From an uncultured Gammaproteobacteria bacterium (GTDB lineage: Bacteria; Pseudomonadota; Gammaproteobacteria; SZUA-140): DNA of 37,962 nucleotides. Under the pieces are notes generated by a model. The model was not told the origin of the DNA. It saw nothing but the letters and a program-made list of their open reading frames with translations, and did not search any database. The translations under genes and the position numbers were made by a program. Location: contig CALZHD010000046.1 in NCBI GenBank assembly GCA_945787155.1, forward strand, positions 1-37,962, written 5' to 3'. Shown piece after piece: positions 1 through 37,962 of this stretch (position 1 is the first letter of the stretch; the number at the start of each line of letters is the position of its first letter).

Positions 1-1044
1 AGCCGCCATAAACATCGCTGCCTTGGCGAGGGCGTGAGAAAGAGCCAGGTAAGCAACCGCACTCCAGGCCATTGCACCTGAGGCGGCGGCAAGCGGAAAT
101 GCCAAAAACAGATAGCCAATCTGAGCAACCGTAGAGTAGGCGATAAGTAGCTTGAGTCGAGTCTGGCGCAACGCCTGCACGGAGCCCCACAGGATGGCTG
201 TGGCACCGAGCAGGCCGAGTAATGTGTCAACGCCTTTGCCATCTACCAGCGGGGCGAAGATCTCCAGCCACAGCCGCGCCAGGATATAGAAAGAGGCCTT
301 TACCACTATCGCAGAGAGCAATGCGCTGACGGGTGCAGGCGCGCTCGCATGCGCGGGGGGCAGCCAGAAATGGAGAGGGAACAGTGCTGTCTTGAGCATC
401 AGCCCGGCTGCCATCAGTCCCAGCGCCGCAAATAGCGAGGGTGAAGGCGCGATCCGCTCGGCCAGTAGCGTAATGTCCACCGTGCCAAAGCCGTGATACA
501 GCAGCGCGACACCTGCCAGATAGGCAAGCGATCCTAGTAGCGTCGCCAGTAGATAGCGCATCGCCCCGCCGAGTGCAGCTCTGCTGCCGGTCAACGCCGC
601 CAGTGCGACCGCTGCCAGCCCCATCAATTCCAGCGTTACGTAGAGGTTGAAAATATCCGCCGAAAGAAACAATGCGTTCAATGCCGCCAGCAGGATCAAC
701 CAGATCGGCCAGAACCTGGCGGCGTCCTCGCGCTCGAAATAACCCGCTGAATATACACTAACAGCGAACGCCACCAGCGCGGTGGCCAGCAGCATCAACA
801 GACTCAGGCCATCCGCATATAGATCAATGCCCAGTGGCGCCCCCCAGCCGCCCACAGTATGTCGATAGGGACCCACTTCGAGCATCTGTCTGCTTAGGCC
901 TGCAACCGACAGGAGGATGAGAAAGGCCGTCGCCTGGCCCACTATCTTTGCGGTCCGCGGCCACAGGAAGCAAAACATACCCGCCACTAACGGTAGCAGG
1001 ATCAGGATGATTGCCCAGGGAATAGCTGAAATTGCGCTGTCCAC
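1..1044 (-). CDS. mrpD: Mrp antiporter subunit D (NuoM/N-like), 3' end cut by window edge
   Basis: This is the ion-translocating membrane subunit of a multi-subunit Na+(K+)/H+ antiporter, homologous to the NuoL/M/N subunits of complex I. The reverse strand is open from the GTG at 1044 to base 1 (348 codons). It starts DSAISAIPWAIILILLP and near the edge reads LALSHALAKAAMFMAA, the His/Lys-bearing transmembrane segment typical of this family. The ORF track omits it because its stop codon lies outside the window. It begins 5 nt after the mrpC stop, so it is the next gene of the same operon. A GTG start was chosen because no ATG lies in frame between the mrpC stop and this point. The full family length is roughly 490-500 aa, so about 150 residues are missing. 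Confidence 0.88.
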   Translation of the reverse strand, partial: MDSAISAIPWAIILILLPLVAGMFCFLWPRTAKIVGQATAFLILLSVAGLSRQMLEVGPYRHTVGGWGAPLGIDLYADGLSLLMLLATALVAFAVSVYSAGYFEREDAARFWPIWLILLAALNALFLSADIFNLYVTLELMGLAAVALAALTGSRAALGGAMRYLLATLLGSLAYLAGVALLYHGFGTVDITLLAERIAPSPSLFAALGLMAAGLMLKTALFPLHFWLPPAHASAPAPVSALLSAIVVKASFYILARLWLEIFAPLVDGKGVDTLLGLLGATAILWGSVQALRQTRLKLLIAYSTVAQIGYLFLAFPLAAASGAMAWSAVAYLALSHALAKAAMFMAA

Positions 1045-1049
1045 GTTTG

Positions 1050-1358
1050 CTATTCGTCTTCCTTATCGGGCAGCTCAGCGCATCCGGTTTGCGCGCTTAA
1101 TTTCAGCATCAAGGTGAGCGCGAGTGCGGTGGCCGAGACCGCCACCACAATGCCGGTGATGACCATTGCGTGGGGTACCGGATCCGGCAGCGCAGTCCCG
1201 GTACGCTGCGCCAATGCTACTAGCAGCAGGAAGATCCCACTGCCCATGACATTGATCGCCAGAATCTTACGCAGTAGATGTGCGTGAACAATCAGCGCGT
1301 ATAAACCCAGGGAGATAAGCCCCACACTGACTAAAGCGTAGAGGTGTGCGATGCTCAT
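1050..1358 (-). CDS. mrpC: Mrp antiporter subunit C (NuoK-like)
   Basis: A small three-helix membrane protein of 102 aa homologous to NuoK, part of the Mrp/Mnh antiporter membrane arm. Three hydrophobic stretches are visible (about residues 4-24, 29-50 and 63-85), and the segment LLRKILAINVMGSGIFLLLVALA matches the conserved NuoK/MrpC core. The ATG has AAGGAG upstream and overlaps the stop of the preceding fused subunit by 4 nt (ATGA), so translation is probably coupled. The C-terminus is short and acidic (DKEDE). The length agrees with the family. Confidence 0.9.
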   Translation of the reverse strand: MSIAHLYALVSVGLISLGLYALIVHAHLLRKILAINVMGSGIFLLLVALAQRTGTALPDPVPHAMVITGIVVAVSATALALTLMLKLSAQTGCAELPDKEDE

Positions 1359-2320
1359 GAGTGCTCCTTATCAGTGTGACGGCGGCCACCCAGAAAGAGT
1401 GCGGCGAGGGTCGCGCCGATGGAGAGCATCGCCGTCGTTTCAAGCAGCAGGATCAGTTTGCCTGCATGCTCGGGGGGGAGTTTTAGCAACGCGTCTTCAA
1501 TCAACATAGTGACGACAGCTATGACTAGGAATGTTGCTGGTCCTAGCACCAGTATGAGTCGTAACGGCAGGGCCATGAGTGCGGCGCGGGGGTGCCGACC
1601 TATCAGTAGCAGCAGTACGCCTGCCGCCGCCAGTACCGATCCTGCCTGAAATGCACCGCCGGGCGCATGGGCACCTACCCATAGGAGATAAGCCGCGGTC
1701 AGGATCAGCACCGGTACCAGCAGACGCGTCAGTGTCTCTAGCACCAATGGCGCTGGCGTGGCGGCCTGCTGTGGCACCGTTCCACCAAGCGACCACACAC
1801 CCAGCAGTGCTAGTAATAGTACAATCAACTCCAGCAGGGTGTCATATCCCCGAAAGTTGAGTAGCACGGCAGTTACCGGGTTGCTGACCCCACTGGCCTC
1901 GAGATGTGTGGCAACCGCTGTGCTCAGTCCAGGTGCATCCGGCGGAAAAGAGAGAATGATATACCCAAGCCCCGTAGCTATCAGTGGTAGCACTATCAGT
2001 AACAACCACTGCAGCGGCCGGATACCTCGTTCCTCCTTTTCCGTTGCGCCTGCCGCATCGCCGTTGGTCTCTATGGATTGCAGTTGTGCTAGTGCTACCA
2101 TCAGCAGAGCACCGGTTAGCCCGGCGCCAATGGCCGCTTCGGCCAATGCAACGTCCGGTGCCTCAAGCCGTACCCAGGCCAGCGCCATCAACAAACCAAA
2201 GGCGACGAATAATACGATGGCCTTGAATAAATTCGGGCAGGCCAGACATCGCCAGGCCAGCCACAATAATCCTAGCCCCAGCAGGCTATCGAGCATCCAT
2301 GCCACCATCATTGTTTCCAT
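1355..2320 (-). CDS. Fused Mrp subunit: DUF4040 (MrpA C-terminal/MbhD-E-like) plus MrpB domain
   Basis: A 321-aa integral membrane protein that fuses parts often encoded separately. Residues about 1-85 form a DUF4040-type unit (ALAEAAIGAGLTGALLMVAL) like MbhD or the C-terminus of MrpA. Residues about 100-185 resemble the MbhE-like second part of the MrpA tail (NPVTAVLLNFRGYDTLLE). Residues about 190-312 are an MrpB/MnhB domain (GAHAPGGAFQAGSVLAA). The operon order E-F-G-(this)-C-D matches archaeal Mbh/Mrp modules rather than the classic ABCDEFG order. It overlaps the end of mrpG by 13 nt. It lacks the large NuoL-like N-terminal half of MrpA; a separate NuoL-like subunit could lie beyond the left edge. 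Confidence 0.85.
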   Translation of the reverse strand: METMMVAWMLDSLLGLGLLWLAWRCLACPNLFKAIVLFVAFGLLMALAWVRLEAPDVALAEAAIGAGLTGALLMVALAQLQSIETNGDAAGATEKEERGIRPLQWLLLIVLPLIATGLGYIILSFPPDAPGLSTAVATHLEASGVSNPVTAVLLNFRGYDTLLELIVLLLALLGVWSLGGTVPQQAATPAPLVLETLTRLLVPVLILTAAYLLWVGAHAPGGAFQAGSVLAAAGVLLLLIGRHPRAALMALPLRLILVLGPATFLVIAVVTMLIEDALLKLPPEHAGKLILLLETTAMLSIGATLAALFLGGRRHTDKEHS

Positions 2321-2607
2321 GGCCGGACCCCTCTGCGCAGCGCCCCTCTGGCGACCAGGTGAGCAACGCTGGCGCCGGCGAGCATCACCAGCAGCCAGAT
2401 CAGCAACAATTTACCTACCGCGGTCCATGATTCCGCCTGTATTGCGAGTGCCACTACCATCAGTCCCAGGCCTACGTTGTCGGCTTTGGTCAAGGCATGA
2501 AGGCGGGTGTATACATCCGGGAAGCGCAGCAGTCCCACGGTACCCGCAAAAAAGAAGATCGCGCCGGCGAGTAGCAGTGCTGCAGTGAGGTAATCAATCA
2601 ACGTCAC
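2308..2607 (-). CDS. mrpG: Mrp antiporter subunit G
   Basis: A membrane subunit of the Mrp antiporter. The ORF track extends it to 170 aa, but the recognisable family sequence begins at an internal GTG: (M)TLIDYLTAALLLAG, followed by the MrpG hallmark GLLRFPDVYTRLHALTKADNVGLG. Starting at GTG 2607 gives 99 aa, the usual size, and a 14-nt overlap with the end of mrpF; the upstream extension would just be mrpF read out of frame. Three transmembrane segments are visible. A basic tail (RGALRRGVRPWKQ) follows the last helix. Confidence 0.88.
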   Translation of the reverse strand: MTLIDYLTAALLLAGAIFFFAGTVGLLRFPDVYTRLHALTKADNVGLGLMVVALAIQAESWTAVGKLLLIWLLVMLAGASVAHLVARGALRRGVRPWKQ

Positions 2608-2884
2608 GTTCTGTTTCCTGTGGCTGTTCCTGCTCAGGCCAGGCGCGCTGCACGAAGGCCACCGCAGTGACGGCAGCGAGCAGTGCAAACACCAGTGCCA
2701 CATCGCGCAGGGCCGCGTTTCCGCTGGCCTGCGACAGCAGTAGTAGAACGGCGACCGCAGTGGTGCCAAACAACTGTGCGGCCAGCATGCGATCAGCAGC
2801 GGTTGGGCCGCGCAGCACACGCCACATCCCCGCGCCGAGGGTCAGCAATAAAAATAGCGCCAGTGTAAGGTAAAGGGTCTGCAC
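2594..2884 (-). CDS. mrpF: Mrp antiporter subunit F
   Basis: A 96-aa three-helix membrane protein with the MrpF signature WRVLRGPTAADRMLAAQLFG and RDVALVFALLAAVTAVAF. It starts with GTG, with only a weak ribosome-binding site. It begins 5 nt after the stop of a candidate 31-aa ORF and ends overlapping mrpG. It has an acidic C-terminal tail (QPQETERDVD). It is essential for complex assembly in known Mrp systems and has no catalytic role of its own established. Confidence 0.88.
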   Translation of the reverse strand: MQTLYLTLALFLLLTLGAGMWRVLRGPTAADRMLAAQLFGTTAVAVLLLLSQASGNAALRDVALVFALLAAVTAVAFVQRAWPEQEQPQETERDVD

Positions 2885-2889
2885 AGGAT

Positions 2890-2985
2890 TCAGCCCATCA
2901 GGAGTAGTGTGGCGGCGTGCTTTAGCATCGGCGCAACGGTCATTCCTGTCTCCATGATAGAAAGCATATTTCTGACGCTCTTCAT
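2890..2985 (-). CDS. Candidate 31-aa small ORF between mrpE and mrpF
   Basis: Too short for the ORF track. The reverse strand reads GAGGTG, 8 nt, then ATG, giving MKSVRNMLSIMETGMTVAPM and ending LLLMG with a TGA. It fills the otherwise unexplained 115-nt gap between mrpE and mrpF almost exactly, 14 nt after mrpE and 5 nt before the mrpF GTG. Such close packing, with a good ribosome-binding site, suggests it is translated, perhaps to couple mrpF translation or as a small membrane peptide. No homolog is recognised; chance remains possible for an ORF this short. Confidence 0.45.
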   Translation of the reverse strand: MKSVRNMLSIMETGMTVAPMLKHAATLLLMG

Positions 2986-2999
2986 TTTACGCACCTCTA

Positions 3000-3476
3000 T
3001 TAAAAAGTCTTCAGTGACGTACCGAACAGTCGTGCCACACGCTGTTCCACCGCTTCAAGCTCCGCCAGGAATCCTCCCCGACTGTCCAGCACATGCACTT
3101 TCAAACAGTTGGTACACAGTTCGGCACTTAATGTACCCGGTAGCAGACTGACCGTGTTGGCCATGAACACCTGCGGCATCCCCGCTGGTAGCCGCAGTGG
3201 ATATTCAAATAGTGCCGGGGCGATGGGCATACGGGGGTCGATGGCACGCCGGGCGACATCGACCCCTCCCAGTAGGGAGCGCAGTAGAAAAAAGGGTACA
3301 AATATTAGAAACTCGTGCCAGACCAGATTTGAAGAGGGGAGTAGGGCGATGTTAATGATAAGCGCTAGTGCGACTGCCGGCACGCCAATCCACCAGGATG
3401 CCGTATCGCCATCGGTGAGTAGCCACCAGATGAGTGAAAATAATATCCCTCTCAATAAAATAGATAAGCCGCTCAC
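3000..3476 (-). CDS. mrpE: Mrp antiporter subunit E
   Basis: A 158-aa membrane protein of the MrpE/MnhE family, first recognised subunit of this antiporter operon. Two N-terminal hydrophobic segments (about residues 5-20 and 26-45) are followed by the family core, including VFMANTVSLLPGTLSAEL and a soluble tail with CTNCLKVHVLD. The GTG start overlaps the TGA of an upstream 50-aa ORF (GTGA), which suggests translational coupling. The family normally has about 160 aa, so it is complete. Confidence 0.88.
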   Translation of the reverse strand: MSGLSILLRGILFSLIWWLLTDGDTASWWIGVPAVALALIINIALLPSSNLVWHEFLIFVPFFLLRSLLGGVDVARRAIDPRMPIAPALFEYPLRLPAGMPQVFMANTVSLLPGTLSAELCTNCLKVHVLDSRGGFLAELEAVEQRVARLFGTSLKTF

Positions 3477-3625
3477 GTGCCAGTGCCTGATTGACTATTG
3501 AGGAAAATATGGCTCATCCTAGTGACGCCTAGCTGCACTACACTAGCATGTGCTGGATTAAGCAACTTGTTGGAATACCATGCGGTAGTCAGGGCTTCGC
3601 TGTTGATTGATGTTGAATCTCTCAT
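3473..3625 (-). CDS. Candidate 50-aa small ORF leading the mrp operon
   Basis: Found by reading upstream of mrpE on the reverse strand. GAGGTGGATCAAC precedes an ATG and a 50-codon ORF (MRDSTSINSEALTTAWYSNK to LNSQSGTGT) whose TGA overlaps the mrpE GTG in a GTGA junction. A strong ribosome-binding site plus a 4-nt overlap is the usual signature of a real coupled gene. The product is polar, has no signal peptide or clear helix, and resembles nothing recognised. It may be a leader ORF rather than a functional protein. Confidence 0.5.
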   Translation of the reverse strand: MRDSTSINSEALTTAWYSNKLLNPAHASVVQLGVTRMSHIFLNSQSGTGT

Positions 3626-3710
3626 GTTGATCCACCTCGCGAACGCAGTGCGCTCTTAATGTACCGATAATTTTAAAAGCGACACCTGATTTACTATCAG
3701 TATACGGCAA

Positions 3711-4908
3711 TCAAATGGCACCATTTTTGCGAACAGTCGATACCGCCTGGCGGGCGATCTCAAGTTCCTCGTTGGCTGGAATCACTAACACTGCTACTGC
3801 GCTGTTATTATCGCTGATGTCAATGATGTCAGTCTCACCTGGCGAGTTTTTTTGTTGTTTGAGTGAGACACCAAATATGGACAATTTGTCACAAATTAAT
3901 TGCCGTACAAGCGGATCATTTTCACCAATGCCGCCGGTAAAGACCAGCGCATCCAGTCTGCCAAGGATGGCGCAATAGGCACCGATATATTTACATATTC
4001 GATAACAGTACATTTCAATGGCAAGACGCGCCTGCTCATCACCTATGTTCGCCAGCTGGTGTACTTCGCGCATGTCACTGACGCCACACAGCCCCTTCAT
4101 CCCGCTGTCATGGTTCAACAGGGTTTCGATTTCATCAAGCGTCATGCCCAGATTTCTGGCAAGGTAGAAATGCACAGACGGTGCCCATGATGAGTCCTTC
4201 CAGTGGTGTCATGCCCATCGAGGTGTCGATGCAGACGCCATCGCGGATAGCTGCTGCGCTAGCGCCGTTGCCCAGGTGTAGCGTAATAAGCCGCAACGAT
4301 GCCAGCGGTTGTTGCAGATATCTGGCCGCCTGACTGGCGACATGTTGATGTGAGGTGCCGTGAAAACCGTAGCGGCGCACATGGTGATCCCGGTACAGCT
4401 TATCCGGCAGCGCATAGCGATTGGCATGAGGTGGTAGCGTTCGAAAGAAAGCCGTGTCGAACACGGCCACCTGTGGCACTTGTGGGTAGAGTCGACACAT
4501 TGCCTCGATGCCGGCCAGATTTGCCGGATTGTGTAACGGCGCCAGCGGACTTATTTCTCGTATAGCTTCAATTACGTCTTCGTTGATGAGCGTTGGTGTC
4601 TGGAAAGTATCGCCGCCATGAACGACGCGATGGCCGATGGCGTATAGTGATTGCATCCAGTCGATAGCGTTACTGCTACTCTGTAAAAAAGCAATAATCT
4701 GTTGAAGGCCTGTTATGTGATCGGCAATAGGGGTATGTTCCTGCTGCTCTTCTACTTCATTGGTAGCAGTATGGATGCGATAAACACTGCTGCTGTCAGT
4801 TTTACCAATACATTCCAGTGAGCCCGATGCCAGCAATGTTTCTGCTGTCATGTCATAGAGGCGGAACTTGATGGAAGAGCTGCCCGTGTTGATGATGAGT
4901 ACGTGCAT
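3711..4908 (-). pseudogene. ackA: Acetate kinase, disrupted by an internal deletion/frameshift
   Basis: Acetate kinase interconverts acetyl phosphate and acetate with ATP. The first part (4135-4908) starts MHVLIINTGSSSIKFRLYDM and is normal through DTSMGMTPLEGLIMGT. The frame then runs into an unrelated tail (VCAFLPCQKSGHDA). The rest (3711-4175) continues in another frame from HFYLARNLGMTLDEIETLL to the normal C-terminus, with VFTGGIGEND present. Compared with the family pattern GTRSGDxDPAxHFYLA, about 20 nt are missing between GT and HFYLA. This loses the catalytic Arg of the GTRSGD motif and shifts the frame. The rest is well preserved, so the damage is recent or a sequencing error. No pta or phosphoketolase gene is adjacent. 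Confidence 0.85.
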
Positions 4909-5029
4909 GATGTTAAGTCGTATATTAGAAAAAAATAAAGCTGGTATCGCTAACTGGCATTTATTGTTCTACCTGAGAACCTTCTGTGCTTTAAGTTGCG
5001 TTACGGATGAAATCGCGCATTAACCAGGT

Positions 5030-5515
5030 TCAATCTACTGACTGAAGAGTGGCTCGAAAAGTCATGTTATGACCAAATGGGCGGGATTCATTAATCACGT
5101 TTTTTGCGGGGAAATGATAGGTCTCGGTCGTCGTTGTGACGACTGGAGCAAGATCCTTACATTCATTTTTAGATAATGCCTGGATTTCTGTCAAACGTGA
5201 TTGCACAGCATTGTGGACGACAGTGAGCACGATATTCTCTTCTTTCAGCTGGTGTGTCACACTTAATCCATGGAAGTAATCTACCGTAGAGTACAATTTT
5301 TTATTGCCAGATTCCCGTGGGTTGCAACGTAACTTAAGGTAGCTACGTTTTAGGCCTTTATTCCATGTATGGGGTTTCCGAGAAATGTGGTCACTTCCCT
5401 GTTCGAGCTTGTTCGCACCACTAGAAAGTTCGAATGTCAGCAGAAATCGGTCTGTGGCGTAGGCAACGGTTCCCGTGGTTAATAGAATGCTAAGAATAAC
5501 AAATCGTATGATCAT
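5030..5515 (-). CDS. Small exported protein of unknown function
   Basis: A 161-aa protein with a clear signal peptide (MIIRFVILSILLTTGTVAYA, likely cut after AYA), so probably periplasmic. GGAG precedes the ATG. The mature part is polar with scattered charged residues, two cysteines (LRCNPRE and KNECKD) that could pair, and a run TVVTTTTETYHF-like near residue 125. No domain is recognised. It stands alone between the ackA pseudogene and the P-type ATPase, in the same direction as both. Confidence 0.7.
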   Translation of the reverse strand: MIIRFVILSILLTTGTVAYATDRFLLTFELSSGANKLEQGSDHISRKPHTWNKGLKRSYLKLRCNPRESGNKKLYSTVDYFHGLSVTHQLKEENIVLTVVHNAVQSRLTEIQALSKNECKDLAPVVTTTTETYHFPAKNVINESRPFGHNMTFRATLQSVD

Positions 5516-5621
5516 TTTTAAGGCTCCTTAAGTTTGCCTGTTTTTAGTGCCGACAGTTGCATCGATGAAGGATTGCTTGTCAATCTGAAAACTTATGGCG
5601 TTTATTTCTCAGTATTAGTGC

Positions 5622-8339
5622 TTACGTACTGTGTTGTTTTAGTTTAGCGTGTTTACGCAGTAGAAATTTTTCTATCTCTACCAAAATCAGCACTGAAGAA
5701 GTGACCATGATAATGCGTAGCCAGGTATCAGCACTAATGGCAGTCGTCGCAAATAGTGCCTGCATCGGCTCCAGGTAGGTGAAACCCAGTTGGAACAGTA
5801 TCAGCAAAGCGATGGCATACAGCACATAACGATTGCCTGTCAGTCCTTGATAAGTTAATGAAGGCGCCAGCAGATAGCGCACGCTGAACAGATAGAATAT
5901 TTCAAACATCACCAGGGTATTGACGGCCACGGTACGTGCCACCTCGATGGAGGCACCGTGTTCCCGTTCCCACAGGAACAGGCCGAAGGTACCAGTAACG
6001 ATAATCAACGATACGAAGATAATACGCCAGATCAGAAAACCGGAGAGGATGGGTTCTTCTGGATTTCTTGGTGAGCGTTGCATGACGTTACGTTCAGCTG
6101 GCTCGAACGCCAGCGTCAGTGCCAGGGTCACTGCGGTGATCATGTTGACCCACAGGATCTGGGCGGGGGTAATGGGTAACATGCGGCCCATCACAATAGC
6201 TGCGATGATGGTGAGTGCCTCGCCACCATTAGTGGGTAGTATAAACAGAATGGATTTCTTTAGATTGTCGTAGACAGTACGGCCTTCTTCGACAGCATGG
6301 GCAATGGAGGCGAAGTTGTCATCGGTCAGCACCATCTCTGCCGACTCTTTAGCCACTTCAGTGCCTTTAAGCCCCATGGCGACGCCGACGTCGGCGCGCT
6401 TTAGTGCCGGTGCATCATTGACGCCATCGCCTGTCATGGATACCACTTCACCGGCGGCCTGTAGTGCGGTCACCAGCCGCAGTTTCTGTTCTGGTGAGAC
6501 GCGCGCAAATATGTCGGCGCGTTGTACCGCCTGTTGTAATTGTTGGTCATTATATTGATCCAGCTCGATACCGCTGATCACCGTGACGCCATCACCAATG
6601 CCCATCTGAGCACCGATAGCACAGGCGGTGATGGCATGATCACCTGTGATCATCTTGACGCGGATGCCGGCCGACTGGCAAGTATGCACAGCCGCTGTCG
6701 CTTCTTCACGAGGCGGATCGATGATGCCCACGATGCCTAACAGGGTTAGCCCGTTTTCAACATCACTGAAACTTAAAGATTGTTGTACGGAAGTGGCCGG
6801 TTTGAAGGCAATGGCTAGCAACCGTTGGCCGCGGCCAGCCATGGCCGCCATACTGGCTTCCCAATAGGTCTGGTCCAGGGGCGCATCTTCACCCCGCATG
6901 CGCTGCTGGTGGCACATTTCGAGTACTCGTTCCGGTGCGCCTTTGAGATAGATAAATCCATGGCTGGCGTGATCATGATGTAGCGTTGCCATGAAGCGAT
7001 GTTGGGACTCGAAGGGGATGGCATCGGTGCGTGGAAACTGAGTCTGGTAATAATGATGCTCCAGGCCGGCTTTTACTGCCAGTGTCACCAGCGCGCCTTC
7101 GGTTGGATCGCCCTGCATCTGCCACTGTCCGTTGACTTCTGATAGTGATGCGTCGTTGCACAGCAGTGCCGCCTGGGCAACTTCTCGTAGTAGCGGAAAG
7201 GCCTCTGGCAAGACATCGTCGCCGTTGAGGCTGAAGGTGCCGTGGGGATCATAACCGACACCGCTAACCTCACAGATTCCGGCACCGGTGGCGATGGTCT
7301 GCACGGTCATTTCGTTGCGGGTAAGGGTGCCCGTCTTGTCCGAACAGATGACGGTCACCGAGCCTAAAGTCTCCACTGCCGGCAGGCGTCGGATGATGGC
7401 GTGCTTCCTCGCCATGCGCTGCACACCGATGGCGAGGGTGATGGTCATAATGGCGGGCAGCCCTTCCGGGATACCAGCCACTGTCAGGCCGACGGCGGCG
7501 AGAAACATTTCTCCGGTGGAGTAGTCCTGTAATAGCACACCATAGGCAAAGGTAATGGCAGCGATAATGCCGATGGTGATGGTGAGCCACTTAGCAAATA
7601 TTGCCATTTGTCGCAGCAGTGGGGTGGTCAGCGTCTCTACCTGACTCAACATGCCGCTGATGCGACCAATTTCGGTGTCATCACCAGTCGCTACTACTAC
7701 CCCATGACCCTGTCCGTATGTGACCAGGGTGCCAGAGTAGGCGAGGCCCTTGCGGTCGCCGATGCTGGCCTGTAATGACACTGACTGGGTGGATTTTTCT
7801 GCTGGCACCGATTCGCCTGTGAGCATCGCCTCCTCGATACGCAGTTCACGGCTCTTGAACAGACGCAGGTCTGCTGGGACCTTGTCGCCAGACTGGATGA
7901 GCACAACATCACCAGGGACTAACTGGTCTGCTGTCATGCTGATAAACTTGCCGTCGCGTTTTACCATCGCCTGCTGGGAGAGCATGTTACGTATGGCATC
8001 CAGTGCCTTTTCTGCCTTGCCTTCCTGGATGAAGCCGATAATGGCATTAATCACCACCACGCCGATGATGACGCCACTATCAACCCAGTGCCCTAACAGG
8101 GCAGTTACGACGCCAGCTCCCAACAATACATAAATAAGGACATTGTGGAACTGCGTCATAAAACGTGCCAGCGGCCCCTTTTTTATCGCCGGTCTAAGTC
8201 GATTGGGGCCATATTTTTGCAGACGTTGCACGGCATCCTGCTGTGACAGGCCATTCACTGATGAAGAGAGCCTGGAGAACGCGGAATTTATGTCAAGTGC
8301 ATACCAGGGCGATGGATTAGTGGTAGGTTTGTCAGTCAT
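5622..8339 (-). CDS. Type II P-type cation-transporting ATPase
   Basis: A complete 905-aa P-type ATPase of the calcium-pump-like (P2) class in the inner membrane. In order it has an N-terminal cation-ATPase domain, M1-M2 (about 60-105), the actuator motif TGES (174-177), the M4 motif PEGLP (291-295), the phosphorylation site CSDKTGTLT (Asp334), the KGAPE nucleotide-binding motif (about 466), TGDGVNDAPA (636-645) and six C-terminal helices. M5 keeps N704 and E707, which match SERCA N768/E771. M6 reads NMITAV, with Ala736 where SERCA has the ion-binding Asp800. That makes canonical Ca2+ transport doubtful, and the substrate could be another cation. AGGGA precedes the ATG. Confidence 0.92.
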   Translation of the reverse strand: MTDKPTTNPSPWYALDINSAFSRLSSSVNGLSQQDAVQRLQKYGPNRLRPAIKKGPLARFMTQFHNVLIYVLLGAGVVTALLGHWVDSGVIIGVVVINAIIGFIQEGKAEKALDAIRNMLSQQAMVKRDGKFISMTADQLVPGDVVLIQSGDKVPADLRLFKSRELRIEEAMLTGESVPAEKSTQSVSLQASIGDRKGLAYSGTLVTYGQGHGVVVATGDDTEIGRISGMLSQVETLTTPLLRQMAIFAKWLTITIGIIAAITFAYGVLLQDYSTGEMFLAAVGLTVAGIPEGLPAIMTITLAIGVQRMARKHAIIRRLPAVETLGSVTVICSDKTGTLTRNEMTVQTIATGAGICEVSGVGYDPHGTFSLNGDDVLPEAFPLLREVAQAALLCNDASLSEVNGQWQMQGDPTEGALVTLAVKAGLEHHYYQTQFPRTDAIPFESQHRFMATLHHDHASHGFIYLKGAPERVLEMCHQQRMRGEDAPLDQTYWEASMAAMAGRGQRLLAIAFKPATSVQQSLSFSDVENGLTLLGIVGIIDPPREEATAAVHTCQSAGIRVKMITGDHAITACAIGAQMGIGDGVTVISGIELDQYNDQQLQQAVQRADIFARVSPEQKLRLVTALQAAGEVVSMTGDGVNDAPALKRADVGVAMGLKGTEVAKESAEMVLTDDNFASIAHAVEEGRTVYDNLKKSILFILPTNGGEALTIIAAIVMGRMLPITPAQILWVNMITAVTLALTLAFEPAERNVMQRSPRNPEEPILSGFLIWRIIFVSLIIVTGTFGLFLWEREHGASIEVARTVAVNTLVMFEIFYLFSVRYLLAPSLTYQGLTGNRYVLYAIALLILFQLGFTYLEPMQALFATTAISADTWLRIIMVTSSVLILVEIEKFLLRKHAKLKQHST

Positions 8340-8365
8340 GTCGAATTTTCCCTAATATAATTTCA

Positions 8366-8393
8366 TCTATACACAGTATTGCTTTTCATACAA
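8366..8393 (-). promoter_or_regulatory. Possible sigma70-type promoter for the P-type ATPase
   Basis: On the reverse strand TTGTAT is followed after 16 nt by TATAGA, about 27 nt before the ATPase start codon. The spacing and sequence are acceptable for a -35/-10 pair but neither hexamer is perfect. This is a motif match only. Confidence 0.25.
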
Positions 8394-8760
8394 GCAGCAT
8401 GTGAAAGCGCACCCACTCTCCTTCATCTATTTTGAAGGGCTCTATGCAAAAGATGTGTGAGCAGGAGGTTATAGCTCCGGTATCAATTTTGGCTTTGATC
8501 CGAAGCAGTTCCAACTCAGGCAGTAAAACCCATTCTCGCCAAGCAATCGTAATAGACGAAGAGGTTAATTTGGCAGCTATTTCTCGTGAGTGTGCTTTTC
8601 ATACGAGTGGATAACTTTATTTTCAGTGGGTGAACCCAATAATATATAAGACTCCGAATGATCAATATCAAAATCAATCTAAAACCAGTTCTCGCGCTTA
8701 AAGTAGACGATCATGCCCGCTACAATAGCAATCATTATTCCCTGGACTTCCTTCAAAGCA
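8394..8760. other. Intergenic stretch without a recognisable gene
   Basis: Read in all frames, only a 60-aa ORF (8432-8614, plus strand) appears, without a convincing ribosome-binding site, domain or hydrophobic pattern. The AT-rich 3' half leads straight into an IS3-type end, so this may be decayed DNA of mobile origin. Confidence 0.5.
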
Positions 8761-8873
8761 GTGGACACCAATATAGTTTAAATTAAACTAAGTGAGGTGG
8801 TCCAATGGCAAAGCCAAAATTCCCAGAAGAATTCAAGCTAGAAGCAGTTGACAGAAGCGGCGCTCAAGGCTGA
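8761..8873 (+). mobile_element. IS3-family left end and truncated orfA
   Basis: TGGACACC at 8762 looks like an IS3-family terminal sequence. It is followed by an AT-rich leader, GAGGTGG, and an ATG at 8805 that opens MAKPKFPEEFKLEAVDRSG, a typical start of an IS3 OrfA HTH protein. The frame stops at 8873 after 22 residues. The following 50 nt (TEAALKAELEAHLEIEAIRI in another frame) come from something else, so the element was cut by deletion. No right end or orfB is present. Confidence 0.65.
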
Positions 8874-8925
8874 GCTGGAAGCCCATCTTGAAATCGAAGC
8901 GATCCGCATAGATAGGGGCTAAATT

Positions 8926-9699
8926 TTGAATAACAGTAAAAAAACAAACATCCTGCTTGGCCTTGTTTCAGTGGTGCTCATCGCTGTTTTCTTTGTTGAC
9001 CCTATTCCGCAGGATCTTGAGTACCACCAGTTTTCGGATCAGAATACTTATTGGGGAATTCCTAACACCTGGAATGTGCTATCCAATATCCCTTTTATTG
9101 TGGTGGGGCTGTTTGGGCTTGTTGGTTTGAGGCATGTGAATCCTGTGGATGTTTCGGGGAGATATAAAACAGTGTCGCTGATATTTTTCATCGGTCTCAC
9201 CCTCACCGGGTTTGGCTCCGGTTATTATCATTTGGCACCTTCAAATGAGACCCTGATCTGGGATCGTCTGCCCATGACGATCGCCTTTATGGCCTTTTTC
9301 TCGTTTGTGTTATTGATGCATATTAGCGAGCGTATCGGAAGTATATTGCTATGGCCGCTGATTGTTGTCGGTGCCGGCTCGGTGTTTTACTGGGCATATA
9401 CTGAATCTATCGGTGTAGGGGATTTGCGTTTTTATGCAGTGATTCAGTTTCTTCCCATGCTCTTGATTCCGACTATCGTTTGTATCTTCCCCAGGGCGGC
9501 TTATAAGTCTGTATATGTTTGGGGTGTGATCGCCGTCTATATCGCGGCCAAGATTGGTGAGCACTTTGATGATCAGGTATATGTCCTGCTGGGTGTGAGT
9601 GGACACAGTCTCAAACATGTTGTTGCCGCCTTGTCCGGCATTGCATTTTTTTATGCTATCAGGAGTATTAATCCTGACCGCCTGACGAGAAAGAGGTGA
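8926..9699 (+). CDS. Ceramidase-like CREST-superfamily membrane protein
   Basis: A 257-aa polytopic membrane protein with about seven hydrophobic helices. It carries the scattered motifs of alkaline ceramidase/CREST hydrolases: SGYYHLAPSNETLIWDRLPM (about 104-123, His plus Asp) and GHSLKHVVAALSG (about 226-238, two His), which in this superfamily bind a catalytic zinc. The likely role is hydrolysis of an amide or ester in a membrane lipid; the substrate is unknown, as most bacteria lack ceramide. The only usable start is TTG at 8926. The upstream DNA is an IS3 remnant, so the original 5' end or promoter may have been altered. A lipid-modifying PagL-like gene follows 89 bp downstream. Confidence 0.75.
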   Translation: MNNSKKTNILLGLVSVVLIAVFFVDPIPQDLEYHQFSDQNTYWGIPNTWNVLSNIPFIVVGLFGLVGLRHVNPVDVSGRYKTVSLIFFIGLTLTGFGSGYYHLAPSNETLIWDRLPMTIAFMAFFSFVLLMHISERIGSILLWPLIVVGAGSVFYWAYTESIGVGDLRFYAVIQFLPMLLIPTIVCIFPRAAYKSVYVWGVIAVYIAAKIGEHFDDQVYVLLGVSGHSLKHVVAALSGIAFFYAIRSINPDRLTRKR

Positions 9700-9788
9700 T
9701 TATGATTAAAGGGTGACAGGCCGAACCTGCGCAGCATCATGTTTCCGAAATAGAAAGCACTTGTTTAAGGCCAAAAAAGCAAACGATA

Positions 9789-10376
9789 ATGGATGACGTG
9801 ACTGCTCGATTAAAATGCCTGTTGCTCCTTTCTGTTGTTCTCATTCCATTTGAGGCCTTCGCCACGGAATATTACCTGACACTCTATGGCGGTAAATATA
9901 GCGATAACAAGCTCGGTCATGTACTGTTGAGCAAACCAGTTGATTTTATCGACGCCTATCTCGGAGTCGTCGCGTTGAGCAGAGGATTTGCCTTTGAATC
10001 GCCCGCCCATCAGTGGGAGCTTGAGGCACAGTTGGGTAAACATTATCGCGGCCAGCGGCATTGGGAGTTCAATATCGCCGCGCTCTATCGCTGGCAGCGC
10101 TTTCCGTGGCAGGCGCTATTGCGGACAACGTTGGCAATCGGTAACGGTTTGTCCTATGCGACGCAAACGCCCCCTCTGGAGGCGGCCAGTCAGAGCAATG
10201 TTGGGGCAACGCGGCTGCTCAATTATGTGGTGGTTGAGATGACCGTAGCACCACCTGAGGTAACCGCATGGAGTTTGCTTGTCCGTGTCCACCATCGTTC
10301 GGGGGTCTATGGGCTTTTCGACGGTGTGGAAGGTGGCTCGAATGTGATCGCCGTGGGTGCCAAATTTCACTATTAA
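9789..10376 (+). CDS. Outer-membrane beta-barrel protein, PagL-like lipid A deacylase
   Basis: 195 aa with a signal peptide (hydrophobic 9-25, cut near AFATE), alternating polar/hydrophobic strands and an aromatic C-terminal residue (AVGAKFHY), as expected for an outer-membrane barrel. Near the end VRVHHRSGVYGLF contains a His-x-Ser pair (H169, S171) in the position of the PagL catalytic His and Ser, which remove the 3-O-acyl chain from lipid A. Overall similarity was judged by eye and is modest, so the acyloxyacyl hydrolase role is a good guess rather than certain. Its neighbour is a ceramidase-like hydrolase in the same direction. Confidence 0.65.
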   Translation: MDDVTARLKCLLLLSVVLIPFEAFATEYYLTLYGGKYSDNKLGHVLLSKPVDFIDAYLGVVALSRGFAFESPAHQWELEAQLGKHYRGQRHWEFNIAALYRWQRFPWQALLRTTLAIGNGLSYATQTPPLEAASQSNVGATRLLNYVVVEMTVAPPEVTAWSLLVRVHHRSGVYGLFDGVEGGSNVIAVGAKFHY

Positions 10377-10507
10377 CGAGCGTCATGGGGTTGAAGCCAT
10401 TTCCGCTGTGGCCTGGATAATTTTTATGAGCGTTATCTAGCGGGTGTTCTCAATATAATGGACATTCAGCGCAACGCTAAATCCGACAAACGCCTAAGCG
10501 CACATTT

Positions 10508-13393
10508 TTAAATCGAATGTGTTTCATTAGCAAGGTCAGGCTCTCCACAACGCTGCAGGATATCTTTACGTGATGCATCGCGCAGCTTCAGGGCAACCGT
10601 CCATGTGTTATCGGTCGCCTTTTCTTTAACCCTGTCGGGGTAAATAACTTCGCCAAAGGTCACCGTAATCGCACCATGATGTGGAAACCAGGTATCCGAG
10701 CGCAGAATAGAACGGGTACCGCGGATGGTGACGGGGACAACCGGCAGCTTCGCCTCTGCCGCGGCCACAAAGGCACCCATATGAAAAGGCAGCAGGCCAG
10801 CAACACGTGTGAAGGTCCCCTCGGGGAAAAACACCAGTGATTGCCCCTGCTGTGCAAGCCTGGCCAGGTGCCGAGCATCGGTGATTCCCTTCTGTTGGTC
10901 AAATCGCTCCACGAACTCTGCCTGGATGCGACTGAGAAAGAGACGGGGAATCAGGCGTTGCAGCAGTTCCGCCTTGGCGACAAAACTGAATTGACGTGTG
11001 AATGCCGCCACCAGCACCGGGCCGTCAAGATAACTGGCATGATTGGCCACAAACACACAGGGCTGATCGGATGGCGGCAGGTGCTCCAGGCCCTGGACTT
11101 TGAAGGGGGTGCCTGTCGTCCGTGCCAGCAGACGTGCACCAGCACGAATGGCCGCCCAACGCCATCTAATGGGTGGCAGTGTCGCTGCCGCCAGCCATAC
11201 CAGTGGTGCAAGCATCCAGAAAAGCAGTCGGGCATAAATCCCATACAACCTTGTTACCAGGGTCTGTCGAAGACGACGTAATTGTGGTCTCAATGCGGTC
11301 AGCGCCACATGCAAGATCTGCAACATGTTCGATTTCTGAGTTTTGCCGATCTGCCCAGACTCGTAGAGTTCTCGGCTTGCCGCACGACGAATTTTGCCAC
11401 TCGAAGTCTTGAGGATACTGTTTGGTGGGGCCAGGACCACATCATCGGGCGGCGTTTCTGTCAGGTCTGTCGCAATCACATTGATCTGGTGCTGCAACTG
11501 CTCCAGCGTCCTGGGGTCTTTTTCCCGCGTTTCTGCAATCACCACTAATCTTTCAGTACCTGAGCCAGGATCATGACTTGCAAAGGCGGTCACTCGTCCT
11601 TTTCTTATCCCATTCAGATTGCCTATCGCCTCCTCCAGCTCATCGGGATAGATATTGCGCCCAGCACGAATAATGACATCCTTGCTACGACCCGTGATAA
11701 ACAGATCACCAGCCGACATATAACCGAGGTCACCGCTATTCAGCCATTCTTTATCAAACAGCCGGGCGGTTTCCTCCGGATTGCGCAAATAGCCGCTGGT
11801 GGCCGACGGCCCACGAAACTGGATACGCCCTTCCTGTCGATCTGGCAGTTCAAGCCCTGTCGGATCAACGATACGAATTTGATGGCCTGGCAATGCCTGG
11901 CCACTGGCAACGAAACGCAATGCTTTCGGCTCTGCATGCGCGACAGGGATAGCGCGGCCGGAGCGCATAAAAGGCTCGCGCTGGATTGGGTCGACGATCA
12001 TTGCCCGCCCATAGGGCGGGAAGGCAAGCCCAACAGAACATTCTGCCAGGCCGTATACCGGCTTGAGTGACTCTTTTCGCAGGCCGTATTGCTGAAATCG
12101 ATGGTAGAAATTCAACATCGTATCGGGACTGACGGCCTCTGCTCCATTAAATGCAGCACGCCATGTGCCAAGATTAAGCCCTTCGATATGAGCATCTTTG
12201 ACTCTGTGCAGACATAACTCGTAGCCAAAGTTGGGGGCTGCCGCAAGCGTGCCACCGTAACGGTGAATGGCCCACAGCCAGGCGTGTGGCCGCAGCAGAA
12301 ATTCCAGCGGCGACATCACAACAAACAGGGCTGCATAATAAAGGCTACCAAGCCAGGCCCCTATCAGCCCCATATCATGATAGAGGGGTAACCAACTGAC
12401 AAAAACGTCTGAACTATCTGCCCTGACCACTTCCCCCATGGCTCTAATGTTGGCCAACAGATTGGCATGGGTTAATACTACCCCTTTTGGATTACCGGTG
12501 CTGCCAGAGGTATATTGTAAAAAAGCAATGTCCTGTGGACCATGTGCCGGCATAGTGAATGTGTCCACCCCGGCTGAAAGCTCATCCACAGTGACAATAC
12601 TCCGCAGTGACTCCACCTGTAATTTAAGCAGTTGGGCAACTCGCTTCGCCTCAGGCACAGTAATCAGTATCGTGGCGAGGCAATTGGACAAAATGGAGGC
12701 ATGGCGACGCAGATGTTCCTCAAGCTGAGAGCGTCGCACTGGTGGATAGATGGGTACCGGGATGCCCCCAGCCAACAGGATGCCGAAAAAGCTGAAAAAA
12801 TAACTGCTGCCGGTGGGCAACATAATAGCGACCGCATCACCCGCTTGCAGACCACGCCCCTGTAGCCCGGCGGCTAATCTCTCTGCACCCTGCCATAACT
12901 GCTGGTAGGTAAGGGCTTCACTTTCGCCTTTATCTGCACTGGCATGGCTATAAAAGTGTATATGAGGGCGGTCTGGATGGGCCTGCACGTGCCATTGCAA
13001 AACCTCTATCAAGGTATTCGTACTACGAGGCACCGCTTCTGCCTCAGCCAGGCTTAGCTCGCCTGTTTCAACAGCCATGCTCGGTTTTGTCTGGGCACCT
13101 GCGCTTAGCACAGCACGCAGTAGATCGCGCGGTGTTTCTGCTTCAGCAAATACCCGCTCTGGTAAGGTAACAGCGAAGCGCTGCTCAATACGCGCAAGCA
13201 GTTCCACCCGGGCCAGGCTATCCAGGCCAAGATCACTCATGAGTTCACTATCGAGTGTCACAAGCTGGCTGGTAACGTGGTGCGGACGAAGTTCCGCAAC
13301 CAGCCCCTGAACTAGCTGGAATAGCGCAGCAGTAATATCATCGCTTGTGTCGCTATAATCCTCACTCGCCAGTCGCTGCATCACATTCTCCAC
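10508..13393 (-). CDS. ACP / fatty-acyl-AMP ligase / PlsC acyltransferase fusion
   Basis: A 961-aa three-part lipid enzyme. Residues about 20-97 are an acyl-carrier domain with the phosphopantetheine site LGLDSL (Ser59). Residues about 125-690 are an AMP-binding ligase with YTSGSTGNPKGV (294-305), an FAAL-like N-terminal layout (IPVPIYPPVRRSQLEEHL) and a C-terminal lysine region (LKTSSGKIRR). After two hydrophobic segments (about 707-735) residues 750-950 form a PlsC-type acyltransferase with NHASYLD (784-790) and FPEGT (856-860). The order implies that a fatty acid is adenylated, loaded on the built-in carrier, then transferred to a lysophospholipid-like acceptor at the membrane. Function differs from E. 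coli Aas by having its own ACP at the N-terminus. It is monocistronic here. Confidence 0.88.
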   Translation of the reverse strand: MENVMQRLASEDYSDTSDDITAALFQLVQGLVAELRPHHVTSQLVTLDSELMSDLGLDSLARVELLARIEQRFAVTLPERVFAEAETPRDLLRAVLSAGAQTKPSMAVETGELSLAEAEAVPRSTNTLIEVLQWHVQAHPDRPHIHFYSHASADKGESEALTYQQLWQGAERLAAGLQGRGLQAGDAVAIMLPTGSSYFFSFFGILLAGGIPVPIYPPVRRSQLEEHLRRHASILSNCLATILITVPEAKRVAQLLKLQVESLRSIVTVDELSAGVDTFTMPAHGPQDIAFLQYTSGSTGNPKGVVLTHANLLANIRAMGEVVRADSSDVFVSWLPLYHDMGLIGAWLGSLYYAALFVVMSPLEFLLRPHAWLWAIHRYGGTLAAAPNFGYELCLHRVKDAHIEGLNLGTWRAAFNGAEAVSPDTMLNFYHRFQQYGLRKESLKPVYGLAECSVGLAFPPYGRAMIVDPIQREPFMRSGRAIPVAHAEPKALRFVASGQALPGHQIRIVDPTGLELPDRQEGRIQFRGPSATSGYLRNPEETARLFDKEWLNSGDLGYMSAGDLFITGRSKDVIIRAGRNIYPDELEEAIGNLNGIRKGRVTAFASHDPGSGTERLVVIAETREKDPRTLEQLQHQINVIATDLTETPPDDVVLAPPNSILKTSSGKIRRAASRELYESGQIGKTQKSNMLQILHVALTALRPQLRRLRQTLVTRLYGIYARLLFWMLAPLVWLAAATLPPIRWRWAAIRAGARLLARTTGTPFKVQGLEHLPPSDQPCVFVANHASYLDGPVLVAAFTRQFSFVAKAELLQRLIPRLFLSRIQAEFVERFDQQKGITDARHLARLAQQGQSLVFFPEGTFTRVAGLLPFHMGAFVAAAEAKLPVVPVTIRGTRSILRSDTWFPHHGAITVTFGEVIYPDRVKEKATDNTWTVALKLRDASRKDILQRCGEPDLANETHSI

Positions 13394-13562
13394 CTTTGGG
13401 GAGATCTCTTCATAATATACGACTTCTCACAAAGTCAATTTTTTGTGAAGCGAAAAATATTTGAGTCTTCACACCGCCTGCAGCGAAAGCAGTCATCGAC
13501 CTTCATTGGTCCAGCTGGTGCAAATAGTCAAGAGCCACCGAGCAGAACATTTACCTTAAATC

Positions 13563-14105
13563 TTACGTTAATTGCATCTCGTTAATATAATGCTTTTCAG
13601 AGGCCATGTGCCTAATTGAATTAATTTGTTCTGCTTCGAGCCGTTCTAGCAGGATGCGCTCATGTTCATTCTCAAACTCCACTAAAATGCGGTAAATGGC
13701 AGATAATTCTGGATCCATTGTTTTGGCCTGGAGGTCTAAATAAAATTGTTGTGTATAGCGTTCGATTTTAATCGCCATCTTCAGGAGCGATTGAGCCGCA
13801 TGGGAATTTATGACAAAAAAATGATTCTTTATTGCATTTAGTTTTTTGGCGAGTTGTATCAACTCATCAGGGAAGAGAATGCCATGTGGTGCTTTCTCAT
13901 TAAAATGCCTGTTGTAGGTATCCAGTAGCTCTTGTTCATGAGCAAGCTCTTCCAGGGCCAATTCTTCCAGGAAAATACTTACAGATGGATCATAAGGACG
14001 GAACCTCATGGCCCACTCACGAAACTGCTGGCCATTGTGTCGTTCTATGGTGATGGCGAGCAGTAAAGCTTCTCTATCTTGTGTTATTCCGATAGTCATA
14101 TCCAT
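13563..14105 (-). CDS. Ferritin-like/rubrerythrin-type diiron protein
   Basis: A 180-aa all-helical protein with the carboxylate pattern of a ferritin-like four-helix bundle: AITIERHNGQQF in helix 1, LALEELAHEQELLD in helix 2, KIERYTQQFYLDL in helix 3 and FENEHERILLERLE in helix 4. Two E-x-x-H-type pairs are visible. It probably binds two irons and handles peroxide or iron; it lacks the C-terminal rubredoxin domain of true rubrerythrin. GGGAGG sits just before the ATG. It lies next to an Hsp20 remnant, in a stress-gene neighbourhood. Confidence 0.78.
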   Translation of the reverse strand: MDMTIGITQDREALLLAITIERHNGQQFREWAMRFRPYDPSVSIFLEELALEELAHEQELLDTYNRHFNEKAPHGILFPDELIQLAKKLNAIKNHFFVINSHAAQSLLKMAIKIERYTQQFYLDLQAKTMDPELSAIYRILVEFENEHERILLERLEAEQINSIRHMASEKHYINEMQLT

Positions 14106-14219
14106 GAAACCTCCCTACTGATAGATTACCGCTATGTTCATGATTGGTAACTATTGACCCGAATCTGTTATTCGGATTGATTCAACCTGTTGCCCTGAAG
14201 AGCAACAGTTAAAAGTCAA

Positions 14220-14380
14220 TCATGCGGCCTTTATTTCAATCTTTTTGTCTTCTTTTTCCTCCTGTGTTTTCTCACCGCTAATAGTCAGTGTCTTTCCATC
14301 GACCCGAATATCAACATCCTCTTTGGCGACGCCTGACTGAGATTTAATATATACCCATGGGCTCGGAAAGCAACCGAGTA
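14220..14380 (-). pseudogene. Remnant of an Hsp20 small heat-shock protein gene
   Basis: The reverse strand reads SPWVYIKSQSGVAKEDVDIR, then VDGKTLTISGEKTQEEKEDK, then KIEIKAA and a stop. This is an Hsp20 alpha-crystallin domain with parts missing. The PWVDIKE stretch is joined directly to the GVxKEDVDI strand, and the GEK strand is joined directly to the usual C-terminal KIxIKAA, so at least two in-frame deletions have occurred. No proper start is found. It is shorter than 60 aa and therefore absent from the ORF track. Confidence 0.7.
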
Positions 14381-14494
14381 AATTAATCAACAAACAAACA
14401 GCGTGTTCTGAGAAAGCATAATCTGTGCCTGATTTCTATTAGGCCCGTTGTCGGAGGCCGTAGAAATGACGGGTGTATGTAAGCGACTTGAGCT

Positions 14495-14500
14495 TATAAT
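14495..14500 (+). promoter_or_regulatory. Probable -10 box before the DUF2934 gene
   Basis: A perfect TATAAT lies 36 nt before the ATG at 14536. No good TTGACA is found at the expected distance, so the promoter may depend on an activator or another contact. Confidence 0.35.
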
Positions 14501-14535
14501 GAGCTTTGTTTAATTGGAGAAAAGGAGAAACACCA

Positions 14536-14787
14536 ATGACACCAAAAACACAAACTTCGAAAAAGGCTAGTGCAAAGAAGCAATATTTTGTGGGGAAGAC
14601 TGCAGCGATGGAATTGGCAGCAAAACATCAGATTGCAGAAGGCAGCTTTCCAGATGAGCGGCAGCGCATGATCGCTGAGGCTGCTTATCTTATCGCTGAA
14701 CAGCGCAATTTTCAGGGTGACCTGGCGTTCGACGACTGGTTACAGGCAGAAATGGAAGTAGATGCACTGTTCGATGAGATACATTGA
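14536..14787 (+). CDS. DUF2934-type small protein
   Basis: An 83-aa protein. The start was moved from the track's 14506 to the ATG at 14536 because AAAGGAGAAA lies just before it. The N-terminal 25 residues are Lys/Thr-rich and probably disordered. The C-terminal half, RQRMIAEAAYLIAEQRNFQGDLAFDDWLQAEMEVD, fits the DUF2934 pattern (an Ala-Tyr helix followed by a DW-x-x-AE helix). The function of DUF2934 is unknown; it often appears near stress genes. Confidence 0.75.
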   Translation: MTPKTQTSKKASAKKQYFVGKTAAMELAAKHQIAEGSFPDERQRMIAEAAYLIAEQRNFQGDLAFDDWLQAEMEVDALFDEIH

Positions 14788-14880
14788 GCAAACACTGACG
14801 GCAGAAGTGTCTCGGTGGTGCCGAAAATGAGAGCTGTCGGGCCTTATTGTCCCCGTTAAAATCCTTGCCGTACTACGATG

Positions 14881-15078
14881 GTGAGCTATGTGAATAGCGA
14901 GCGGGGTAGTGCAAGCCCTCGGTAGGGACCGGGTAACTTGCAGTAACTTTGGTAGCGTAGCGAAGAAAGTGCAGCCGCGCATTCTCGTCCCATCAACCAC
15001 TTGAGAGCCGATGCGTGAACGAGGTGACAGGGAGTCCGAGGCCTAATGGCTGTCGCATGAACGCAGTGGAATTGAGCC
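14881..15078 (+). ncRNA. Group II intron-like 5' ribozyme segment (tentative)
   Basis: The 450-nt gap before archease carries no credible ORF but has the look of the structured 5' part of a bacterial group II intron. It opens GTGAGCTATG (compare the GTGYG intron start), continues with short complementary G/C-rich blocks (CCCTCGGTAGGGACCGGG), GCGTAGCGAAGAAAGTGC, and GGGAGTCCGAGGCCTAATGG, and ends TGGAATTGAGCC. No reverse transcriptase or domain V follows, so if correct it is a fragment. This is recall of sequence style, not a covariance-model hit. Confidence 0.25.
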
Positions 15079-15240
15079 ATGGATGGGTCAATGCTTTAAC
15101 GAGTACTGCGACGCGCTGCGGGCTGCTCAATGGCTGTTGTTTCAGGCATGCGTTATGCCGGTTACTCTACAAGATTAACTGTGGCCATGGTGGTTTTCCG
15201 ACATCGCGCAGCACCATTCTGTGTATTGATTGGGGCAGAG

Positions 15241-15660
15241 ATGACAGCATACTGGGAACACTTTGCGCATGATGCCGATATCGGCGTGCGTGGTGTGGCG
15301 GATTCCATCGCGGCTGCCTTTGAACAGGCCGCTGTGGCGATGACAGCCGTCATCACCGATCCCGCTGCAGTGGCATCTGATGTGATGGTGGAGATCGACT
15401 GCGAAGTGCCGGACGTGGAGTTGTTATTGGTCGACTGGCTCAATGCACTGATCTGTCAAATGGCACTACGCAAGATGCTGTTTGGCCGTTTTGAGGTGAT
15501 GTTGACGGGCACGCAGCTTCATGCCACGGCCTGGGGCGAGCCCGTGGATGTGAGCAGGCACGCCCCTGCCGTTGAAATCAAAGGCGCCACTTACACGGAA
15601 CTCAAAGTCTACCAGCAGGAGGATGGCCGCTGGGTCGCCCAGTGCATCGTCGATGTGTGA
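15241..15660 (+). CDS. Archease (RtcB cofactor)
   Basis: Archease helps RtcB through guanylation and multiple-turnover RNA ligation. The ORF track starts at 15130, but family homology begins at the ATG at 15241 ([18 protein letters not shown]), preceded by GGGGCAGAG; this gives 139 aa, the usual length. The metal-binding His and Asp residues of the HxxDxG region (residues 8-18) are present. The C-terminus ends with the family-typical WVAQCIVDV, exposing the conserved C-terminal Asp-Val. The RtcB gene begins 29 nt downstream, so the two are co-transcribed. Confidence 0.88.
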
Positions 15661-15689
15661 TTAACAGCCCCTGATACAAGGAGCGCAAC

Positions 15690-17120
15690 ATGGATATCGC
15701 TCGGTTCGTAAAACGTTCTGCCTATGAGTGGGAGATAGCGCCGACCGGCAATATGCGGGTACCGGTGATCATTTATGCCAGCGAGGCCCTGATTCGCGAC
15801 ATGGACGACAAGGTGGCGGAACAGGCGGTCAATGTCGCCGCGCTGCCCGGCATTCTTAAGGCCTCCTACGCCATGCCCGATGCCCATTGGGGTTACGGCT
15901 TTCCCATCGGCGGGGTGGCGGCCTTCGACCCCGATGATGACGGTGTGGTCTCCGCTGGTGGTGTCGGTTTTGACATCTCCTGTGGCGTGCGCACGTTACG
16001 TACCGGTTTGCAACGTCATCACATCGAGACTGTAAAGACGGCGTTGGCCGAGGAACTCTATACGACCATCCCCGCCGGTATTGGCAGCACCGGTCACCTG
16101 CATCTCAAACGGCATGAAATGGACGACATGTTGCGCGGTGGTGCCGAGTGGGCACTGCAGCGCGGTTATGGTCGTCCTGAGGACCTGGAACGTATTGAAG
16201 AACACGGTTGCATGAAGGGTGCCGAGCCCGCCCAGGTCTCGGCCCAGGCCAAAAAGCGGCAACAGGATGAGATGGGAACGCTGGGTTCGGGTAACCACTA
16301 TCTGGAGGTGCAGGAGGTCAGGGAGATTTACAATGCAGCCATTGCCGCTGCCTTTGGTATTGCGGATGGGGATGTTGTCGTCAGCATCCATTGCGGTTCC
16401 CGTGGGTTGGGTCACCAGATCGGCACTGAGTTTCTCAAGGAGATGGTGATCGCTGCGCCGCAATACGGTATCCATCTGCCCGATCGGGAACTGGCCTGCG
16501 CACCGATCAATTCACCCCTTGGTCAGAAATATCTCGGCGCCATGCGCGCCGGCATCAATTGTGCGTTGGCCAATCGCCAGATCCTTACCGATCTCACCCG
16601 CAACGTATTCGCGCGGCTGTTGCCCGAGGCCGACATGGCGCTGTTGTATGACGTCTCGCATAATACCTGCAAACTTGAGGAGCATCTGATCGATGGTCGG
16701 CGGCGCAAGGTTTATGTCCATCGTAAGGGGGCGACCCGTGCCTTCGGTCCAGGCCATCCGGATATCCCCGAGGCGCTGCGGGCAGTCGGTCAACCGGTGT
16801 TGATCGGCGGCTCCATGGGCAGCGCTTCCTACATCCTTGCGGGCGCTGAAAATAACGATCAACGCTCCTTCAGTTCCGCCTGTCACGGTGCCGGGCGTGC
16901 CATGAGCCGCCATGCCGCCACCAGACGGTGGCGTGGCCGGGCAGTGGTGGATGAGCTGGCCGGTCGCGGTATCATCATCCGCAGTCCCGGTTATCGTGGT
17001 GTTGCCGAAGAGGCCCCGGGTGCCTACAAGGATGTCGCGGCTGTGGTCGAAGCGGCCGAGCTGGCCGGTCTGGCCAATAAGGTGGCGAGGCTGGAGCCGT
17101 TGATATGCATCAAGGGGTGA
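15690..17120 (+). CDS. rtcB: RNA-splicing/repair ligase RtcB
   Basis: RtcB joins RNA ends bearing 2',3'-cyclic phosphate or 3'-phosphate to 5'-OH ends, using GTP and Mn2+. At 476 aa it is of the long, archaeal-like type. Metal ligands line up with known positions: Cys98 (GVGFDISCGV), His203 (GSGNHYLEV), His234 (SIHCGSRGLGH) and His324 (DVSHNTCK). His399 in SSACHGAGR is in the place of the guanylated histidine. DAHWGYGFPIGGVAAF (64-79) is intact. It sits 29 nt after archease, preceded by AAGGAG. Likely roles are tRNA or rRNA repair after stress cleavage. No RtcR regulator or tRNA intron is seen nearby. Confidence 0.95.
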   Translation: MDIARFVKRSAYEWEIAPTGNMRVPVIIYASEALIRDMDDKVAEQAVNVAALPGILKASYAMPDAHWGYGFPIGGVAAFDPDDDGVVSAGGVGFDISCGVRTLRTGLQRHHIETVKTALAEELYTTIPAGIGSTGHLHLKRHEMDDMLRGGAEWALQRGYGRPEDLERIEEHGCMKGAEPAQVSAQAKKRQQDEMGTLGSGNHYLEVQEVREIYNAAIAAAFGIADGDVVVSIHCGSRGLGHQIGTEFLKEMVIAAPQYGIHLPDRELACAPINSPLGQKYLGAMRAGINCALANRQILTDLTRNVFARLLPEADMALLYDVSHNTCKLEEHLIDGRRRKVYVHRKGATRAFGPGHPDIPEALRAVGQPVLIGGSMGSASYILAGAENNDQRSFSSACHGAGRAMSRHAATRRWRGRAVVDELAGRGIIIRSPGYRGVAEEAPGAYKDVAAVVEAAELAGLANKVARLEPLICIKG

Positions 17121-17247
17121 GTACCTCAGGCATGGGTGGAGCGTTCGACATTGGCCCCAGTGCGGATCACTTCGTTTGATCCTGGGAGAAGTCTTTATCG
17201 CAATGGAGTGCTATAGTAAATATCCTCACGACAAGGAGGGATCGGCT

Positions 17248-17454
17248 ATGTATGGTATAAATCGTCTGAATAGCATTGAGATGCAGCAACCTCCGCCAGA
17301 GATTCCTGTCACAGTACCGCCGGAGAGCCCCCCGCAGGAAGAGCCCCTCGGCGTGCCGGTGATCGAACCAGATGAGGAGCCCTTTGAGACCCCTGAAGAG
17401 ATACCGACCCAGCAGCCGAATGAGATTCCCAGTCAGCCTCCGCCGGAGGTTTGA
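17248..17454 (+). CDS. Small Pro/Glu-rich protein
   Basis: 68 aa starting at the ATG preceded by AAGGAGGG; the longer ORF in the track lacks such a site. After an opening MYGINRLNSIEMQQ the chain is almost wholly Pro, Glu and Ile in irregular repeats (PPPEIP, PPESPPQEEP, EEIPTQQP), so it should be extended, acidic and disordered. No signal peptide is seen. It lies between rtcB and the methionine adenosyltransferase gene, 36 nt before the latter. Function unknown; an interaction linker or chaperone-like peptide is possible. Confidence 0.6.
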   Translation: MYGINRLNSIEMQQPPPEIPVTVPPESPPQEEPLGVPVIEPDEEPFETPEEIPTQQPNEIPSQPPPEV

Positions 17455-17490
17455 GTCAACCACAGCGACTCAACATCGGTCGATGAACTG

Positions 17491-18672
17491 GTGCAGTATA
17501 TGAACCCGGCAACGGCCCCGATAGAGATGGTTGAACGCAAGGGGACAGGCCATCCGGATACCTTGTGCGATGCCCTGGCGGAAACCATAAGCGCGGCACT
17601 ATGCCGTTATTATCTCGATCAGTTCGGTCTGGTTTTGCATCACAATGTCGACAAGGCGCTGTTGTGGGGCGGGGCATCGCGGCCGGCCTTTAATGGTGGC
17701 GATGTAGTGGCGCCGATGGAATTTTTTCTGGCTGGGCGCGCCACCTGTGAATTCATGGGAAGCAAGATACCTGTCGACGAGATCGCTGTGGAAGCCAGTC
17801 GGCACTGGTTGACACAACATATGCATGCACTGGATGTGGAGCGGCATGTGACATTTCATCCACTGATACGCCCCGGTTCGAGCGAGCTTGTTGACCTGTA
17901 CCTGCGGCAAAAAGAGACCGGCGTGGCGCTGGCCAATGATACCTCCTGCGGCGTTGGCTATGCCCCGCTGGATGAGCTTGAAAAGATGGTGCTGGCTGTT
18001 GAGCAATATCTGAATGCCGCCACTACCAAAGAACGCTATCCTGAGATTGGCGAAGACATCAAGATCATGGCGGTCAGGGAGGCGGAGGCTATTGCGCTGA
18101 CCATCGGTTGCGCCTTTGTTGATCGCTATATCACCAGTATTGAAGATTATGCCGCAAAAAAACAACGTCTGGCCGCATTAGCTTTGGAAGAGGCGCAACG
18201 CTACACCGATAAACCGATCACCATTTCTATCAATGCGGCTGACAATATCGAGACGGGCAGCATCTATCTTACGGTCACCGGCACCTCTGCCGAGGCCGGC
18301 GATGATGGTGAGGTGGGCAGGGGAAACCGCCCCAACGGTTTGATTGCCCCTTACCGGCCGATGAATATGGAAGCAGCGGCAGGCAAGAATCCGGTCACCC
18401 ATGTGGGCAAACTCTACAATATCCTGGCGCAACGTATCAGTGCGGCCCTGGTGCAGCAAATCCCCGTGCTACAGGAGGTGCAATGTTATCTCGTCAGCCG
18501 TATCGGCCAGCCTGTCCATGAGCCACAGGTGGTAGACATTCGTGTGCAATTGCCTGAACCGGATCAGCTCAGCAATTACCAGCACTCTATTGTTGAAATC
18601 ACACATCAGCACTTGCAACAGATACAGCGTATTCAGGATGAACTGATTGCCGGACATATCACCGTCTATTGA
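17491..18672 (+). CDS. Archaeal-type methionine adenosyltransferase
   Basis: Makes S-adenosylmethionine from methionine and ATP. The protein (393 aa) belongs to the archaeal AdoMet synthetase family, which is very different from bacterial MetK. Diagnostic motifs are VERKGTGHPDTLCD (14-27), HHNVDKALLWGG (about 50-61), TSCGVGYAPLDE (about 151-162) and GRGNRPNGLI (about 274-283). The start is GTG at 17491, with an ATG three codons later as an alternative; neither has a strong ribosome-binding site, so coupling to the upstream small gene is possible. Such genes occur sporadically in bacteria and suggest past transfer. A normal metK is presumably elsewhere. Confidence 0.9.
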   Translation: MQYMNPATAPIEMVERKGTGHPDTLCDALAETISAALCRYYLDQFGLVLHHNVDKALLWGGASRPAFNGGDVVAPMEFFLAGRATCEFMGSKIPVDEIAVEASRHWLTQHMHALDVERHVTFHPLIRPGSSELVDLYLRQKETGVALANDTSCGVGYAPLDELEKMVLAVEQYLNAATTKERYPEIGEDIKIMAVREAEAIALTIGCAFVDRYITSIEDYAAKKQRLAALALEEAQRYTDKPITISINAADNIETGSIYLTVTGTSAEAGDDGEVGRGNRPNGLIAPYRPMNMEAAAGKNPVTHVGKLYNILAQRISAALVQQIPVLQEVQCYLVSRIGQPVHEPQVVDIRVQLPEPDQLSNYQHSIVEITHQHLQQIQRIQDELIAGHITVY

Positions 18673-18850
18673 CGGCCGGGTTTAGCACTACCTGAGCGTT
18701 GAGATGGGGAGGTGTTCATGGCTAAAGATGCACTGGATTCCTGAATAATGGATAGGATATTGTGTTACAAAGAGAGGCCTGCAAGTAGAAGAGGGAAAGG
18801 TGTTGAACAAATAGCTGCATACTCATTCGTATATTAATGGAGGTGGTCAC

Positions 18851-19300
18851 ATGTCTGCTGGAAAATACTGTAACCGGGAAGTCATCATTACCGGGCAGGA
18901 TGCCACTGTCATTGAGGCCGCGAGGCTTATGCGCCAACATCATGTTGGCGATCTGGTGGTGGTCGAAAAGCGCGGTGAAGAAAACATGGCGGTCGGGATC
19001 GTTACCGATCACGATCTCGTCATTGAAGTGCTTGCGCAGGAAGTCTCACCTGACTCAGTGACCATTAAGGATGTGATGAACCGCGATCTCGTCACGGTCA
19101 GCGAGGACGAGACATTACTCGATACCCTGGCACTGATGCAGCGTCGTGGTGTTCGTCGGGTGTTGGTCAATAATCGCCACGAAGGGCTGGAGGGTATCTT
19201 GAGCGCCGATGATGCGCTCGAGCTGATTGCCGAGGCGATGAACAGCCTCGTCAAGCTTGTCAGGCGCGAGATTTCGCATGAAGCGCAACAACGCCCGTGA
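18851..19300 (+). CDS. Tandem CBS-domain protein
   Basis: A 149-aa protein made of one CBS pair (Bateman module). The first CBS spans about residues 8-62 (ATVIEAARLMRQHHVGDLVV ... GIVTDHDLVIEVL). The second spans about 72-130 (MNRDLVTVSEDETLLDTLAL ... GVRRVLVNN, ILSADDALELI). Such modules sense adenine nucleotides or SAM. The SAM synthetase just upstream makes SAM sensing an attractive but untested idea. GGAGGTGGTCAC precedes the ATG. A short basic C-terminal helix follows (VRREISHEAQQRP). Confidence 0.88.
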   Translation: MSAGKYCNREVIITGQDATVIEAARLMRQHHVGDLVVVEKRGEENMAVGIVTDHDLVIEVLAQEVSPDSVTIKDVMNRDLVTVSEDETLLDTLALMQRRGVRRVLVNNRHEGLEGILSADDALELIAEAMNSLVKLVRREISHEAQQRP

Positions 19301-19371
19301 AGGCGCTGGTGAAGACTCTGGCATGCAGGTACCGGATTGGGTTGGGCTGAGCTGAGGTAACCGGAGGTAAC

Positions 19372-20187
19372 ATGAGCGGAAAACCGAAGACCCAGAACAT
19401 GGCGTTGTTCTGTGATTTTGAGAATGTTGCACTGGGTGTGCGGGATGCCAAGTATGCTGCATTCGATATTCAAAAGGTACTTGAACGCCTGCTGCTCAAG
19501 GGCAATATCGTCGTCAAGAAGGCCTACTGTGACTGGGAGCGTTACAAGGAATTTAAGGCGGTGATGCATGAGGCGAGCTTCGAGTTGATCGAGATCCCCC
19601 ATGTGCGTCTGTCCGGCAAGAACTCGGCCGATATCCGCATGGTCGTCGATGCGCTGGATCTCTGCTACACCAAGTCTCACGTCGACATCTTTGTGATCAT
19701 CAGCGGTGATTCGGATTTTTCACCGCTGGTCAGCAAGCTACGTGAAAACAACAAGGTGGTGATCGGTGTCGGGGTGAAGAATTCGACCTCCGACCTGCTG
19801 ACCTCCAACTGCGATGAATTTATCTACTACGATGACCTGGTGCGAGCGTCGGAAAAGCAGCGTAAGGTAAAGCCGAGGGCGGCCGCAAAAAAGGCCGTGC
19901 GCAAGACGGCGGCCCAGCCCGAGGATGAGAAGAAACAGGAGGCACTGGATCTGCTGCTGGCCACGATCGCGGACTTGTTTGAAGAGCGCGGCGAGGAAGA
20001 GAAGGTGTGGGGGTCGATGGTTAAGCAGACCTTGAAACGGCGCAAGCCTGGCTTTAGCGAAACCTATCACGGTTTTCGCACCTTTGGTCAATTGCTGGAA
20101 GAGGCGCAGGCGCGAAAATTACTGGAACTGGAGCGTGATGAGAAGTCGGGCGGCTACATCATCAAAACGCTCACCCATGGGCAGTAG
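19372..20187 (+). CDS. NYN-domain putative RNase with C-terminal LOTUS/OST-HTH domain
   Basis: 271 aa. The N-terminal 160 residues are a NYN (PIN-like) nuclease domain with the acidic residues expected for metal binding: Asp15 (CDFENV), Asp87 (SADIRMVVDAL), and Asp113/Asp115 (SGDSDFSPL). A basic Ala/Lys-rich linker (KVKPRAAAKKAVRKTAA) joins it to an OST-HTH/LOTUS-like winged helix (about 190-265, KVWGSMVKQTLKRRKPGFSE), a domain linked to RNA binding, including G-quadruplex RNA. It would be a cytoplasmic RNA-processing or degrading enzyme. It fits the RNA-repair theme of the neighbourhood. The start has GGAGG upstream. Confidence 0.85.
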   Translation: MSGKPKTQNMALFCDFENVALGVRDAKYAAFDIQKVLERLLLKGNIVVKKAYCDWERYKEFKAVMHEASFELIEIPHVRLSGKNSADIRMVVDALDLCYTKSHVDIFVIISGDSDFSPLVSKLRENNKVVIGVGVKNSTSDLLTSNCDEFIYYDDLVRASEKQRKVKPRAAAKKAVRKTAAQPEDEKKQEALDLLLATIADLFEERGEEEKVWGSMVKQTLKRRKPGFSETYHGFRTFGQLLEEAQARKLLELERDEKSGGYIIKTLTHGQ

Positions 20188-20284
20188 GGGGGAGCGGAAA
20201 GTACAGCACGCATGCAAGGAGTAATAACGGGGTTAAGGTTCTTTATTAATCTGTTGATAAGAAAAATTTCATAGAGGAGGCGTA

Positions 20285-20593
20285 ATGATGACCACACGTA
20301 ATGAATTAGTGGAACAACATATCCTGGAGTATGAAGCGCGTCGCAAGCATTTTGATGAATTGTTTCAACGAGCTGAAAAAGGTATTGGCCCGAGTCCTGA
20401 AGCGGCTGAGCTTGGTGATGAGCTGGCCTCATTGCGGCAAGAACGGGAACAGCTTCTGAATCACATTGAGGAGTTGAAGAGTAAAACGCGTGAAGAGTGG
20501 CAGGAGGGAACGATTGAAGAAGCGGGGCCGATGATTCTCTGGGAAGCGATTGCTAAACGGCTGGAATCGCTGGTTGAGCGCATTGAACGTTAA
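20285..20593 (+). CDS. Small coiled-coil protein of unknown function
   Basis: 102 aa, predicted almost fully helical with heptad-like Leu spacing (about residues 45-70, ELASLRQEREQLLNHIEELK), hence a likely coiled coil. GAGGAGG sits 5-8 nt before two successive ATGs. No signal peptide or known domain. It could be a small stress or scaffold protein; homologs are not recalled. Confidence 0.65.
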   Translation: MMTTRNELVEQHILEYEARRKHFDELFQRAEKGIGPSPEAAELGDELASLRQEREQLLNHIEELKSKTREEWQEGTIEEAGPMILWEAIAKRLESLVERIER

Positions 20594-20610
20594 ATCAATG
20601 TATGACGTTT

Positions 20611-20625
20611 TAATCAGAGGTTCCC
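20611..20625. repeat. Solo terminal repeat TAATCAGAGGTTCCC
   Basis: Matches the right terminal inverted repeat of the MITE-like element at 29148-29327 (ATTAATCAGAGGTTCC). No matching left end is found nearby, so it is probably a relic of an excised or decayed copy, between two intact genes. Confidence 0.45.
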
Positions 20626-20653
20626 AAAGTAAAAACTGATGAAGGAGCTTATT

Positions 20654-21124
20654 ATGGCACTAATACTCTCTTCACCTGCGTTCGCCAACAACGGTGAGAT
20701 TGCCAGACAACACAGTTGTGATGGGGGTGATATATCGCCGCCCCTGGTATGGAACGGGGTGCCAGCGGAGGCAAAGAGCCTGATCCTGATCGTGGACGAT
20801 CCGGATGCCCCGGACCCGGCGGCGCCGCGTATGACCTGGGTGCACTGGGTGTTGTACAACCTGCCACCTGCCGCGACCGCTCTGGCTGAGGGTATTGCCT
20901 CTGATGAGCTGCCGCCAGGCACCCTGGAAGGGCAGAACGACTGGAAGCGGGTGGGCTATGGCGGCCCCTGCCCACCAGTGGGGCGGCACCGTTACTTCCA
21001 TAAACTCTATGCGCTCGATACGGTATTGCCCGATCTCAAATCGCCTCCCAAAGCGCAGCTAGAGGCTGAGATGCAGGGCCATGTGATCGCCAGCGCCGAG
21101 CTGATTGGCACCTATCAGCATTAA
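20654..21124 (+). CDS. YbhB/YbcL-family PEBP (Raf-kinase-inhibitor-like) protein
   Basis: A 156-aa cytoplasmic PEBP-family protein. The start at 20654 (MALILSSPAFANNGEI) is chosen because AAGGAG lies just before it. The family signatures are intact: LILIVDDPDAPDPAAPRMTWVHWVLYNLP and YGGPCPPVGRHRYFHKLYALD, which line the anion/ligand pocket. The bacterial role is unclear; members appear in stress clusters and in microarrays of osmotic or acid stress. The first residues are not a signal peptide. Confidence 0.88.
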   Translation: MALILSSPAFANNGEIARQHSCDGGDISPPLVWNGVPAEAKSLILIVDDPDAPDPAAPRMTWVHWVLYNLPPAATALAEGIASDELPPGTLEGQNDWKRVGYGGPCPPVGRHRYFHKLYALDTVLPDLKSPPKAQLEAEMQGHVIASAELIGTYQH

Positions 21125-21361
21125 GCCGCTCGGCATTACCTGTTGGGTCGGCGAATTATCTTCGCGCATCCCTGGCGGGCGTAATGTAGCCACCAGGGCC
21201 ATGGAAACGCGTTACCAGGGGCGCCCTGGTACGGTCATGTTGTCTATGTCTGAATTTGGAATACACTGGCTTATGGAAAAACCGGCGGTGCCTGGAAGAA
21301 CGCTTCACCTAAGCCTGAAGCGTATTCCTTATCAATTGTTATTCAGGCAGAGGAGGTGCAG

Positions 21362-21967
21362 ATGAGATTTATTGGTAGAAACATCCTGACAGGACTGGTG
21401 ACCATCCTGCCAGTCGTGTTGACACTCTATCTTCTCTACTGGTTGGCAGTATCGGCAGAGACAGTGCTGGGCGACATGATTCGACTGATACTGCCGGAAG
21501 ACATGTACTGGCCCGGTATGGGCGTGATCGCCGGCCTGATAGTGGTGTTCATAGTCGGCTTGCTGATGCATGCCTACGTGGTTCAACGGATGTTTGCCAA
21601 GGGAGAACAGCTGTTTTACCGTATGCCGCTAGTCAGATCGGTGTATCCAGCAATTCGCGACTTTTTTGATTATTTTTCGCCGACGACCAAAAGAGAGTTT
21701 GAGCAGGTCGTGTCAGTAACGATCGGTGATAACGGCATGCAGGTGATCGGCTTTGTTACACAGACACTTCCTGAACACTTGCCAGAGGGCTTTCGGGAAG
21801 AAGACAGTGTCCTTGTCTATCTGCCCTTGAGTTACATGATTGGTGGTTATGCAGTATTGATGCCCCGCAGCGCGATTCGGCCACTGGAGATGAGCATGGA
21901 AGAGGCGATGCGTTTTACGCTAACCGCCGGCGTCACCGGCTCAGCCAGGCCTCGCCGTGATAGGTAA
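21362..21967 (+). CDS. DUF502-family membrane protein
   Basis: 201 aa with two N-terminal transmembrane helices (about 10-32 and 55-77), then a soluble domain with the DUF502 signatures PLVRSVYPAIRDFFDYF and VLVYLPLSYMIGGYAVLMPR. AGGAGG lies 5 nt before the ATG at 21362, so this start is preferred to the GTG two codons earlier. Function unknown; the family is widespread in bacteria and in plants (LIKE-COV). It opens the next group of plus-strand genes after a 240-nt gap with nothing recognisable. Confidence 0.88.
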   Translation: MRFIGRNILTGLVTILPVVLTLYLLYWLAVSAETVLGDMIRLILPEDMYWPGMGVIAGLIVVFIVGLLMHAYVVQRMFAKGEQLFYRMPLVRSVYPAIRDFFDYFSPTTKREFEQVVSVTIGDNGMQVIGFVTQTLPEHLPEGFREEDSVLVYLPLSYMIGGYAVLMPRSAIRPLEMSMEEAMRFTLTAGVTGSARPRRDR

Positions 21968-21996
21968 TCACCCACCATCACGCACAGGAGTCACCT

Positions 21997-22260
21997 ATGT
22001 CAGCTGAAATTGAAATTCAGGTTGAATGTTATGCGGGTTATCGTGCTGACCAATACCCCCAACGTTTTACTTTAGGGCAACGCGTGATCGAGGTGGAGGC
22101 GGTCATTGATCAGTGGCGAGGAGTGGATTACCGCTATTTCAAACTGCGAGGCGATGATGATGCTATCTATATCTTGCGCCATGATGAAAAGGGCGGGCGT
22201 TGGGAATTGACGATGTTTAATGTGGGTGGGCGTGACGACACGCGTTTGTCGTCTACATAA
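21997..22260 (+). CDS. Small conserved hypothetical protein
   Basis: An 87-aa beta-rich protein (EIEIQVECYAGYRADQYPQRF ... YRYFKLRGDDDAIYILRHDE ... WELTMFNV) with no signal peptide. CAGGAG precedes the ATG. The pattern resembles small one-domain proteins of gammaproteobacterial stress clusters, but the family was not recognised. It starts 29 nt after DUF502 and ends 32 nt before the CapA-like gene, so these three are likely one transcript. Confidence 0.7.
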   Translation: MSAEIEIQVECYAGYRADQYPQRFTLGQRVIEVEAVIDQWRGVDYRYFKLRGDDDAIYILRHDEKGGRWELTMFNVGGRDDTRLSST

Positions 22261-22292
22261 AGGTAGCGTGCGCTTTTGCCCCGACTAAGCCA

Positions 22293-23546
22293 ATGTCTGA
22301 AAAGCAAAACAAGACGCATCAGCGGCGAGGCTTATGGCCGAACAGACGACGCTTCCTGCGTCTATTGGGCAGTGTTGCGCTTGGCGTGGTGCTGCCGCCG
22401 CAGCGGCTGTTGCAGGCACAGGGGGGTAGCGATTCCGTGAATAAGCAATCCGTGACACTGTTTTTATGTGGTGACGTGATGACCGGGCGCGGCATCGACC
22501 AGATCCTGCCGCACCCTTCCGACCCGCAGCTCTATGAGATGTACGTCAAGGATGCCCGCGAGTATGTCGAGCTGGCCGAGCGGTTGAATGGCCCCATCGC
22601 CAGGCCGGTCGATTTTGCCTACATCTGGGGTGATGCAGTGGCGGAGCTGGAGCGACGGATGCCCGATCTGCGCATTATCAATCTGGAGACGGCGGTGACC
22701 GCCAGCGACACCTATTTGCCAAAGGGCATCAACTACCGCATGCACCCGGCGAATAGCCCCTGCCTCACAGCGGCCGCTGTCGATTGCTGTGTGCTGGCCA
22801 ATAATCATGTGCTGGACTGGGGGCAGGCGGGGCTTGAAGAGACGCTGGCCACCCTGGCCAGGGCCGGGCTCAACACGGCAGGCGCAGGGCGTACGCTTGA
22901 TGATGCCCAGGCACCTGCGGTGATGGAGGTGCCTGGCAAGGGCAGGGCGGTGGTCTTCTCGTACGGTGTGGAGACGAGCGGTATCGGCCGGGACTGGCTC
23001 GCCACTGCCGAGCGCCCCGGCGTCAACCTGTTGCCCAACCTCTCGGACGCCACCGTGCGCACCATTGCCGCTCAGGTAGGGCAGGTCAAACAGTCGGGGG
23101 ATATGGTTGTCGCCTCAATCCACTGGGGGGGTAACTGGGACTACCATATCAGCCGCGATCAACGCCAGTTTGCCCACGCGTTGATTGATGTTGCCGGCAT
23201 CGATGTTATTCACGGTCACTCCTCGCATCATGTAAAGGGCATTGAGGTCTATAACGGCCGTCCCATCATCTACGGCTGCGGTGATTTTCTGAACGACTAC
23301 GAAGGCATCAGCGGCTATGAAGAATATCGTGACGAGCTGGGGTTGATGTACTTTCCTTCGTTGGAGCCAACGAGCGGCCGTCTGCTGAACTTTGAGATGA
23401 CAGCGACGCGGCTCAAGCACTTGCGGGTCAACCGCGCCTCACACAGGGAGGGACAATGGCTGGCGGATGTGCTTAACCGGGAAGGCAAGCCGCTGGGCAC
23501 GCGCGTAACCCTCGGTGAGGACAATCGTCTGGTACTGCACTGGTAA
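22293..23546 (+). CDS. CapA-family (poly-gamma-glutamate-synthesis-like) metallophosphoesterase
   Basis: 417 aa with a twin-arginine signal (NRRRFLRLLGSVALG, about residues 17-31), so the folded protein is exported by Tat. The CapA-type calcineurin-like fold shows metal-site motifs LCGDVMTGRGID (about 58-69), INLETAVT (about 130-137), VLANNHVLDWG (about 166-176), SIHWGGNWDYHIS (about 272-284) and IHGHSSHHVKGIEVYNGRPI (about 308-327). CapA is a polyglutamate exporter component, but there is no capB/C here. Many lone homologs are phosphatases of unknown substrate. It ends 17 nt before the aldehyde dehydrogenase gene. Confidence 0.87.
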   Translation: MSEKQNKTHQRRGLWPNRRRFLRLLGSVALGVVLPPQRLLQAQGGSDSVNKQSVTLFLCGDVMTGRGIDQILPHPSDPQLYEMYVKDAREYVELAERLNGPIARPVDFAYIWGDAVAELERRMPDLRIINLETAVTASDTYLPKGINYRMHPANSPCLTAAAVDCCVLANNHVLDWGQAGLEETLATLARAGLNTAGAGRTLDDAQAPAVMEVPGKGRAVVFSYGVETSGIGRDWLATAERPGVNLLPNLSDATVRTIAAQVGQVKQSGDMVVASIHWGGNWDYHISRDQRQFAHALIDVAGIDVIHGHSSHHVKGIEVYNGRPIIYGCGDFLNDYEGISGYEEYRDELGLMYFPSLEPTSGRLLNFEMTATRLKHLRVNRASHREGQWLADVLNREGKPLGTRVTLGEDNRLVLHW

Positions 23547-23563
23547 CGAAACAAGGAGCGTAT

Positions 23564-25168
23564 ATGAACCTGTCGTTAAGCAAACCTCAGAATCAGCCAC
23601 TCATTGACTATCGCGGCAGTGATCATGAGTGGAACAAATTTCAGCAGGCGTTACAGAAAATGCCTGAACATTTTGACGTACCGATGATCATTAATGGTGA
23701 AGAGGTCCTCGTTGCGGAGCGATTTGATTCATTAAATCCAGCGACCGGTGAGGTATTCTGTCAGGCGCAAAAGGGCAGTCAGGCAAATGCCACAAAAGCG
23801 ATCGAAGCCGCGTTGCATGCCAAAAAGGAGTGGGCCTCTTTGCCGCCAGAATTTCGTATCCAGAAGTTTCGTGACCTGGAACAGATTCTTTATCAGCGTC
23901 GCCACGAGATGTGTGCCGTAGCAGCGCTGGAATGTGGTTTCAACTGCACCGAGGTGGCCGGGGGCTGGGCGGAGATGATGGATTTTGTGCGCTTCAACCC
24001 CTATTACTATGCCCGCCTGCTGCAAACACAAACCGGTTCTCACTCGGCTGAAACCAGTCAATTGCTGCTGCGCCCACTCAAGGGTTTCACCAGTGCGATT
24101 ACGCCGTTTAATTTCCCATTGGCGATTGGCTACAATCTGCCCCTGGTGATGGCTCTTTGTGGTAACACCGTGGTGTGGAAGCCATCGAGTGATGCACCGA
24201 TGAGCGCGTGGCTATTAATGAAGGTGATCGCTGACGCGGGTTTTCCACCCGGTGTCATTAATATGCTTACCGGTCCCGCTGCGGAGATCATGTCGCCGGT
24301 ACTGGAACATCCTGACATCACCGCGGTGAACTTTACTGGCAGTTTTAACACAGCGCGCCATATTGGTGACCGACTGTTTACCCGGCAAATAGAACGCGCG
24401 CATTTCCCACGGCTGGTGGCGGAGACGGGGGGTAAAGACTTCATGGTGGTAGACAGGTCAGCAGACGTGTGGGACACCGCCGCAGCCATTATTTCCGGTG
24501 CCTTTGGCAGAAGTGGTCAAAAGTGTTCCGCCAACAGCCTGTTGATGGTGGATAAAGCAATTTGGGCTGATCTGCGTAGCGCACTACTGGAACAACTGAA
24601 AACCTTTAAAACCGCTAACCCTGTGGAGCGGGATTGCGATATGGGACCGGTAATAAACCGCCATGCGTTCGACAAGATAACAGGCTATATACAGCGCGCA
24701 CAAAACGATGCCAATGTGACCACTATCTGCGGCGGGGAGTTTGACGACAGTGAGGGGCTTTATGTGCAGCCAACCATTTTTGAAGTTTCTGTTAACCATC
24801 ATGAACTGCTGAGTGAAGAAATCTTCGGGCCCGTCACTGTGGTTTATCTGTACGATGAGTTTGAGGAAGCAACCGCTATCATCAGCAATAACAGGTATCG
24901 TTTAACCGGTGCGGTATGCGCGAACGATGAGGCCTTCTTGCACCGTGCTATCCCTGTATTGAGTGAATTGGCCGGAAATTTCTATGTCAATCGTAAAACA
25001 ACAGCGGCGACGGTTGATCAGCAACCGTTTGGTGGTGACGGTGCCAGCGGCACAAACTATAAGGCAGGTGGCCCCTGGTACCTACTGCAGTTTTTATCAC
25101 AAGGGATAGTGACTCGTCGCCATGCGCGTACCATCAAAGATGCCGGATTGTGGGGGTGGATCAGTTGA
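23564..25168 (+). CDS. Aldehyde dehydrogenase, P5C (glutamate semialdehyde) dehydrogenase type
   Basis: A 534-aa NAD(P)-dependent dehydrogenase of the ALDH4/P5CDH group, probably oxidising glutamate-gamma-semialdehyde to glutamate. Key parts are FNFPLAIGYNLPL and NTVVWKPSS (cofactor binding), ETGGKDFMVVD (general base Glu), FGRSGQKCSANSLL (catalytic Cys), EEIFGPVTVVYLYD, and the P5CDH-type tail FGGDGASGTNYKAGGPWYLLQF. AAGGAG precedes the start. No proline dehydrogenase is next to it. It is in the same run as the CapA-like gene; the polyglutamate/glutamate link is only suggestive. Confidence 0.9.
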   Translation: MNLSLSKPQNQPLIDYRGSDHEWNKFQQALQKMPEHFDVPMIINGEEVLVAERFDSLNPATGEVFCQAQKGSQANATKAIEAALHAKKEWASLPPEFRIQKFRDLEQILYQRRHEMCAVAALECGFNCTEVAGGWAEMMDFVRFNPYYYARLLQTQTGSHSAETSQLLLRPLKGFTSAITPFNFPLAIGYNLPLVMALCGNTVVWKPSSDAPMSAWLLMKVIADAGFPPGVINMLTGPAAEIMSPVLEHPDITAVNFTGSFNTARHIGDRLFTRQIERAHFPRLVAETGGKDFMVVDRSADVWDTAAAIISGAFGRSGQKCSANSLLMVDKAIWADLRSALLEQLKTFKTANPVERDCDMGPVINRHAFDKITGYIQRAQNDANVTTICGGEFDDSEGLYVQPTIFEVSVNHHELLSEEIFGPVTVVYLYDEFEEATAIISNNRYRLTGAVCANDEAFLHRAIPVLSELAGNFYVNRKTTAATVDQQPFGGDGASGTNYKAGGPWYLLQFLSQGIVTRRHARTIKDAGLWGWIS

Positions 25169-25179
25169 GCCGCGTCTAC

Positions 25180-25773
25180 TTATTTAAATCCCTTTTCACC
25201 CGTTTTTATATCTACGAGACTGCCGTTGCGAAAGGTAAGTATGCGCATGAAGCGGGTCGGGCCGAGATTGAAGGTCCATTCATCGACAGTGACCGTGATT
25301 TGCTTCCTACCGCCGACTATTTTGCGCGTGATGGTTTCATAGCGCCGTTCCTTCAGGTCGGGCTTGCCGCACTGTGCGGCGATCTCGGCGGAGGTAGCGC
25401 CCAAAGAGAAGATGTCGAAATCGCAGCGTTGCATCCTCGGGGTGACGGTAAAACCACGGCTGCCGGTTTCGATAGCGATGACCTTACCGTCCCTGAAAGT
25501 GATGATGCGCAGGAAGTGGGTGGGGCCGCGGTTGTAGATCCAGCGCTCATTGATGCGGGTGATGCGGTGCTCGAAATCGGTGTCGGGAAGTTCCACGATC
25601 TCCTCGCCCCAACGGTCTTTCCAGTTCGGTTCGCCGCACTTTTTGAGCACCGAGATTTTAGAATTCCCCTCGGTTACCAGTTTGCCGCCACAGCGGAATG
25701 CGAAAGCACTCTGGCCTGTTAGCAGGCCAACAGAGAGGGTGAACACCATGAAGAGCGATCGCCATCGTGACAT
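25180..25773 (-). CDS. Exported protein with two DUF2845 repeats
   Basis: The likely start is the internal ATG at 25773 (MSRWRSLFMVFTLSVGLLTGQSAFA), which gives a clean signal peptide; the track's extra 21 residues do not. The mature chain (about 170 aa) has two similar halves. FRCGGKLVTEGNSKISVLKKCGEP ... RWIYNRGPTHFLRIITFRDGKV pairs with MQRCDFDIFSLGATSAEIAAQCGKP ... EWTFNLGPTRFMRILTFRNGSL. Each half has a Cys pair, as in DUF2845. A periplasmic SmpA/BamE-like fold is plausible. It is convergent with the aldehyde dehydrogenase gene, 11 nt from its stop. Confidence 0.8.
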   Translation of the reverse strand: MSRWRSLFMVFTLSVGLLTGQSAFAFRCGGKLVTEGNSKISVLKKCGEPNWKDRWGEEIVELPDTDFEHRITRINERWIYNRGPTHFLRIITFRDGKVIAIETGSRGFTVTPRMQRCDFDIFSLGATSAEIAAQCGKPDLKERRYETITRKIVGGRKQITVTVDEWTFNLGPTRFMRILTFRNGSLVDIKTGEKGFK

Positions 25774-25882
25774 AGGGAAGGATACTCCGAGCAAATTAAG
25801 AAACCTCCATTGATTATAGTGCGCGTGGTTGCACAATTGCGATTCCGCTGACTAAATTTAAGAAAGAGGCAAAAACCTGACC

Positions 25883-27607
25883 ATGCCTATCCATAATGCC
25901 GATATCGCCGCGATATTCGATGAGATCGCCGACCTGCTGGAGATCGACGAGGCCAACCCGTTTCGCATCCGCGCCTACCGCAACGCCTCACGCACCTTGC
26001 AAGGTTTGGGCGAAGAGGCGAAGACGCTGCTGGAGCAGGGCGAGGATCTAACCAAATTGCCCGGCATCGGCAAAGACCTGGCGGGCAAGATTGCAGAGAT
26101 CGTCGAGAGCGGCCGTTGTCTGGCGCTGGAAAAACTACGCAAGGCATCCGCCCCCGGACTGACGGAGCTGTTGAAGATCCCCGGCCTCGGCCCGAGGCGC
26201 GTGCACGCCCTTTATCATGAACTCGATATCCACACGCCGGAACAGCTCTTGCGCGCCGCCCGTGACGCACGGCTGCGCCACCTCGCCGGTTTCGGTGAAA
26301 AAAGCGAAGCGCGCATCCTTGAGACGATGGCGACCCACGTGCAGCAAACCACGCGCATCAAACGGGCGCTGGCGGCGCAATATGCGCAAGCGCTGGTTGA
26401 ATATCTGCAACAGGTTGGCGGGGTCAAACAGGTGACCGTGGCGGGCAGTTACCGGCGCTGCAGGGAGACGGTCGGTGATCTGGATATTCTGGTCAGCGCT
26501 GAACACAGCGCGCCGGTGATGGACCATTTTGTCGCCTATGACGAGATTATCGAGGTGCTTGCCAAAGGGCATACCCGCGCCACGGTAATCCTGCGCAGTG
26601 GCCTGCAGGTAGATGTGCGCGTCGTGCGCCAGGCCAGCTACGGTGCGGCACTTTATTACTTCACCGGTTCAAAGGCGCATAACATCGCCATCCGTCGCCG
26701 TGCCCAGCAGCGCGGTCTGAAGATCAACGAGTATGGTGTCTACAGGAAAGAGAAGCAGATCGCCGGTGAGACAGAGGTATCGGTGTTCGAGGCCGTTGGG
26801 CTGCCGTGGATTGCGCCGGAACTACGGGAAAACCGCGGCGAGATCGAGGCGGCGGAAGCCGGTACGTTGCCGCAGCTGGTGGGGCTTGCCGACCTCAAGG
26901 GTGACCTCCATGCCCACACCCGGGCGACCGACGGACACAACACTCTCAGGGAGATGGCGGCGGCCGCCAGGGCGCATGGCTGGTCCTATCTGGCGATCAC
27001 CGAACACTCGCGCCGGCTCACTATGGTCCACGGTCTGGATGAAAAACGGCTGCTAAAACAGATCGATGAGATCAATCGCCTCAATGATGAATTAAGCGGC
27101 ATTATCCTGCTCAAGGGCATCGAGGTGGATATCCTCGATGACGGCCGCCTCGATCTGCCCGATCGCCTGCTAGCCAAACTGGACCTGGTGATCGGTGCCG
27201 TCCACAGCCAGTTTCATCTCTCCCGTGCCAAACAGACCGAGCGCATACTCAAGGCGATGGATCATCCACACTTCACCATGCTGGCCCATCCCAGCGGCCG
27301 GCTGTTGCAGGAGCGCGAACCCTACGATGTGGACATGCCGCGCATCATTCGTCAGGCACGCCAGCGCGGCTGTTTTCTCGAGATCAATGCCCAGCCCGAC
27401 CGACTTGACCTGATCGATACCTACTGTCAGCTGGCGAAGGAAGAGGGCGTGCTGCTGTGCATCAATTCCGATGCCCACTCGACGGGTGATTTTGACAATC
27501 TCGCTCACGGCATTGGCCAGGCCCGTCGCGGCTGGCTGGAAAAGCGGGATGTTCTGAATACGCGGCCGTTACGCCAACTACGCACACTGTTAAAAGGCAC
27601 CATGTAG
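25883..27607 (+). CDS. polX: DNA polymerase/3'-5' exonuclease PolX
   Basis: A 574-aa bacterial family X polymerase used in base-excision and gap repair. Helix-hairpin-helix motifs lie near 55-75 (LPGIGKDLAGKI) and 97-115. The nucleotidyltransferase palm has GSYRR (188-192) and the Asp pair GDLDILV (D199, D201), with a third Asp near 244 (LQVDVRV). The PHP domain starts at about 338 with GDLHAHTRATDGH and continues through TEHSRR, GIEVDIL, GAVHSQF, LAHPSGR and NSDAHS, which supply metal ligands for 3'-5' exonuclease activity. Complete. It is divergent from the DUF2845 gene, sharing a 110-nt promoter region. Confidence 0.95.
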   Translation: MPIHNADIAAIFDEIADLLEIDEANPFRIRAYRNASRTLQGLGEEAKTLLEQGEDLTKLPGIGKDLAGKIAEIVESGRCLALEKLRKASAPGLTELLKIPGLGPRRVHALYHELDIHTPEQLLRAARDARLRHLAGFGEKSEARILETMATHVQQTTRIKRALAAQYAQALVEYLQQVGGVKQVTVAGSYRRCRETVGDLDILVSAEHSAPVMDHFVAYDEIIEVLAKGHTRATVILRSGLQVDVRVVRQASYGAALYYFTGSKAHNIAIRRRAQQRGLKINEYGVYRKEKQIAGETEVSVFEAVGLPWIAPELRENRGEIEAAEAGTLPQLVGLADLKGDLHAHTRATDGHNTLREMAAAARAHGWSYLAITEHSRRLTMVHGLDEKRLLKQIDEINRLNDELSGIILLKGIEVDILDDGRLDLPDRLLAKLDLVIGAVHSQFHLSRAKQTERILKAMDHPHFTMLAHPSGRLLQEREPYDVDMPRIIRQARQRGCFLEINAQPDRLDLIDTYCQLAKEEGVLLCINSDAHSTGDFDNLAHGIGQARRGWLEKRDVLNTRPLRQLRTLLKGTM

Positions 27608-27747
27608 CACGGCGCTTTTGATAATCCCGCCTGGAAAATTGATGGCTGTGCGGTAAAGAGAGCGATTTACTATTTCTTTTTCTGATGGCTGGTCCATAAT
27701 AGATTTATCTTATTCCCGTTTTATGTCACATCATGGAGGTGCAAATC

Positions 27748-28059
27748 ATGCCGGCCGAGATTGATCCGATCGTTGATAATTGGTATTACCATCAGGACAA
27801 GGGGCAGAGATTCTATGTTGTTGCCGTGGATGAAGAGGGTGGTGTCGTCGAGATCCAGCACTTTGACGGGGATGTGGAGGAGATTGACCTCAAAGAGTGG
27901 TATGAGATGGATATTGCTGTCGGCGAAGCGCCGGAGAACTGGTCCGGTGCCGTGGACATTGGTGAAGTGGACGATTTTGGCACAGAGGTAACGGATACCA
28001 GGCCGAGTGACTGGAGTGAGCCTCTGCGGCAGTTCACGCCTCCTGATAAAAAAGCATAG
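27748..28059 (+). CDS. Small acidic hypothetical protein (DUF6763-like)
   Basis: 103 aa, start taken at the second ATG because GGAGG lies 8 nt before it and the first ATG overlaps that site. Very acidic. The pattern PIVDNWYYHQDKGQRFYVVAVDEE, then IQHFDGDVEEIDLKEWYEM, looks like a small Tudor/SH3-like beta barrel, followed by ENWSGAVDIGEVDDFG and SDWSEPL. The match to DUF6763 is from memory. Function unknown. Monocistronic. Confidence 0.7.
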   Translation: MPAEIDPIVDNWYYHQDKGQRFYVVAVDEEGGVVEIQHFDGDVEEIDLKEWYEMDIAVGEAPENWSGAVDIGEVDDFGTEVTDTRPSDWSEPLRQFTPPDKKA

Positions 28060-28278
28060 ATGTTGTCCCTGGTGAATGACTAACTTTAAATAACGTGTAA
28101 TGGCTAAGGAAAAGAGAACGCAAGAACGGGTCTTTACTTATAGTATTAAAATGTACACTGGACGACGATATGAGCTTAATTACTATAAGTAACGATTTGA
28201 CCCCATAATTCCATAATTCCTATCGGTTGATGCTGCTCAGTATTAACGAGCACGCATTGAGCGGTCGATGAACATGTT

Positions 28279-29001
28279 ATGAATGTTGACTACTCCATTG
28301 TGATCCCCGCTTATAACGAAGCTGCCTGGCTACCTCAAACGATCGCTGCGGTTAACGTGGCAATGAGTGAGCATTCTCTCGTTGGTGAAATTGTTGTTTG
28401 TAACAATAACTCTACCGATGCAACGGGCGCGTTGGCTGAGGAGCTGGGTGCCAGGGTGGTGTTCGAACCTTATAATCAAATCTCACGTGCACGCAATACA
28501 GGGGCGCGCCATGCCAAAGGCAAGTACCTTGTTTTTGTTGATGCGGACACATTGATCTCTGCCGGACTATTGAATGAGGCACTTCATCGGTTACAGTCTG
28601 GCCAGTGTTGTGGCGGTGGCTCGGTGATTGAATTAGATGATGAGGTGACACCAGCGATTCGCCGCGTAGTGACTGGATGGACCTGGTTGTCGGTAAAATA
28701 TCGTTTGGCGGCAGGGTGTTTTGTTTTTTGCCTGCGTGAGGATTTCGAGGCAGTCGGTGGTTTTAGTGAGTCGGTATATGCCAGTGAGGAGATCTGGTTT
28801 TCTCGGGCGTTACATCGATTAGGTAAAAAACGAAATCAGCCATTTTGTATTATTACAGACTATCCGGTGCTTTCATCGGGAAGAAAAATGACGTGGTTTA
28901 GTGTGCCAAAGCAGATAGCGGTGTTGGCTATGCTGTTATTGTTTCCATTGTTGCTCAGATACAGGCGCTTTTGTGGCTTTTGGTATAACAGGCCTCAATA
29001 A
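28279..29001 (+). CDS. Family 2 glycosyltransferase
   Basis: 240 aa with a GT-A fold: YSIVIPAYNEAAWLPQTI at the start, EIVVCNNNSTDATGALAEELGA, the metal-binding DADT (about residue 91), and a C-terminal acceptor part with SEEIWFSRALHRLGKK. A hydrophobic stretch near the end (about 212-228, IAVLAMLLLFPLLL) suggests membrane attachment. No glycan-synthesis genes surround it. The ATG at 28279 has no good ribosome-binding site. The 219 nt upstream hold nothing recognisable. Confidence 0.85.
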   Translation: MNVDYSIVIPAYNEAAWLPQTIAAVNVAMSEHSLVGEIVVCNNNSTDATGALAEELGARVVFEPYNQISRARNTGARHAKGKYLVFVDADTLISAGLLNEALHRLQSGQCCGGGSVIELDDEVTPAIRRVVTGWTWLSVKYRLAAGCFVFCLREDFEAVGGFSESVYASEEIWFSRALHRLGKKRNQPFCIITDYPVLSSGRKMTWFSVPKQIAVLAMLLLFPLLLRYRRFCGFWYNRPQ

Positions 29002-29147
29002 TTCAGCCGCATCAATAAATCTAAAGGTAATTGAGGGATGCGTAAAATTAACTCAATATTGAGGTTAAACTGGGGGAGGTTCAATTTTGCGCGTGATGGT
29101 TATTCCAAATGAACGACGAGAACGGGTCAATATTTGCTTTTGATTAA

Positions 29148-29327
29148 AGGAACCTCTGATTTATCCATGAACGATAGCTATGAGTCCAAAATATCCAACT
29201 GCTGCGTTGCTAATCTTAGTAATAGTCCCGCTACAGTGTGCCCCTTGGGTATTACTTGCGATTAGCGCCTTACATTTGAATATTTTGACTCTCATTTCTA
29301 TCCGCTCAGAATTAATCAGAGGTTCCT
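29148..29327. mobile_element. MITE-like element with AGGAACCTCTGATT terminal inverted repeats
   Basis: AGGAACCTCTGATT at the left (29148) is matched by AATCAGAGGTTCCT ending at 29327. The 180-bp unit between has no ORF over 30 codons, though the left inner part (CCATGAACGATAGC) recurs at 31061-31075. This is the structure of a non-autonomous element mobilised by a transposase in trans. A clear target duplication was not seen. Confidence 0.6.
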
Positions 29328-29351
29328 AAACCTAGTTGACAGTAAGCGGGT

Positions 29352-30275
29352 TTAATATTGACCTTCGTTGTTACTAACCGTTTTTAATATTCTTTTATTA
29401 CAATCTTCATAGGCATGGAAAGGGATTCCACTGCGTTTAGCCTGGTACATCGCCATATCTGCTTTCTTTATCATGGAGTCAAGATCATCACTGGGGTAGG
29501 TGCCCAGGATGCCACCAATGCTAGCACCGACGTGGCTGTTAATCCCATTGACATGAATAACTTTATTAATACTTGCATTGATCTTGTGGGCAATAAATTC
29601 AATCATAACAGGGCTGGATACGCCCTTTAAGATGATGACAAATTCATCACCCCCGTAGCGGACGCATATATCACATTCGCGCACTATATGACGTATTCGT
29701 TGTGATGTTATGCGCAACACTTCATCACCCACTTTATGTCCATGTTTATCGTTAATGGGTTTGAATTTATTTAGATCGAGGAAAAGCAGCCCATAGTTAA
29801 ATTCATTATTTAGTGAGGAAAAAGTTTTGGATAAATGATCTCGATTATAAAGTTGTGTAAGGGAGTCCCTTTCAGCATGTTCTGTTTTTTTATCAATTTC
29901 ATTGCTAACAGATAGAGCGTCTCGTATGACGGCCATAAAAAAAGGTTTTTCATGATCATTCTCAATAGAGGATATTGCAATTGAGACCGGTATTTCTTTG
30001 CCATTTTTATGCAGACCAAAAATAACAGGCCGACCGTCCATAAGGCGTTTGCCTTTAGTTTTGCTGAAATTTTTTAAGTGTTGATCATGAACCTGGTGGA
30101 GATCGTGGCTGATTAAAATATTCAGTGGTTTATTGAGTAACTCACCGCTATCGTATCCAAAAAGATATTCAGCAACGACATTGCAAGATATTATATTTCG
30201 CTCGTCATCAATGAGGATGATAGCGTCTGGAAAGATTTCCATCATCGAGGCTATGTTTACATCCGATGTATCCAT
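29352..30275 (-). CDS. PAS-GGDEF diguanylate cyclase
   Basis: Makes cyclic di-GMP. The PAS domain spans about residues 9-120 (MMEIFPDAIILIDDERNIIS, LFGYDSGELLNKPL, RDAL). A short linker leads to the GGDEF domain (about 135-290), which has an intact active site RYGGDEFVII and, exactly five residues before it, an RxxD inhibitory I-site (RECD). No EAL domain. The start is set at the internal Met (MDTSDVNIASMMEIF); the track's 22 extra residues look unlike a domain, though ATG 30341 is possible. Cytoplasmic, no membrane segments. Confidence 0.85.
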   Translation of the reverse strand: MDTSDVNIASMMEIFPDAIILIDDERNIISCNVVAEYLFGYDSGELLNKPLNILISHDLHQVHDQHLKNFSKTKGKRLMDGRPVIFGLHKNGKEIPVSIAISSIENDHEKPFFMAVIRDALSVSNEIDKKTEHAERDSLTQLYNRDHLSKTFSSLNNEFNYGLLFLDLNKFKPINDKHGHKVGDEVLRITSQRIRHIVRECDICVRYGGDEFVIILKGVSSPVMIEFIAHKINASINKVIHVNGINSHVGASIGGILGTYPSDDLDSMIKKADMAMYQAKRSGIPFHAYEDCNKRILKTVSNNEGQY

Positions 30276-30488
30276 ATTATGTAACCAGTTTTTATAGATT
30301 GTTATTTTAGAATATCGGCAAGAGCTCAATATCATTAACATTATCTTTAAATGGTTGCGGGCATATCTGGCATATTGGGCATATTTAGGATTAGGCTAAT
30401 CCTTCCCTGATTCAACAGATTCTTTAAATCGCGACAATGTCGCGAAATGAGTGCCTACCCTGTCTTTTTTAAGCATTGTTGAGTCTGG

Positions 30489-30974
30489 CTATTCAAGCGA
30501 CAGCACAAAACCGACCAGGGCCTCGATATCTGCATCTGCCACCCGAGGTGAATTCGCAGGCATGGGGATGCCACCCGTGATCTCGGTCCAGTTGCCGCCA
30601 CCGCCTTTTTTGACTTTTTCTATTAACTGCACCCGCGCACCCGCTTGCCCTTTGTAGCGTTTGGCAACATCACGCCAGGCGGGGCCGACTATCTTTTTTT
30701 CAACGCTGTGGCAATTCAAACAGCCGTTCTTTTTGGCGAGTGCCAAACTCGAATCGTGATCGGGGGCGACGAGTGAAGCGGTGATGGGTTGAGTGGTTTC
30801 AACGATCTCTACCGATTTTTGTTCTACCTTCGTATCCGCAATATCCGCAATATTCGCCGTATCCGGCGTGTTGGTGAGATCGGCATCAACGGCTGCTTCT
30901 TGTGTACTGTCTTCACTGCTGCAAGCTAGCAACAACATCGATAGGCAGGCGATCACTATTCCAGTTCTGTTCAT
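30489..30974 (-). CDS. Lipoprotein class I c-type cytochrome
   Basis: 161 aa. A signal peptide with lipobox LLLAC (Cys18) anchors it to a membrane on the periplasmic side. A long acidic, low-complexity linker (about 19-65, repeats such as ANIADIADT) leads to a c551/c552-like domain: CLNCH (Cys85, Cys88, His89) and a distal Met ligand in GGIPMPANS (Met138). Ends with IEALVGFVLSLE, the usual C-terminal helix. It shuttles electrons to a terminal oxidase or another redox partner; none is nearby. Confidence 0.88.
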   Translation of the reverse strand: MNRTGIVIACLSMLLLACSSEDSTQEAAVDADLTNTPDTANIADIADTKVEQKSVEIVETTQPITASLVAPDHDSSLALAKKNGCLNCHSVEKKIVGPAWRDVAKRYKGQAGARVQLIEKVKKGGGGNWTEITGGIPMPANSPRVADADIEALVGFVLSLE

Positions 30975-31046
30975 AATGGTCTCATCATCAAAGTTTGCTG
31001 TAAAAAGAGGGGGCTATTTTAGCCATATTTAATGGTCAGTCCTAAG

Positions 31047-31075
31047 GAATCTCTGATTAATTCATGAACGATAGC
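31047..31075. repeat. Partial left end of the MITE family
   Basis: AAGGAATCTCTGATTAATTC and the following ATGAACGATAGC match the left end of the 29148 element with few differences. No right end is present; it runs directly into the ~130-bp direct repeat copy that begins at 31076. Confidence 0.45.
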
Positions 31076-31206
31076 ATTGAGTGATAATTTCAAGCGATGA
31101 GGGTATTTGAGGCAGTTCTGGTAGAGTTAAGCGCCGCGATGGCTGTTTTTTATGCACAGTTGTGAATATTTGCATTGAATCCAGCGGGTTACTTCGCCAC
31201 AATGGC
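31076..31206. repeat. Direct repeat copy A (about 130 bp), upstream of selO
   Basis: Shares TTTCAAGCGATGAGGG, TTTGAGGCAGTTCTGGTAGA, GTTAAGC, TTGTGAATATTT and TTCGCCACAATG with copy B at 33099-33227 in the same order and orientation. No ORF. The two copies bracket the selO gene. Confidence 0.8.
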
Positions 31207-31232
31207 GGCCATATGGTTATTAGTCAATTGTC

Positions 31233-31312
31233 CCGTCTTTCCGGCGCTCTTTTGGCCGGAATCCAGGGTTTATACAATATGGATTCCGGCCAAAAGAGCG
31301 CCGGAAAGACGG
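31233..31312. repeat. Perfect 33-bp inverted repeat with 14-nt loop
   Basis: The left arm CCGTCTTTCCGGCGCTCTTT... (31233-31265) and the right arm (31280-31312) are exact reverse complements over all 33 bases around the loop GGGTTTATACAATA. Inner blocks such as TGGATTCCGGC are like widespread REP/BIME or small palindromic repeats. It could form a long RNA hairpin in the 5' region of selO, 78 nt before its start. Confidence 0.9.
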
Positions 31313-31389
31313 AAACCCGCTTAAGTAAGTGCCATTCGGTAGCGTCCCCTTTTTCCGAAATCAGGTAAACTTTCAACAAGGCATTTGCA

Positions 31390-32925
31390 GTGCGAAAAAT
31401 AAATCAGGTACAAAAAGTGGTAGATTCGACGATAAACACCGGTTTTAAATTTGATAATAGCTATGTTGAACAACTAGCAGGGTTTTATGTTCCATTTGCT
31501 GGCGATAGAGCGCCTGAGCCAGAACTGATTAAACTCAATCGACCGCTTGCCGAAGAGTTGGGGCTTGATTTAGTTCATTTGCAGGCAGAAGATATTGCAA
31601 AAATTTTTTCGGGCAATGTTATGTCGCAAGGTGCAGCACCCGTGGCACAGGTCTATGCCGGGCATCAGTTCGGCGGTTTTAGCCCCCAGTTAGGGGACGG
31701 GCGGGCATTGTTGCTTGGTGAGGTGATTGACTCTTCCGGCAAGCGCCGCGATATTCATTTGAAAGGTTCCGGTCGCACACCATTTTCTCGCGGCGGTGAT
31801 GGTAAAGCAGCGCTTGGGCCGATGTTGCGTGAATATATTATTAGCGAGGCAATGTTCGCGTTGAATATTCCGACCACTCGCGCTTTAGCGGTGGTGGGTA
31901 CGGGTGAAAAAGTCATCCGCGATAGTGGATTACTGCCCGGTGCGGTGTTCGCGCGTGTTGCGGCTAGCCACATACGGGTTGGCACGTTTGAATATTTTTC
32001 AGCACGCCATGAAACAGACAAAATAAAACAACTTGCAGATTATACGATTCAACGTCATTACCCAGAATTAAAGCTAAAACAGAAAGAAAACCAAAGCAAA
32101 AATCCATATCTTGCTTTAATTTCCGAAGTGCGTGATCGTCAGGCTTCACTGCTAGCAAGGTGGATGTTAATGGGTTTTATACATGGCGTAATGAATACCG
32201 ATAACATGACAATCACTGGTGAAACAATTGATTATGGCCCGTGTGCGTTTATGGATAGTTATGATCCTGCAACCGTCTTCAGTTCCATCGATAGACAAGG
32301 ACGTTATGCCTATCAGAATCAGCCACCCATTGGGCAGTGGAATCTCGCGCGGCTGGCTGAGACCTTGTTGCCTTTTGTTCATTCAGATCCTGATACAGCA
32401 GTCGAACTGGCAACTCACGAAATTAATCTATTTTCTGAGCGTTACCAGCAATATTGGTTAGATGGCATGCGATCTAAACTTGGGTTTTCAACCAAAGAAG
32501 CTGATGATCATAGATTAGCTAACGAACTTTTGCAGGCGATGGAAGGGCAGGATGTTGACTTTACACAGTTGTTTCGTCGCCTGGCGGATTCATTGCGTGG
32601 CGACATAGAGTGCATCAGAAATTTATTTGATGACTTTGAAAAGTTTGACCAGTGGCATGAGCGCTGGCTTGAGCGCCTGGTTCGTGACCCTATGAGTGTT
32701 GATGACAGAATTGCTTCGATGAATTGTGTTAATCCGGTTTATATTCCTCGCAACCACAAAGTGGAAGAAGCCATACAGGCTGCTGAAGCGGAATCAAATT
32801 TTGCCCCGTTTGAAAAACTGGTAGAGGTACTCGCTAATCCGTTTGAAGAAAGAGACAGTCTGGATGAGTATGAAGAGCCAGCACCTGATAGTTTTCCGCC
32901 TTATAAAACATTTTGTGGTACCTGA
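31390..32925 (+). CDS. selO: SelO/YdiU protein AMPylase (pseudokinase)
   Basis: A 511-aa member of the SelO family, pseudokinases that transfer AMP from ATP to Ser/Thr/Tyr of target proteins, in E. coli linked to redox homeostasis. Family blocks are intact: QVYAGHQFGGFSPQLGDGRA, HLKGSGRTPFSRGGDGKAAL, GPMLREYIISEAMFALNIPT, HGVMNTDNM (metal-binding loop) and IDYGPCAFMD. It ends FCGT, with Cys at the place that is Sec in animal SelO. The start is GTG at 31390 with AAGG upstream. Flanked by direct repeats and preceded by a palindrome, so the gene may have moved as a unit. Complete. Confidence 0.93.
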   Translation: MRKINQVQKVVDSTINTGFKFDNSYVEQLAGFYVPFAGDRAPEPELIKLNRPLAEELGLDLVHLQAEDIAKIFSGNVMSQGAAPVAQVYAGHQFGGFSPQLGDGRALLLGEVIDSSGKRRDIHLKGSGRTPFSRGGDGKAALGPMLREYIISEAMFALNIPTTRALAVVGTGEKVIRDSGLLPGAVFARVAASHIRVGTFEYFSARHETDKIKQLADYTIQRHYPELKLKQKENQSKNPYLALISEVRDRQASLLARWMLMGFIHGVMNTDNMTITGETIDYGPCAFMDSYDPATVFSSIDRQGRYAYQNQPPIGQWNLARLAETLLPFVHSDPDTAVELATHEINLFSERYQQYWLDGMRSKLGFSTKEADDHRLANELLQAMEGQDVDFTQLFRRLADSLRGDIECIRNLFDDFEKFDQWHERWLERLVRDPMSVDDRIASMNCVNPVYIPRNHKVEEAIQAAEAESNFAPFEKLVEVLANPFEERDSLDEYEEPAPDSFPPYKTFCGT

Positions 32926-33098
32926 TCTATAGCTATACGATTGAGATTCAGGTCTCACTGTAGAATTGTTACCCCCTATCTTGTAATGGGCGTGTTGCTC
33001 GTCACTATCCCAGATCTATAGACTGAACAGCCATGTGCAATGGCCTGCTGAATTCAAGTGAGGCTGCTGGGCATGGCGGCGGGTATCTGCTTCCAGCT

Positions 33099-33227
33099 AT
33101 TGAATGAGAATTTCAAGCGATGAGGGCCTTTGAGGCAGTTCTGGTAGAGTTAAGCCCTGCCAGGGCTGTTTTTATGCTCAATTGTGAATATTTACATTGA
33201 ATTCAGCGGGTTAGTTCGCCACAATGA
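33099..33227. repeat. Direct repeat copy B (about 130 bp), downstream of selO
   Basis: Same sequence family and orientation as copy A. The two diverge by roughly 15%, and homology stops abruptly outside the repeat on both sides. It lies in the 500-nt gap between selO and the MazG-like gene; the rest of that gap (32926-33098 and 33228-33428) shows no gene or recognisable site. Confidence 0.8.
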
Positions 33228-33446
33228 TCGCAGGGGAGAGGAGTTCCAGGGGAATCAGACGATTGCGAGTTCTCTGCACTATTTTTATGTGTTCATTATG
33301 GTTTTTTAATGTGATGTGGTGTCTTGTTAATCTTGTAGCGCTATAAATTAAGAGGATAGAGCTTAATGAAGCAGTTTTAGGGTAGTACCCCTTTTATTGT
33401 CACATTTATTCAGCATTATTGAGATAAGTTGGTTGAGGGTGAAGTT

Positions 33447-33767
33447 ATGGATGAAGTAATAAAAAAATTAAAAGAGTTTCGTGATGAACGTGACTGGCAA
33501 CAATTCCATAATTCTAAAGACCTGGCTTTAGCTTTAAGCATTGAGTCAAGCGAATTGCTAGAAGCCTTTTTATGGAAGTCACCTGAAGAGGCTGATATTG
33601 ATAAAGTAAAAGAAGAACTTGCGGATGTGTTTTCCTATGCCTTGTTGCTAGCAGAAAATTATGAGTTGGATGTACAACAGATTATTCTCGAAAAAATTGA
33701 GCAGAACCAAAAGAAATATCCCGTAAGCAAAGCGAAAGGATCTGCCAGAAAATATACAGAATTATGA
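33447..33767 (+). CDS. MazG-like nucleotide pyrophosphohydrolase
   Basis: A 106-aa all-alpha NTP pyrophosphatase that would hydrolyse (d)NTPs to monophosphates. The start is placed at ATG 33447, preceded by GAGGGTG, rather than the TTG in the track. Metal-binding carboxylates follow the MazG pattern ExxE...ExxD: Glu33/Glu36 (SIESSELLEAF) and Glu57/Asp60 (EELADVFSYALLL). The C-terminal Lys-rich tail (KYPVSKAKGSARKYTEL) is typical of the dCTPase/RS21-C6-like branch. Its stop overlaps the next gene by 4 nt (ATGA), so the two products are made together. Confidence 0.88.
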   Translation: MDEVIKKLKEFRDERDWQQFHNSKDLALALSIESSELLEAFLWKSPEEADIDKVKEELADVFSYALLLAENYELDVQQIILEKIEQNQKKYPVSKAKGSARKYTEL

Positions 33768-35950
33768 GTCATCAGCATCTAGTTGAAGTAAATCGTTTTG
33801 CGTTTACGCAGGCGGCACTGGATGATATCCGAAACAATGCCTATGCCAGTAATCATTGGCCTTTGGTCTATGTGTTGAGTGGGGGCAAAAAAAAGTTTGC
33901 ATATATTGGTGAGACCACGGATACACTCATCCGCATGTGCTCACACCTGCGGGACGATAATAAAAAACGATTAACCTCAGTGCATTTGATCAGTAGCGAG
34001 CGTTTCAATAAGTCAGCAACACTGGACATAGAATCCAGCTTGATCAGGTACATGGCTGCTGATGGTAAGTTTTCCCTACTTAATGGTAATTTGGGCCTGG
34101 TAGACCATAACTATTACCAGAAGGAAGATCTTTATGCTCCGATCTTCAGGGAGGTGTGGAATAAGCTTCGCAGAGAAGGAGTGGTCGAACATTCACTGGA
34201 ATTTATTGATAATTCCGATTTATTCAAATATTCACCCTACAAATCACTTTCCTTTGACCAGCGTCAGGGGTTGCTCGGCATCATGTATGCGTTGCTGGAT
34301 GATCAGGTGAATAACTTGGTAGTTCAGGGTGGCGCCGGTACGGGTAAATCAGTTTTGGCGATATTTTTATTTAAGCTGATGCACTCCGATGGCAGTGATG
34401 TGAATTTCCGCGAGTTTTCCGACGAGGAAGGCGAACTGTGTGATTTACTGAAGCGTCTAAAACAGCGTTATAAAAAGCCAAAAATGGCTTTGGTCGTGCC
34501 AATGACGTCTTTCAGGAATACTCTAAAAAAAGCCTTTAGACATATTGCTGGTTTAAGTGCAGACATGGTCATTAGCCCCTCTGAGCTGGCGAAAAAAAAG
34601 TACGACATTATTGTGGTGGATGAGTCACACCGTTTGCGAAAGCGTGTGAACCTGGGTGCTTATTATGGTGCTTTTGATAAGGCTTGTGTGGCACTGGGGT
34701 TTGATAAAGGAACTTGCAGTGAAGTGCATTGGGTATGTAAGCAGTCAAATAAGGCTGTTTTCTTTTATGATGAAAGCCAATCTATCAAGCCTTCGGATGC
34801 CAACCCTGAGGATTTTGATTCGCTGATGGCAGAAAGTGCGACGCAGGTTCAGGCGCTGGTTTCACAGTTTCGTGTTGGTGGTGGTAATGCCTATGTGGAC
34901 TTTGTGGATGCTTTACTGAATGTTCGGTTGCAGGCAGGTAAACAGTTTAGCTCAAGGCGTTATGAGTTTGCTTTGTTTGATTCCATAGAAGATATGGTAT
35001 CTACCATTCAGCAAAAGAATGAGAAATTTGGTTTGTCACGTTTGATTGCGGGGTATGCATGGCCTTGGGTTTCAAAAAAAGACGAAAAGCTCTTTGATAT
35101 TAAAATTAAAGATACCCAGTTGCGCTGGAATAACACCAATACAGACTGGATCAATTCAAAGAATTCTGAGCAAGAAGTAGGCTGTATTCACACTACACAG
35201 GGTTATGATCTAAATTATACAGGCATTATTTTTGGCGAGGAAATCACCTACGATAAGGCGCGCGATGAAATTGTGATTGATGAAAATAAATATTTTGATC
35301 GCAATGGTAAGCAAAGCATCCATGATCCTGCTGAATTAAAGAAATACATTCTGAATATTTACAAGACCATTATGCTTCGTGGTATCAAGGGGGCATTTGT
35401 CTATGCGTGTGATGACGGCCTGCGGGACTATCTGGCAGAGCATATTCCCATGCATCGTTCAGCGACCGAAAAGAAAAAGGAAGCAGTTGTTGAATTGAAA
35501 CCTTTTGTTAATGCCGTGCCTTTTTATGATTTACAGGCAGCGGCAGGTGGCTTTAGTGAACTTCAACAGGCCGAACATACCGAGTGGGTAGTAGTTCCGG
35601 AAGATGTGAAAGTGAGTGAAAGTCTGTTTGCCTGTAATGTGGTGGGGGAATCCATGAATAAGGTGATATCCAATGGTGCTACCTGTCTTTTTCGTCTTGA
35701 TCGTGGTGGAAGCCGCAATGGCAAGATTGTTTTAGTGGAACACAGCGATGTAATTGATGGTGACAGTGGATCCCATTACACCGTTAAAGAGTATGAAAGT
35801 TTCAAGGTAGAAGATAACAGTGGATGGCGTCATCAAAAAATTCTGTTGAAACCGGTTTCCTATGACAAGGCCTTTGACGTATTGGAAATAACAGAAGATA
35901 AGTCATCACATTATCATGTGATTGGGGAGTTTTTGAGAGTATTGGGATGA
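33764..35950 (+). CDS. GIY-YIG / DUF2075 ATPase / LexA-like autoprotease fusion
   Basis: 728 aa in three parts. (1) Residues about 32-110: a GIY-YIG-like nuclease domain, with VYVLS, 8 residues, then YIGE (47-50), Arg57 and a candidate catalytic Glu90 (DIESSLI). (2) About 160-575: a DUF2075 superfamily-1-like P-loop ATPase, with Walker A GGAGTGKS (189-196), Walker B IIVVDESHR (282-290), FFYDESQS, VSQFRVGG and HTTQGYDLNYTGIIFG. (3) About 585-728: an S24/LexA/UmuD-type domain with FYDLQAAAGGFSE, VGESMNKVISNGA (Ser630) and YTVKEY (Lys675), laid out as in LexA. The Ala594-Gly595 bond is where LexA cleaves itself. It is translationally coupled to the MazG-like gene. A role in phage defence or damage response is inferred. 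Confidence 0.85.
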   Translation: MSHQHLVEVNRFAFTQAALDDIRNNAYASNHWPLVYVLSGGKKKFAYIGETTDTLIRMCSHLRDDNKKRLTSVHLISSERFNKSATLDIESSLIRYMAADGKFSLLNGNLGLVDHNYYQKEDLYAPIFREVWNKLRREGVVEHSLEFIDNSDLFKYSPYKSLSFDQRQGLLGIMYALLDDQVNNLVVQGGAGTGKSVLAIFLFKLMHSDGSDVNFREFSDEEGELCDLLKRLKQRYKKPKMALVVPMTSFRNTLKKAFRHIAGLSADMVISPSELAKKKYDIIVVDESHRLRKRVNLGAYYGAFDKACVALGFDKGTCSEVHWVCKQSNKAVFFYDESQSIKPSDANPEDFDSLMAESATQVQALVSQFRVGGGNAYVDFVDALLNVRLQAGKQFSSRRYEFALFDSIEDMVSTIQQKNEKFGLSRLIAGYAWPWVSKKDEKLFDIKIKDTQLRWNNTNTDWINSKNSEQEVGCIHTTQGYDLNYTGIIFGEEITYDKARDEIVIDENKYFDRNGKQSIHDPAELKKYILNIYKTIMLRGIKGAFVYACDDGLRDYLAEHIPMHRSATEKKKEAVVELKPFVNAVPFYDLQAAAGGFSELQQAEHTEWVVVPEDVKVSESLFACNVVGESMNKVISNGATCLFRLDRGGSRNGKIVLVEHSDVIDGDSGSHYTVKEYESFKVEDNSGWRHQKILLKPVSYDKAFDVLEITEDKSSHYHVIGEFLRVLG

Positions 35951-36085
35951 TGATGTATAGAAGGAAAAAGAGGGCGACAACAAACGCGAATGATTTAGAT
36001 CTGTCACTGACCCCTTTATCCTTTAAAGCAGGCTCACATTACTGAGAATTGAATAAAATGCCTAAGCTAATTATAGAATGTATTT

Positions 36086-36172
36086 CTCGTTCCCACGCTC
36101 CTGCGTGGGAACGCATACGGTGGTAGAGTCTGGTTGCGGTATGGATTCCCACGGGGGACCGTGGGAACCAGG
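36086..36172. repeat. REP doublet, copy 1
   Basis: An 87-bp unit of two palindromes. GTTCCCACGC-TCCT-GCGTGGGAAC (36089-36112) and TTCCCACGG-GGGA-CCGTGGGAA (36146-36167) are joined by GCATACGGTGGTAGAGTC. It is followed by three tandem CCAGGTA units just before the RAYT gene. The same doublet recurs downstream of that gene in the same orientation. Confidence 0.88.
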
Positions 36173-36213
36173 TACCAGGTACCAGGTAACTAGAAAGAGG
36201 AAGGAGTAAGCAA

Positions 36214-36743
36214 GTGGGTAGAAGCCGTTACAAAATAGTTGATCCAAAACAACCCCATTTCATTACTTGCACGGTATTGCACTGGATACCTGTATTTACC
36301 CGGCCGGCGACTGTTGACATCGTTCTGGACTCTCTGCGTTTTCTAATGGGCGAGGGTTTAAAGGTTTATGCCTATGTCATTCTGGAGAATCACCTGCATC
36401 TGCTTGTACAAAGTGAACAGCTGGATGTTATATGCGAAGGTTTAAATCTTATACGGCTAAGGAGTTAATTCAATATCTGGATTCGCAAAATATAAAACAG
36501 ATACTTGAGCAGTTGGCTTTTTACAAGAAGGCGCATAAAGATGATCGGGCCTATCAATTCTGGCAGGAAGGTATTCACCCGGAGTGGATTCAAAATAGTG
36601 AAATGATACGGCAGAAGGTTACTTACATTCATGAGAATCCGGTCAAACGAGGTTATGTTGATTTAGCTGAGCATTGGCGATATTCGAGTGCAAGAACTTA
36701 TGCAGGGCAAGAGGGCTTGTTGGATGTTTGCATGGAGTGGTGA
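36214..36743 (+). pseudogene. RAYT (REP-associated tyrosine transposase), frameshifted
   Basis: A single-strand Y1-type IS200-like transposase associated with REP sequences. The 5' part (GTG start, GAGGAAGGAG upstream) has MGRSRYKIVDPKQPHFITCT and the HUH motif ENHLHLLVQ (about residues 63-71). The 3' part, in another frame, carries MRRFKSYTAKELIQYLDSQN and YIHENPVKRGYVDLAEHWRY with SSARTYAG. The two frames join near 36430, where one base is missing between QLDV and MRRFKSY. Apart from this the protein is full length, so it is a fresh mutation, a frameshift-expressed gene, or a sequencing error. Confidence 0.85.
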
Positions 36744-36756
36744 GCATGGTTCTTTC

Positions 36757-36843
36757 CTCGTTCCCATGCTCCAGCGTGGGAATGCATACGGTGGTAGAGT
36801 CAGCCCGAGGTATGGGTTCCCACGGGGGACCGTGGGAACCAGG
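36757..36843. repeat. REP doublet, copy 2
   Basis: Same 87-bp unit and orientation as copy 1. The second hairpin (TTCCCACGGGGGACCGTGGGAA) is identical; the first differs by C-to-T changes that leave one G-T pair. Together they bracket the RAYT gene, the usual form of a REPtron. Confidence 0.88.
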
Positions 36844-36860
36844 GAACTGGAAGAGGCGGC

Positions 36861-36885
36861 AACGACCGAGAAATCCTCGGTCGTT
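36861..36885. terminator. Perfect 10-bp stem hairpin before fic
   Basis: AACGACCGAG, loop AAATC, CTCGGTCGTT. The stem is perfect. It is followed by CACGGTTTTA, only a short T-run, so it is a weak intrinsic terminator at best, or an attenuator or protein-binding site 65 nt before the fic start. Confidence 0.4.
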
Positions 36886-36949
36886 CACGGTTTTACCATC
36901 ATGCAAAAAGTGCATATTACAAAAACAGGCCGGATGTTAAGGTAAAGCC

Positions 36950-37962
36950 ATGAGCGCGAAAAAGTATCAACCCCCGTTTACCTTTACCAGCCAGATCGTT
37001 GAGCGGGTTTCGGTGATTAGTGAATTACTTGGGGCGTGGAGTGAGCGTAGCGGCACAAGTTTGACGCCTATGCTACGCCGTGGAAATCGCATCAAGACGA
37101 TTCAGGCTTCGCTGGCCATTGAACACAATACGCTGAGCATTGAACAGGTCAGCGCGGTGATTGAGGGTAAGCCGGTTTTGGGGCCGCCCCGCGAAGTCCA
37201 GGAAGTGCGTAATGCATTCGCCGCCTATGAAAAACTGGAGCAGTGGCAAGCGAGTAACGAAGGGCATTTGCTCGAGGCCCATAGTTTGTTGATGCGCGCT
37301 TTAATAGAAGATGCCGGTCACTATCGTGCCGCTGGTGTGGGAGTTTATGACGGCGACACGCTGGTGCACATGGCGCCGCCTGTGAATCGGGTAGCAGGAC
37401 TGATGGCTGATTTACTTGGTTGGCTGCGTGATACGGACTTGCCGCCATTGGTTTCCAGTTGTCTGTTTCATTATGAGTTTGAGTTTATCCACCCTTTTGC
37501 CGACGGCAATGGCCGTATGGGGCGTTTGTGGCAGACCTTGATTCTGTCCGGCTGGCGTTCCGAGTTGGCCTGGTTGCCCGTGGAAAGCGTCGTGCGTGAT
37601 CGTCAGCAGGCTTATTACGCGGCGCTCGCGGTAGCTGATCAGGCCGCAGATGCGACCGCTTTTGTGGCTTTTATGCTGGAATCACTGGAGCAGGCCTTAA
37701 TCGATGCGTTGCAGCAAAATGAAGAGACAAGTGAGGAGGTAAATGACGGGGTAAGCGAGCTATATGATGGCCGTTTAAGCGTCAAGCTGGATGCGCTGGA
37801 CCGGCAATTATTGGCATTATTTGTTGAGCAACCTTATGTCACGCAGCAGCAGCTTGTGGAACTGACCGGGAAATCATTGAGCACGATTCAGCGCCGTATT
37901 CGTAAATTGCGCCAACAGCACCTTGAACGGGTAGGGTCGGATAAATCGGGTTACTGGCGGGT
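36950..37962 (+). CDS. Fic-domain protein AMP-transferase, 3' end cut by window edge
   Basis: Fic proteins usually transfer AMP to Ser/Thr/Tyr of target proteins. 337 residues are visible, starting MSAKKYQPPFTFTSQIVERV. The Fic core is complete: HPFADGNGRMGR (181-192). An N-terminal inhibitory-helix motif of the class II type is present as SLAIEHNTLS (Ser54, Glu58), with His where Gly is usual. A C-terminal winged-helix begins at about residue 280 (QPYVTQQQLVELTGKSLSTI). The family is generally 340-380 aa, so only a few dozen residues are lost. Absent from the ORF track because no stop is in the window. It lies just beyond a RAYT element and a candidate defence locus. Confidence 0.9.
   Translation, partial: MSAKKYQPPFTFTSQIVERVSVISELLGAWSERSGTSLTPMLRRGNRIKTIQASLAIEHNTLSIEQVSAVIEGKPVLGPPREVQEVRNAFAAYEKLEQWQASNEGHLLEAHSLLMRALIEDAGHYRAAGVGVYDGDTLVHMAPPVNRVAGLMADLLGWLRDTDLPPLVSSCLFHYEFEFIHPFADGNGRMGRLWQTLILSGWRSELAWLPVESVVRDRQQAYYAALAVADQAADATAFVAFMLESLEQALIDALQQNEETSEEVNDGVSELYDGRLSVKLDALDRQLLALFVEQPYVTQQQLVELTGKSLSTIQRRIRKLRQQHLERVGSDKSGYWR

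Follow-up and report, generated by a model that had tools for sequence, protein, structure and literature searches.

Which role could be served by two overlapping genes, one for a MazG-like nucleotide-clearing enzyme and the other for a nuclease-helicase that ends in a LexA-type self-cleaving domain, is the question raised by a module on contig C46 of an uncultured gammaproteobacterial genome (3.19 Mb, 94.6% complete). In the window, i.e., the whole stretch of 37,962 nucleotides that was analysed, both genes lie on the forward strand: a 106-aa protein is encoded at 33447..33767 and a 728-aa protein at 33764..35950, the start of the second overlapping the stop of the first (ATGA). The coordinates, reading frames and overlap are those given in an initial annotation made from the sequence alone. 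The module has a GC content of 41-44%, against mostly 50-60% across the first 28 kb of the window, and its surroundings (SelO, RAYT-like ORFs with REP repeats and a Fic protein) do not constitute a classical defence island.

Several features of these flanks may be recorded in passing. The SelO gene 5' of the module (31390-32925) shows only ~41-50% identity to its sister-genome copies, and a second, partial SelO match is present in the source genome (G000:C2). At 36083-36850, two ORFs in different frames (36214-36468 and 36432-36743) lie between two copies of a REP-like palindrome of 97 nt that are 87% identical; the ORFs gave no Pfam match and resemble a RAYT-type transposase disrupted by a frameshift. 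Further downstream, at 36950-37960, is the gene of a Fic/DOC-family protein whose C-terminal domain is a winged helix; it runs off the window.

The smaller protein was initially annotated as a MazG-like enzyme. The family assignment is borne out by Pfam (PF12643, E=1.3e-17), but the generic label gives way to a more specific one: the closest solved relatives of this all-alpha NTP pyrophosphohydrolase are dCTP pyrophosphatase 1 / RS21-C6, matched with a single sequence (chain 6sqw, E=5.9e-19) and by profile (E=2.9e-31). Four acidic residues predicted to serve in catalysis as metal ligands, E33, E36, E57 and D60 of the ExxE...ExxD motif, are invariant across 9 aligned sequences, and the protein ends in KYTEL. 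DCTPP1-type enzymes are nucleotide-pool cleaners; DCTPP1 (RS21-C6) shares its family and conserved residues with the small protein of the module, but in animals it is a stand-alone pool-cleaning enzyme, whereas the version described here is operonic with a nuclease-helicase.

At the N-terminus of the large protein (~residues 33-119, positions 33860..34120), a nuclease-like GIY-YIG domain had been proposed, and this holds, although the Pfam score in the window protein itself is sub-threshold (15.0 bits vs a cut-off of 22.6). The cut-off is exceeded in the orthologues L003 (Pseudomonas sp. Irchel 3E13; 23.4) and L008 (25.2), every GIY-YIG-type homologue keeps the motif residues Y36, YIG (47-49), R57 and E90 (the window motifs being VYVLS and AYIG), and PADLOC PDC-S14 models match residues 32-109 (E=5e-6). 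The central part (residues 185-550, positions 34316..35413) matches PF09848, SLFN-g3_helicase, formerly DUF2075, along profile positions 4-354 of 354 (E=3.9e-65). Its Walker A (GGAGTGKS) and Walker B (VDES) sequences, together with further helicase motifs, are conserved across homologues, and in a structural comparison the modelled helicase, from a nuclease-helicase model of modest confidence (pTM 0.59), resembles the SF1 enzymes Dna2, RecD2, Upf1 and Pif1, as well as SLFN14. The DUF2075 family named in the initial annotation thus stands, while its description as a bare P-loop ATPase is to be replaced by a Schlafen-group-3, SF1-related helicase.

Another group of homologues (L010, L011, L042-L051, L056-L082) carries the same helicase, S24 domain and MazG partner behind a different N-terminal domain, whose 'RVDFIL...VELKQW' region reads, by its motif, as PD-(D/E)XK-like and would replace GIY-YIG. 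A further possibility is RNA-targeting abortive infection, in which the effector would act on tRNA or other RNA like Schlafen proteins and the S24 tail would restrain a toxic RNase. Such a role is suggested by the Pfam placement of the helicase in Schlafen group 3 and by SLFN14 among the structural matches; we nevertheless consider it very unlikely, since the nuclease modules are of GIY-YIG or PD-(D/E)XK-like types, usually DNases, and the Schlafen (SLFN) RNase core gave no Pfam match in the window protein at E<=1.

The C-terminal domain (residues 576-728, positions 35489..35947) belongs to Peptidase_S24 (PF00717, E=2.4e-6, above its cut-off). A sequence search returned no solved-structure match for this domain, and it was fold comparison alone that gave matches: with an AlphaFold model of residues 576-727 (13 sequences, mean pLDDT 82), the best PDB matches by Foldseek were to lambda CI on the RecA filament (E=1.5e-5, TM 0.70 by target length), and further top matches comprised a hyper-cleavable lambda repressor fragment with its cleavage site and LexA, alone and RecA-bound. 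In the full-length model, the tail aligns with LexA from a RecA complex (8trg_I) over 150 columns at 2.5 A. The LexA-type fold proposed for this region in the initial annotation is therefore recovered, and the predicted scissile bond Ala594-Gly595 (35543..35548), the predicted nucleophile Ser630 of the GESM motif (35651..35653) and the predicted general base Lys675 of the T-V/I/L-K-x-Y motif (35786..35788) lie exactly where it placed them. The site-to-Ser and Ser-to-Lys spacings, 36 and 45 residues, fit those of LexA (35 and 37) and lambda CI (38 and 43). The tail thus shares with LexA, lambda CI and UmuD the fold, the (A/C)-G site, the Ser-Lys dyad and the spacing; unlike them, the module protein has no DNA-binding domain, its S24 domain being fused behind a nuclease-helicase. 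Among five phage records weakly matched by the tail are phage repressors and a helix-turn-helix protein.

Each of the 67 distinct, complete S24 domains in the subfamily has the (A/C)-G site, a serine in GESM/GDSM and a lysine in TxK, and even the clearly divergent S24 of a Nomurabacteria homologue (gene L008:8001-10151) has an intact Ser-Lys dyad, with Cys-Gly instead of Ala-Gly. The retention of site and dyad in this divergent domain suggests that selection acts on cleavage and not on one particular tail sequence. Tails can be recruited for dimerisation, and a purely structural tail, used in dimerisation or DNA docking after the loss of cleavage, has to be weighed; the presence of the scissile Ala/Cys-Gly and of the dyad in all 67 domains, and their survival in the divergent S24 of L008, make it highly doubtful. 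As a separate observation, the L008 S24 domain looks as if it had been swapped for a different LexA-like one.

The association with MazG, posited in the initial annotation, is conserved across genomes: a MazG gene adjoins every S24-bearing homologue whose surroundings were read (65/65). The GIY-YIG clade and one PD-type clade have it upstream, with frames overlapping or abutting, whereas in Halomonas-type genomes it lies downstream of the helicase gene; in L078 the downstream distance is 1 kb; the MazG copy of L002 is frameshifted. Nuclease-helicases that lack S24 are found in other phyla and in archaea, and several of them also have a MazG partner. These SLFN-g3 / DUF2075 (PF09848) proteins share the nuclease-helicase core with the module but have no S24 tail and are often plasmid-borne or found in other phyla. 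Of 18 S24-less loci sampled, 7 have an adjacent MazG gene, among them loci from Bacillota (a Priestia plasmid, within a restriction locus), archaea (Halalkalicoccus), Bacteroidota (Marivirga), Gammaproteobacteria and one unannotated faecal contig. The idea of a MazG pairing confined to the S24 form was consequently dropped: the pairing is wider, and the union of MazG with the nuclease-helicase probably predates the S24 form. No described system was found for the S24-less pair of SLFN-g3 helicase and MazG.

The same relatives make the S24 domain look like an add-on, in at least two lineages. On a helicase-domain tree of 38 rows, in which the placement of several S24-less rows is uncertain owing to long branches, the distribution of S24 takes 3 changes to explain, of which at least 2 are required by branches with good support, so that two nuclease-helicase scaffolds have between them seen more than one gain or loss of the tail. 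Two minor observations concern the history of the MazG gene itself. In L117, two similar MazG copies (12223-12579 and 18712-19110) enclose a segment of some six genes, an arrangement reminiscent of a cassette insertion that duplicated MazG, and a 27-codon remnant of a MazG start (L007:2790-2870), located ~5 kb from an intact module, suggests an earlier copy.

In a check that the initial annotation had proposed, defence genes proved to be enriched around the homologues: 92 non-redundant neighbours match 267 PADLOC models, and 92 control proteins from arbitrary regions of homologue-carrying genomes match 7 (E<=1e-8), a tally of models matched rather than of proteins, as one protein may match many. 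Among individual neighbours, one in L114 matches GajB over its full length (E=2e-235), L118 contributes a NERD-UvrD helicase, and OLD/AriA-like ATPases are encoded in L116 and, close behind the module, in L008; Pfam matches among the neighbours comprise AbiEii-family, HipA-type, PIN and cytosine methylase genes. It can be added that in Halomonas-type genomes (L108, L110-L114, L118, L012) an AbiEi/AbiEii-looking gene pair often directly follows MazG.

The distribution is patchy, with the module in 1/20 genomes of the family of the window and 9/399 of its phylum, and in 25/163 and 37/275 genomes of two richer families; S24-less relatives and a small number of partial or S24-only matches are counted in these figures. 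A virus origin was rejected, the IMG/VR scan having given one partial relative and three short Walker matches; GenBank phage records gave 4 matches, of which 3 are unannotated faecal contigs.

These data also speak to a role in DNA repair or genome maintenance, in which an SOS-responsive helicase-nuclease would act on damaged or modified DNA beside a DCTPP1-like pool sanitiser, with no dedicated anti-phage function. The general pool-cleaning activity of DCTPP1-type enzymes, the resemblance of the helicase to Dna2 and RecD2, and a LexA-type tail that fits a DNA-damage response are all consistent with such a role. It appears improbable, however, in view of the patchy distribution and low GC, the strong over-representation of defence genes around homologues, with linkage to R-M, AbiE-type and Gabija genes, and the occurrence of S24 on a DruE-like helicase as well.

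The domains, the catalytic residues, the MazG linkage, the modularity and the defence-island context of the homologues are all legible in the sequence; cleavage activity, its trigger, the direction of the switch, the MazG substrate and phage defence are inferences. The reading towards which we lean, with limited assurance, is that of a nuclease-helicase for defence that has spread horizontally, carries its own gate in the form of a self-cleaving tail of LexA type, acting in cis, and is accompanied by a dNTP-pyrophosphatase partner; the two-gene module would probably serve against phages. It would act against phages or mobile elements, the SF1-type helicase feeding DNA (or RNA) to the N-terminal nuclease, which is GIY-YIG in the window module and PD-(D/E)XK-like in sister clades. 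The S24-less core would be the working effector, which the S24 tail would restrain until self-cleavage. Infection or DNA damage would provide the cue, most plausibly through the RecA-ssDNA filament, by analogy with LexA, CI and UmuD, whose self-cleavage this filament usually triggers, and cleavage at Ala594-Gly595 would remove the tail, leaving a protein organised like the S24-less homologues found in nature. The DCTPP1-type partner could either drain (modified) dCTP from phage replication or clear from the host pool those nucleotides through which host DNA would become a target. Together, the self-cleaving tail and the constant MazG pairing suggest a direct link between a DNA-damage signal and immunity.

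The host genome encodes LexA, but the operon itself is not evidently under its transcriptional control: the best upstream candidate for an SOS box differs at 3 of the 8 specified bases, a fit that shuffled sequence also attains, and upstream of homologous operons no SOS box was found beyond chance. The LexA-like protein IrvR is reported to work without RecA (PMC7101444), and this precedent, together with the operon lacking an SOS box, weighs against a simple RecA story.

The switch could also run the opposite way, because cleavage inactivates LexA and CI. The uncleaved protein, probably S24-dimerised, would then be the active form, and RecA-triggered cleavage would shut it off during SOS, sparing host repair intermediates. 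It is established knowledge that cleavage of LexA and CI splits off their dimerisation domain, the S24 fold is the same, and the presence of LexA in the host agrees with this direction; on the other hand, S24-less relatives with the same core are presumably active without a tail, and cleavage is what activates UmuD and, in Hachiman and AVAST, the nuclease-protease pairs (PMC12799240). On balance, a switch-off by cleavage seems rather unlikely, and release of a restrained effector is the direction retained here.

With regard to known systems, the initial annotation had put forward no named system of this composition, and none came to light in PADLOC, NCBIfam or the open-access papers searched. 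PADLOC 2.0 gave no match for the MazG protein and, for the large protein, partial matches to AbiO, Nhi and PDC-S14 along with weaker ones, with no full-length two-protein system; PADLOC and NCBIfam together hold no full-length model for either protein. The AbiO and Nhi helicases show a distant likeness (E ~1e-8), partial and confined to the helicase domain. AbiO, Nhi, PDC-S14 and Druantia were accordingly rejected as identities of the window proteins, their matches being partial or absent. A union of DUF2075 with GIY-YIG or MazG was not found in the open-access papers searched, where the five that mention DUF2075 were set aside as irrelevant. An S24 tail goes unmentioned in the publications consulted on YprA helicases, on nuclease-protease pairs and by Kaur et al. 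(2020). The principle of a protease-gated nuclease is shared with the Hachiman/AVAST pairs (PMC12799240), but there a trypsin-like protease acts in trans within a two-gene cassette, whereas the module has a Ser-Lys autoprotease in cis. Such nuclease-protease pairs have been acquired repeatedly by unrelated immune systems (PMC12799240). The module would belong with nuclease-helicase defence, a known kind; the recurrent LexA-type tail is possibly a general new principle.

This recurrence extends beyond Schlafen-group-3 helicases. In L099, the same S24 subfamily ends a 1981-aa DruE-like helicase (L099:2572-8517, G796:C34; DruE model E=3.8e-118), which is followed by MkoA, MkoB and ZacB homologues in a Mokosh/Zaca island. 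The tail thus connects the module with Druantia and Mokosh, which differ from it in helicase superfamily and partners, the window module having neither a Dru nor an Mko protein. A PLD-DEAD-DUF3427 helicase with an S24 tail is encoded at L100:9236-15556 (G765:C1) with a Nudix gene upstream; its tail is split by a three-gene insertion, the helicase ending in S24 positions 8-51 and positions 48-153 resuming ~2.5 kb on, and the insertion looks like an IS66-type element. At L105:8241-15112, MazG, a PD-type SLFN-g3 helicase-S24 protein and a 1282-aa methyltransferase-PLD-DEAD-S24-DUF3427 protein stand in a row. DUF3427 is predicted to bind modified DNA (Kaur et al., PMC7159879), and from this prediction combined with the DCTPP1- or Nudix-type partners we infer a possible link of these helicases to modified nucleotides.

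It may be hypothesized, tentatively and as somewhat less than probable, that a mobile LexA/CI tail has repeatedly joined unrelated defence helicases (GIY-YIG/PD-(D/E)XK-like Schlafen-group-3, DruE-like and DUF3427-PLD), making them direct post-translational readers of RecA-ssDNA (SOS), two of them with an NTP pyrophosphatase of their own (MazG/DCTPP1 or Nudix). If so, immune effectors would be switched by the same self-cleavage as LexA and prophage repressors, a general principle of "SOS-gated immunity" that would bypass transcription and quickly couple immunity to the state of the DNA in the cell, and the pairing of helicase-nucleases with deoxynucleotide-removing enzymes would be a recurrent one. 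The gene row of L105 is also shared by L103 and L104, with the last protein split into two ORFs in L104.
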